Positions 1 to 64,000 of a stretch of 64,000 bases of DNA are shown here, piece after piece (the stretch's first letter is position 1; the number at the start of each line of letters is the position of its first letter). The position numbers were made by a program, and so were the translations under genes. A model generated the notes under the pieces. The model was not told the origin of the DNA. It saw nothing but the letters and a program-made list of their open reading frames with translations, and did no database searches. This stretch comes from Udeniomyces pyricola (Eukaryota > Basidiomycota > Tremellomycetes > Cystofilobasidiales > Mrakiaceae). The stretch lies in assembly GCA_039545295.1 (NCBI GenBank), contig BCIK01000026.1, forward strand, positions 217,632-281,631. The letters are read 5' to 3'.

Positions 1-343
1 GGGCAGAGGCGACGAAAGAGCGGGTCGAACAACGCGAGGGGATGGGCCCGTAGATCGGTCGTCCCCCCTCCTTGATTTCCTTCCCCTCTGCCGTTTGCTT
101 TCTCCCTCCCTCGAGCCTGCCTGATCCGTGAAGCGTCTGGCCATCTCTGGACAGATGATGATGCAAAAACAGGATCAAGGCATTCAGAGTGAAGCTCACC
201 TGATTTTGGTCCATTCCACTGCCTGATTTATTGTTGGCTGCCGCCTGAGCATTGGCGAGAAAGGCGGCGAGGTCGTTCGCGCCCCCACCTGGCGCGTTGG
301 ATCCGGCAGGAAGGCCGACGCCGCCGTTCGAGTTGGTGTTCAT
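1..343 (-). CDS. 5' end of an unrecognised gene, cut by the window edge
   Basis: The start codon is read on the minus strand at 343. The first exon, 200-343, gives 48 residues beginning MNTNSNGG and rich in Gly, Asn and Ala, ending in SGSGMDQNQ, followed by a GTGAGC donor. A second exon probably follows after an acceptor between about 125 and 150: at least two reading frames stay open from there to base 1, so the frame is not fixed. The visible part is low-complexity and probably disordered; no domain is visible. It diverges from the alternative oxidase gene, with 1.5 kb between the two starts. I do not recognise the family; the rest lies outside the window. Confidence 0.5.
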   Translation of the reverse strand, partial: MNTNSNGGVGLPAGSNAPGGGANDLAAFLANAQAAANNKSGSGMDQNQVSFTLNALILFLHHHLSRDGQTLHGSGRLEGGRKQTAEGKEIKEGGRPIYGPIPSRCSTRSFVASA

Positions 344-1857
344 CCGACGGGACGGCGTACAAGGGTCGGGGATGAGCTAAGGAGAGGAAGGGTCGTGACG
401 AGATGTGGGACAGGATGGGGGGTGACTAATGATGGGATGGGTGAGCGAGCGAGAGAGTGCGGACGAGGATGAAATGTAGACAACGGCCGGTCCGAGAGGG
501 AGAAAGAATGAGGAAGGGAAAGGCGGAGTGGAGTGGAAGGGGGTGGGAGGCAGACTCGGGATTGGTGCTTGCGGTTTTGGCGGATCGAGGAGGATCTATA
601 AGAACGTGTGGGGGATTTGAATGGTGTTTAATGGTGTTTAATGGTGAAAGCGGTGGAGATGTGAACGGGTTAGAGTGATGGAGGCGTCGACTCGTTGGGA
701 ACGAGGCGAGCAAAGAGTGAAGTAGTGGAAGGGGCAAGGGAAGGGAGAAGCCTCGATGGTTCGCTTGCAAGATCGAGCTCGCAAGGAGGTTCGAGCGTTT
801 CGTCAATCATCCGCCGTCCTCGGCCTTGTTCAGGCAGGCAGGCAGGCAGGCAGCAGACATTTCGTCTCCCCGTGTTCGAGTGTCTGTCTGCATGCATGTC
901 TGCATGCCTGCAGGTGATCGATCATCAGTGCAGGCGTTGGCTCAATGGACATGTGTGAGGAGGCTTCCTACGCTCGCTCTACACACTGCGCTCCACCCCC
1001 AATCATCATCAACCTCTGCTCACCTCCAACCATCTTACCACCCATAGTCATCCATGCCATAAATGCACTATCGTCCAACCCGCGAGTCGATCCTCAAGCG
1101 GCAAAGTCCAATGGCTCATCAACAGCTCGACGCGCTCACATTCAAGGGGAACGACGTCGCGCGTGTGTTGCGTTGATCAGTACCTGCACCCACCCCGTTC
1201 AACGCGACATCCCTCCCAGTCACGCTTCCTAACCGAGATCCTAGAATAAGCTGTCACTGAATCACTGGTTAGCGAGTATGCTCATCGTTTGCTCACGCGT
1301 ACATCGCGTGATAGACGGGATGTTCGCCAGCGTGTGTCTGGCAAGACGAGCACGACTGACTGTCGCGTGCGACAGGTCATCCGTATCATCCGATTGATTC
1401 CCTGCCAGAGGGAACCAATTGCTCGGATAGTCGATAGCCCTCACGGTCACCATTGACCATTCTTTTTCGATATTCAGCGTTCAACGTTCGCAGACTGTTC
1501 TCGGGCAGAACCGGAAGTACGACTGGCGAATTCCACTCGGTCAACGTGGGCAAAATGCCTCGTTTGATGAGAGGGGCCCTCAGAGGGGGGCTTGGTCTGG
1601 AGGGTCGGATGATTTCCCCCGCAAATGAAGGAACTCCGTTTTCTTTCCCGTTTCCGTCCGCTCTTTCCCCTTTTATGAACCCAACTCCTTGACTTCACTG
1701 CCATTCTAGCTATCGCCACCACCATCTCAACCCCCAAGCATTTCTTACCTTGACATTATTGACCTTTCAAGCCAAATCTCTGATCAACCCAACATCCCAG
1801 CATCTCCATCCCACATCCTGATATTAGCTTGATCACCACCACCTCTCTCAACTCATC
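344..1857. other. Divergent intergenic region with short repeats
   Basis: It separates the minus-strand gene ending at 343 from the alternative oxidase start at 1858. It holds two tandem copies of ATGGTGTTTA (about 622-648), a CAGG tetranucleotide run (831-853) and a GCATG-rich patch (889-914). The last 150 bases before the oxidase are pyrimidine- and A-rich, as in fungal leaders. No protein gene is supported. Confidence 0.5.
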
Positions 1858-4247
1858 ATGCTTCATGCCACGAACCTCATCAAGGTCGCTGGTATCTACC
1901 CAGCCCTAACGTCTGCAACTCTGCTTGCTCCCTCCTCCTCGATGATCCGTCACGGTGCCTTTCTGTCTTCCTCCGTCATCCATCCCGCTTCATCCGTCCC
2001 GACTCACCGAGCGTTCACCACGACAGCTCACTTAGCCACAGACACTATTCCGTCCCATTCTGACGTACACTTCTCGGCAGCTTCGTCCTCGTCTACACAA
2101 CCACGCAATCCGTCCGATGCTCTTAGAGACGCACCCAAGACGACAGACAACGCTGAACATCAGCAAGGGCTTGTCGGCGTTGAGGGTAGGCATTTCCAAG
2201 GTTGGTCGTCATCTCTCACACACACTCTTCTCTACCTGCTATGTTTCTTGTTGTCTTCGACATCTCTTTTGACTGATATCCCACGAAACAACAGACGACC
2301 GACGCGTTCAGCACAATGATGTCATCCAGCCCGCAACTCAGGAAGGTTCAACGTCAGCAACAATGGCCGCAGTCGCCCCTTCTCCCCCTTCCCTCAGCGA
2401 TCCATACAACGGAGCTTGGACCATGACACGGCGTGAGCATGACGGATCTTCCACCACTGTCCTTTATACTAAACACATGCGACCATATCCGATGCTGACA
2501 AAGTTTCTTATTTCGTCGCAACAGCCGTCTACACTGAGGTATGCTTGATCTCGCTAAACCTTGTTGATGAACGATGCACCCATCGATATCTCGCTCTTGC
2601 TAACGACGAAACATCCGTACATTTTCTTCTTTTCCCCTTTTCGCTTCCATGTGACTAAATCTCCATTCGCTCGTAGACTCAACTCAACGCTGTCAAGGTT
2701 GTTCGCCGAGACCCCGAGACGGCAAGTGATCGAATCGCTGCCGGCCTCGTCCAGTTCGCCCGCCGAGGCTTTGATTTCTTCTCAGTCCGTAGTTCTCCAA
2801 CGTCTCCCCCTGATCCCGACATCCAATATCCGATCTCCAATTTTTGTGTTACATAGATCGAATTTTGACTTGACTGATGCTTTCATCGTTTGCTCAACAG
2901 GGATACAGACATCGGCCTCTTCCTGCAAACCATCGCTCTCTCTCCGTCGAGGAACTGCGAGCCCGAGGTTGCTGCATGACACCCGAGCAGTGGCTCTCGA
3001 GGGTTCTTCAGTTGGAAGCTATCGCAGGTGTACCGGGCATGGTGGGAGGCGCGGTTCGACATCTTCACTCATTACGTTTGATGAAGGTGAATCTTTCCCC
3101 ATGGCCTCGATCGTTCATCTTCTACCTTCCACTCCAAACTACACCATCCGATGTCTGACCTAAACCCTACTTCTCATCCACTTGTCTCCTGTTCTCGTCT
3201 CCTCTTTGGCGATTTCTCAGCGGGACGGGGCATGGATCCATACACTTCTCGAAGAAGCCGAAAACGAGCGCATGCACCTCCTCACGTTTCTCTCACTCAA
3301 GCAACCCGGTTTTTGGCTCCGAGCGCTCGTGTTAGCTTCGCAAGGCGTGTTTTACAACGTGTTCTTTGCGACGTACCTCTTTGCGCCCAAGGCGGCTCAT
3401 CGGTTCGTGGCGTGCTTGGAGGAGGAAGCGGTGGTGACGTATACAAGGCTGATTGACGATATCCAGGAAGGTCGATTGCCAGAGTGGGAAGGCGTGGTAC
3501 GTTCGGTTCTTAATCTTCACCCTGAAAGTCACTTGGATGAATCGCGGTCTTGATGAGTTCATGCTCGAGCCCCCCGCCCCCGCCCCCCTTCTCTCCGTCC
3601 GAGTCCCTCACTTGCGCAGTCTTTCCGATCTACAGTATGACACCTCTCTGATTCTTTCTCCTTCTTTCGTCCTCCAATTCCCTTGTTGACCTTTCCTCCT
3701 CATCAGCCTGCGCCTGAAATTGCCATCTCCTACTGGCGACTTCCCGAATCGTCGACGCTTCTCGACGTGATTCGGGCAATCCGGGCGGACGAATCGACTC
3801 ATCGCTTCGTCAACCATACCCTCGCGTCGATCGATAAGAATGACTTCAACCCGTTTGCGATTGCGGAACCGGACGCGGAGACGAGAGGAAGACTTCCTGG
3901 GTAAGCATCCTTGTCGATCGGCGTACCTCTAGGCTGAGGACGTTTTCTTTGGAAGCAGGTGAAGGAGAAATGTGGGGGGCGGGGGGAGGGGTGGGGGGTG
4001 AAGGGGGGAGGGTTGCTTCGTGTCAGGACAAACATGACTCCATGAAGAGATGCCTTCAACCTGACCTCCCGCTGACAATCTCTTCTCTTCCTTCCTCACC
4101 TCTTTCGGTGCTTGAACATTCTTGCGACTCCTTAGGTTCTCCCGAGAAGAAGCCGCTCGATTCGCTCAAGACACCCGGGAGAAATTGGCTTATGGGAATA
4201 CTCAACCCCCTTCATCATCGGTCCATGAAAACGCTCGCCGCGGCTAG
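1858..4247 (+). CDS. AOX1: Mitochondrial alternative oxidase
   Basis: Di-iron ubiquinol oxidase of the inner mitochondrial membrane. It passes electrons from ubiquinol to oxygen, bypassing complexes III and IV. Exons: 1858-2185, 2295-2432, 2525-2538, 2677-2784, 2901-3086, 3221-3496, 3707-3900, 4136-4247 (451 aa). Residues 1-60 are Ser/Ala/Arg-rich with no acids at the start, as in a mitochondrial presequence. The iron-binding motifs are all present: ENERMH (272-277), LEEEA (324-328) and [12 protein letters not shown] (376-387). Exon 3 is only 14 bases and joins GAWTMTR to PVYTE in frame. Exon 1 could instead end about 16 bases later, at a GTTGGT donor in the same phase. The exon 4 donor is GTCCGT. 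The family call is secure; the first donor is the only real ambiguity. Confidence 0.93.
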
Positions 4248-5940
4248 GTGATTAATCAGCTAGTCATGATGTTGAGGTTTTTTTTCTTCTTTTCGTCGAC
4301 ATCATGCTTGTTCGTGCGCTCAATGGGGAAGGGGGAGAGGGTCAATTCTGAACCGGAAAGGGTTTTTACTCAGTGTTCGCCTTTTCTTTGATTCTCTGAA
4401 AGCAGCTTGTTCTCCGTATCCCCTCTCCTTCTCTTCTCTCTCTCTCTTCCCCCTTCCCCTCACCTCTCCCCCTCTTTTCTATGCCCATTCGCTCGTTTTT
4501 TCTCTTCTGTATCACCTTTGTTGCATTCCAAACCACCCCGCTCGTTCCAACCCAATTACCAAGCCAATTAGCCTTATTCCCATTTCAACCACCCCATCCT
4601 CTTTTTTCTACCCTTACTGCAGCAGGTCGTGCAGCAGACCTCTGCATGAGCTACGAAACTCCAATATTTTTGTATCATTTCAAAGTTTTTGTATCCTTAT
4701 ACTTTACACTTATTTTTTTTACTATTTTATCTTTTTCTTCTTTTTTTTTCGAGCTTTCCAGGCCGATTCCTCTTTTCATGCTTCTCTATGATGCATACTT
4801 GCACCACATATATTGTCATCGCCACCAGCTTTTTGACATTCATCCAAACGTTTTTTTTTTTCCTTGTTACACCTTGCATTGATTTTAACCATGGCATCAT
4901 CACCACTCCCATCACTCCTCTTCTAGCTAGCTAGCTAGCTAAGCTAGCTTTGATAAGTTCCTGACTCCTATCTCACTTTTAAACTCGAGACTTGCACGTC
5001 ACGCCGGTGCGCATCGGTCCCATATTTGGGTCACCAGTCGACTACGGTCCAGCATGACTCTGAACTTCCCGGTCGATGAATTGACAAAAAGGGTTAACTG
5101 CGACTGTGAAAATCATGGGACCCATTTCCAAATCGCTCGACCAATATGTATAAGCGAATCCAATGCTATTCCCTCTTGTTTTTTTTTCCTGCCCTCCTGA
5201 TCACGATAGGTCGAAAAAGAAAAACGTCAGACTTGCAGGACCCATCGATCCATCGCTTTGTTGGATTCGGTCCCCTGTGATCCCTGGACTCATGGTCAAA
5301 ATGGAAGAAGAAAAAAAGTTCAGTAACCTAACCTAAACCCCACGACATGCTCCCCCTTCAAGCAGACTCTCATCCAAATCATCATCCGAACACACACACA
5401 CACACACACAGATATATAGTATATCGCTCCTTTCACTAAGTAGAACGTCGTCTATCTGGTTTCATCAAAGCGCGAAAAATGCAGTTCGAGAAAGCAAACA
5501 GAGAGATTGGCACACACGCATGCATATGCATCACATCATGCGTACTTCACTTATAGCGATAGACTACTGGATCTTTGTTTCCAGATCGACATGGTCGTTC
5601 GGAGGCTCGGACGGTACAATTCAAAGTCGCGGACGCCTATGCCCCTGAAAAAAAAAAGAGAGATGATGACATAACGTGAAGAAGAAGAAGAAAGGGTTTC
5701 ATCGCTTGATATGATCCTTCTCTGCACCTTAAAATGTCCCTGCATCTTTGTCTGTCGATCTATCCCATCCATCCCATGATCCCTAGCTTATACACTCCTT
5801 GCCCCTATCGGCATCCCCTTCCGACCCGATTGGATATTGCCAGACCCCCTAACCCCCACTCCCCCCCCTCCTCTTCACATATACATATTCTATCCAATCC
5901 CTCATTTATAGGAAGCAAAAGAGGAAAAGAGAGATATGCT
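4248..5940. other. Convergent intergenic region, T-rich, with simple repeats
   Basis: This lies between the 3' ends of the alternative oxidase and the minus-strand membrane protein. Bases 4400-4880 are strongly T/C-rich, fitting 3' untranslated and terminator DNA. It also holds a TAGC repeat (4924-4949) and a CA run (5391-5410). On the minus strand, 5575-5672 looks like an exon after a pyrimidine-rich acceptor, reading GIGVRDFELYRPS to a stop, but no upstream exon joins it in frame, so I did not assign it. Confidence 0.4.
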
Positions 5941-7476
5941 TCAATCCCGCCTCGCAGGGAGCCGCGTCGTTCTCGGCGTAGGAATCAACCCGAGGAAGCC
6001 AAAGCCTGCCGCAAACACGCCCATCGCTATCGACGCGTCCCCAAGGCACGAGGAGCGGAGATTTTTTTTTGAGAGGACGAGATGCATAGACGGAATCATG
6101 TAAGTCAAGAATGACGAGAGAGAGAGAGAGTGTGTGCCATACAAGGAAAGTGGAACAGGAGAAGGTTTGGACGTTGGTCGGTCAGTCATCTTCTATTGTT
6201 GCCCGGCACGGTTCTTCTTAGGCTACGATCTTCCCTCAGTTTCCTGCTCCCGCCTGTCCCTCCCCTCATCTTCGTCCCTTCGTAATTTTCATCATCGTAA
6301 GGAGGCATATTAAAGCAGATATATGCATAAAACAAAGGAGAACGAGACTATAAAAGGGATCTCACCTCCCGCAATTGCGCTCAAGACGCTTGGGTCGGCC
6401 GCCTTGGTGCCAGGAACGACGACGGAGGACAGGCCAAAGACGAGTAGGGAGTAAGCGGCGAGGATAGAAAGAGTCAAAACGGGAACGATTGTCGTTAGGG
6501 GTGGGGTCGTTTGCCAAGCTGGGTACTGTCATAGGCAAAGTTGAGGGGGTAGAGATCATGTGAAAGGAAGGGGGAAAAGGTTGACCAGGGGGTTTGGGTG
6601 AGTAATCCGCTGGAGTGATAAGGGAGCAATGAAAATCATTGGCTTAGGATTGAAGGGGTGATCGGCCGTACGTTGGGAGTCACGCCTTTTATGCGCGGGA
6701 GATAGACGACGAGGTAAGCAAAGATGGAGAGGATGAAGAGGGAGAGCAAGGATGCCAGTTGGATCGCGCGACTGTATTTGGAGTGAGGACGGCGTTATTT
6801 GAGGGGTGACACACAAATCGTTCGCGATAAAAGGGCAAAGGTGTTAGTGCTCGATAGATCATGAGTCTTGATCCGTCACTGGTCGTATCACCAAGACAAG
6901 CAATATGAGAAAGGAACGGAGAAAGTTGGTGAAGCATGTGAAAGGTCAAGGAATCGCGGCCCTAGCGTGGGAAACCTCATCGGACAGCAAAGAAACGCCA
7001 GAGGGGAGAATATCAGGCAAGGTCTTCTGCCCAACGAATGCCATGGAACAGACTCTACTCCCACGTGTATATCATTTCCAGAGCTTCAGGAGAGACCCTG
7101 ACGAGTCAGACGGAGAGGGTTTGAGGCGATTGTCGTCTTCCTTTTGTTACACGCAGCCAAGCTATATCGTTTCCAATCTCTGCCTCTCGGTACGCCTGTC
7201 TTTCGATTTGATGTCTCCTGCCTTCTCATCCAGCTTCGACCTGACCCGACCTGACCTGACCTAACCCTACCCGATGCAGACATACACCTCTATGCACAAG
7301 ATTAGTGTCAAGACTCACGTTCCCCATCCAACGATGTGGTTCCCGGCCAACGCGGCTTCGATCTGGGCGAGAGCGCCGAGATGCTTCGCGGCCAAGAGGC
7401 CAAAGACGCAGTACTTTGCATTCTTGACAAACACAATGAGGTAAGGGTCGGATGAGGTCGGGTTTGTGGAGGACAT
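5941..7476 (-). CDS. Small multi-pass membrane protein, family not recognised
   Basis: Exons on the minus strand: 7319-7476, 6672-6771, 6366-6525, 5941-6026 (167 aa), joining in consistent phase (2, 0, 1). There are about four hydrophobic stretches: YCVFGLLAAKHLGALAQIEAAL in exon 1, LASLLSLFILSIFAYLVVYL in exon 2, IVPVLTLSILAAYSLLVFGL in exon 3, and MGVFAAGFGFLGLI before a short Arg-rich tail. I chose the start at 7476 (G at -3). An in-frame ATG at 7563 would add 29 residues. The 547-base first intron is long for this window, so an extra exon is possible, and the last exon is the weakest part. I cannot name the family; a role in an internal membrane is inferred from hydrophobicity alone. Confidence 0.55.
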
Positions 7477-8091
7477 ATCGGTAGAATCAGCGTAATGGGA
7501 AAGAGGCTTTTTGCAAGAGGTGTTGAGGGGTGTGATGGGGATAGGCGGAGAGGAGGGGGTCATGGACGTTGGACGTTAGATATCGGATGTTGGTTGATGG
7601 ACCCACTTGAGGTCATCAAGATCCGATCACAGATCACACACGCGCGCCGGTCATCGATCATCTGCATCATATGCATGCGCATGGTCGATCATCTGCAATC
7701 AACGTATCAACTGAACTGCCCACATGTCATCCCATATATATCATTACTGGTAGATATATGCGCTCCTTGGCTGAGTGTAGTTTATAGCTCACTATATCCG
7801 GCAGAGAAGATCACTTATCAAAACATGTATACAACTTTAATATGATCGACCATGCACCTGCGTACAACCACTCGATCCGGCTGCACTACAGTCTGCAGCC
7901 AACCATCTAAATCGGTCGGTCATCATCACACCTCGTGAATGGATTATATCCCTGGTTATACCTCCGCCCCTGCATGCCTCTTCTTGCCTCATACCAAGTT
8001 TCTGCCCGTGTCTTACGCATGATATTGTTGAGCGAGGGAAGTGCGAAGAGAAGGGTTTTTTTTTTGTTCTGTTAAATTTTGTTTGTTTGGT
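7477..8091. promoter_or_regulatory. Upstream region of the membrane-protein gene with a TTGGACG repeat
   Basis: Both flanking genes are on the minus strand, so this holds the promoter of the membrane protein and the 3' region of the dehalogenase. At 7565-7589 the strand reads GACGTTGGACGTTAGATATC and continues GGATG. Near-identical TTGGACGTTGGACG plus GATATC elements occur at 48061-48176. Bases 7640-7720 repeat CATC/GATC-like words. Whether these bind a regulator is unknown. Confidence 0.3.
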
Positions 8092-9979
8092 TCACTTGGA
8101 TCCCCATTTGGAGACGATACCGTGGGCGAGCTGGATGAGGTCCGGGGCGACGAGATCGGAGGTACCAAAGACGGATTCGCAACTGTTTATCATAATGATT
8201 GATGGGTGTGAATGACAAACAAGGAGGAGAGAGAGAAAGGGATTAGGCCAAGATTCGAAAGATGTTAGATCACGTTGCTTGAAACATGACTGGGCAGAGA
8301 GTGATAGGATCAAAGAAGGGAACGAGTGTGATAAGTGAGAGAAAAAAAAACCAAACACAACGTACGGATCCAGTTCGTACTATGGTCGTTTACGAGATCA
8401 TGATCCGGAAGGGGTAACAAGACCCGACAGAGAACAGAGATGCGAGATGTGGTTAGTCGGTCAAAGCTGATAAGCAAGTTCTTATACAAATCACAAGGAT
8501 CAAGAGCAATTCTTGGGTATAGAGTACTCACGATGGTGCAGTAAGCAGTCTCGAAACCAGCGGACTTGGCGGCCGCAGTCTGTAGAAGAAGCAGAGGAAC
8601 GAGAGCAGAGTGAAAATTGCAGTGATGATGAGACATAGATCAAACTTTGCATATGAGCTTGGGTGGTTCATTAAGGAAGGGATGCCATATACGCACGTCC
8701 TGTTAGAACGCGGATGCAAAAAGATCAAGCGATCAGTTTACGTTGAGAAAGAGACATGTCCAAAAGTTGGGAAAATATTACATGTTGATAGGATCGTTTG
8801 CTCATAGTCAACTCACCCAAGCATGAGCCGCCGCGAAAATGGAAGGTCCGTGTCCATCGAGATCAGCGCCAACTCTCTCCCTGGCCATCTTGTAAACGGC
8901 TGGTTCGGGCTTGCCGGCTTTGCACATATCAGCTGAGAGAATGTGATCGGTATCCATTGGAACGTTGGCGAGGTCGAAGTAGCCCTGATGAGAGCAGGAG
9001 TAGCAAGGGAGCGTATATCAGTCCCTACGAACACATTGACGTCATGTCATGCCACGATTACCCGGCATCACCTGAACAGACAGACAGACAAACGAAGCTG
9101 ATAAGAATGTGAAGGCTTACTTTCACTCTCTCCACGTTGGCATCGGTACAGCAAAAGACCTCGAACCCTCCCTCACGAAGGATGGTCATCATCTCGCCCA
9201 TGCCAGGACGAGGCTGGAGTTTCTTGAACTCCCCAATGACAAACTCTACATCGTCCGCAGTGCAAAAGTTCTCAGGATCCTGTTTCAAAGGGTAAACCAA
9301 GATAGATATGCCGGGGATGAATCGCGATATGCGGGCGCGATAAAGCAGATACGAGAAGTCAGATGTAATGGACGGATCTGTCCGTTTGGAACTAGAAGCG
9401 ACGACCAAGAAGCGACACGAACAGCAATTCCAGCCTCTATTTCGTACAAGATCACAGCAAGGATTCAAGAAACGCGAGATGAGTCGTTGTCAGTGATATC
9501 GTTCCGAGACGCATACATGATTTTTCACCACAAGCCGACATTCCATATCGACTGATAACATGCAGGACTTACGAAACAAGACCCTGACAAATGTATGCTG
9601 CAAGATATCCTTGAACGGTTTGTACTGCTTGATCTGGGACAAGTAACTGTAGTCCCTCTCTGTTCCGCAGATCCAGGCGTAGAAGAGGAGTTTGGGGCTG
9701 ATGCCTTCGGCGGCAAGCTTATCTCCGAGACGGGTCTTGAGGGCTTGGGCTCCCGCGTCGTAAGAGAAGCAGGTGCCGACGACGTCGACTGTGGAAAAGG
9801 AAACAATCAGCCGGTGGTATACATTGTCAGATTGGCCCAGGACTGTAGGGTAATCGGGTGCAAAGGATAAGGCAATAATGATGGAATGGCCGAATGGTGC
9901 CTGGGAGGAGTATGGATGATGTGTTGAATAGGCGGAAGATCAAGAGCCAGAAACTAAGCTTACAAACAACAGAAGGCAT
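8092..9979 (-). CDS. Haloacid dehalogenase-type (HAD superfamily) hydrolase with three microexons
   Basis: Related to type II 2-haloacid dehalogenases, which use an Asp nucleophile; the true substrate is unknown. Minus-strand exons: 9964-9979, 9573-9788, 9423-9436, 9121-9279, 8817-8984, 8697-8699, 8532-8579, 8366-8379, 8092-8182 (242 aa, ending SKWGSK). All four HAD motifs are visible: FDVVGT (nucleophile D7), CTDAN (T127), KAGKPEP (K160) and AHAWD (D192). Three exons are tiny: 14 bases (residues 78-82, QAGIA), 3 bases (only D192) and 14 bases (YELDP). Each has AG and GT borders, and without them the frame breaks or the motif-IV Asp is lost. No targeting signal is visible, so it is probably cytosolic. 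It diverges from the DAO-type gene at 10456. The family is sure; the microexons are strongly supported but unproven. Confidence 0.88.
8697..8699 (-). other. Predicted 3-base microexon (GAC) coding the motif-IV Asp of the HAD hydrolase
   Basis: On the minus strand the local sequence reads TTCTAACAG, GAC, GTGCGT: a branch-like CTAAC plus AG acceptor, one codon, then a good donor. It sits between exon 8817-8984, which ends AHAW, and exon 8532-8579, which begins TAAAKSAG, and both neighbouring introns are phase 0. Family members read AWD followed by a small Lys-containing helix here, so the codon restores the expected Asp. Confidence 0.72.
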
Positions 9980-10455
9980 GATGTAACGAATTGAGATGAA
10001 AAGGTTAAGTGCGTAGACAAGGAGATGTATCCGTAGATGGCGCCGTTGAGGATCAAGTGCAGATGGAGAGAAGTTGGGAGGGAACGAATGAAAGTCAGGG
10101 AAGAAGCTGATCGTTGACGTGGGGTTTAGTAGTCGTCGGACATGGCCGGGATCTCGGCTAAGACCGTCGCGTCTAAAGATCTGGAGCCGGCCAGATCAGT
10201 CAGGCGGGGGGAATCTATTATCTGCATACATCTTGCTTAGGCTGCGTCGGCCAAGCAAGTTATCTTGAGGAGATTCCACTGATAGCCGACATGGCTCGTG
10301 ATCGTGGGTATAGATCTAGAGCTTGGATAGCTGCAGCTGTCGACCCCTTCGAATAGTCTCCATCTCCCGATAACCCACTAGCAACATACCTACGTCTCTG
10401 CATCTGCATCATCCTCTGTGTACCGCCCAACGAGTCCAGCCTCCTCAACTGCATC
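9980..10455. promoter_or_regulatory. Shared divergent promoter of the HAD hydrolase and the DAO-type oxidoreductase
   Basis: Only 476 bases separate the two starts, so both promoters must lie here. GATC words and GATAGC/GATAAC sites occur at about 10263-10375. No clear TATA box is visible. Co-regulation is a hypothesis based only on the arrangement. Confidence 0.4.
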
Positions 10456-13127
10456 ATGGAATCCTCCCCTATGTCCCCTCGCCTTCCACTCGAAAATCGT
10501 CTGGAACCGTTCTGGTTGACTGAACCTGACGAGAGCCTTCAGGCGCTGCAATCGACGACTGAACTTCCTGCATCCGCGGACGTCGTCATAGTCGGATCTG
10601 GATTGAGCGGCGTCATGGCTGCGTGAGTAATCCATAGTTTGTTTTTAACAGGAGTATTGGAGTTGCCATAGGTCTGCTTTGTAGACCGGCCAATAGCTGC
10701 ATCGTCATCGTAAGCCGGACAGTTAAAACCCGAACTAACGATTACGTTATAATATGGCGTTGAATGTGCGGTCACGCGGTGGGTATGTACATCGACAGGT
10801 ACAACCTCACGCAAAAACTCACACAAAGTGGAAGGATTGGCACCAAGATTGTCATACTCGAGGCGAGGGACTTTTGCTCCGGTGCTACGGCAAGGAACGG
10901 TGCGTGTGTGATTGAAGAACTAAATGGCAGACCCGATCAATCACATATGTGAAAGAAGGAAGGGGGGGGGGATTATGATGCTCCTGCTCCAACCCAACCC
11001 CCACCGACATCATCATCATCATATACTGAATCCCGCCTTATCCCGACACACTGACACGCTACAACAGGCGGTCACTGCAAGCCTACGACTTACTATGGCT
11101 TCAATTCGGCATGCGCTGCCTATGGTCCGACCATCGCCAACTCGCTCTTGACCTTCGAAGAATCTCATCTTTCCATATACGCTCACCTCGCCTCCCTACT
11201 CCCCTCCACATCCGCGGCGACTAATTGCGATTTTTACTCGACGCACGCCATCGACGTTTTCTTTGATGCCGAAGAGGCACGGGTCGCGAAAGAGAACTTT
11301 GAAGAGAGGAAGAGGTTGTTTGGGGATGATATGGAGAGGTATGGGGTCAGGGAGATCGAGGGTGGACCGACAGAGCTGGAGAGGATCAGTGGATGTAAAG
11401 GAGGGATCTGGGGATGTACATACCCCGCGGGATCACTTTGGCCTTACAAGTTGGCTTGTGGACGTGAGTGGTCTTGCCTTGTCATATTGAGAAGTATCCA
11501 GAGGTTATATAGCGTTGATCCCGGAAGAGTTACGAGTTGAGATGAGAGCTAACGCATTCACTCTCGCTTACCGTTCCCCTGTATCCCTGGATCATCACCG
11601 TATACGATGTGAATCAAAAGTCGCTCACATCTCTCTCAACACTGGCTTCCTCGACATCCATACTCACACGCCTGTGCTGTCCATTGAGTCCTCCCAACCC
11701 TGCCAGTCAGCAGCTTCCGATGATTCAACTCCCGATCGTTTGCCTTCATGGACCATATCCACTTCCCGAGGTATCATCACAACTCCCAACGTAATCATCG
11801 CTTCCAACGCCTACACTTCTGGTATCCTCCCCGAGTTCCGTGACAAGATTGTTCCTGTTCGGGGGACCGCTTGTAGCATCATTCCGCCTGCTTCGCATTT
11901 TCCTCGGTCCATGAAGCCACCTAGCGATTCATCAACCTCTGATGTTGAAACCCCGTCCGCTCCTGCTTCAGCTACTCACGATGAGAGTATGACTGCGGGT
12001 TCCCCGATCCGATCGACGTATGGTCTGAGGTTCGGTCCTGGCGAGTCAGACTACCTCATCGCGCGTCAGAAACCCGAATCAGACGGGACCCCTGGGAGGA
12101 TCATCTTGGGAGGCGCCAAAGGTTGCTTTCAACATCAAGAGAAAGAATGGTATGATTCCGTTCGCGACGATCAAGAAATGCCAGGGGTGAGGTCGTACTT
12201 TGAGGGGTATATGCAGAGAATCTTTCAAGGGTGGGAAGGTGGCGGGGAGTGTGTGGATAAAGTCTGGTCGGGAGGTACGTCACTTGTGTTGATATATAGT
12301 ATTCCTCTCTCCGTTCCTCTCCTTGGCATACATTTACACTTGAAACGTTTTCGGTTCATCGGGAGAGAATCATGGCTGATTGACTGACTAGTTTACAAAC
12401 GCTCCTTCATCGTTTTCCCCTCCTTGTTTTCAATGTGACCCGACCCCTTATCCCGTGGCGTCCCTGTCCCCCCCCCTCCCCCTTCTTCTTGTTTTCCGGT
12501 CTGAATTGCAGTCCTTGGGTATTCGTCAGATCTCTTGCCTTACATCGGTGAACATCCCGAGCGTAAAGGCATCTTCCTTCTCGCTGGATTCACAGGACAC
12601 GGTCAGTCTGCTGAACTCTCCTGTGACACGGACTGCGTCTTGTGCATGTTATCGAAATTGTGTCGTCTCAGAGAAACAAGCCGTTGACCAAGACACAAAC
12701 GTTCTGACGGTCATGATTCTTTCCGTTGTTGGTTCAAATTCCCGGTCATGGATGATTTTGTTATGACTTCCTCTTCATATGTGCCTGGCGTCTCATAGGC
12801 ATGCCTCGAATACCCGGATGTGCTGAGGCCATCTCGAATCTTGTCTCTACGCGACTCGCCTACCCGACGGTAGCTTCCCCCGAAAACATCACTGCCCTAG
12901 CCCAATTCGAAGCGACGATTCCGAAGCCGTACCATATGACGGCGGACCGACTTGGGAGCGATGTGAATCTGATCAGGGGGTTGATGGGAAGACCAATAGA
13001 GGGGACAGAAGAAATGGTTGGTCGAATGGATAGGATGAGGTTGGATAGAGGAGTGGATGTGGTGGATGCGGCGGAGATGGGGACGAAAGAGGATGAGAGG
13101 GTGTTGACCACTGAGGTGGTTAGTTGA
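10456..13127 (+). CDS. FAD-dependent oxidoreductase (DAO family)
   Basis: Member of the DAO superfamily of amine/amino-acid oxidases and dehydrogenases; many members transfer electrons to oxygen and release hydrogen peroxide. Exons: 10456-10622, 10799-10899, 11068-11463, 11513-12274, 12512-12601, 12799-13127 (614 aa). The dinucleotide-binding motif VVIVGSGLSGVMAA (residues 43-56) is split by the first intron. It is followed by ILEARDFCSGATARNGGHCKPT, the usual FAD-binding stretch. A C-terminal segment DLLPYIGEHPE..GIFLLAGFTGHGMPR matches the second FAD contact typical of DAO proteins. No signal peptide is visible. The peroxiredoxin gene begins 337 bases downstream on the same strand, and the HAD hydrolase is divergent. 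The substrate cannot be read from the sequence. Confidence 0.9.
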
Positions 13128-13464
13128 TGTCGATGATTGGGATGCTTGTAATGGAGGGGGATAAGCTGGTATGATGGGCGTGAATCTGATCTAGAAAAAG
13201 AAGAGAGAGAGAGAGAAAAAAAAAAGAAAACACAAAAATATAAAAACAGACGCGACGCGCACGGCCGAAGGCGGCGGTTACTAGTTACGTCTTTCATGTG
13301 ATTTCGTGAGGGCGATAGGAAGGATGTCCGATACCAACGGACGAATCGGATGTGCTGTCTCGAAAAGAGTGGCCTCTCCCAGCCCACCCACCACATCATC
13401 CCCCATCCACCACCCTCATCTCCCCCTTCCCTTCCCCCTCACCCCCTCACCCATACACATCATC
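13128..13464. promoter_or_regulatory. Intergenic region between DAO-type gene and peroxiredoxin
   Basis: It holds the 3' end of the oxidoreductase gene, with an A/G-rich run at 13195-13245, then a C/T-rich leader (13378-13455) right before the peroxiredoxin start. Such pyrimidine-rich leaders are common before strongly expressed fungal genes. Confidence 0.4.
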
Positions 13465-15091
13465 ATGTCCAAGGCTCTCGTTCAGCGACCCGCCCCTAAC
13501 TTCGAGGGTGTTGCCGTCAAGGATGGCTCGTTCGAGGAGATCAAGCTCGCCGACTACCAGGGAAAGTGGTCAGTCGCCTCTTTCATGACACCTATCCCCC
13601 CTTCGTATCGCTACCGTCTTGCACCCATGACTGTCATGGTCCTCTTCCAATTCCAAAAGCCCTTAGATCTCGTCCTCTGCTATCATCTCTTTCGCTAGGG
13701 GACGTTGCTGCTGTTCAACGTCTCATCAGGACGAAGAGCTACATCGTGCCTATCGCGAGAGATTCCACCTTCCTGTTCCGTTCTCTTTTCTAACGAATCA
13801 ACGCGCTTCTTCGTTCTTCTCCTGCTTTCCTGTGCCTCTCATTCCTTCGTTGTGCCTCGACCTCATCCCATAACACCTCTAGGCTCGTTCTCTTCTTCTA
13901 CCCCATGGACTTCACCTTTGTCTGCCCGACCGAGATTCTCGCCTTCAACGCTGCGCTCGACAAGTTCGCCGCGCTCAACACGGAGATCCTCGGTGGTGAG
14001 CAGCTCATTTCGTTCGACTGATGTCGTGATTGCGTCGCTTACGTGCGTACTCTGTGCGTCCGGATGATCGGTGAGACTAATGCCCAAGTTCGATGATTTG
14101 GATTGCTTATTTAGTCTCGACCGACTCTGAGTTCTCTCACCTTGCTTGGTCCAACGTACGTTGCTCTCTTGCGATTCCAGCTCTCCCGTTGCACGCACAC
14201 ACATGTCCCCCTTTCTCCTCGCCTTTGATGCTCACGAGTATTGGTCTGCGTTGCCTTTGTTGCCTTTATTTCCTGCTGCCAATAGCTCCCCCGATCCGAG
14301 GGTGGTCTCGGTCCCGACCTCAAGCTCACCCTCCTCGCTGACAAGAACCACAAGGTTTCTCGAGACTACGGAGTCCTCCTTGAGGTATATCCCTTTTCCC
14401 CGCATCAATCAGCCATCTCAACCGTTCGCTAATACAGAATTTTCTTTTTTTTGGCTGATCTGTTCGATCAATGCGTAGGACGAGGGAATTGCTCTCCGAG
14501 GTCTTTTCCTCATCGACCCCAAGGGTACCCTCAGGCAGATCACCATCAACGACCTTCCTGTCGGTCGATCCGTCGAGGAGACCATCCGACTCGTCAAGGC
14601 CTTCCAGGTACGTTGATCATTAGCATCTCATGCGCTCTGTCCTCTTTGGTCATTACGAATGGGAAATTGAAATGAACGCTTTGCTAATACGTCGATGAAT
14701 TCGATTTGTCGTCTAGTTCACTGATGAGCACGGAGAGGTCTGCCCTGTACGTTGTCCAATCTTGACCCTTTCTGGGAATCATCGACCCAATCAACGATCT
14801 CTTTGCCTAAATCGTGCCATTTTTCTTCCTTTTTCTCTTTCCAGGCCAACTGGGACCCCGAGTCCAACTCGAGCACCATCAAGGCTGATCCCAAGAAGAG
14901 CGTACGTTTAGCTAGCTTCTTTTTGTGTCTTTTCGCCTTGGCTTCGCGTTTTTACCTCTTTGATCTCATCGCTTATGCAACCCTTCTCCTTTTTGTGTCT
15001 TGATCATCCCTCGATATCCCGATTTCGTACCCGTGTGTCTGTATCGTACCCATGTGTTCTCTAGCTCGAGTACTTCTCTGCCCAAAAGTAA
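13465..15091 (+). CDS. TSA1: Typical 2-Cys peroxiredoxin (thioredoxin peroxidase)
   Basis: Reduces hydrogen peroxide and organic peroxides with electrons from thioredoxin. Exons: 13465-13568, 13883-13995, 14115-14155, 14286-14384, 14479-14607, 14717-14746, 14845-14901, 15065-15091 (199 aa, the usual family length). The peroxidatic Cys is C49 in FTFVCPTE and the resolving Cys is C171 in GEVCPANW, matching the usual spacing. The GGLG loop (EGGLGPD) and a C-terminal YF (EYFSAQK) are present; that pair is linked in the family to sensitivity to over-oxidation. There is no presequence, so it is probably cytosolic. The gene is split by seven introns, including a 30-base exon that carries the resolving Cys. 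Its place just after a DAO-type oxidase is suggestive but may be chance. Confidence 0.96.
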
Positions 15092-16676
15092 GGCTGCTGC
15101 TCGGCTTCGTCGTATCCATAACAGCCTTTTGGCCAAAAACCCTTCTCTACCCTTTTCATTTTCCCTTGGTTGCTTGTAGCTAGTCATGCCATCTGTGTCC
15201 TTCCTTCTTGCGTCTTCGTTTCCTCGCCCGTTTCTTCCCCTTGGGTCTCGTTGATGGGCACAAACCATGCTTGGTACATTCATCCAAATGGGCTTCTTCT
15301 CTTGTTTTTATTTTTTCGGTCGTCGTTTCAATGCGGCCTCTTTTTCTTGGCTGTTTCTTTCATCACCTTCAGTTATAGATATATATATATCTCGTCCTAG
15401 TTAGATCTTTCCCATCCATCCCTAGACGCCTCTTCTATCTTCTCTTCTCTTTTTTTTTTTTTTTGGTCCCATAGTTATCTTTGTTTTCGACGGAATACCT
15501 ATGGTTCATTTTTTTTCTTCTCTCTATCGTCTCGTCTGGTTCTTCTTGATGAGGATTAGTTTGACAACAAGGATGATTACTGACTGACTAACTCGGTTTG
15601 ATCCCCCTCTCCCCTGCTCTCTCTCTACCCCCCCCCCCTCCCTCCTTTCCCCCTTTGTTTTTCACTTCGACTACCCTTCCCCTTCCCCCCTCCCTCTTCT
15701 CTCATTTCCTCCCATACCGACACCTAAAACCAAACTAACTCTTAATCAATCTCGGAAATAAATCGATTCAAATTGACCCCTCTCTTCTCCTCCTCCTTCT
15801 CCACCTGCACATCTGACGACTCCATCAAGTACCACTGCCGTCGCTGACGTCGCTGTGCGGTCGACGACGACCAAACGGTCTATCGACCATGATGGTGATG
15901 AGAGCAGTGGGTCAAAGGCTTGTGTAGGAGGAGAGGAGGAGGGAGGCGATGAACAGGGGATGAGGAAGAAAGGGAGGTTTGAATGAATGATTGAATGAAT
16001 GAATGAACGAATGAATGAATGATCATCGTAGGGAGAAGTCAAGGTCGAGATGAAAAGGTCTGGGTTGGGTTGTTGATTGGTGTATACTATAGTCAAGAGG
16101 GATGATACGGAATGCATTATAGATATATAGGTCGGTTATAAACCAAGATCAAAAAAAGATCATGATCAAAAAGAAACAAGATTGACTCGAACCAAGTTAG
16201 CTGAGCATAGGCTCATGGCACGGTTGATATATATTCATACAAACATGGATGATACTTTTTGTATGCATTGTGGTTCGATATGGGCTATAGATGCGTGACG
16301 TGTGAAGCTCCATTTATATTGAATATTGCTTGGCATGAACATTTATCTTTTTCTTCCGTCTTACTGGGTCGTCATGGTGGCGTATATCCACTCAGATACG
16401 TCGTCCTTACTCACTTCCTGTAGCGCGTCGTCCTCGACGTCACTCATTCGTATCTCACTTCAGATCAGTGCCGTTGCGGATCAAACCCAGAATGACTAAA
16501 AACCCGAAAATTTTGGAAAAAAAAAAGAAGAACAAAACCGAAAGAGAAAGAAGAAAGAAGAAAGAGGCAAAAAAAAAAAGAAGGGGGTTCAAGTTTTACA
16601 GATTCATATCTATATTTGTAGTTAATATTTGTTCGAATCTAGCCTGACGAGCTTTTTCTTGGTTGTCTTTTGCCTT
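15092..16676. other. Convergent intergenic region, no gene seen
   Basis: Lies between the 3' ends of the peroxiredoxin and the FAS1 gene. Bases 15400-15730 are T/C-rich. A GAAT repeat runs from 15981 to 16022, and 16500-16590 is A-rich. Open frames here are short and low-complexity. Confidence 0.45.
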
Positions 16677-18562
16677 CTAGAGCTCGATTCTTCTGGAAAG
16701 GGTCGATGTCGATGTTGAGACGTTGGTGTTCGTGTTGTCGAGGAGAGAGCGGTCGATCAACTTTTGAGGAAGAAGAACCCGAGTATCGAAAGGTTTCGGG
16801 TGCATGTGTGATAGAGCAAGGAAATGGATTGAAGATGAGTGAGAAGCGAGAAGCGTTAGGCAATAGATCGATTTTTCAAATTGTCTTCGTCAAGGGGCTA
16901 TTCATTCTTCTTGATTCCGCTCAAGGAGCAAAGAAAACAAAAGAAAGAAAGAAAAAAAAAAGAAGGGGATGAAGGAATGGGTTTTCGAACCTGAATCAAC
17001 CCTCCATTTGTCAAGACGTCCTGTCCCACCACACTCGCATTGACCTTGACTTGCCTCGTCGATTCATCGACGAGGGTGACGAATTGGTTCGAGACTTGGA
17101 GCACCGACTGAGCGGCGGTGGTGATGTTCTGGACGGTGTTGGTGAGGAGGACGCGGGTGGAAGGAATGAGGTGGGCAGAGAGGAACGTTTGGATGGAGGA
17201 TGCAGAAGAGGTGGAAGTCAAGGGAAGAGTAGGAGGGAGGAAGAGGGTAAAGTCTGGAAGAAACAGAAAGAAGATCAGAAGAAAGGGTGTAGGGAAAGGG
17301 GTGGGGTGGGTAAAAAGACGGACGATGAGCTCGTTAAACATACAATACATAAAAACGAGAGGCATTTGCCAGGAAACTGACTTCGTTGCGTCAACAAATC
17401 TTCCCACTCCGGCACTTTCTCCACCAAGCTTTCCCACAACGCGGCTGTAGAAACGTTGAGGGCCGCTAGGGTTGCGTTGAGTGACGTCGGGAGGGTCGGC
17501 CAAAAGTCAACGAGTTGCACCGTCGTGTACATGGGGATCGGGGAATCGGGAATGGAGATGTTGCCGGATGTGTCTGATGGAGGAAGAGATGGGATCGAGA
17601 AAAAGCGAGTCAAGGTTGTCAATGGAAGGATTCCTGCTGCAAGTGAGGTTAGAAAAAAGGGAGGAGGAAAAGGGAGGACAGGAAACCCTACTTTCTCCGG
17701 CCCAGACACTTCCATTGTATACTGTTGCGTTGACATCCAGAAGAGCTGCATCGGCAGCCGCGGCTTCAAGTACGGGATCCCGACGGAAGGCAAGTTGAAG
17801 GGGCCAATCGCCTGCCGGACTCGTCTTGGCGGTGTCTAGGAGAAGCGTTTCGCCTGCTGGTGGAAGATCGAGGGTCGAAAGAGGAGCGTTGACGACTGCG
17901 AGAAGAATAATATGTACAGTTTCGTTTTTCGTCAACGAGGTGATCAAGAAGACGTCGTCCACAAGGGGGAGGGGGACGAGTTCATGCTGCTCGGATTCAG
18001 ACCGATATTGACTTACAAAGGTACTCAAACACATCGTTCCACCTCGCGATCCATTCTTCCCCCATGACCGTCGTCGGACTACTCGCATTCCCACCAGGGT
18101 ACGAGGTGATGAAACTCTCGAAAGCACCGTTACTAGGGCAGACGATGGTGTAGGCGTCGATGCTGCCGTTGACTTTGTTGGCCTCTTTGATGGCGCTGTA
18201 GGAATGGAAGAGAGGGTTGAGCGTGTCGGTTGCGAGTTGACCCCAGAAAGTGAAGGCGGAGGACTCGGTTGGAGAGACGTTGACGAGGGATTGAAACAGG
18301 CGATATCCATCTGCCGGCATGCACGAGAAAGACAAAAGGAGCGGGGAGGGTTGTTAGCCGAGGGGGAAAATTCAAGGTTGAGCGTGAGCTCGTCTTGGTG
18401 ATGAGAATGCCAGTCGTGTTGGAGAGAACGGGGAAGATGGCATGTACATTTCTGGTAGGTGAGTGACCAGGCTGCCGTTGGACTCGGAAGTACGAGGGCC
18501 AGGAATAAGGCTGCGCTAGAGGCCGTGGAGGTCGAGATGCGAGTAGTAGGAGAGAGTCGCAT
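16677..18562 (-). CDS. Secreted fasciclin (FAS1) domain protein
   Basis: Minus-strand exons: 18448-18562, 18017-18310, 17692-17895, 17382-17573, 16991-17253, 16677-16760 (383 aa). The N-terminus MRLSPTTR..AALFLALVLPSPTAAWS is a signal peptide. Two FAS1 repeats follow, roughly residues 42-210 and 225-362. The second has the typical pattern FTLFLPP, FLSAHLIP, VKVNASVVGQDVLTNGGLIQ and LIDRSLL. About a dozen Asn-X-Ser/Thr sites point to heavy N-glycosylation. The protein ends soon after the second repeat, with no clear GPI or membrane anchor, so it is probably secreted or wall-associated. FAS1 proteins mediate adhesion; no partner can be named. The start at 18562 is the first ATG before the signal peptide. 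It diverges from the ferric reductase. Confidence 0.85.
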
Positions 18563-19383
18563 GATGGCCGCCGTGTTGAGGTGCAAGGAAGGAAAGCTGA
18601 GGATGAGGAGTTATGTGGATGATGTGGATATGCACTCGATAGTTGAGCGGCAAAAAAAAAAAAGAAACTGCTTTCATGGGAGCCGTTGGACCGAAGCAGG
18701 AAGAAATTGTCCATCCGAGGGGCGCAGCAGATGTACTCATTTGTCGACCGAGCGCGTTCATGGAGAGCATCAATTAGGTGAGGGTGAATTAAAACAGCGC
18801 GAAGCCACCGGTCATCAGCCTATCAGATTGCACCAGCTACGCGCCTGTCCTGTCGCTCCCCCATCATTGGCTCGCTTTAATCCTCCTTTGGCCGGTAACC
18901 CCGAGCATCCGCTCCTGCCCCGGCCACCGTCAACCGTTCCCCCGCGTGTCCTCTTGTTCCATCTACACAACTCGAGGGGCCAGACCTTCTACCACGCCGC
19001 CCTGCGTCCGGCGATCGCCATCATTCATTCGCTCTTCAACTCATCGCACTGGTCTTGGCGCGCGCTCGACGACAGGATTCCTCGGATGCGTTGAGCCAAA
19101 TATAGATACTCGTTGTCTGATTGGCGGATTGATAACCCGAAGCCTCACCGGGTACTCGCTTGCCACACAATTTTTTTAGTTTCTTGACGCGCGGAAAGCG
19201 CGGGTGGGCTGGATCCGACGACGACTGCAGCCGAAAGTGGAGCACCCTTCTGCAAATTGCACGACGAAATCCTGACAGCACTTATTTAATTGGCCGTGCA
19301 AAGGAGTGTATCCCTTAAGACGATTCGCTTCCCCCCCTCCTCCCCCCTGCAACGTCGACCATCTCCGTCATACGCCTAGCCCT
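18563..19383. promoter_or_regulatory. Divergent promoter of the FAS1 and ferric reductase genes
   Basis: This is the only DNA between the two start codons. It includes a CCAAT-type site on the minus strand (ATTGGCGG, about 19120), a TGATAA/GATA-type site just after it (about 19130) and AT-rich ATTTAATTGG near 19285. GATA factors control iron genes in many fungi, so the site is worth noting, but a single site proves little. Confidence 0.35.
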
Positions 19384-22300
19384 ATGGGAAACGCATACGA
19401 CCATCAATATACCGTCCAGGAGGCACTCGACACGCCCTATGGCGTTTGGGTGGGACTGCCTGGTGCTGCCGTTAGTCTCTCTGATCTACCGTCGATGGCG
19501 ATCAACGTCTTTCACGAACACATCGAAGCTGATTCGCTCAGTTGGACTTATGGGCTCCTAACAGGACTACAACGGAGATGCATTCGTTCCCGTTTACGCC
19601 CGGTGCTACGTTGGATTCTATTAGTGAGTCGGATGATTAGCGATCGCGAAGTAGGGCGCTAAGCTACGGCGAGGTCGTTCGTCTCGAGACGGCATGGGGC
19701 GTCCACAAGCTGATATATACTACGTTTCCATTGTGCAATGATATGGTCGTCAGCTCGAGTTATTACATCGCCGAAACCTACAAGTAAATCCTCAACTCGT
19801 CCGCAAGCTCACGATCGCAAGCCCCCAAGATGACTGGAAATCGGTGCTAACAGCCTTCCAGACGACAAGAAACGATACTGATAATTTTGTTTTCCTCGCC
19901 TTTTTCCGATACGCTCTTGTCACTGCTTGTAGCTACGTTCTCTGGGGAACTGTCGGCTTCATCATGCTCGCAGGTGCCGCTCTTCGTCTGATGCGGTGGT
20001 ACACCTCGGGTAAACGATTGCCGGGACCCCTCGCTTCTCTTGCCACCTTTTACACGAAGCACCTTGTCTTGTCCTCGACCGTTGGAACGCAGGCATTGGA
20101 GCCCGTCTCGTTTATCGGTGCCAAAGGAAGACTTAGGAAGTGGACGACGTTTCACATTCCGGCCCGACGTAAGTCGTGCTATGTGGCAAGGCAGACGGAT
20201 GGAACAAGACGTATCATGATAGAACGCTGACATTTTTCGATTGGTGCATACGATCTTTTTCTTGAACCTTTGCCTTGCGTCGATAGTTCATGGGCTCATG
20301 ATTTCTATCTTCGTTGCCGCCAATATCATTCTTCTCTTCACGCCTTACGATGTCCCGACGCCAAACTTGCTCTTCCTCGGTTATGGCTACAACTTCGAAG
20401 CGTACCTTCGTCACTTTGCCGACAGAACGGCTATCATGGCGTTTGGCACAACTCCGTTGATTTACTTGTTGGCGTCCCGAAACAAGTGTGTTTGATCTCT
20501 TATTTCTTGTTCTGCTCTTGAGTCTGATCTCTCGTTTTGTATGGTTCGAGCCATGAGGTCCTCGAATGGTCCGACGATATTCATCCTGCGTGTCTTTTCT
20601 GGCCGTTTCCTTTTTCGTCTGTCGTACATCCCACCTGTTGTTTTTCACTGTCTCACCGATCCTCCCGCGCCACACCCTCGTTTTACACTTCAGTCCCATC
20701 TCTTGGTTTACAGGGGCTTCGTACTCGACCCTGATGGTGTATCACCGCTGGGTCGCCCGAATCACGGCGCTTCACGTCATTCTTCACAGTATCGGTCCGT
20801 ATACAATCTATATGGTCCTGCTCAACTACATTCATACATCACTCGTCTCTTGCCTCGTCACAGAATCTCTCTTGGACCATAACCAACTGACGACCATGTG
20901 ACCATTCGTGGTGTCTTCTGCTCTTCCCATTCGTCCGCTCGCAATATATCGGCATCGTAGCTTGGATCATCGGAAATGGTTAGTCGCTGCCGTGCCCACA
21001 TAAGTCCACCACACCCTACTTTCGTGCCTTTCGAAGTGCGATGTAGTATGATAGGGCTGCGAAACATCTCCTACCATCTCGCGCACCTTTTCTCCTCTTC
21101 GGCTGACTGTCTGATCAGGTTGAGATCAAAGTATTCGGTCCGGTCGAACAATCCGTATGGACTCGAGCTGACGCCTTCTGATCCACCGCCTTCTGATCCA
21201 CATGACTGGGCCTGCTTTCTTTGTTTTGTCTTCCTTCTTCTTTTTTCTCCATCCTTTTCCTGACTCAAGCCATCTACTCTACGGAGGAACTCGCCGAAGA
21301 GTTTTCGGAGACTTACTGGCGATGGGGTGTCGTCTCAACGGTAGCTTGTATCTTCCTCGTCGCCATGAGTTTCCGTAGGTTGAGGGAAATCAGCTATGGC
21401 TTCTTCCTCGTCGGTCACATCATCGCCAACATCTTTTACGTTAGTGATTTTCTTCTCCTTACCAAGGTGGACTATGTCCTTATGGGTTCTATCACAGAAG
21501 TTTTAAATCGCTAATTCTCTTCTTTTTTTTTTCTTTGTTCCCTCTGTCGCTATATAGACTGTTGGCGTGAGTCGGCAGCTGTTTCTCGCTCTCGTCTGGA
21601 CGATGATATATGTCGCCGGTGTTGCCATTTATACTGATTGTCTCTGACTTTCCCCCTAATCTGTCCCATAGGCCTACTATCACGTTTATCTCCTCGACCC
21701 CAAATGGAGCTATCTCAACTATATCTACTCCGTCGTCGGGATCTGGGCTATCGAACGTCTCATCCGACTCGTCGGCATGCTCTGGATCAATACCCCTTCT
21801 TACTTTGCTCGATCCTCCTCCTCCTCTCCCACTAAAACTACATCTGGCAGCAACAAGAAGGGAGCTCTCGCAGCGGAGGGTTACTTAGTTGGGACAGGAT
21901 CGTTCATGCGACTTAGGCTGTGTCCGTCGACGGCTTGGCCAAAAGCTTTGGGCTTCGGCGGACCTGGGTCGTATGTCTTCATCTCATCCCCGGACCTATC
22001 GGTCTTTGAATCTCATCCCTTTACGTGAGTGCTTCGTTCCCTTCCTTCATACATATATACATGCATGGGTCTTTCGCGTCGCCATATCGATGGTGAGGCA
22101 TGACGATTTGGAATTGATGCATTCCAACCGCTATATATATATATATCATTATTACTCGACTCTTCCAACTGACGCATACTCCTTTTGATCTGGTCGGAAA
22201 TATGTATAGGATTGCTTGGCCGACAAACATGCCATCTCCATCGGATTCGTCCTCTACCTCCATCTCCGATGCCTCCTCCTCAGACGATACGAAAGAGAAA

Positions 22301-23573
22301 GAGACCTCTTCGGCTCAACGTGCTCTGGAATTCGACGAGTCGCCCCTCGAGTCGGAACAGAATTCGTTTGAATTGATCCTCAAGTCGTACGATGGGTCAG
22401 TTCCTTTCTGCATCGGATCGAGGATGCTCAGATCTATCAATTCGTTGAGTTTCGTTCAACAGATCGCTGCGATGTATACTAATCCAACCGTTCCTCATCA
22501 TCATCACGATTGGCTTCACCTTTCTTTCATCTCAATCAGGTACACCAAGAGGTTGGCCAAGAAGCTCGCTGATGGAACGCCATTTGAACACGATCGTGAT
22601 GAGACCGAACAGCCTCTTCCGGTTAAGCGAATCAAGCTTATCGTCGAGGGGCCCTATGGCGAGGGTGTCCGATTGGAAGGATACGAATCAGGTAAGTCCC
22701 AATGAACCATCACCCTCGTCCAAGCTTCTCGATCTTGTCGTATCGTCATCATGCTGACCGTTACCACCTTTTTTCTATTGTCTTCTCAATCGCCTCCGTT
22801 ATTGTTCAACTGATCTTCTTGTTGGGGGACTTTAGTCATCTTGGTTGCTGGCGGTTCGGGTATTTCTGCGACCGTCGCCCATCTCGCCGATCTCGCTAAG
22901 CGAAGCCAGACGTCTGCGTTCAAGACCCAACGCATCACCGTCGTTTGGGCGATTCGTCAAACTCGTGAGTGCATGGCAATCCTCTTTTACTTGAAAGCAA
23001 CAAACAAGTCGATCCTTTTTCGTCTTGTCGCTTTCCGTCACCTTTCTTGTGGAGCGGGAAGTTCCTAACCGTTTGTGTGCATTTTTCTTCGGGTGGGAAA
23101 TGTCCCTTGGATCCGATAATGCAGATGCCGTCGACGTCTTAATCCCTTACCTCATCCGGCTGCGGCCTCTTCTCCCAACATCTGTCTCACTCGCCATTCA
23201 TATTTACTATACCGGTGAGACTCGTCAAACCCTCGTTTCCCTTCCGGACGAAGAGAAACCAGCGACGCTTCACGCGGCATCCCTCGCCGAGATCGAAGCC
23301 CTCTTCCGACCGGTAACGACGACGACGACTCGGGAGGCGTCACCGTTCTGTTCGGTTGTCGTTCGACATGGTCGACCGGATGTCGGAGCTCACGTTGATT
23401 CAGTTCGGACTAGCACTGGCGGAATGGGAAGAGGAGAGCGCATCGCGTTGAGTGCGTGTGGACCGAGTGGGTTGTGTGATGGTTCGAGGGAAGCGGTCAA
23501 AGCGAGGTTGGGTGGCAAGGATGGGTTGCAATCGTCAGAGTTGGTGTATCACGAAGAGGCGTTTACTTGGTAG
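19384..23573 (+). CDS. FRE: Ferric reductase (FRE family, flavocytochrome b)
   Basis: Plasma-membrane reductase passing electrons from NADPH through FAD and two haems to Fe(III) or Cu(II). Exons: 19384-19623, 19754-19783, 19862-20168, 20287-20485, 20694-20794, 20961-20978, 21270-21439, 21558-21566, 21672-22024, 22210-22395, 22540-22691, 22836-22964, 23125-23573 (780 aa, in frame throughout). Haem-binding His pairs lie in YHRWVARITALHVILHS and VGHIIANIFYTVGAYYHVY. The FAD motif is HPFTIAWPTN, the NAD-binding motif is VAGGSGISATVAHLA and the C-terminal motif is CGPSGLCD. Two exons are tiny: 18 bases (AWIIGNA region) and 9 bases (TVG). Both restore family patterns (HSxxW; GH..VGxYYH) and have good splice borders. 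The first exon has no clear cleavable signal. Iron uptake is the expected role. Confidence 0.9.
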
Positions 23574-24072
23574 TTTCAGTAGAGAATGTAGATGGGAGTG
23601 TAGGGTGTGTAGGGAGATCTTAGCTACGTATAACTATTCATAGGGTTCCCTTCTTGTTCGTGATCTTGTTATTCTTTTGTTTGTTTCCTGCTTTTGTTTT
23701 GAAGCCAACGAGGTAGGGTTGGATGGTGATCGTGGTCCTGATCAACGAAGTTCTCATGTCAAAGGAATTGTAGAGTTGAAAGAGAAGATGTCACGAACAC
23801 GCAACGATCAGCCATGATCATTATGAGATCAATTCAACGGTTAACAGTTTGACATGTAATGGTAACGTGACTGAAGACGTCAATCTGGAGGTGTGATCGA
23901 TGATCGAGTTCCCTTTCTTTCTTTCCCCTTCTTGATCTCGAGATCATCATGATCAGTCCGCACTTATCGATCAATAATATCTATCTATCGCCTTCCACTT
24001 GCTTCCGTTTCAACATCTCCTCCAGTACCCTCGCCCCCCGTCCCCTTTCCCCACTCCATCTCAATCCCCTTC
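23574..24072. other. Intergenic region before the UBLCP1-like gene
   Basis: Holds the 3' end of the ferric reductase and the promoter of the next gene. Bases 23880-23970 repeat GATC/ATCAT words. The final 70 bases are C/T-rich. No gene is seen. Confidence 0.4.
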
Positions 24073-26829
24073 ATGCCCCCCCTCTCCACCGTGCCAACTT
24101 CAGCTTCGTCGTCATCAGACGTCAAAATCCCTTCGACGGCCCCGCTGCCATCTTCGACGCCCATCCCACACGTCTCCGATCCCTCGCTTGCGACGGGCAC
24201 GACGACGGCGCGGGACGAAGGCGTCGTCACGCTCGTCATGAGTTGGTCAGGCAAAGTGAGGGTTCCCCGGCTCTTTTCACTCTGGATCCGATGAGATGGT
24301 AGTCTCGACGGGAGTCTCGCCAAGGAATGAGGACTAGCAAGGGGCGGAAAGGCGGGAGGGAAGCCGGATGCGTGTATGCGATGTGCAAGATCAGATCGGT
24401 CAGAGGCTCGAGCGATGGATCACTGTCGACAATCATGCTCGGTCCTGTTCGAGCAGTAAATGTGCAAATGGGATGCATGGCTCATCGACCATGTTGTGAG
24501 GAAAGGGGCGTCTGGGAAATACAATGTTGACCCAAGCGTGTGCGCGGTTGACATGCCCTTCGCCTTCTCGCCCTTGCCCGCTTGTTCCAACCATCGACTG
24601 CTGCGTGCCGTCTCGATCTTGTGCTCTGCATCTAATACCATTGACATTGCCTATGCGTCACCCTCTAGAATTATGATCTCGTCGTTCCTCTACTCGATCG
24701 GTAAGGACCCTGGACTCGCTTGCCCTTTATGCTCAGCATCGCTTCCTCTCGCTTCAATTCTTCTGCCTCGGACAATCCCACATTCTTGCATATATCCTCA
24801 ATGGGGTCATGAGTAGCACGCCTGCTGGGTCGGACATCCACTTATTGACTTGACCAATCTTTCATCTGATCAACAAAACAACCATAATCAAAATACACCT
24901 TCTACCCCTTCTCCCTCATCACATAGCATTTACGACCTCAAGATCTCCATCTGGTCACTGACCGAAGTCCCGATCGAGCGTATCAAGCTTCTCGGTCTCG
25001 CCTCGCCCAAGACGCCGCTTTCCGATGAAGTCGTCGTCGACAGCCTCAAGCTGAGAAATGGCAAAAAATTCATGATGCTCGGTAAGTGGGGAAGGAACAC
25101 ACCGAGAGCACCGCTGATCGTTTAAAACCTCATGAAACAGCTGATTGACAGTTGTCCGTATGGGGTTTACTTGTCTTGTGCGTGTGTGAATGGATGGGTG
25201 GGTGGGACCTGATGATGATGGATGGGAACGCCTATATAGGCACGTCTCTAAAAGACAGCTTCAAAGATCCTACCCGACTTCAACAGAAAGAGATCAACGA
25301 CGACTTTGATCTGGATTATTCCTCGTTCAAAGTTCTTCCTCATGAGGTCAGTCAATTCTACTGACCCGCATCGATCTCGATGAAAGGTGTCGGCTCTCGT
25401 CTTGTCGCAATGTTAAACTCAACGATCTTATTTTCTCTTGTGGTTTGGGGGGGGGGGGGGGGATTGATGATGTTTCGCGGGCGTAGGACAAACGGAACAT
25501 TCGCAAGATCAAGGAGACAACCAAGACGATGGAGATTGATGTTTGTTTGTTTCAGCTCACTGCATACTTACTCTATCTCTTGATAATCGTAACGTGACTC
25601 TCTTTCCTTCCCTCCCCAATGTCTTATGCGTGTCATATCCTATTCTCCTTTTACTTACAGATCATCAACGAACCTCGTCCCGGCAAGAAGTTACTCGTCC
25701 TCGATCTCGACTATACCCTCGTCGACACCAAACCCATGGTCGATGGCGCATTGCCTTCGACCGAATGCGCCCGTCCATGGCTCCATGAGTTTCTAGAGCT
25801 TGTGTAAGTTGACGATGGATGCATGCGCGATGGTCATGCAGATGGGATGATTGGCACACACATACTGATCATCCTCGTGTTCCCCCCACTTCCCCTTCTC
25901 CCTCACCGATTTGGCTTTTACCTCTGGTCCATCTTCTTTTTGTTTACACTGCCTGAATGATGACGATTAGATACCCTTACTACGACCTCGTCATCTGGTC
26001 CCAAACGTCTTGGCGTTGGCTCGAGGCGAAACTCGCCGAGTTGGGCATGCTCGGAGCCGATACGGAGCGTAACTATAGGATCGCATTCGTCGTCGATCGA
26101 AGACCGATGGTCAGTCTATATTTTTTTACGAAATAGGATGAGAGAAGGAAAGAGGGTTCGAAGGTGTACGTAGTTGGAGGGTAGATTACATTGGGTTCCG
26201 GATATCGACCGAAAGTTCCCAAAACTGGTGGACTGTTCGTTCCGTATCAAGATTGCTGAATCTTCGTCTTTGCTTTTCTTTTCTTACTTTTTTTTTGTAC
26301 ATCCTCACTTGTTCTTTACTTTTGTTCGTCACCACAACGTCCTAGTTCACCATCTTCAGCGAGCGCGAAGGCAAGCCTTACAAGCACGAGTCAGTTATCA
26401 TGTCGTTTTTTTTTCTTCTTCTTTGCATCAAACTCCCAATCGACTATCTCTTTCGACAGTCATGTACAGCCCCTCAATCTTTGTTGAATCGCTGACGGTT
26501 GGATTCAACCTTTATTTTGCCTTCTCGCTCGTCGATCGTGTTTGGGTCTGTCAGAGTCAAGGCGTTGCAGTTGCTTTGGAACAAGTATCCAGCTTGGAAC
26601 GAGACTAATACGATCCATATCGATGATCTCGTGCGTTGAATCTCGCCATTTCGTTTGAGAGGTGTCGTGTTGTTTTCTGTTTTTCTTTTTTTGGGCGGTG
26701 GGGGGGGGGGGGTTCTCCTTTTTGTTCCCTCAATAACAAGGCGGGATCAACTCACGTTTTTCGTTGTTGCTATATCGTTTACTTGGGGGCTTTTTTCTGT
26801 GTGTGGGGGGATACCTGGACCTTGAAAAC

Positions 26830-26911
<82 letters not shown>

Positions 26912-28361
26912 NNNNNNNNNNNNNNNNNNNNNNNNNNNNNNNNNNNNNNNNNNNNNNNNNNNNNNNNNNNNNNNNNNNNNNNNNNNNNNNNNNNNNNNNN
27001 NNNNNNNNNNNCCCCCCCCCCGACAATGTTAATCACAGGGTTTCGATCACACCGTTCTCTCCTACTGCTACCTCTCTCTCTCTCTCTATTTCTCTCTCTA
27101 TGGCTGGTAGTAAAATTGTCACGGATGCTGGAACGAGGAGTCTGACTGAGTTTCTCGATGCTGATTGATTGGGATTGTTTCGTTTTCTGTGTCACGGTTG
27201 GTTTGGGGGAGGGAACTCAAGGACTTGTAAGTCATGTATGGTATTTCGACTCCCGAGAACAGTCATGTGTTCAGTAGAGGATGGGGATGGACTCAAAAGG
27301 CAGGAAGGGGGAAAGGAAGGAGGAAGGGTGATTGTTTTTTTTCGGGGAGTGCTAAGTGGTTGATGGAGACGTCGTCGGATGGATCATGGACTTAGGGCTT
27401 GAATTGGGGAGGGGTTTCATTTTCTTTCAAGGGAAACGGATTGGCGTACATGGATGGATGGATGGATATTGGGCCGATGAGTGTTGATCAATCGTGTTGA
27501 TATAACTCACTTTTTACCTTTCCTTTCCTTTTTTTCTCTCTGATACCTTGCTTCTCCACTCGTCTTCATATCTTCTGATACTCTTACCATCCTACGTCTT
27601 TTAGAAAATCAAACCTTACAAATCTGCCCTCGAACACGCCGCTAACGCTTCGACTCTAGTCCACCATCCGACCACCACCCCATCATCATCGTCATCACCG
27701 ACGACGACGACTACGACCACCACCAGCTCGTCGAGTCACCGGACGATCGCAGACTCCCACCAGCACCATCACCATCCGAACCAGGACCGAGAACTGCCCA
27801 TGTTGGGAGAGTACCTTGTTCGACTCGCGACGGGCCTCGAGAGCTTTAGAGAGGTCGATCATGCGGTCGTGAGTTGAATTGTTTGACTTGAGGAAAAAAA
27901 AATCCGTCTCTTTGGGTGGGTTGGGTGGACTGGGCGCAAGAGGGAGGCGGGAAGAGAGAAGGCCGGGATCACAGGCCCGGGGAGAGGGGGGGGGGGAGAG
28001 GAGAGGGGAAGAAGGGGACGACCGTTTGCGACACGTATAGGGCATGAATCGATCGCAGCGGGGTTCAGATAGATTGATACTCCTCTCCTTTTTTTTCCCT
28101 CATCAATCTCTCTCTGTGTCTCTCCTCCCACAACGACAACGACAATGACCAACAACAACAACCCACAACCAGGATTGGCCGAGCTTTCGCAAGTTGCGCA
28201 AGAAACAACCGTACTCTGGCGCTGTCATGTCGTCGTCAGTAGTCCCGAGCCGAGCGCCCGAGCTTGGGCGTCGAGAGGAGGAGGAGGGTGGTGGTGGTGG
28301 GGATGGGAGTGGGAGTGGTGGGGACGATGGACCAAGTGCTTCTTCTGGTTCTTCGGGTTGA
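24073..28361 (+). CDS. UBLCP1: UBLCP1-like phosphatase (ubiquitin-like plus FCP1/HAD domain), gap in one exon
   Basis: Nuclear Ser/Thr phosphatase; the animal homologue acts on the 26S proteasome. Exons: 24073-24255, 24669-24700, 24927-25081, 25240-25346, 25487-25540, 25661-25803, 25971-26109, 26346-26389, 26555-26630, then a gap, 27605-27868 and 28173-28361. A Ser/Pro/Thr-rich leader precedes a ubiquitin-like domain (about residues 52-125: VTLVMSWSGKNYDL..KISIW..RIKLLGL..KKFMMLG). The catalytic motif is LDLDYTLVDT (D192 and D194), followed by LVIWSQTSWRWLE, IAFVVDRRPMF and ALQLLWNKYP. The frame is exact up to HIDDL. The family then has an Arg-Asn-Phe..Asn-Pro segment, which must lie in or beside the 100-N gap. 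A 15-base exon at 27212-27226 (GTQGL) may follow it. The Gly/Ser-rich tail after YSGAV is unusual. The animal protein is a guide, not proof, of function. Confidence 0.85.
26831..27021. other. Assembly gap (100 N) inside a poly-C tract
   Basis: 81 C residues (26831-26911), exactly 100 N (26912-27011), then 10 C. A run of exactly 100 N is a conventional placeholder of unknown size, so the true length is not known. It lies in the UBLCP1-like gene, and one short conserved exon is missing here. Confidence 0.95.
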
Positions 28362-29715
28362 GGGTTGTGAAAGCGGGATGCGCGGGGTTTTTTTTTTTTT
28401 TTTTTGAAGGGGCTAGAGTCAGGATTTGGAAGGGGNGGAGAAAGAGGAGTATGCTCAATGTAGGCCAAGTTGGCTTGGTTTGTTGGTTCTGGAGAAGACT
28501 GAACAAACGTCGGGTGGGGGGGGGGGGATTCAAATTGATTGGAGGTTTAGATGTTGAACTTTTTGGACGTCGAGGGGGGAGTGAGTTGGGTTTGGAAGCT
28601 CATGGGAGGAACCAAGGTCGGAATGAGAAGGGGAAAGGGGGGAAGACGAAGGGGGGGAGGAAGGGTGATTTTTTTTTTTCTTTTTAAGGCAATGAATGTT
28701 TCAAGGCTTGTTGTATATATGTATACGTCGGCCATTGGTGTGATCAAAAAGAGTCGACGGGGGGAAAATTCATACCATCGATCGACATGAAAAAAAAAAA
28801 AAAGGGCCATCGATTTGAGTAGGAGTTGAAAGTAGACGTAGATTGAAGGAATTTTTTCTTTTCATATATATATATATATATATATCGTTTATACGTATAT
28901 ACGAATGAACACGAATGGGAAATGGAAGAAGAAGAAGAAGAAGAAAAAAAATTAAGTTAGGGAAGGGGTTCATATAACTGTCGTCTCCGCGACGTTGCAC
29001 ATCCTAGTCCTGATATATACTTGGATACATTTCCTTTTTTTCTTCTTGTTTTTTTTTTTTGGTTGATATGTATGTATGTATGTATGTAGGTATGCATGCA
29101 TGCAAAAGAGACGCTCCTATGTTAGCACTATCCATATAACATTCATACGATGATGATCCCTAGGCTGGAATACATCTCGCGTCCTGCTTTTTCATGTTTT
29201 CTCTTCTTCTTTTTTTTTTCTTTAAGACTCGGTCTTCCGAGTCCGTATTCGCGTATACATGGACTTGATCGATCATGCGCGTATGGATGATGGTGGGTGA
29301 ACCCGCATGAAAAAGAGATGATGATGAGACTCGATCCGATCCGATCTGATCTTGATTCGATCATGGAATCGAAAGTGTCGCTTGATTGGTTCCCTTCACA
29401 GGTCTGCAGTCCTGAACATGAGAGAAAAAGCAAAAGACAGAAAAAAAGCTTCTTTTGATGATAATAATAAGATAATAATAAAAAATAAAAAACGAACGAC
29501 CGACATCATAATCTTCTTTTTTTCTTTTGTTTGTTTGTAAAAACAATTCGTTTGAGACATTCATTCATTCATCTTTCTTTCCTACCCTCCCCTTCTCTCT
29601 TGCTCCCTTTCCTTCCTTCTCCAACCCCCCAACCAACCAACCAACCATCTCCTTCTTTCCTACCCTCCATTCTCTCATTCTTCCGCTTCTTCTCCCTTTT
29701 TGTTTTCTTCTTCTT
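28362..29715. repeat. Convergent intergenic region rich in simple repeats
   Basis: Lies between two 3' ends. Contains a T run (28389-28405), a single N (28436), a TA run (28864-28885), a GAA run near 28930, a TATG run (29067-29104) and ATAATAA words near 29460. No protein gene is supported; the open frames are homopolymer artefacts. Confidence 0.5.
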
Positions 29716-30163
29716 CTAGTGAGCGGCGGATTTGACGGCGTCCTTGACTTCAGCTCCTTCCTTCTCGAGGAACTCCTTGATGCTGTTGTTTGTCGTCGTT
29801 ATGTCGTACAGGTCAAGAAAAAAAAAGGCAGACACGAAAGGAGGAGAACAAAAAAAAAAGGGGGGAGGGGGGAAGGGGGGAGGGGGTAAAGAGAGGAAGG
29901 AGTGTTATGATCAGTATGACCGATTTCCAATTTATTTTCGGTTTTGGTTCTTGTTTTGGCCAAAGCGATGATGCATGGAAAAAGGTGTGATGGGGGGAAA
30001 GGGAACCGAACGCGTTTCCCCCATGAAACTCATGTTTGGAGTGTTGGGTGGAGGTTTGAGATCCTAATGCAACGAACGGCGTGCGTGCGTGCGTGCGTGC
30101 GTGCGCATGTCAAAGATCACAAGACACGAAGAAGGAAAAAAGAGGGGAAAAGTGGTTTTTTGA

Positions 30164-30199
<36 letters not shown>

Positions 30200-32620
30200 G
30201 AGATATTGTCCTTCTTCTTTCCTTGACCCATCCAACCAGGATGAACCAAAAGACGAATGATATGAAACCCCAGACCGTTTCTTTATCCCTCATCTCCCCC
30301 TCATCACATCCCTTTCACATCCACTACCATATACACGCCAGCCCAACCATAGGAACCCTCCCCTCCCGTTTGACTTCTTCCGTAGAACCCCAATCCCACG
30401 CCGATGCAAAGTCCCAAGCCCCAAAGGAGTTGTTTGGGTTCGGATTGTTATCCAAGCAACACCTCCTTCTTTCCATCTCCTCCATCACAGCCAGCCAGCC
30501 CTCGGTCCGAGATCTCTTGGCCTTTGCGGACCACCCGTTTCTCACCCGCGTAGGTGAGTGGAATGTACCGCCTCTCGATCCAGCCTACTTCAACTCAACG
30601 TTTCTCAACCAGACAATTGCCCCGCCCCCCCCTTCCTTACCCTTCCTTCGCCTACTTCCACCTGATGCTGATCCATCCCTTCTTTCACACCTGGTCGATG
30701 TCAACCCCCTCCCCCTCTTGACCCCTCTCACAAGAATCAGACTTCCACGTCTCGTCTTTCCGATACCCACATCTACCCATCCATCCATCCATTCATTCGC
30801 CCATTGACGGACCCCTTTGAACCCTCTAAAATCTCCCCTTGTCCTAAACCTAACCCACCCTCTCCTCCTACCTATTCTCTCCCCTTCCAAATCGCCTGAA
30901 CAATCCCCTCATGGTGTCATCGAAGACCCCCCCAAAGGGTGATCCTTCCTCGATCGTGTTGTCCCTTCGGGAAATCATTTCCTCTCTTTTGGTTTTGAAA
31001 ACCCCATTTTCCTTTCTCCCTCCAGTTTCCAACTCCAACTCCAAACCCAAAACTCCCTTTCCTCCCCCCCCCCTGCCACCTTTCGCTCATCTGACCCTCC
31101 TAACCAAACAAGAAGAAAAAAAAAGAAGAAACAAAAAGAAGAAGAAAAAAAATACACGTACAACTTCTCCATCTCGGCTCCCTCCTCCTTGGCGTCCTGA
31201 GCGGCGGCCTTGACGTGGTCGATAGGCGTCTTGGGAGCAGCGGGTTGCATAGCCTTGTAGAGACCACTGGATCAACTCGGACGCGATCGAGTTGAGAAGG
31301 GGTTTATTGTCATTATTATTGGTTTTTGGTTGTTTTGGGTTTGGGGATAGGAGAAAGAGGGACACGAAACAAGGTGAGTTTGGGTGCGGTAAGGAAGGTT
31401 GGGAGGGTTGGTAGACCCAAGAGGAACCACCAAAGATATCAAAACAAGTGACCAAAGAGGCGATGGTGGACGGAGCGTGGGGAATGGGGGAAGAAGGATG
31501 AATAGCAGAAAGAGAAGGAAACGTGTCGCAGGAGAAGACAAGAGATGAGACGGGTAGATAGATAGATGTCAAGGAAGATAGTATTACGCGGGGGGGAAGG
31601 GGTGAGGAATAAGATAACGTACACGGAAGTGAGCACTCCAAGCATGCCGGTGGCACTATGACGATCGTCGTTATTGGATGGGGATGGTAGATCGGATCGG
31701 ATGGGTGAATAAGGGGAAAGAGGAAGGGGGGGGGGAAAGGGGGGCAGTGCGTGGATGAGAGGAAAGGGAAAAGCCAGTGAGTGGATGATGAAGTATGGGA
31801 TGAGATCCAACACAATCAGGCGCGTTGGGCGGAGGAGACGGGGAGGAGAGGTAAGGGACGCGTCCGTTAGGGAAGGGAGTATTTCCAGACGAAAGCGAAG
31901 CGAGGCGTCGTGATGGATGGTTCGGTACGAGAGCAGGAGGAGGGGGTTAAGGATCAGGCAAGCCACGAAGCAAGTGTCACTGAGCCTGAAGAGACGGCGA
32001 AGAAGAAGCGTGTTGCCCTTTTCCGTTCCTTCGTCCTCGCCGGGGTAGATCTAGCCGGTTGATCGCAGACAGTTACAAGTTAACGTACAGGTATTTCTGT
32101 AGGTAGAAAGAAAGAAAGAGAAAAAGAAAAAAAAGAGGGAGATACCGAGTGGGTTAGCACGGACGTTGAATCTCTCCAAGAGGATAGGAGAGAAAGTAGA
32201 AGCGGGAGAGAAGAGCGATGGGATGGATGGTTTCCCATCAGTCGCGCCGCAAGAAGCGAATAGGAGAAGCGAGAGATTGTCGGTCGGGTCGAGTGCCACC
32301 GGAGGAGGAGAGGAAGGCGAAGGCGGAGGCAGAGGGATGACGAGAGGAGCTTACGTTGTGGACGAACTTGCCGCCGATGATGCTGATGAGGACGAGGGAG
32401 GGAGGAAAAGGGGAGGAAGGACGGGCGGGGAGTCAGGCCAAGGGCAGAGAGAGAGAGAGAGAAAGCCAAGGGAAGGGAAGGGCAGGGGGAGAGGATGAGG
32501 GGAGACAGAGGGAAAAGGATGAGCTGGATCGGTTGGTGTGTGTGTGTGTGGGTGATGGGCGGAGATGGGAGTCTAAAATGCAAGAGGCGGGTCTTACTAT
32601 CCGTGGGGAACAGCAGACAT
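29716..32620 (-). CDS. ATP19: Mitochondrial ATP synthase subunit k
   Basis: Small inner-membrane subunit of the F1Fo-ATP synthase, linked to dimer formation in yeast. Minus-strand exons: 32598-32620, 32355-32382, 32089-32096, 31655-31623, 31266-31162, 29782-29716 (87 aa). The protein begins MSAVPHGYIIGGKFVHN, continues KYLATGMLGVLTS as the single membrane helix, then a charged linker (TPIDHVKAAAQDAKEEGAE) and the C-terminal EMEKFIKEFLEKEGAE, like the EEKFIxxFLxKAE end of fungal subunit k. Exon 3 is only 8 bases. Six exons totalling 264 bases are spread over 2.9 kb, so introns make up over 90% of the locus. The intron holding 30080-30199 contains GCGT and GAAA repeats. The family call rests on this overall pattern and size. 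Confidence 0.78.
30080..30199. repeat. GCGT and GAAA tandem repeats within an ATP19 intron
   Basis: GTGC/GCGT units run from 30080 to 30105 and GAAA units from 30162 to 30199. They lie in the long last intron of the subunit k gene. Probably variable in length; no function is inferred. Confidence 0.8.
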
Positions 32621-33024
32621 GGTGTGATGGGATATATGAAAGAGGAGGGGGTGGGCGGGCTGATGGATGGGACGAAGAAAGGGTGGGTTGGTGAGCAAAG
32701 AGAGAGTCGAGTCCAGTCAGTCCAAGGGGAAACGACGGGGGAATGATGGCTGAGGCCCTGAGAGGGTGATCGAATCGATCCACCCACAAGAAATCAATAT
32801 TAATCATGATTTATTGTTGTTTGTTGCTCAAGGTATATATGATATATATATGATATACATACATATATCATCGACTCGACGCATATACTCTGGTAAATCA
32901 TCTTCCCATCGGCCAATCAGCTATATAACACATCACCGTCTACTATCCTCAATATATACCATCCACCATTCACTCGTCCACATCACAGTACTAGTACATC
33001 CATATATCCATCTGCCATAGCTAG
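32621..33024. other. Intergenic region between ATP19 and the RRM gene
   Basis: Both neighbours are on the minus strand, so this holds the ATP19 promoter and the 3' end of the RRM gene. Bases 32830-32990 are ATAT/CATC-rich. No gene is seen. Confidence 0.4.
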
Positions 33025-34523
33025 CTACTGCTCCAACTCGACGTCTTCTTCCGCTCCAACTAGTCCCCCGGCAGCACGCGTCGCATCAGGTCGATCCTCC
33101 CCAATCTCACTCGTCGATTGATCCAGAGGCAACGCGTGATCCTTGATCCATTGCTCTTGCGCCCAGACTGGAAAGAAGAAAGAAAGAATGAAAAGAAGAA
33201 GAAGAGGAGACAAAAAACGACGGTCAAACGTGTGTGTGTGTGTGTCAGTGAGTGGAGACAGATCATCAATGTCGACGTTTCAACCGAGATTCGTCAACAA
33301 CAACAAAAAAAAGGACGACAGAACAGGTAGAGAGGGGAAGAGGAGAGGGGAAAAAGGGAGGAAACAGAACGCAAGAGCAAAGAGTATATGCGATAGAGAT
33401 GCAAAGCAACAGAAAAAAAAAAGAAGCAGAAAAGAAGAAGAAAAAAAAGAGGCTGAAACGTACTCGCTCGCTTGGCATTGGCACCTTCGCGCTGGCCGCC
33501 TTTCATAGGTCGAGCCATGTTGACACGAAGAACTCGGGAGGAGCCAGACGGCGAAGGAAAGTGGTTGAGATCGTAGTTGTCAATCTATTTTGGAAATGGC
33601 AAACAAAGGAAAGGAAGGGGGGGGGGAATAGAACGGAGGGAGGGAGGGGAGCGTTAGTTGATTGTCGATGATGATGATGGGAAAGATAAAGTGTGCCGGG
33701 GTACGGTTGTGCAAGATGCAGTTGAACTGGATTAGTCAAGATGGATAGCCATCGACTGATGGGGCTCGGTCGAATGGACGGAGAGAGACAACGGAGAGAC
33801 AGAGCATCATGGTGGAAACGGAACGAACGGCATCTTGAGCGTCGATTTGAGAGGTATACGTCAGGAACGCAAAGCCTCGATGACGGGCCGCTGAAGGAGT
33901 TTGACGTTGTTCCGTGATTGAAGATGGACCGAGTTGAGTGTGGTTAGTAGACGGATGAGGACAGATATATGGGGGGGGGGGAGGCGGGCAGGGGGGAATC
34001 CAAGGAAACAAGAAGGTCAGTTTGGGTTTAGTGTGAGTTGCGGATGGAATTGGAAGCGTAGGACAGTGCGTTGGCTGAAGGGGGGGGGGAAAGGACGAAC
34101 GTTTGCCATCTTTGGCGGCTTCTTTAGGGAGTTGAACGTCAATGATGTCGCCTGAAGGGGAAACAAGGGAGAGAACGGAGCATGGGAATGGGTTGGAGAA
34201 GGTGGATATGACGAGGAAAGTGAAGAAAGACGTCAGGGAGGGTTTCGCGTGGCAAAGGGAAGATAGATGGACGCAGTTCTGACGCGAGGCGAGAGAGAGA
34301 GAGAGGAAGGTACTGCAAGGAAGCAGCAACGACAACGACAAGAGCAGCATGGACCCCATCCATCAACCCACACGCATATATATAGAATCCATCACTCACC
34401 GAAAGCGACAAACACGTTCAACAGGAGGTCCTCGTTCACGTCTTCCGGCAGGTTCGACACGAACACCGTGTTCTTTCGGATGGTGTCATCGACAGCTGTT
34501 GGGGCTGAGGTCGTCTTGTTCAT
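33025..34523 (-). CDS. Small RRM-domain RNA-binding protein, PPIE-type RRM
   Basis: Minus-strand exons: 34400-34523, 34101-34151, 33829-33890, 33464-33584, 33025-33167 (166 aa). One RRM spans about residues 17-105, with RNP2 TVFVSNLP (19-26) and RNP1 RHRGFAFLTY (61-70). The stretch GDIIDVQLP, the RVLRVNMARPM end and the following IWAQEQWIKDH closely follow the RRM and linker of the spliceosomal cyclophilin PPIE. Here the protein ends in an acidic tail (VGAEEDVELEQ) with no cyclophilin domain. In fungi this RRM may exist alone; a role in splicing is inferred. The first intron splits the RRM at AFG. It diverges from ORC1 over 413 bases. Confidence 0.83.
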
Positions 34524-34936
34524 GGTGGATGGTTGAGGATGGACCGGGATATACGAGATGAGCCAAGGGGTCTATTCGGGGTCGGGGGGTGAGGCCAGTG
34601 AGGGACGGGGACGTTGGAGAGGGTGAATGGTAATGGGAATGAGAATGCTTGTCGATCGAGCGACAAGATGGGAGACACCATCGACCACATTCCACACCAC
34701 ACACCACACGACGCGTTGGAGTTTCATCTTGATTTCGACGTGTATCCATGCTCGCTCATCCTCAACGGCCTCAACTCGACCGACCATTCATATCATAACT
34801 CATCCATCCCAACCCACTCCTCAACTCAACATCAACACCCCCAATAACACCAGCTACAGTACCAGCCACATCCGCATTCAAAAAACCCCACATCGCCCCC
34901 AGCTCCACCCGTCCCATTCACCCAATCCAAACCCAT
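34524..34936. promoter_or_regulatory. Divergent promoter of the RRM protein and ORC1
   Basis: 413 bases between the two start codons. The half next to ORC1 is C/A-rich with repeated ACACC and CATCC words (34688-34930). No clear TATA box. Confidence 0.4.
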
Positions 34937-37900
34937 ATGCCAATCACGCCTAGACGCGTCGTCAGAGCGCCCCGAGGTCTCCCTCTTGCTTCTCCCGCAA
35001 CCCACCACGCTTCTTCACCCGCCTCCCATCGTCACGTCAACAGCTCCCCATCCCATTCAATCCAGTCCACATCTCATCCCGGTCCAGATGCCTGGTCATC
35101 AGCTCCTATCGCTGTTCTCACCACCTCATCCTCATCCTCATCCTTGTCCGTGTTGACATCCACCAAAACTCTCTACGAATCCTTTACCCGAACCCTTCCT
35201 ACCCCCGCTACCACCAAAAAGACCCTCACCCAACCTCACCCCAAACCTTCCTCTTTCACCACTACCACTACCGACTCATCCACGAGGTCGACGAAAGCCA
35301 AGGGCGATCTCACCGCTTCTTCTTCCCATCCCGGTCAGGAAACGTATCGGATCGGAGACACGGTTCTCATCTCTGTCATCGGAGGTGGTCAGGCTGGTAG
35401 GAACTTGCCTGGTATCGGAGTCATTGTTGAGATGTGGGATCGTCAGATGGGGTTGGGTTCCCAACGACGCGCCGAGGAGGGCGATGAGAAGACGGGGAAG
35501 AGGATAGAGGGAGGTTTGAGTGGTGGTGGTGGTGGTGGTGGTGACGACAATGGTGGAGGAAAGGATTCTGATGGGTTAGGTACGAAAGAGGAGGAAGAGA
35601 ATGAAGGAGAGGAACCAGGCATGTGGGTCAGAATCAAGTGGTTCCAGAGAGTCAAGGAATTGCCAGAGCAGATGAGGACGAGATTGATGAGGGAGCAGAA
35701 AGCCGAGTCTGGGTCGGTCGTCATTGATCAGGTCAGTCGCATCGTTCATATCCGACATTGCGGGGGGTTTTTCTTGCTTTTCGTCTTTTTCTCAAAGGAA
35801 GACGATGGGTCCTGATGAGGAGAGGCCAAGTTTTCTTTCGTTCTTTCTTTTCTTGGAAAGGGGGGGGAGGAAAAAAAAGAGTATTTCGAGGAGGACATTC
35901 CTTGTGTTTGTCGCATGTGATTGATTGTGTCGTATTCTGAAACCCAAACCATCCACCTCCCCCCCCCCAAAAACCTCTTTTTCTTTTCTCATCCCAATCC
36001 CTCCTCCATCCACACATGTCCCATATCGTCTTTCCCTTTTCCACAATCTCACTCCCCCCCCCCCCTCCAAAAAAAAACTCAGACCCAAGTGTATTACACG
36101 TCTGCTCGGGCGGATATTCATCAATTCTCAGGACCCGTTTCGACATCGACGATCCTACGGAAATGTACGGTCCTTCCTTCGCGACCCATCTCGGACGATG
36201 ACGACGACGACGACGTCGATTTGACACCGAAAGCGAGGTTCAAATCAAAACCTCCCACCAAGGCAATGGCGGATGGTCTCAAAGATCGTCATCGTGATGG
36301 AGGGTCGGAGAAGAAGTTACCTCTTTCCGCAGCCAAGAACAAACCATCCCAACCACAACAACCACCTCATCATCATCATTCTCTCGTCGAATCGAACGAG
36401 GACGCTTCGAGTTTCATGCTCGCGGCGCCTCTCAAGGAGACCCGTCATTTAGGGTCGTTCCAACATGGACCGCTCAAGATCCCGTTGACGTATTGGTGTG
36501 CGGGCGTATGCGATTCGGGAACGGGTCATGTATGGACGTTGGAAGGGGAGTATATGGGTGGATGGGAAGGGGTCAGAAGGCTAGGTATGGAAGGTTGGAG
36601 GAGAGGAGAAGGGCTTAAAGGGTGGATGGTCGAGAGGAAGGAGGAAGAGAAAGGTGGGAGAGGGACTAAGGGGAGGAAAGTGGGTAAGAAGATTGGGAAG
36701 CAGGTATGTTGGGACATCGACTCGTTTTCGGTTTTTTTGGGGGGGGGGGGNTTTTTTTTTTTTGAGTGTAAGAGAGGGAGAGAGTGGATTGAGCAATCGA
36801 CCTCATACACGCCTGCACACGTACCCACGCATACACATACACATAAAGATCTATATAACCAAGCACTCGGTTGAATTGATCTGGCCTAACGCCGCGCTCG
36901 GGCAACATCATCACAAACTCAAACTGTCTTGCTCACATCATTCATCAATAATTTCCTAGTTTCCATGCTGATTCACCCGTCTCCACCACCTTATCCCCTC
37001 TTTCTTCCTCTTTTTTTTTTCTATCTAGAAACCCACTTCCCCAACGCGATCCTCCTCGTCTTCGTCTTCGTCTTCCTCTTCGCCCTCCGACTCCGATTCC
37101 GACGCCTCCATCTCTTCTTCTTCTTCTTCCTCCTCAGACTCTGACGAATCACCCCCGTCGTCACCTTCCTCCTCGACGTTGGTCATGACGAACACGCACA
37201 CTAAACGCAAACGGTCCACTCACGATCATAAAGCCAAGTCGTCCTCGACAAAACGTTCGAGAACATCGCTTGCTGAGGAGGAGGAAGAGGAGGAGGCGGG
37301 GGTTGGGAAGCTGAAAAAGCAGAAGCAGAAGGAGAAAAAGAAGAAAGTGGTCGTGTTGAAAGAACCGAGAGTGAGAGGGTTAATGCATGGACCGGCTAGT
37401 AAAGTAAGTAAGCCCGTACCAAATTATATACCTCCATTCTAAAGAGGAAGAGGTGGGTCTTTGTAGTCAGCTTGTGAGGAAAGGGTGAGAGAGAGGGAAG
37501 GAAGGGAGGGGGGGGAGTTGTTGATCAGGAAAGAAAGGATGAGGAAAAGGGTGGTATATATGCAAAGAGACTCCTTTGATTTTTTTTTTTTGGATATTCA
37601 GCTGATCCCCATACTTTTCTTTCTCTTTGTTGGAACGATTCGGTTCGTTGTCTTTCCTTGTCCTTCCCCTCCTTTCATCTCTTCCCCTTATTTTTCCATA
37701 AAAAAATCCCCCTTCGAAACCCATCCCGACTTGGATTTTTTTTTCAGGATCTTCCTTTGGACCCTTACGCCCGAGCTTTACACTTACTCCATGTCGGAGC
37801 GACGCCCGAATCGTTACCGTGCCGGGAAGAAGCGTATGCGGACGTGTTGGTGAAGATCGAAAGCGTTATCGAAGGAGGCGGGGGAGGATGTGTTTGTGAG

Positions 37901-40900
37901 TTCTTTCTGTTTTTTGTGGAGGGGAGGTTTTTTTGGGGGGAGGGAGGGAGGGGGGGGGGCATTTAAGGATTTTTTTTGTACAGGAAAGAGGGGGAAAAGG
38001 AAGGAAGGGGAGATAAGAGGCGAGAGGATTTCCGAAGTCGAACGGATCCCATCACAAGAAAGCGACAACAACACAAAAAAAAAACCAACCAAACCCTACA
38101 GAGAGAACTAAAAATTCAACCCCCCCTCCCCTTCTCTTCCCTCCCTACCGCGTTCTTGATGTTTCCGTATGTCGGTGTGGTCGGGGTGTTTTTTTCCTCC
38201 CTTTTTTTTTTTTGGGAACAAACTTTTTAGATATCTCAGGTCAACCAGGGACGGGCAAGACGGCCACCGTCCATGCGGTCGTTCGGGAACTTCGGCAGAA
38301 AGCCCGGGATTTTGTGAGGCCTTTTCTCTCTCTCCCCCCCCCCCCCACTCTTCTCCCCTTTCTCTCCCTCTTTCCCTTTCTTTTTCTTTTTCATAGTTGG
38401 GTTGTTATGGGATAAGCAGAGACTTTCGGGGTTTCATTTGCTTCTGCCTTTGTCTTTTATCTGGAGGTGAGGTGAGGCGAGGCGAGGCGAGTGGAAGAGA
38501 GGGACTTGGATGAAAGATGGAGTAAAAAGACGTGAGGTGGCCAAGGAGAGGGTGGGTATGGAATGGGTTGACTCAAAGATGGGAGGAACAGGGTGAACGT
38601 TGGTTGAAAGGAAGGATGAAGGAGAAGGGAGGCATTTGGCTTTCTTTCAGAATGTTTAGGTTACAAGAGATAGGACGATGAAGCTGGTTAGGTTTAACCT
38701 ATTTTAACTGTTTCACTGAACTCCCTTCCTCCAATGTTTCCTCCTTTCCCCTTCCCCCCCCCCCCCCCCCCCTTCTCACGCTCTGTTCGTGCACCGACTA
38801 TCCAGGAACTCCCCCCTTTTGAGTATGTCGAGATCAATGGGCTCAAGATCCCTGACCCGGGACACGCCTACGTCGTCCTCTGGGAAGCCATCTCTGGTCT
38901 CTCCTCAACTTCAGCTTCTTCATCCGCTGCCATCGTCCCCGACGACGACGATGACGATGACGATGGCTTGGTCGATGAGACGGATGGTGGTCGTCGTAGA
39001 CCAGGTTCGGCCGCCACCGTTGGGGGAGGAAGGAAGATTTCGGCCAAAGCGGCGTTGAGGTGTTTGGAGGCCCATTTCGAAGGAGGCGGGAAGAGAGGTG
39101 GGGGTGGAGGCGTAGGTGGACCTAGGAGATGTACTTAGTGAGTTTTTTTTGTCTAGGTTCTTTTTTTTTGCCTTCTTTTTTTTGTTGGGGGGGGGGGGGG
39201 GGGTTTGGAGTCGTTTCTCGTTCGGTTTGTTGATTTGGTCTCTTGTTGGTGTGTGTGTGTGTATATTTTTGCTCTTTTTTTTTTGTTGGGGGGGGGGGGG
39301 GTGGTCTCGTGCACCTCTCTCTCTATCTCTCCCTCTGTATCCTGGGCCTTTTTCCTACCGATCTGCATTCATACAGAGAGCGGTTTATACTGATGTATCA
39401 AGCCCCTCGTCTTTGCTTGTGACTTTTCAATATCCCACCGCTAAAAAAAACCTTTCTCTTTCTCTCTATCTCTCTCTCTTTTTTCTTTGCAGTGTCGTCC
39501 TGATGGACGAACTCGACCAGCTCTTCACGACCAAGCAAGACGTCGTGTACAATTTCTTTAACTGGCCGACGCTTCCGGGCTCGCAGTTGGTCGTCATCGC
39601 GGTGGCGAACACGATGGATATGCCAGAGAAGATGGCGGGGAGAGTCAAGTCGAGGATGGGTGAGTCTGTCTGTTCCTCTGAGAAAAAAAAAGACGATGAA
39701 ATAATTCTGTATCCTTTCAATGTCTCTCTTCCGAGTTGGCGTTGGGATTCTCATCGCTTTTGGGCTTGGGGGGGGGGGGGGGGNNGGGAGTGAGCGAGCG
39801 AGAATTTTGAAACGAGCTGACTTTCCAATTCTTGTGTTATCTGTTTTCCTGTCTTCTTTCCCCCTCATCTTTTTATCTTCTCCTCTCCTCTATCTTTCTC
39901 TCTCTTTCTTTCTCTCCCTTTCTCTCTCTCTCTTTCTCGTTCTCCGCCCTTCCAAATTTCTTCCTTCAGGCATGGAACGCATCAACTTCCCACCTTACAC
40001 CAAAGACCAACTCGTCGAAATCGCCCAATCCCGTCTCATCCCCCATCCCTCCTCCTCCTCTCATTCGGCCCCAACCAACGCCAACGCCATTGGCAAAGAC
40101 GCGATCCAGAGACAAAACGATTATCAGGTCATCGAACCGGAGGCGTTGAATTTGGCGGCGGCGAAGACGACGGGTGTCTCGGGCGACGCTAGGAGGATGT
40201 TGGACGTTTGTCGGTACGTTTGGACCGAACTTGAAACCTCATCAGGACCGTTCCCTGGGGTCTATTTTTATAGAGAGAGTGTGTGTGTGTGTGCAGGGGG
40301 AGGGAAAGGGGGGGGGGGTTGCTACTTTTTTTTTTGGTCATGTAAGAGGGATCAGCGTTATTGATTTCCTTCCTTTTTTTGTTCTTTGATATTCCTCCCC
40401 TTTTCCTCCTCCTCTCCCCCCTTTTCACTTTGCCTTTTATCGCATTCGATCGCCTTCCTTTCCAGTCGAGCCGTCGAACTCGCCCTAATCCCACCTGCTC
40501 TTCCTCAACGTTCCTCTTCCAAAAAGACCGCCGCCACCACCATCACAACCACAACGACGACGACGACGACAAAAAAGCCAGGGACGACGTTCCCGCACCC
40601 GGTGACGATGCGCGAGATTAACTGGGTCCTCACGGAGATGTCCAAGAATCCGACGGCGCGTTACGTCCAGACGTGTTCGTTGTATCAGAAAGTCATGCTC
40701 GCCGCGGTCGTGAGAGGGATTCGGAAGAGTGGCGTTGGAGAGTTGGAATGGGGCAAAGTAAGGGGCTTTTTTTTTTCTTCTCTTTTGTGTGAAAGGAACG
40801 TTGGAGGGAGATTGATTACTAATCAAGTTCTTCTCATTGCCCCATCTCCTTCTTCTCTTTCCTTCCCTTCTCCTCTCATTTCCGTGTTCCTACCCCTCTC

Positions 40901-41284
40901 TTTCTTCTCTCCATCTCTCCACACTCCTCTCTCTCTCTCCTCTCCCTAACTTTCTCTTTCACTCCGAACATCCAGCTCAAGACCGACCACGCTTTAATCC
41001 TCTCTTCTCTCCTCCTCCTCCCAACGTCCGATACCCGACTGACCTCCTCCGAATACCTCACTCTCCTCTCTTCTCTCCTCTCTTCCCACGCCCTCAGTAT
41101 CGCCTCTTCCTCTTCCTCTTCGTCTTCGGCGACGGGCGTCGTTGTCGGGGTAGGGTCTGTGGTGGAAGAAGGGAGGAAAGTCGGGTTGGGCGCGGGGGTG
41201 GACGAAGGGGAGATCGGGAGGGTGTTGAGGGATTTGAAAGGGGAAGTCGGAGGGGATGATAGGTGGAGAGGGATGTTTGAGTGA
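34937..41284 (+). CDS. ORC1: Origin recognition complex subunit 1
   Basis: Largest ORC subunit; binds replication origins and, with Cdc6, loads the MCM helicase. Exons: 34937-35731, 36083-36703, 37029-37403, 37748-37895, 38231-38313, 38806-39137, 39493-39659, 39970-40213, 40466-40757, 40976-41284 (1121 aa). A Ser/Thr-rich N-terminus leads into a BAH domain (about 135-440: YRIGDTVLIS, MWVRIKWFQRV, CWxAGVCD-like end). Exon 3 is a disordered Ser/Asp, Lys/Arg and Glu-rich linker (473-597). The AAA+ core has Walker A GQPGTGKT (650-657), Walker B VVLMDELDQL (786-795) and the sensor region VIAVANTMDMPEKM..RVKSRMGMERINFPPY. The C-terminus has a winged-helix-like segment (SLYQKVMLAAVVR). Acidic and Thr-rich insertions interrupt the core (for example after AAIVP). 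Introns carry long G, C and T runs and stray N bases. Confidence 0.95.
39138..39492 (+). repeat. ORC1 intron with repeated T-run/G-run units
   Basis: Two copies of a T run, GTT, then 13-18 G (39172-39203 and about 39277-39301). The next intron has another G run broken by two N (39765-39787), and 36751 is also an N inside a G/T run. These are likely polymerase-slippage sites and weak points of the assembly. Confidence 0.7.
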
Positions 41285-41971
41285 GAAAAAACATGGTTTT
41301 TCTTTTTTGTGTGGATGTGGATGTGGATCATGGAGATGGGAAGAGGGGAGGAGGCGGTTATGGATGAGCAAAACAGATAAACGCGTTGGTTCGATGGAGA
41401 GGGGGGAAGGGGGGGGGGGGTCGGACGATGAGCGTTGCTTGGTAGGACTTCATGAATACGTACAGTTAATTGATTGGTTGATTGCTCAATCGATGGATGG
41501 AGAGAAATATACATGTATGCAAGATGGCTTTCATGCCGTCAAATCTTAAAAGAGGCTTCATGACGGACCCAAGCCAAGAAATGTATATTTGTGTTTGTGT
41601 TTTTTTTTTTTTTTTTTCAAGATCGATCTGGTCGTGGACAAACCTAACGTATCATCAGACCAAGTAGCCAGAGCTTTTCTTTTTTTTTCTTTTTTTTTTC
41701 TTTGAGTTCATCATGGACTTTTTGACCTCGACGTACGACGATGGGGAAGGAGAATATTCGAGGAGCTAAGACTCTTATGAATGGTCATGACCAGCCATCG
41801 TCCCCCTTTGTCTTCACCATCGTCTTTACTTCTCTCGTCGATATCTAGTCCTATCCTATCATTTTTTTCGTTTCTGCTTCGGTCGCATCTGACACCCTCC
41901 CTCTCTCTTTCCCTTCCGACATCCCTTCCTCAACCTCTCTCTCTCTCTCTACACAAATTATCCATCCTGAA
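41285..41971. other. Convergent intergenic region between ORC1 and the Nudix gene
   Basis: Contains a G run (41411-41420), T runs (41600-41617 and about 41680-41700) and a CT-rich stretch (41800-41960) that is the 3' end of the Nudix gene. No gene is seen. Confidence 0.4.
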
Positions 41972-44099
41972 CTACCGTCCTACGATCCCAGGCAAGCCCA
42001 ACTCCCTCCTCAACCTCCCACAAACCTCCTGATAAGCCGGCTCGGTTTCAGGGGTGAGTACGCCGTGTCGGATGAGGAAGTCGATCATGACGAGAGCACA
42101 GTTGGGTTTGAACCGGGATTGAAGGAGGAGGTCGAGGATAGTTGAAAGAGGGTAAAGCTGGGGTTTTTGGTTGATTGGTGAGCGAGAACAAAAAAAAAGG
42201 GGGGGAAGGGACAAGGGATCGTTAGAGATGGTTTGGAAAGGGAGAGAAGGAAAGTCGTTTGGAGAGACAACGCCAAGAGAGGATGAAAGATAGAGAGAGA
42301 GGTTTTTTTTTTCTTTTTCCTCCTATGAAGTGGTATAAAATGGGAAGGGGGAACGAAAACCGAAGAAAAAGAAAAGAAAAAAGAAAAGGAAAGAGAGGAA
42401 ACGAGAGAAAAAGAACCAGATGAAATGAGGAGACGCAGGGGAAATGGGAAGGGGGGGGGAGGGAGAGAAAGGGAGGGGGGACGCAACCTGGAAATCTTCA
42501 GCTTCTCCATCTGAAGGTGCGGGGACGAAATCCAAGGGCAATTCGAGGTCGTATAGGAGTTGGACCTCTATAGAACGCAAACGACGGGGTGTAAGAGGTG
42601 TTATAGGGGATCATAGAGTCGAAGCCAGGATGGAGGTGAGAAAAAGAAATAAGAAAAGAAAGGGTCAGTTTTTCTGGACGTCATCGTGAAGGATCGCAGA
42701 GGAAGAAGAGGTAATTCAACATGTGTGGGCGTATGTATATATATGGTTGAGTGTATGGGGATCACAAGACAGGCGGGATGTGTGAGGAGTGGACGAGGGC
42801 TGAGATGGGTGCTACCCAAGAAGAGAGAGCGAGTTTGGGTTCGTTTTTTGTAACCTCTTATTCTCTGACTCTTTTTTTGTGTGACCAATCCAACTTTCCC
42901 CTTGACCTTTCCCGAGGATCCTTCTCTTTTCAACCGCTCAACCTCCCAACCAAACTCACCCGGTTGGATCCACCCTTCGCCACCTTTCTTCTTGGAGACC
43001 GGCGTCCTCGTCAAATAACTCAACATCCCCACGCTCTTCAACCTCTTTCCACCTCCATTCTCGAGCGACCCAAGGACAATGGTTTCGGGAATCGAAGCTT
43101 CCTCAGCACATTCTTTGACGACGCAGGAGAGGGGATGAAGAGTATGGGTCAGACCACCGGCGACGGTTTGGTCGAGAAGAGATGGGAACCTGGAGAAGTA
43201 AAAGATGGAGAAGGAGAAGGGAGATGGGTAGGGGAATGGCAGTTGGGTTGGAGGTGTGATACGAAGTAGACCAAGATGGGACGATCGTCAGATATGTGTC
43301 ATGATGGTTTCGTTTGACACAAAGAGTCAAAAGACGACAACACAAGGAAAAAGATGAGGAAAAAAACAACGATGATTGGCCTCGTGATGTGACATGGATT
43401 GGAACGTTCTCCATCTTAAACCATCTCCTCTAATTCCCATTCGCAAATGATTTCGACGACGAACGTTTGTTTAGTGGCACTTCTTCTGGGAGTCCAAATC
43501 TTGATCTCTCCATTCGTTGGATCCCTGACGAAGCCCGTGACGTGGACTCCAAACGTGACGACGCCAAACAATCCACACGCCGCCCGTTCCAACCAGAACG
43601 CGACATGTCTCCCATACGCCTCTCCTCCTTCTCCTTCGTCATCACCCTGAGCGACAAGGGCAGGGTCATCAGCTGAGGCATAGATAGTGTAGAGCTCGTT
43701 ACGCCAACCATCGAGAGGGTCCGGAAGAACATTGGCGTCCTTCCATTGTTGGGCGAGAGTGTTGAGGATGGAACTTCGAGCGGTTGGAGTTTGGATCTCG
43801 GGGTTGAAACAGATCATGTTCCCGGGACTGGTCGCGTTTGTCTCTCTCGGGACAGGGCTTCCAACTGAGATGGTAGGAATGTCATGGGTGGCAGTTGAAG
43901 ATGGGATGGGAACAGGCGCGATTTGGAAATTGGGCGACGCGAGGAGAAGGGGGAGGACACGCGCATTGGGGATATGGCCGATGGGGCGGGGCGAAGACGG
44001 ACTGAGATGGAATGGGGTTGTGTCCGGAGGAGGGGCATGGATGGGGTGGGTGGTGTTATCGCATTCGAGGACGATGGGAAGAAGAGACGGGGTTGACAT
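41972..44099 (-). CDS. DUF4743/Nudix-family hydrolase
   Basis: Minus-strand exons: 43465-44099, 42960-43189, 42488-42567, 41972-42157 (376 aa). An N-terminal DUF4743-type region runs to about residue 150 (IVLECDN..). It is followed by a Nudix fold: [49 protein letters not shown], then the family end VQLLYDLELPLDFVPAPSDGEAEDF. Relatives include fungal proteins annotated as thiamine pyrophosphokinase-related, and plant Nudix 24-type enzymes. The KECAEEAS half of the Nudix box is intact, but the first half, usually GG-I-x-x-GE, reads GGLTHTLHP (223-231), so the first box Glu is missing. The catalytic Glu pair remains, so activity may persist. The substrate is unknown. The start at 44099 is the first ATG of the long open exon. 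Confidence 0.85.
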
Positions 44100-44434
44100 G
44101 GGACGCGAAGCCAGAGGGAAGTACTACAGGTGCGAGGGCTGATGACTGGATGTACGTTGGAGAGGCAATCATATCCGTCGGAGGTGATGCCGATAGTGCA
44201 TCATCGTCTGGTCCCCTTGCACGTGTACCAGGCTGTGCTCGATTAGTGTGAACGGCTGTGCTGTCTCACCTTCCGATGATCAGTACTTTCCCCCTGATCT
44301 AATTTCTTTCCAATAAGTATCATCACTACTCATCAACTCATGCTGCTCAAAACACACGTCACACGCACAGATACATACGAGAAGCTACATATGTACGTAG
44401 ATATATACATATATCCCAATATACATCAATCTGT
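44100..44434. other. Short intergenic region upstream of the Nudix gene
   Basis: Holds the Nudix promoter and the 3' end of the phosphatase gene, both on the minus strand. It includes ATAC/ATAT-rich DNA at 44390-44425. No gene is seen. Confidence 0.35.
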
Positions 44435-47008
44435 TCAAGCCCTCACCTTCCACTCGTCCATATCAACCTCAACCTCTCTAGTAGTACTTTCCAGCTTTTC
44501 ATCCTTCCAAACCACCTTTTCTTGCACACTCAAAACCCTTTCTTCCCTCTCTTCCTTCTCCCTTCCTTGCTCTCCATCCCGCTCAATCTCATACGCCCTC
44601 ACGACTTCCCTCTCGATCATCCCAACTTTGCCCCCGACGGCCTGGGGCGGTGGCGGGACGATTGCTTCTCGTCGACGAAGCTCGTGAGTCTCATGGAGGA
44701 GAGAGTCCGAGATGGGTTCAAGAAGGGGATGAAGCGAGGTCGTGATGGATAAAGCAGAGAGAACACCTTGGTAGGCTGGACTGATGCCAGTGTCGACGAC
44801 GAGGATCGTGGCATTGCAGCGCGCAAGGATACCCTGGATCAAACAAGATGATAAGGAACCGGGACGATAAACGAGACGAAAAAAAAAGAGAAGAGAGGGT
44901 TAAAGAAGTTTCAATGAAGCAGAAGAAAAGGGATAGTTCAGTTTATGCACGTTTGAAGGGGGGTGAAAAGAGAAGAAGGACAAGAAAAGGACAGGACAAA
45001 ACGATCCCAATCGAAAGAAAAAAAAATCAATCAAGAAGAACCGACCTCGAAATTAGGTGTATGTCCCATAACCATCCTCCTAACGCCCAACAACCCCATT
45101 GTCCGCTTTGCCCGCTCACAGAACTCGGGCGTTTCGTCGTCGAGGGCCCAGCCGCGATACCACCAGACGCCATCGCCTCCCCAGAGAGCTCGTTCGGCGG
45201 GCGTCAGCGTCGAGGGAAGGCCAGGGAACGGACCGCTGGATTTTTTGATTTTTTTTTGTAATATGAATTGGAGTGTTTGAGATGGAAAAATGAGAGATGG
45301 AGAGGGCAGGAAGAAAGATGAATAGTGAGGGCATGATAAGGAAGTAGAGAGTGAGTTGCAGATCGGAATTGCCCAACCATCGTCCAGAATCCTCTGTTTC
45401 CTATCTCTATATCCGCTCGGATCGCATCATCCCCCCATAAGCCCCCTCCATCTTTCAATGAGAGACAAGATGTATGATCTGAAGGGGTCTCTTTTCGCGA
45501 CCCAAAGACGTACGGTGGACTTGGATTTGGGTTTGCTACGAGTGCCTTGTGAACGAAACTCTTGGCGAGGGCGTTGAGGGAATCTGGATAAGGTAGCATG
45601 TTGGGTGTATGTTCGGGGATTCCTGCATGGATGAATGAGATGGCCTAGAAGTCGCCATGGGAACCAAGTCCACGAAAGAAAGAAGATTAAGGAGGGGGGA
45701 CAAGACGGGATGGGATAAAAAGGGGGAGGTTTTTCTCTTGGTTAGGCGAACGCTTCATAGATTTGAGATGATGAGCTCCTAGATGAAAGAAAGAAAGGCA
45801 AAAGAAGACAAAAAAAATTGGACGCAACGGAATCGGGAAGATGCGATGTATGAGGGTGGAGTGGAACCTTGGCCGTCAACGAGTAACTGACAGAAAAGTA
45901 ATCATAAGATCAGTCAACCACGGATACACCAACCAACCCATGTACACTTGTTTCAGCATCTTTCCATCCCACAAGATCTTACAATGTCTGACGTTGAGAG
46001 CAGGAGGATACTCACTTGAGCCACATTCGACCTAGGAAACCCTCGGCCGAGAGGGCGTGTTTGCGTTCGGCGAGACCTCCAAACGTCGCGATATCCGCGG
46101 GCGTGACGTAGCGCCAGTCCCCAAGGGCTGTCGTCACAAACACGGTTCAAAGGGAGGGGAGGGTGAAGAGAGTATGAGTCGCGTCGTTGAGTTCAAGCTG
46201 ATTCCAGAGGGAAACAGTAGAGTCGGACGAACCGTTCATGGTCTCATGATTCCCTACCAGACCAGGGAGAAGGTCAAACAAGAGAAATAAAACGAAAATC
46301 AAAGTCAGTCCACAGAATCCTGGTTTGAACCAACAATGATTCAAGATGTGATGAATGTCAAGTGTGCATTGACAGGACACGTGATTTGACGAACCGAGAA
46401 GGGAGATGACGGATGCGCCTTGGCTTTGGGCTTTAGCTCGGAGGTGCTCAAAGTACTCGAACAAGGCAATCGTATCTGTGCCTCGACTGAAGTCAGTAAG
46501 AATGATCAAGAAGACGTTGATGGAGAGTGTTAGCGTGGAACGATATGTTTACGTCGCAAGGGAGAGGGAATCCGAGGTCGATGGTGATGATGATGGTGAC
46601 GGCTGATATGTCCAGTCCACGTTGTCTTCCTCAATGTTTCCATTCAAATTCCGTCAAGCCCTCTCTCGCTCATACTAGTCGATAGGGTCAACAAAGGGAT
46701 CACCGGACGCACTCCAAGATATCACCTGTTTGAACGAGGACGTCCCCCGGGTTCATTGCCCATTCCCCATCCTCGTCAATCACACCCGCCATCCTCAGGA
46801 CCTTTTTCGCCGTCTGAAGCGAGCCATGAATGTCCCCTACCGCGACGATCGTATGAGTCTCCAAAGGAGGGGAAAGATGGCTGTCGGTATAGTAGGTTGG
46901 AGGGTTCGTGGAGAAGGACGTATCGGAGGAGGAGGAAGAAGTGGTGAGGAAGTAGAGGAGGGGAAGACTGAGACCACTCGCGATGAGGGTCGAGAGGAGA
47001 CGAGACAT
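44435..47008 (-). CDS. Calcineurin-like (PPP/Shewanella-like) phosphatase
   Basis: Minus-strand exons: 46713-47008, 46395-46486, 46233-46253, 46016-46127, 45868-45886, 45514-45644, 45046-45235, 44435-44833 (419 aa). All metal-binding motifs are present: GDIHG (58-62), GDILDRG (95-101, split across an intron), GNHE (130-133), HAGI and MGHTPNFEG. The inserted FGGLAERKHALSAEGFLGRMW region and the GDGVWWYRGWA segment match bacterial-type Shewanella-like phosphatases more than fungal PP1/PP2A. The N-terminus (MSRLLSTLIASGLSLPLLYFL) is hydrophobic, suggesting a signal peptide or anchor. The Glu/Arg-rich C-terminal tail may be a coiled coil. Exon 3 is 21 bases and carries the metal-binding Asn-His-Glu; exon 5 is 19 bases. 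The substrate is unknown. Confidence 0.88.
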
Positions 47009-48704
47009 TAGCTGCAAAAGGCGGGACGCGTCGAGGTTGATGGGACCGTTGGTGATTGAGAAAAGAATAGCAGATTGAAGGGGGGGATTGGGTGATGACG
47101 ATGATGGATGGCGGTCGTTGCGGGTTCGACAACAATAAGTTCTAAGGCAGCAGACTCTCGCACAAGGCCGACTGTACTGATCGATCGATACATTTAGCTG
47201 GCGGGCGGTTTCTGTCGATGGATGATTAAGCCTTAGGTTTTTTTTGGATGACATGATAGGCATGGGTAGGATGATATGATGGGAAGTGCATGGTATATGA
47301 TGGCTGCTGCTACATGCCGATGATGATGTAGATGCGCATATACACGATGATGGATGCAAGGTGTTAGTGCATTTTATATACTTATATCTATACAAGCATG
47401 ATGATCATGACTTGGATTCTCCGAGATCGATCGAGTGCCCAGCTGTGGTCGACCATCTCTCACGCACACTCAACGACCCGCCTGCCGTCCATGATTAATA
47501 GTTCCCTCGTTTGATCAACGAATCCATAGGCAGCTGGCACTGGGCACTGGTGGGCATGGAGTGACGGATTAACCAGCATCCCTCGCCGCGCTCATATGAT
47601 CTCAAATCAACACCTTCTCCTCGTCGCCACTCGTTCGTCAGTACTTCGAGCGGAGGGTGGCCCTCAGAGGCTTCGTCACATCAGCCATTACTGGACTTGA
47701 GCTTTCCAGCTTCTCGCCGTTTCAATTATTCCTCAACTTACGACGCTTGCGTCATTTAACGTCTGATCCATCTCGACACCACATTTCGTGAGGTTCCTTG
47801 AACCACCTTTGGTTTTTATGAAATCGTCAGGATTGGTAGATTTATGTCGTACTAGATCATTTGCGGAATTTTGGCTTCGCTTGAGAACTGGAAGCTGGGT
47901 GCGAAAGGGCCACTTGAAGTTAGGAACAACATCGGGACGAATATATGGACGAGGAAAATGTAAAGTACGCATTGAGTTGCGGGCAGGAGATCGTCTCCAT
48001 CATCACGATCTGGATGAGAAAAGAACTGATCTTTAATCTTTGCGAACGTCCAACCGGCCATCCGATATCCGATATCCGTTGCTTGCTTCCGGCTGGATTC
48101 TGATGAGCGAAAGGCGGCGGCTGTCGATCGTCAACTACCCCGGCCCGGATGAGCTGGCGGCGTTGGACGTTGGACGCAAAGCCATGATATGATGGATTGA
48201 AATCGAACCTTCCTTATAACAAGCAGCCAGATCATCGATCGTCCATGCTCAATAATAGCCGGTCTGCCATCTCTCGAGCCACCAATTCTCGTCTACGTCA
48301 GTACATCTTTCTCTTTCCTGTTCAGATCCACATCCTGCTATCGACTACATGCCATCACATAAAATCGAAATTCAAACCCACACGCACACCCACACCCACA
48401 CCCACACCTGCTGTTCGCCCTCGATGTTCCCCCCATGCGGGCCTGCCCGGCCTAGGAAGCAGCACGCGGTCGTCCCCTCTCGCTCATCGACACGATGCCG
48501 ACCTTCGGACATCCCCCTGTTCCATAACAAATCAGCCCTGGCTTCGAAGCTTCGACGCTAGACCCATCCTGAGTTTCCCTCGTGCTCATGCACCCGACCG
48601 TCATCTCACTCTTCTGGTTTCCACTTTGTGCTCTCTTGCTCGCTCTAGCCTACCAACACCAAACCAGACCCCACGTATCCATCCCCTCTACTTGCCGCCG
48701 CACC
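47009..48704. promoter_or_regulatory. Divergent region upstream of the phosphatase and aminopeptidase
   Basis: Holds both promoters. At 48061-48079 the strand reads TCCGATATCCGATATCCGT, and at 48161-48176 it reads CGTTGGACGTTGGACG; both words recur near 7565 and 63151. Bases 48377-48409 are an ACCCAC repeat. An ATG at 48588 is in frame with the aminopeptidase start and would add 39 residues with a hydrophobic stretch, a possible longer form with a targeting signal. I see no separate gene. Confidence 0.4.
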
Positions 48705-51700
48705 ATGTCGTCCGCTGCCAACCAGACCGAGTACCGACTTCCGACAAACGTCAAGCCGGTTCGTCTCGTCTTCTTCACCTCGGGTGACAGCGCTGCTGCG
48801 TTGTCTCCTCTCCTTTCTGCCTCTGCTTCCTGCCCATCAAGCTCACTATCTTTTCTCTCGCCTGTTCCACATCTAGCTCCACTACGATCTCACCATCAAG
48901 ACGGATCTCGCCTCCAAGTCGTTTGAAGGCTCCGGCTCGATCCTCCTCAAGATCCTCTCTCCAACGCTTACTTCCCTCACTTTCAACGCTCACCCCTCGC
49001 TCTCCCTCCATGACCTCTCCCTCCACTCGTCCGCTCTCAAGACCGATTCCGTCTACAACATAGACGACGGTGCCGTCAAGCGGGATGACGTCAAGGAGCG
49101 AGCGACCATCAAGCTTGATGAGGCGTTGGGCCTCAAGGAGGGAGATGAAGTTCATCTCAAGCTCGGATGGAAGGCTGCTCTGGGTTCTTCCATGCTGGTA
49201 CGTTGGTTTAGCTGTAGTAGAACACTCTGATCGATAGTGTTGCTTCCTTAGACTACTCAAAGGTGGCATGGGAACTTGAAAGGGAAGCTCCGGAAAGGAG
49301 AAGATCCGGTCATGAGATATGCATAACTCACCTTTTTGTTGCATGGCAATTGTGATCGTCCCATATATCCAAATCCTCTCATATCTATCCTCCAATCCAG
49401 GGTTATTACACCTCGTCCTACACCAACAAAGCCTCTGAACCATCTACCTACGCTCTCACTCAGTTTGAAGCGACCTCGGCCCGGCGAGCTTTCCCATGCT
49501 GGGACGAGCCTGAGCTCAAGGCGACCTACTCCCTCACCATGATCTCGGACGCCGACACCGTCGCCCTTTCCAACATGGATGTCCTCGAGGAGAAGGTTCT
49601 CGACCAGACAGCCGATGCTGAGGTTGCCCTCGACAAGGGCGTCGGCAAGTCGACGCTCAAGCTCATCAAGAGCACGCTCAAGACGGAGCACTCGTCCACC
49701 GAGGCGAGCGCTACAAAGAAGTGGAAGGTCACCAAGTTCAACAAGACTCCGCTCATGAGCACGTACCTCCTCACCTTTGCCAACGGCAAGTTTGAGTACA
49801 GGGAAGACTCGTACAAGAGCCCGTTGACGGGCCGAGTCGTGCCCCTGCGTATCTATGCTGTGCGTCGCCATGTTTCTTGCGGTTTAGGATTTGCTTGTTT
49901 CTTGTCGCTCTCGTTCCAGTTGCATGCCGCACCTTGTGTCAATCATCTTGCGTCTATATCGGTGCTCTTGTCAAAAAATAAAAATGTGTATGCACAAGAC
50001 TCAAGTAAGCTGATCCATTGTGCTCACCTTTTCGACCATTCCCTCCCCCTTCCCACTTTACCTCTGGTCCCTTTGTGTGCAGACCGACGAGATCATCAAC
50101 CAAGTCGAATATGCTCTCGACGTTACCAAGCGAGCCGTCCCCATTTACGAGCAGATCTTTGACATCGCCTACCCGCTTCCCAAGCTTGACTCCCTTGTCG
50201 CCCACGACTTTGACGCCGGCGCCATGGAAGGTTGGGGACTCATCACCGGCAGGACCTCTGTTCTCTTGCTCGACGACAAGAGCGGTCTGGCTGCTCAGAA
50301 GAGGGTTGCTACGGTCCAGTCGTGAGTTGAATGAAGCTTTGTCTTGCGGAGGCCAGGGTTCCAATGGCAGTCACTAGACTCATACCCCTTTACGTGCCTA
50401 CGTGTCTTTGATATTGCCTTCTATGCAGTCATGAGCTCGCTCATCAATGTAGGTCCATCTCATCGGCTACGTTGTGATTTTATCTCAGGATGTCTGGTGT
50501 GGTGAGCTAATACTCGATCGTTTCGTCCTGCTTTGCTTCAACAAGGGTTTGGTGATCTCGTCACCATGGAGGTTCGCTCGATCATCATTTCCTTCGCACC
50601 TTCTTTAGCTTCCTTTCACCTTGACGTCATTGTCTCACTCTCTCTCGCTATGTGTATGAGGACAGTATTGATCAAATTTCTTCTCCGCTTACCTTTTTTT
50701 CTGACTTCAGTGGTGGAAGGAGCTCTGGCTCAACGAGGCTTTCGCTACGCTCATGGTGCGTTTCTTCTTTTCTTTGACTCACGTTTTTCCACCGCGACGT
50801 TTCATTGAGATACGCCTGTTAATGTGCCTCTGCTGACATCATTCTCTGTCCGTAGGGAGAGGTCGTTGTTCCCGACCGACTTTATCCCGAGTGGTCTGTT
50901 CGAACGTCGTTCATGTGAGTACCTGTTCTTGGTGCATTTTCGTTCCGGGACCTGCATCCAGAATGGCCCTGACATTTGGATTGTACAATCCTGCTACCCT
51001 GATACGACGGATGCATCTAGCACCGACCATCTCTTCTCGGCCCTTTCCCTCGACGCCCAGCGATCCTCCCACCCGATCGAAGTCGAGCTCGAGGACGCTA
51101 ACAAAGTCGACGAGATCTTCGATGCTGTCAGTCCGGAAAGAGATTCTCAAAGCCCTTGGCAAGAAGTCATCGAGCTTTGATTTCGTATGAGCAAGCGACC
51201 GAAAGCTGATCATCGTCACTCGACTGTTCTCTGGGGTTGCGTCTTGTCTTTTGTGTCCCATACACGTTTGATTGCTCATAAAAAAGGTGTCTTACAGCAA
51301 GGGAGCTTCGGTCCTCCGCATGTTGTCGACGGTTGTAGGAGAAGAAAAGTTCCTCAAGGGTGTCTCGATCTATCTCAAGGAAAATGGTTCGTTGCGACTG
51401 TCCCTTACAAGTCCCTTGAGCTTTTTCTCCTTCTTGTTTTCTTGGTCGGGGTTCTTGTTCGCGCGACTAACGCTGTCTGACTTTGCTTGATAGCCTACTC
51501 TAACGCCAAGACGGAAGATCTCTGGAAGGGCATCTCGGCCGCTTCCGGTGTCAATATCACAACTATCGCCAAGTCTTGGGTCCAAAAGGTTGGTTGCCCT
51601 CTCACACAGTGCACTCGCTCCGAGGCTCGCTAGGCCGTGAGACAGGCAGCAACCATAGCTCATGCGACCCCCTAACCCCTCTCCCTCCTCCCCCCCTTTC

Positions 51701-53765
51701 CTGATCTCTCACTGCTGATCGCTTTGGTCGCTTTGGGTTCGTTCTTGCAACTTCCATTCCACTCGGGTTCATCGCATTTGTGATGCGTCCTCTGTCACTT
51801 CTAGATTGGCTTCCCCGTCATCACCGCGTCTGAAAAGGACGGCAAGCTCTCGCTGAGGCAGGACCGATTCCTCTCGACCGGTGACGTCACCGAGGAGGAG
51901 AACCAGACGATTTGGTGAGTCAGAACTAGGATCTCCTTCGGGACAAACACGCTGTGAGGATACATCTGGGTGGTCACAGACATCTTCGTTGCTGAGACTT
52001 TTGTCACCCGTTCAACTCTTCTCCTTCTGACCCATGTGATCTGATCACCTCGTGTCCATATGCCCGTTCGATAGGCACATCCCCCTTCGGCTCCTCACTA
52101 TCAACAAAGACGGTAAAAAGGTTGTCGACTCCCACGCTGTGCTCTCTGAGCGAGAGACTTCGATTGATCTCGAAGGAGCCAAGCTGTTCAAGCTCAACTC
52201 GGGTAAGACCTACTTTCACCGACGGCTTTCAATTTAAATCAATCAGGCAAAATTGGGTAGTGTCGGCCTTTGATGGGCAAAGTTGCTCATTCCGGTCTCG
52301 ATCCGTCCTATTCGTGACCTTTTTTTTTTATTTTAATATCTTACTTCAGATACCACGGGAGTCTACCGTGTGGCCTACTCTGCTTCTCATCTCGACGCCC
52401 TCGGGATCGAGGCCGCCAAGAAGGATTCTTCGCTCACCCGAGAGGACCGCGTCGGGCTCGTGTCGGACGCGCATCAGCTCTCGCGTGCGGGCTACTCGCC
52501 TACCGCGGGGTCGCTCAACCTGATCTCGCACTTGAAGGATGAAGAGAGTGAAGTTGTTTGGACAGGAATCGCCTTGGTAAGTCATCTTGGTAGTGACAGG
52601 AAAGACTTGGAATTGTCGAGCAGACGGGAAGCAAGACGTCGCTTGTACTTGAGGTTTGAGAACTGACTGGTCCATCCTTACGGTTCTTGTTCTTCGCTTC
52701 TGTGTCCTTGCTCCCATCCCTATACGTTCTCTCTCCATACGCTGTGCGGTTCCTTTCTCCTTTCAACAGTCTCTTGGTGACATCAGCTCCGTCTGGTGGG
52801 AGCAGCCTTCTGCCGTCCAGGACGGATTGAAAGCGCTTCGCCGATCGCTGTTCGGACCTCTTATCGATCGATTGACCTTTGAGTTCTCTCCCAATGACAC
52901 CCCTGAGACGCGGGAGCTTCGAACGCTTGCTTTCTCCGTCGCCGGCGCGGCCAACTACGAGCCCGTCGTCAAGTTTGCCCAAAAGGCGTTTGCCGCCAAA
53001 CTCGCAGGGGACGACAAAGCGGTGTCGCCCGATTTGGAGAGCGCCATCTTCCGATTGGCTGTCGCACATGGAGACAAGGCGACGTACGAAGCGGTCCGAG
53101 AGATTTACCGGGCCCCGGCGAACCCGTCGCAGAAGATTGCGGCCCTGACGGCGTTGACGAGGACGACGGATGAGGACTTGGTTAAGGAGACGTTGGGCAT
53201 GATCAAGACCGAGGTCAAGGACCAAGACGTTGCGAGCGTGATCGCTCATTTGGGCATGAACCAGACGATTGGAAGGAAGGCGGTGTTGGAGTGGTTCTTT
53301 GAGGAGTACGAGTCTTTGGTCGCCAGGTTCGAAGGTTTCGTGAGTAGTCTCTCTTTTTTCCTTTTGCGTTTATGTCTGTATCGTCAGCTTTTGGTGATGT
53401 TTTGTAAGATATGGGTTCCGGTCTGGAGACGGTTCGATTGCGTCAACGATCTGCTTGTGATGGGCTTGTTGGTTGATGCTCAGTGGTTCGCCTTGAATCG
53501 ATGGTTCCGTTTTGACTGACCCCTTCTTTCCATCCTTTTCTCTTTCCAGACCATCGGTCGCATCATCAAGTACTCGACTTACAACCTTACTTCTCGTGCT
53601 GACCTGGCGCGGGTACGTGCGTTCTTCGCCGATAAGGACACGTCCAAGTTCACGAGGACGTACGCCCAGACGGTCGAGGGCATCGAGAGCGCGGCGAGGT
53701 GGGTCGAGAAGGATGCAAAGGGCGTCGAGGCGTGGTTGAGGGAAAAGGGATTCTTGAAGGAGTGA
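48705..53765 (+). CDS. M1 family zinc aminopeptidase (Ape2/Aap1, puromycin-sensitive type)
   Basis: Removes N-terminal residues from peptides. Exons: 48705-48758, 48877-49197, 49401-49859, 50083-50321, 50429-50448, 50546-50571, 50711-50755, 50856-50914, 51021-51126, 51287-51386, 51494-51588, 51805-51914, 52075-52202, 52350-52576, 52770-53339, 53550-53765 (924 aa). The substrate motif GAMEG is at 324-328. The zinc motif is H359-E360-L-A-H363 and, 18 residues on, E382 in WLNEAFA. HELAH lies in a 20-base exon and E382 two exons later. YSKGASVLRML and the ERAP1-like C-terminal helical domain (about 520-924, ending EAWLREKGFLKE) are present. A start at 48588 would add a hydrophobic leader; 48705 has the better context (CACCATGT). 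Fifteen introns. Confidence 0.95.
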
Positions 53766-54754
53766 TCTGAGGGTTAGCCTTTGACGGGGGGAAAGGTCGA
53801 GGTAGCTACTAGGACGATGTGGTAGGGTTCAAAAGCAGATCGATGCTGGCCGGAGTGATGATGGTTTTGAGCTTGGGCGCGGCGTGTGCGTAAGAGCTGG
53901 AACGATGAGGTACATATCAAGATGTATCGTGTATGTGATGTATGAAGCTTTTATAGGTTCAGTGAAGGTTTCCTGATGCCTTGGGCGGTGAGGTCGGCCA
54001 GCTGCGCCCATGAGGCTGAGGACATATGGCCATTCTCCTAAGCTATATACTATGTGCGTTGATATTGGGCATGGTGTGTATGGATATATGCGTGTGGGGC
54101 ATGAAGCACTAATCATCGCGTATACAGCTAGTCGCAATCAGAGGGGATTCAGCATGAGCATATGTATATATATATACACGATGCACCATCGCATATTGTA
54201 AGCTACATGGATTTGCATGGATACATATCATCAATCTACAGTACATATATATATATAACATATATATGATGGCGTTGGAGGGGGGGGGGGGGCAGACATA
54301 ATGCTGGACTCGTGATGAGCCGCGCGCTCTCTCGTGTGGGCGTGGGCAGGCAGGCTCCCATTTTTTTCGCTCAACTTGGGCGGGCGTGGAATCGCCCTTG
54401 ACGCTTGCCCTCTGACCATCGTTCAACTCAGGTTCGTGCCCCTCTCGCTTCGCCTCTCCCTTCATCCGAGCCCACTCATCGATATCATCATCATCATCAT
54501 TGCCATCCGTATCATCATCAGTATCATGTCTAACATATAGAACTGACCTGGTATCCGCTTGTCTTGTTTCCTTCGTCTGCTTGATTGATATCATCGTCGC
54601 TGGCTCCCTTTCGCGCTTCCTCTCTCCCTCCCCTCCTCGCTCGCTCACTTTCTCGCTGCACTTCTCACTCGTCTACCCATACACGCACTCCTCTCACCCG
54701 CTCTCCCTCTTTCACTCTCGTTCATCCACTCGACTACCACAACCTTCAGCAGCC
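53766..54754. promoter_or_regulatory. Intergenic region with the promoter of the ribosomal protein gene
   Basis: The first half holds the 3' end of the aminopeptidase, with ATAT-rich words near 54160 and 54250 and a G run (54281-54292). The last 170 bases before the uL1 start are very pyrimidine-rich, typical of leaders and initiator regions of fungal ribosomal protein genes. Confidence 0.5.
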
Positions 54755-56222
54755 ATGTCCAAACTTTCAGCTTCCAGCGTGCGAGGATTCATCAACAACC
54801 TTCTTGCCGGTTCGTCTCTCCACGAGGAGGGAGGCAAGAAGAGGAACTTTGTTGAGACCATCGAGCTCCAGATCGGTCTTAAGAACTACGACCCTCAGCG
54901 AGACAAGCGGTACGTGTTTCTTTTCTTTGCTTTTGTACTTTGAGCTCAAAGATGGAAGGGACAGACATGCGTTGCTGGGTAGAGCAGTTCAGGAGAGACG
55001 AGTGAGGCAAGAGAAGGGAAAGAAATCAGGCAGAACCGACCGGGTTCGCCACCCAAAACTGTTCCAACCCCCCAGAAACGGAATGCTAAAACCAAAAACC
55101 CTTTCGCTGCTGCCCTTGACTCTCTCTCTCTCTCTATGCTCGCCCCCTATGTAGATTCTCGGGAACCGTCAAGCTCCCCAACATCCCCCGACCCAGGATG
55201 TCCATCTGCATTCTCGCCGATGCCGCTGACATTGACCGAGCCAAGCAGATCGAGCTTGAGTGTACGTCTCTTTGGTCCTCCCTTCTGCCCTCCTTTTCAT
55301 CCTATCTCAGCATATACAGCGAGATCTTTTGCCTCCTCCCTTCATCCCTCTGGTTCATGCCGACTCACCCATGGTTCCCCATCGACGGCTCCTTTCTCGC
55401 TTCTCTTCTTCTGTGATTTGTAGACATGTCCGTTGATGACTTGAAGAAGCTCAACAAGAACAAGAAGCTCGTCAAGAAGCTCGCCAAGAAGTACAACTCC
55501 TTCCTTGCTTCCGAGACTTTGATCAAGCAGATCCCTCGATTGCTCGGTCCCGGTCTTTCCAAGGGTTCGTTTAGCAACTGGTTTATCTTGGCCGTGTTTC
55601 ATCTCGAAAGAGAACACGAAAGGGGGGCTATGAGATAGACGAAACTGACGATCTTGTTTTTTCTTCTCATTTTGGGTCATGATAGCCGGTAAGTTCCCTA
55701 CCCCCGTCTCGCACGCCGAGGACCTCCAGAACAAGGTCAACGAGGTCAAGTCGACCATCAAGTTCCAGCTCAAGAAGGTTCTCTGCCTCGGTGTCGCCGT
55801 CGCTCACTGCGACATGACTGAGGACCAGGTCCTTGCCAACGTCATGCTTTGTACGTTTTTCCCACCTTTTTTTTTTCCTAATCCAACCCTCTTGTCGAGG
55901 GATCGATTTGGGTAGTTTACGAGCATGAACTGATTCAACTTGGGGTGGCTTTGGGTTATGTGATGTGTAGCCATCAACTTCTTGGTCTCGCTCCTCAAGA
56001 AGAACTGGCAGAACGTCGGATCTCTTCACCTTAAGAGCTCCATGGGCAAGGTTCGTTGTTACATCCGTTCTACTTGACGTCCTTATCCTTGTCGTCCACC
56101 ATCCGTTATCGCCTTGTTACGCCCCCCCCCCCCTTGCCACTTGACACTGACCGGTCTTCACCCTTCCCTTATTTCTCCCTCTTTTCCACTTTTCGTTACG
56201 TCAGCCTTTCCGAATCTACTAA
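54755..56222 (+). CDS. RPL10A: 60S ribosomal protein uL1 (L10a)
   Basis: L1-stalk protein of the large ribosomal subunit, at the E site. Exons: 54755-54909, 55155-55261, 55424-55564, 55686-55850, 55971-56050, 56205-56222 (221 aa, near the usual 217). Diagnostic stretches are [82 protein letters not shown] and the C-terminal MGKPFRIY. The last exon codes only PFRIY and the stop. The pyrimidine-rich leader fits strong expression. The reading is unbroken across all five introns. Confidence 0.97.
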
Positions 56223-57912
56223 ACCATTCTACCGTTTGACAACCCACGGAGAATGAGATTCGATGACCTTTAAAAAAAAGAACCAAAACAATATAAAAAT
56301 CCAAGAACTCCGATATCCTCTACTTTCCCACATCATTCTTCCCCGAACCTCTTGAAACAAAACCAAACCAAAAACAATTAACAAAAAAAAATGAACGAGC
56401 AGTCATAGACCTCTCGCCTCTTTCTCTCTTGAAGATTGACCCCCAAAAAAATCGAAAACGAAATCAAAGGATCTTCTCTTAAACTCCTCCCTCTCTGTCT
56501 TTCTCGACGTTCGACTCCTCGTTTCTCCTTTTTGCCTTCCGTTGGCTCCTCCGACTTGATCTCACCTTTCCTCGACTCTCGATCTCCCCCTTATCGACAT
56601 CACCCTTCCTATCCTCTCGAACGCCATGGAACCAAATCACATCCCCCCTTCCGTCCCCCTTCCTTCCTCATCCACCCCAAACAAACCTTCGAAAAACCCC
56701 CACAAGAAAGACTTCCCCAAGAAGAAACTAGCAGAAGAAGAACGGATCGATGCAGGGAACAACGATGGAAAAAAAACACACAAAACAAATCAGAAAATCC
56801 CCTTTCTTAACAACCACAAGCCTCGCACGCGAATACCCAGCCAAGAGGAAACACATCAACAACAACAAAAAAAAAGAAGATCCGACCTTGAGGAACCAAC
56901 ACAATCGAATTCCCTTAACCTTAACTCTCTACTGTCGTTGCCCTAACTCCCTCCTTCCCTGGGAGACCATGAATGGTCATCTTTGCTGATCGATCTTCAT
57001 GGAGGGTCAACACTTTCGTCATCAAGGTTTTTTTTCGTTTTGTCTTCTCTTGGTTTGCCTTTTTTTTTCTTTTGATTTTTTGTGTTTCTCTTTTGGTGAG
57101 GGGAGCTGAGAGGGGGGTGTTTTTTGTTGGGTTTTTTTTGTTCTTTTTTTTACCTGTCCAATTCTCTCGTTGCTTCTTCTTTCTTTGCTCTTTCTTTCTT
57201 TCTCCCCTTGTGGGGGGTCCTTTTCTTCCCTTGATCTGGTGTGAGAAGCGGTGAAGTCGTGGTCCGTTTGTCTTTGGTTCTTCGTTTTGGAGAAGGTGAT
57301 GCTGTGTGGGTGTGGTCGTGATTCGTACGAGAACGAGTGTAGGTAGTTGTTTCCTTTGCATCGGGGGCATCTATCCAGGAGATCATCGGGGGGTTGTCGA
57401 AAAAACAGGCGAGGGTCAGGTTGTTTTTTTAGCTTAGTTGATTCTTTTTCTGTTTCTTTTCTTTTTGATCTTTCTTTGAGAAGACGAGGTCCGAGAGAGG
57501 GTGTCTCGGTCGTCTTTTTTTTTTAGTTTAGGCTTTTGTGTCTTTTTCTTTTTCAAGAGCGAAGGGTTTCTTGTTTTGATGTGGATCTTATGATGTTCTT
57601 GGTTTTATATTCTCTTGCTTTCATCGATGTTTGCTTCAACGGAATTTTACACAAAACTTGCGCCAAGGTTAGTTATTATACAAGACGTAGTCTCATGGAC
57701 TTTTTTCTCTGTGTCGAGTATATACACACTGACGGATTGAGAATCACTGTTATCACGTCTATCAAGTACGTAAAAAAAAAAAAAAGGTAAAAACATCGAC
57801 ATCATGCACATCTAACACATCCCAGAACCAAGTGATATCCATACATTTTTAATCACGATCATCCGACAAGAGGGCTCGATCATATCCCATCATGGGAACG
57901 CGCGCCGCTCAT
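56223..57912. other. Convergent intergenic region between uL1 and the amidase
   Basis: The uL1 3' region runs into A/C-rich DNA (56240-56930), then T/G-rich DNA (57020-57560). Several open frames of 60-150 codons are Lys- or Phe/Cys-rich and lack any domain; they look like composition artefacts. Strand composition flips near 56950, but I cannot support a gene. Confidence 0.4.
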
Positions 57913-60900
57913 CTACAGCTTCCAAGTTGACTCTATCGCTGAACTCTGTCGACTCGTCATCTCAGCCTTTCTCGCGCAACCAGGTCCAAACGCTTCCTTT
58001 CGTCCCAGATGATGATGATGATGACTCTCTAGCTCGCCGCCCCCTTCTTTCGATGGATAAACCCCTCCTGCCGTCGTCGTCGTAGTGAGGTGATTCGTGA
58101 AGTTTGACCGACTGTGTTCTCTCCCTTTCCACACGTTCAAGGCGTGTTCGACGACCCTCATCGCGCCTAGACATCTCTCTTCCTCCCATGGAGGCAAGAC
58201 GACTTGGATGCCAACCGGTAAGCCCGCCATAGCCTGAGCATCATAGAGCGGTTTCCCGGATTTCGGCGCAAGGGGTCCTTTACCAAAGTAGACGGCTTGT
58301 TCCATCAGGCACGAGCCGGAAGAGTTGTCGAGGTAGGAAATGGGGTGTGTGTCGAGGGAAGGTGAGACGAGGGTAATTGGGAGAGAACCGACGGTGGCTG
58401 AGAATGGAAAGGACCCGGTAAGGTTTAGGAAAGAAAGAAGTAAAACGTGAAGTAAAAGCGGTAGAGGATTTTATGGGGGGGGGTTGATGTGAGACAGAAG
58501 AAGGTGTTTAGCTTTTGCTGCTCCGTTCTTCAAATAGAGGAAGAGGAAGGGACTAGGGAGGGGAGAAACCGGCAAGGGGAATCAAGAATCGTCTCCCAAC
58601 ATTTCCAAATCAGCGAGAGAGATAAAAACGTACCTTCGCAGATGTTCCAAAGCACGGGACCACTAGCCAAGGCAGAGAGTGTGGTTGAGCCCTTATGGGG
58701 CACGGCCGGAACGGCATATGTCGGACAGAGGATAAAATCGAAACCTTGATCTTGCCATGCCTGAGGTGCGTGCAGTTATCGAAAGTGATTCCGATTATAT
58801 CGAGAAGAAGGGGGATTGAGGAGATGGAAGAGGGATGGAGGAAATGGAGAAGCGAGAGAGTAAGGATGCGAAAGGTGAGATGAGATGGGTGTGAGTGCGT
58901 GAGAGTGTGTGAGATCAGTCAGTCGCTCGGCGTATGCGAAAGGCAAGGACGCAGAGATACGAAACGAGGAGGAGGCAGATCATGAAAGGGGGTATAGGAA
59001 GAAGAAGAAGAAGAAGAAAAACTAAACATATGTAGGTGAACCAAACGAACCTCTTTTCGGATCTTCGCGGCGAACGCGTCGCGTTGGGCGAGGAGATTCC
59101 AATATTCTCCTGGCGTCTTCTCGCAGGAACCCGAGACGAGTGGAGCGAATTTGGCATCGCCGTACCAATTTCGGACAAGGAAAGAACCTATGAGTCGAAC
59201 GAGGCCTAATGAGAGGAAGGTCAGTGAGGGAAGAAGGGATTGAAGCGAAAACATGTGGTTTCGTGTCAGTGAGGGTTTCTTTCGCTGGTCTGCGTGAAGG
59301 TATGAGAAGGGGGAACGATTGGGCGTCAAGTGATGGAGTGAGGCGATACTGACGAGGAAGAGAAGGTCCGAGTGTTGTGATGTGCAAGCAGTCATCCTTG
59401 GCATCCGGTCCGAGATTTGAGAGTAGCGTCTAGTGAAATTTGAAGATGCGAATGCAGATTAGAAAGGAGCGGATATGATAAAGCGGAGGACGCGTAGTCA
59501 TTCGATTGGAAGAAGAGAGTTGGAAGAATCATAGACGATAAAGCCATAGAACGGATAGAGGCTCAAGAATAATGGTTGTTGACAAACCTTGTAGCCGTCG
59601 GATGATGAGATGGCTTGGAAAAGCTGAGAGGAAAGAGCGAAAATCAAGAAATTGAGAAATCAGCCAGCTGGATGACATTATGTATCATCGTGACATTGAT
59701 GAAGTCTTCTCACACCGATGCTCTTCGAAGCTAAAGGATCGAACCAATCCAGATCCACAAGTTCAACAAACAAACAGAAGCATCAGTCATTGAAAAACAT
59801 TCTACAAGTCCTCATATGTCAAACGCGTGGTGAGCCAAAAAAAGAAAGAAAACAATTTTACCATCGGGTGGGCACCACTCGATGCACTCGTGCCCTTGTT
59901 CTCTCAGAGCCTCAACACTCTCCATAACACCTCTCGCACAAGCTGGCGACGCTTTGACGAACCCATCATCGACGTAGTAAGCCACCTTGAGTTTCTTCTT
60001 GGTCTCCAAGGCAACGACTCGATCGTGCCGAAAGGGCAGAGGCAAAACGTTGTCTTGACTCGTATACGTCGGTGAATCCAAGATGGTCTCGAGGAGCAGT
60101 TGCAGATCGTCGATGGAGCTAAAGCAAGGACGATTTGGAGATAGAGAGGAGGGGCACTGCAGTCAGGATGCTGGAAGACTGAAGAACGGACTTGGTCGAT
60201 TTAGGGTAATATGAGAGAACTCACCGACCCATAGGACCCGCCGTCGCCTGTGCACGTGAAATTAGAGAGATTCAAGACGGACGATCAGTCAGGGCGGATC
60301 GGCTACCGGCCGGCCTGTCGATTCTCTTTCTGCCGGCCCTCGCTTCCCTCATCTACCCAGTGGACCGCCAGCTATCTAACAATCATCATGTTCTCCTCAC
60401 CTTGACACCATCGTAACCAGGACTGGGGCTCTTGCCGCCCTTGACAGAGATTCGACCATCGACTGTTTTGATGGCATAGATTCCGCAGTACGCCGCAGGT
60501 CCTCGAATCGAGCCTAAGAGCGAAGCGACGAGCCCAGAAGAGTTACACGTTCGTCCAACCGCGTTTCGAGAACAAGATCAGTAACCCTCTTCTACGTCGC
60601 GCGCGCGCGCTCTCTCTCTGTTTCTCCGTCTCTGTGGATCGGTTCCTTCCACCAGGTATGACGAGTCCCTCGGGAAGCAAAGTCCCGCTAGTTTCGTCAA
60701 GGGGAGGAACCGGAGATTCAGACCCACTGGACGCGACCACTCACCTCCCATGTCGGTTCCTAGACCGAGAGCTGAGCCATCGAAAGCGAGGTGTGCAGCT
60801 TCACCTCCGCTCGAACCACCGCAGGTGTGGTCGGCAGACCAAGGGTTGAGGGTAGTGCCCCAGATAGGATTAGTACTCTTGAAAACAAGGCAGACCAGTC

Positions 60901-62244
60901 TCTCGTCAGCTAGCTAGTTGGGAAGGCAAGGCCTTGGCTTTAAAAGCAGGATCGAGGACCAATGGGGAATGAAAGAGAAAGAGGTCTAGCGAATTACCTC
61001 AAATGCTCGCATTGTTTGACTGTTCGATAGGCAGAGCAGTCCGGGAGGGGACAAGAACGGATTAGTCGCCATCCATCCATCGTGCCAAAGTCAGAACGGA
61101 CCAATTGGATGAACAACCAGTGTGCCAGACAAGACACGTACGGAACGTTGGTCTTGCAAATGATGACCCCGCCGGCGTGCCTAATAGCCTTGACAAGACT
61201 CGCTTGAGTGGTGACTTCCTCCGGGTCATCTTCTGCTCCGATGGTACAGTGTATGGAGACGCCCAAGCTGGAGTCTTTGGCTCGCGTCTCGCCCTCGAAC
61301 CGACCGGTCGCAAACAGGTCCTTGACGCTGCGGATGAAATGAGGAAAGGCGCGGAGGTTCGTAAGTCATTCGGAAGGCACGCTTGGGAGTGAACGGTGGA
61401 GAGCTGTGACAAATCCCACAGGAGAAAGAGAGTGTGTGGGGACAGTCTGCTTACCTGAAGGGTACACCGTGCAAGGGACCTACCAGAGCTCCCGTCGAGT
61501 CGTGATGGGCGTCGAGTCGTTGAGCGTGGGCAATGGCCGAGGCGTAGAGGACTGTCAAGGTTAGGTTGTCGGCGTGCGTACGAACCGATGAGGTGATCAG
61601 CAAAGTTTATCGGAGCATCTTTAGATGCCAATGCCTAATGTTAAATAGACCAAACACGAGGAAGGGAGATGAGAGAGAAAAAAAGACACAAAAAAAAAAA
61701 AAAAACACCTTCTGTCACGCAGTTGATACGCTCCTGGGCTCGTTGGGAGGATCGGATGAAAGCGGCCACTACGCTCGTTGCTGTCCACCCTTCTCTGCGA
61801 GCTTTGATTCGAGCCACAATTTCCCTCGCACTGGACGATGTTGCCAAGGAGTGTGGATGGATGGGAGCATAGAAGTTCGTTAAGTGATGCCAATTTATTC
61901 ATCATATCTGCACGTTGACGCGTCGTCGCCTGGCCCCCTGCGGCGACCAACAGCACATGTTCCCCCACCACCCCTGCTATTGCTCTTAGTGGACCACGAA
62001 CTCGGCAACCTCCAGCGATGTACGCTCCTGACCTACACCCACATCTAAGCCCAAGCTCAAGATCTCCTTTAAAAAAAAATCAACGCAACACTCACGAGAT
62101 CGTTACCATCTCCTCATCCAGTCCCCTGTTGGGACTGACGGCGTCAGCGAGTGCACGGCCCTGTGCTATGAGCTCGGCACGCTCGGTTTGTTTGTAATGC
62201 GAAACGAAGCTGGTCGTCCGTGAGGATGGCTTCAAAGTGGGCAT
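57913..62244 (-). CDS. Amidase signature family enzyme
   Basis: Hydrolyses amides with a Ser-cisSer-Lys triad; fungal acetamidases and fatty-acid amide hydrolases are relatives. Minus-strand exons: 62096-62244, 61709-61830, 61455-61551, 61142-61327, 60998-61019, 60745-60877, 60401-60513, 60225-60247, 59862-60118, 59714-59730, 59588-59623, 59354-59429, 59051-59205, 58634-58760, 57913-58397 (665 aa). Triad: K125 in SVKD, S214 in CGGSSGGE and S238 in GLGTDMGGSIR. Other family marks are KTNVPQTM, ATAGPMGRS, CPPDASKSIGLFQAISSSDG and FILCPTYAVPAVPH. Exons of 22, 23 and 17 bases code NVPQTMRAFE, ATAGPMG and ASKSIG, and all fit the frame. The last exon adds a His- and Thr-rich tail of about 80 residues. 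No targeting signal. The exact substrate is unknown. Confidence 0.92.
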
Positions 62245-64000
62245 GGAGGGTGCGGTTGCGAAATTAACGAGTATAGTGCAAGGGTAGAGTGTGGGTGCGA
62301 GAGAGCAGGACGATTGAGGAGAAAGGAGAGTGAGTGTGGGCTGTAATTGCAGGCTGGGAAAATAAAACGTCAGAGGAATTTGGTTCGCAGAGGAGCCGGC
62401 GCTGTATGTATTAAGCAAGGTATTAAGCAAGGTTCCGGAGCAAGTAAGGAAACTTGTGTCCTGTGGTGCTCCAAGCTCCAGGTCGAAATTTATGACGACG
62501 ACCTAGGATATCGCCTCATCAGTGGTCATCGACGCGTCCGGGGTCGGGCAGATTTAGATATAAGCGTCGCCAAGGAGAATATTCCGGTCACCACGCTCAT
62601 CTAGCTCAGCTGGCCGGTACGGGCGGCAATACCGTCTGAAGATCAAGATCTCAAATTCCAGCCTCGTTACGTTCAGGACTCCACGCTACTAGCTCGCTTT
62701 ACGAGTAGGTGTAGCGCAAACCGAGCCATCACCAGGCTGACTTAACCCCACACTCGCATACTTCCTCGCCCTGCCGTTCGTCTCCGCAGCCTTTCTCCGC
62801 CTTTGCCGGCTATTCTCCTTCTCTCTGCTCTTTTCTTCTTCTATCTCTCGCTCTTTTCGCTTAAGCGTTGGAGGCTTGGGATTGGGAGCTTGGATTAAGG
62901 CTTGGGAGCTGGGCACTTGAGTTCTGTTAGCTTCAGTGTGGGTTGGAGTTGGCTTAGGTGAGGATGGATATAAAAAATGGGTGTGCGGGTGTGGGGAAAG
63001 TCAGCCTGGCGATGGCTCGGGATGCAGGTGTAATCGGTGTAGCTTGTAGCTTGTAGCGCTGGCAGTAGCTCGTATGGTCGTCGAAGTCGTCATCGACATG
63101 TGCCATATCAACATCTCGATCATCATTTGGGCTCCAGCTGGAATCAGTGATCCGATATCCGGTGATCACTGTCCAATATTCAATATCCGATATCCAGGCT
63201 TCGGTTTAGGGCGTCGAGATCTTCGAACTCAGTCGATGAGATCATTGATCATGCATCGTGGTTGATGCGCATGCACATGCACATCGAACGTTGAACGTCG
63301 AATATCTTGCATCGAACATCATCCATGAGTCGGATTGAATATTGAATGATTGATGATCATCGATGCATATTGATGGGCGATACAAGTGTGGAACGATGGT
63401 GCTCAATGTTCAGCCAGCGATGATGATAAATTTGATCATGTCGAGCACCAACGTACCAACAGCACCGTTGAATGATCGACGTTCGAAATTGGACGTATAA
63501 TGGACGCGCATCGTTCGACCGTGTTCGACGCGTTCGGCGTCCGACAGTGCAACTCTTACGCAGTCATTACATGAAGCTGTTAAGCACGCCAACGTATTGT
63601 TCGTGATGATCTGGCACTCTAATTTTCTGATCTGGAATCTCGGATCTCGGGCTCGTCCATTGTTCATTATCGATCATCGACCATCGTTGAACAATAGTTA
63701 CGTACGTTAATTAGTCGCCAACTAAGGCGAGCAGAAAAATGAGTCGTCTCTTGCCTATAGAACCCCGCAGTTCTCCCCCTCCCTTAGGCTTGTTCGCCTC
63801 TTCGATCCCCCCCCCCCCCGCGCTTTTCCACACCAACTTGCCCTGCCCTGACCCATCTAACCCTAACCAACCAAACCCAGAAGCCTGAGTACTGAGCAGC
63901 CAGCTCCCAGCTCGATCCAGAGCCCAGCCCAAGTGCCTACCCAACACCCTCAGCTGGGACAGAAGGAAGGAAGGAAACAGAAAGAAAAAACGCAGATGGG
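62245..64000. other. Region upstream of the amidase, no gene supported
   Basis: Holds the amidase promoter. Bases 63080-63420 are full of ATCGAT, GATATCC and GAACGTTGAACGTCG words, including TCCGATATCC at 63151 and TATCCGATATCC near 63184. At 62600-62680 a TAGCTCAGCTGG word looks tRNA-like but no cloverleaf forms. A run of C is at 63809-63820. Open frames here are short and unconvincing; another gene may start beyond 64000. Confidence 0.45.

Follow-up and report, generated by a model that had tools for sequence, protein, structure and literature searches.

A predicted one-codon exon encodes the active-site aspartate of a haloacid-dehalogenase-like hydrolase in Udeniomyces pyricola

A hydrolase gene of Udeniomyces pyricola very probably contains a real internal exon of only three nucleotides, GAC at positions 8699-8697, which supplies the active-site aspartate Asp192. 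This reading derives from the spliced gene model, the enumeration of splice paths, and the conservation of the residue among homologs. The gene lies on the minus strand of a window of 64,000 nucleotides, the whole stretch of DNA that was analysed, to which all coordinates refer. The spliced nine-exon model comprises 729 nt, is open from ATG to TGA without a stop or frameshift in the exons, and encodes 242 residues. The features discussed below are as follows.

8092..9979, minus strand: coding span of the HAD-superfamily (2-haloacid dehalogenase-like) hydrolase gene, 9 exons, 242 aa
9964..9979, minus strand: exon 1, 16 nt coding, MPSVV plus the first base of F6
9573..9788, minus strand: exon 2, 216 nt, holds D7; FDVVGT in the alignment
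9423..9436, minus strand: exon 3, 14-nt microexon, Q-AGIA; possible 3' edges 9426, 9417, 9414
9121..9279, minus strand: exon 4, 159 nt; possible alternative acceptor CCTGAG a few codons downstream
8817..8984, minus strand: exon 5, 168 nt, ends ...AAHAW, phase 0, holds K160
8700..8816, minus strand: intron 5, 117 nt, GTGAGT...CTAACAG; candidate branch point CTGAT 33 nt before its end
8697..8699, minus strand: exon 6, putative one-codon microexon GAC, D192 (codon 192)
8580..8696, minus strand: intron 6, 117 nt, GTGCGT...CTACAG; without CTRAY, only the weaker CTCAT or TTCAC
8532..8579, minus strand: exon 7, 48 nt, TAAAKSAGFETAYCTI, phase 0
8366..8379, minus strand: exon 8, 14-nt microexon, YELD plus two bases of P
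8092..8182, minus strand: exon 9, 91 nt, including the stop codon

By its sequence, the protein is classed as a haloacid-dehalogenase-like hydrolase. It matched the HAD hydrolase family of Pfam (PF00702) with 40.4 bits (E 5.4e-10), above the curated cut-off of 26.4. Its top NCBIfam match was the type II haloacid dehalogenase equivalog TIGR01428, with 79.5 bits (E 3.3e-22), which is below the cut-off of 125.4. The best named protein match in the first homolog search (45 homologs) was from Kwoniella, with 72% identity; several Kwoniella orthologs carry the NCBI name "haloacid dehalogenase, type II", and the named tremellomycete orthologs in the alignment are 65-73% identical. No second copy of the gene was found in the same genome, as all five matches at E ≤ 0.01 fall in this gene. 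As in HAD enzymes generally, D7 in exon 2 is presumably the nucleophile.

The bacterial enzyme L-DEX YL (PDB 1zrm/1jud), a member of the same HAD superfamily with which the fungal protein shares a type II-like AWD motif, was used for comparison. In the HMMER alignments, with numbering counted from the printed alignment, D192 aligned with D180 of L-DEX YL (1zrm) and with the corresponding Asp of DehIVa (2no4). The aspartate equivalent to L-DEX D180, which characterizes type II enzymes, is thus present, provided that the microexon is included. Replacement of D180, like that of eight other residues, is reported to lower L-DEX activity significantly, and S175 and N177 are named among the catalytic residues (PMC4899344). 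In contrast to L-DEX, the fungal protein has A187 and H189 at the positions of S175 and N177; the 1zrm chain itself shows A at 175. Because of these two replacements and because the score stayed below the TIGR01428 cut-off, we kept the name "haloacid-dehalogenase-like hydrolase"; the enzyme would be a dehalogenase or a related hydrolase.

On the minus strand, exon 8984-8817 ends with ...GCTCATGCTTGG and is followed by GTGAGT, while exon 8579-8532 begins with ACTGCGGCC... and has CTACAG directly upstream. Each of these exons is in phase 0 at both ends. The 237-nt interval between exons 5 and 7 holds CTAACAG-GAC-GTGCGT at 8706-8691 and splits into two 117-nt GT-AG introns flanking GAC (8699-8697). 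With GAC, the translation reads AHAWDTAAAKSAG; without it, AHAW-TAAAKSAG, which stays in frame and loses that residue only. All coordinates and letters of the original prediction, including the exons, the phase-0 boundaries, the CTAACAG, GAC, and GTGCGT elements, and the product of direct joining, proved to be correct. When all splice paths between 8984 and 8532 were enumerated (GT or GC donors, AG acceptors, introns of at least 40 nt, zero or one extra exon), exactly one two-intron path gave HAWDTAAAK, namely that in which GAC forms the middle exon between two 117-nt introns. A single intron with a displaced donor or acceptor was rejected as the source of the aspartate, as no such path in this enumeration yielded HAWDTAAAK. 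Retention of either intron 5 or intron 6 leads to an early stop. Both introns next to the microexon are long enough to be spliced and have canonical ends, GTGAGT...CAG and GTGCGT...CAG. GAC thus shows two hallmarks of a spliceosomal ultra-short microexon (≤ 15 nt): canonical flanking introns and a place on the sole path that rebuilds the conserved protein. We conclude that the proposal of a 3-base exon that is spliced in and supplies the catalytic aspartate is in all likelihood correct, given this single motif-giving path and the alignment with L-DEX D180.

To assess the conservation of the aspartate, we used a set of 127 homologous proteins, which consisted of the 45 from the first search and 82 new ones among the best 120 of 271 from a second search. 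An Asp directly following the Trp of the HxW motif was present in 107 of these 127 listed homologs, and no substitute residue was found among them in an uninterrupted motif. The other 20 comprised 17 ORFs that depart from the alignment directly behind ...FAG, evidently because of an intron or the end of a contig, as well as P0045, which is frame-shifted at the motif, P0115, in whose model this stretch is missing, and P0039. Intron positions read from ORFs are subject to the caveat that an ORF that simply stops may equally be cut by a contig end. P0039, a metagenome protein, is the sole listed homolog with another letter after the motif W (VRSRV...). In P0039, D-x-AAAK-xxG appears 74 nt further on in a different frame; a shifted-frame match was also obtained with 63 of 2000 shuffles of the tail. 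This suggests, though weakly, that an intron begins right after W in P0039, which would then have the upstream (W^D) intron alone.

At least eight metagenome proteins (P0016, P0017, P0019, P0026, P0036, P0040, P0044, and P0123) read W-D without a break, and two of them, P0019 and P0026, have an apparent read-through intron upstream of W-D. If these eight are unspliced calls, as we take them to be, the W and D codons would adjoin in the DNA of those fungi. The original prediction had proposed to align orthologs in order to see whether the Asp and its position are conserved, and had named an Asp encoded within a neighbouring exon, with no sign of an intron, as evidence against the microexon. Conservation of the residue was upheld, whereas the unbroken W-D in the eight relatives partly corresponds to that contrary outcome. 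We take this to mean that the microexon would be derived rather than false. The same microexon was found in no relative, the relatives having been compared as proteins or ORFs only. A query built from exon-5 segments for relatives with a W^D intron returned nine short ORFs, none of which runs past W into an intron, and a scan of viral contigs with the alignment profile yielded no genomic DNA of relatives. Other ORFs end or leave the motif nearby: P0135 and P0136 leave it after GE or GA, P0129 ends at HA, and P0016, P0017, and P0044 end directly after the AAA(K/R)xxG stretch. P0128 repeats the start of P0040. Among P0016, P0036, P0039, P0040, P0129, P0135, and P0136, the introns of the gene's last third seem to lie at different places within a few dozen codons, and this region may be a hotspot for the gain or loss of introns.

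The alternative that survives best, although we regard it as improbable, is a single 237-nt intron (8816-8580), in which CTAACAG is the branch point and GAC a chance occurrence, leaving a protein without the Asp that is inactive or changed in function. Joining exon 5 directly to exon 7 keeps the frame and leaves the outer splice sites unchanged. CTAAC, a classic branch-point motif, lies 3 nt before the AG of the microexon, where it resembles a branch point, and 123 nt from the acceptor at 8580, and intron 6 has no CTRAY motif. The nearest CTRAY in introns 2, 3, 7, and 8 is located 53, 79, 73, and 60 nt from the intron end, respectively; distant branch points may therefore be normal in this gene, and it is conceivable that CTAAC serves the 8580 acceptor from 123 nt. 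Against this stands the distance of 123 nt itself, together with the size of the resulting intron: GTNNGY...YAG describes each of the eight model introns, whose lengths are 117-183 nt, whereas a single intron at W/T would be the longest in the gene. AACAG-ending acceptors are found in two other model introns, and the first AG downstream of the intron 5 CTGAT, as judged by eye, is the microexon acceptor. The single intron is also difficult to reconcile with the conservation of the Asp described above and with a gene that otherwise shows no decay.

The chance expectation of the site likewise argues against a single intron. AG-GAY-GT with at least 45 nt on each side occurred in 0.325% of 20,000 dinucleotide shuffles of the 237-nt interval. 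With the additional demand of a pyrimidine before AG and a G at donor position +5, the pattern was obtained in 2 of 20,000 interval shuffles (0.01%), and YAG-GAY-GTRNGT in none of 20,000. Within the interval, the site thus arises by chance in 0.01-0.3% of shuffles. Over the whole window, such one-codon-exon patterns are not rare. YAGNNNGTRNGT occurred six times compared to 3.3 expected, and 10 of 100 shuffles were equally high, so that an overall surplus of one-codon exons across the window was rejected; YAGGAYGTRNGT was found once compared to 0.18 expected, with at least one copy in 15 of 100 shuffles. One YAGNNNGTRNGT match, at 16409, sits inside a short ORF (read by eye), and another, at 55683, is the ordinary exon start of a gene which we take to be ribosomal-protein-L1-like. 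The GAC site is distinctive for its position inside a conserved motif, between the W and the T.

Three further observations concern the window as a whole. The ribosomal protein L1/uL1-like gene (about 55475-55850, plus strand) has a 121-nt intron at 55565-55685 with the donor GTTCGT, as in intron 3 of the hydrolase gene. An unbroken run of 81 C at 26831-26911 is possibly an assembly or sequencing artefact. The ORF translations at 28073-28687, 35921-36874, and 39116-40364 (plus strand) contain X, which indicates ambiguous or withheld bases.

Exons as short as GAC are prone to skipping. Production of both forms from a cassette exon, with inclusion giving the active enzyme and skipping an in-frame protein without the catalytic Asp, possibly in a regulated manner, appears nevertheless very unlikely. 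In its favour, skipping preserves the frame, whereas retention of either intron gives early stops; against it, P0016, P0017, and P0123 carry the Asp within a larger uninterrupted stretch. We give equally little credence to a catalytic switch, in which regulated inclusion of GAC would decide between an active hydrolase and an in-frame protein that lacks the active-site Asp alone.

For the constitutively included one-codon exon, we propose that the spliceosome would take out two ordinary 117-nt introns successively, by intron definition. With only 3 nt between them, two complete spliceosomes could hardly be accommodated at the same time, and one flanking intron is therefore probably removed before the other. 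Once either intron is gone, the donor and acceptor of the remaining one would still be in place, and the mRNA would read TGG-GAC-ACT, placing Asp192 in the active site. Both the inclusion of the exon and the order of splicing are what we infer from the gene structure. According to the original prediction, exons this short would need recursive splicing or strong intronic enhancers. This part found no support, since 117-nt flanking introns with ordinary ends would suffice. Recursive splicing, in which a 5' splice site is rebuilt where the first step has joined the RNA and is then used, was ruled out as a requirement, because the donor GTGCGT is already complete before any splicing step. Sequential intron definition would suffice, and neither recursive splicing nor special enhancers need be invoked.

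The gene contains two other microexons, neither of which figures in the original prediction. The 14-nt exon 9436-9423 supplies the conserved QAG, and no single-intron join gives LFQAG; eight two-intron paths do so, all of which start at 9436, and the GTTCGT donor at 9422 was preferred. The 14-nt exon 8379-8366 lies on the sole path found for the motif TAY[CT]T[IT]YE.[DE].C..[IV][FYW]G. That one gene holds two microexons of this size (about 14 nt) makes a third, smaller one more credible. As for its origin, several relatives keep W-D unbroken and one seems to have the W^D intron alone; under the simplest history, an older W^D intron would have been followed by the gain of a second intron one codon farther downstream, which created the microexon.

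Exons of comparable size are known from other genes. In CYP621A P450 genes of Fusarium, a 1-nt exon with SRA read support is reported to be conserved in the Fusarium orthologs (PMC12940212). Like the exon described here, it belongs to a fungal nuclear gene, has AG/GT bounds, and was inferred from a restored conserved motif; unlike the present 3-nt exon, which leaves the frame intact in any case and is derived from genomic DNA only, it restores both the frame and a residue. Among intron-rich genes of basidiomycetous yeasts, bglA has tiny exons as well, the smallest measuring 5 bp in Sirobasidium magnum and 6 bp in Rhodotorula minuta, and the authors suggest that such exons are common in these yeasts (PMC9142197). 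bglA differs in being a glycosidase gene whose exons, with a minimum of 5 bp, were set by cDNA comparison (PMC9142197). Exactly one codon is also encoded by micro-exon 8 (3 bp) of Drosophila homothorax, which is alternatively spliced from a 48-bp exon (PMC7392893). That exon, in contrast, lies between two domains, encodes a non-catalytic residue, and is subject to alternative splicing. For the 1-nt exon of Arabidopsis APC11, the authors favour intron definition with successive removal of the introns, combined with recursive splicing (PMC4674806). The APC11 exon shares with GAC its ultra-short size and the proposed removal of two introns in turn, and it is constitutive, but it comes from a plant, is 1 nt long, and was tested experimentally. 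In an Ophiostoma-related mitogenome, the group II introns rnl-576 and rnl-577 are one nucleotide apart, and 3-bp exons in fungal mitogenomes had been reported earlier, as cited in the same article (PMC12308204). There too a tiny exon separates neighbouring introns, each of which occurs alone in relatives, yet the gene is a mitochondrial rRNA gene and the group II introns are non-spliceosomal. The shortest exon given for Phanerochaete P450 genes is 6 bp (PMC1184071), Trichoderma Xlr2 has a 20-nt exon (PMC11121469), and a plant survey lists 2,398 small microexons, the majority of them unannotated (PMC8831610). In the passages concerned of two Cryptococcus papers, "microexon" denotes a mapping setting only (PMC3990503, PMC8022950). 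A 3-nt exon in a fungal nuclear gene was not found in the literature searched, which is weak evidence, most subscription journals lying outside it.

Gene structures with a one-codon exon are rare but have been documented before, and gene-finding programs readily overlook them. An exon of 3 nt devoted to one active-site residue provides a stringent natural test of the minimum exon for an intron-defining spliceosome, and its position suggests gain of a second intron one codon away from an existing intron as a route by which such exons originate. Skipping of this exon would escape frame checks while deleting a key catalytic residue, and automatic models of intron-rich fungal genes can accordingly drop one active-site residue without a frameshift.
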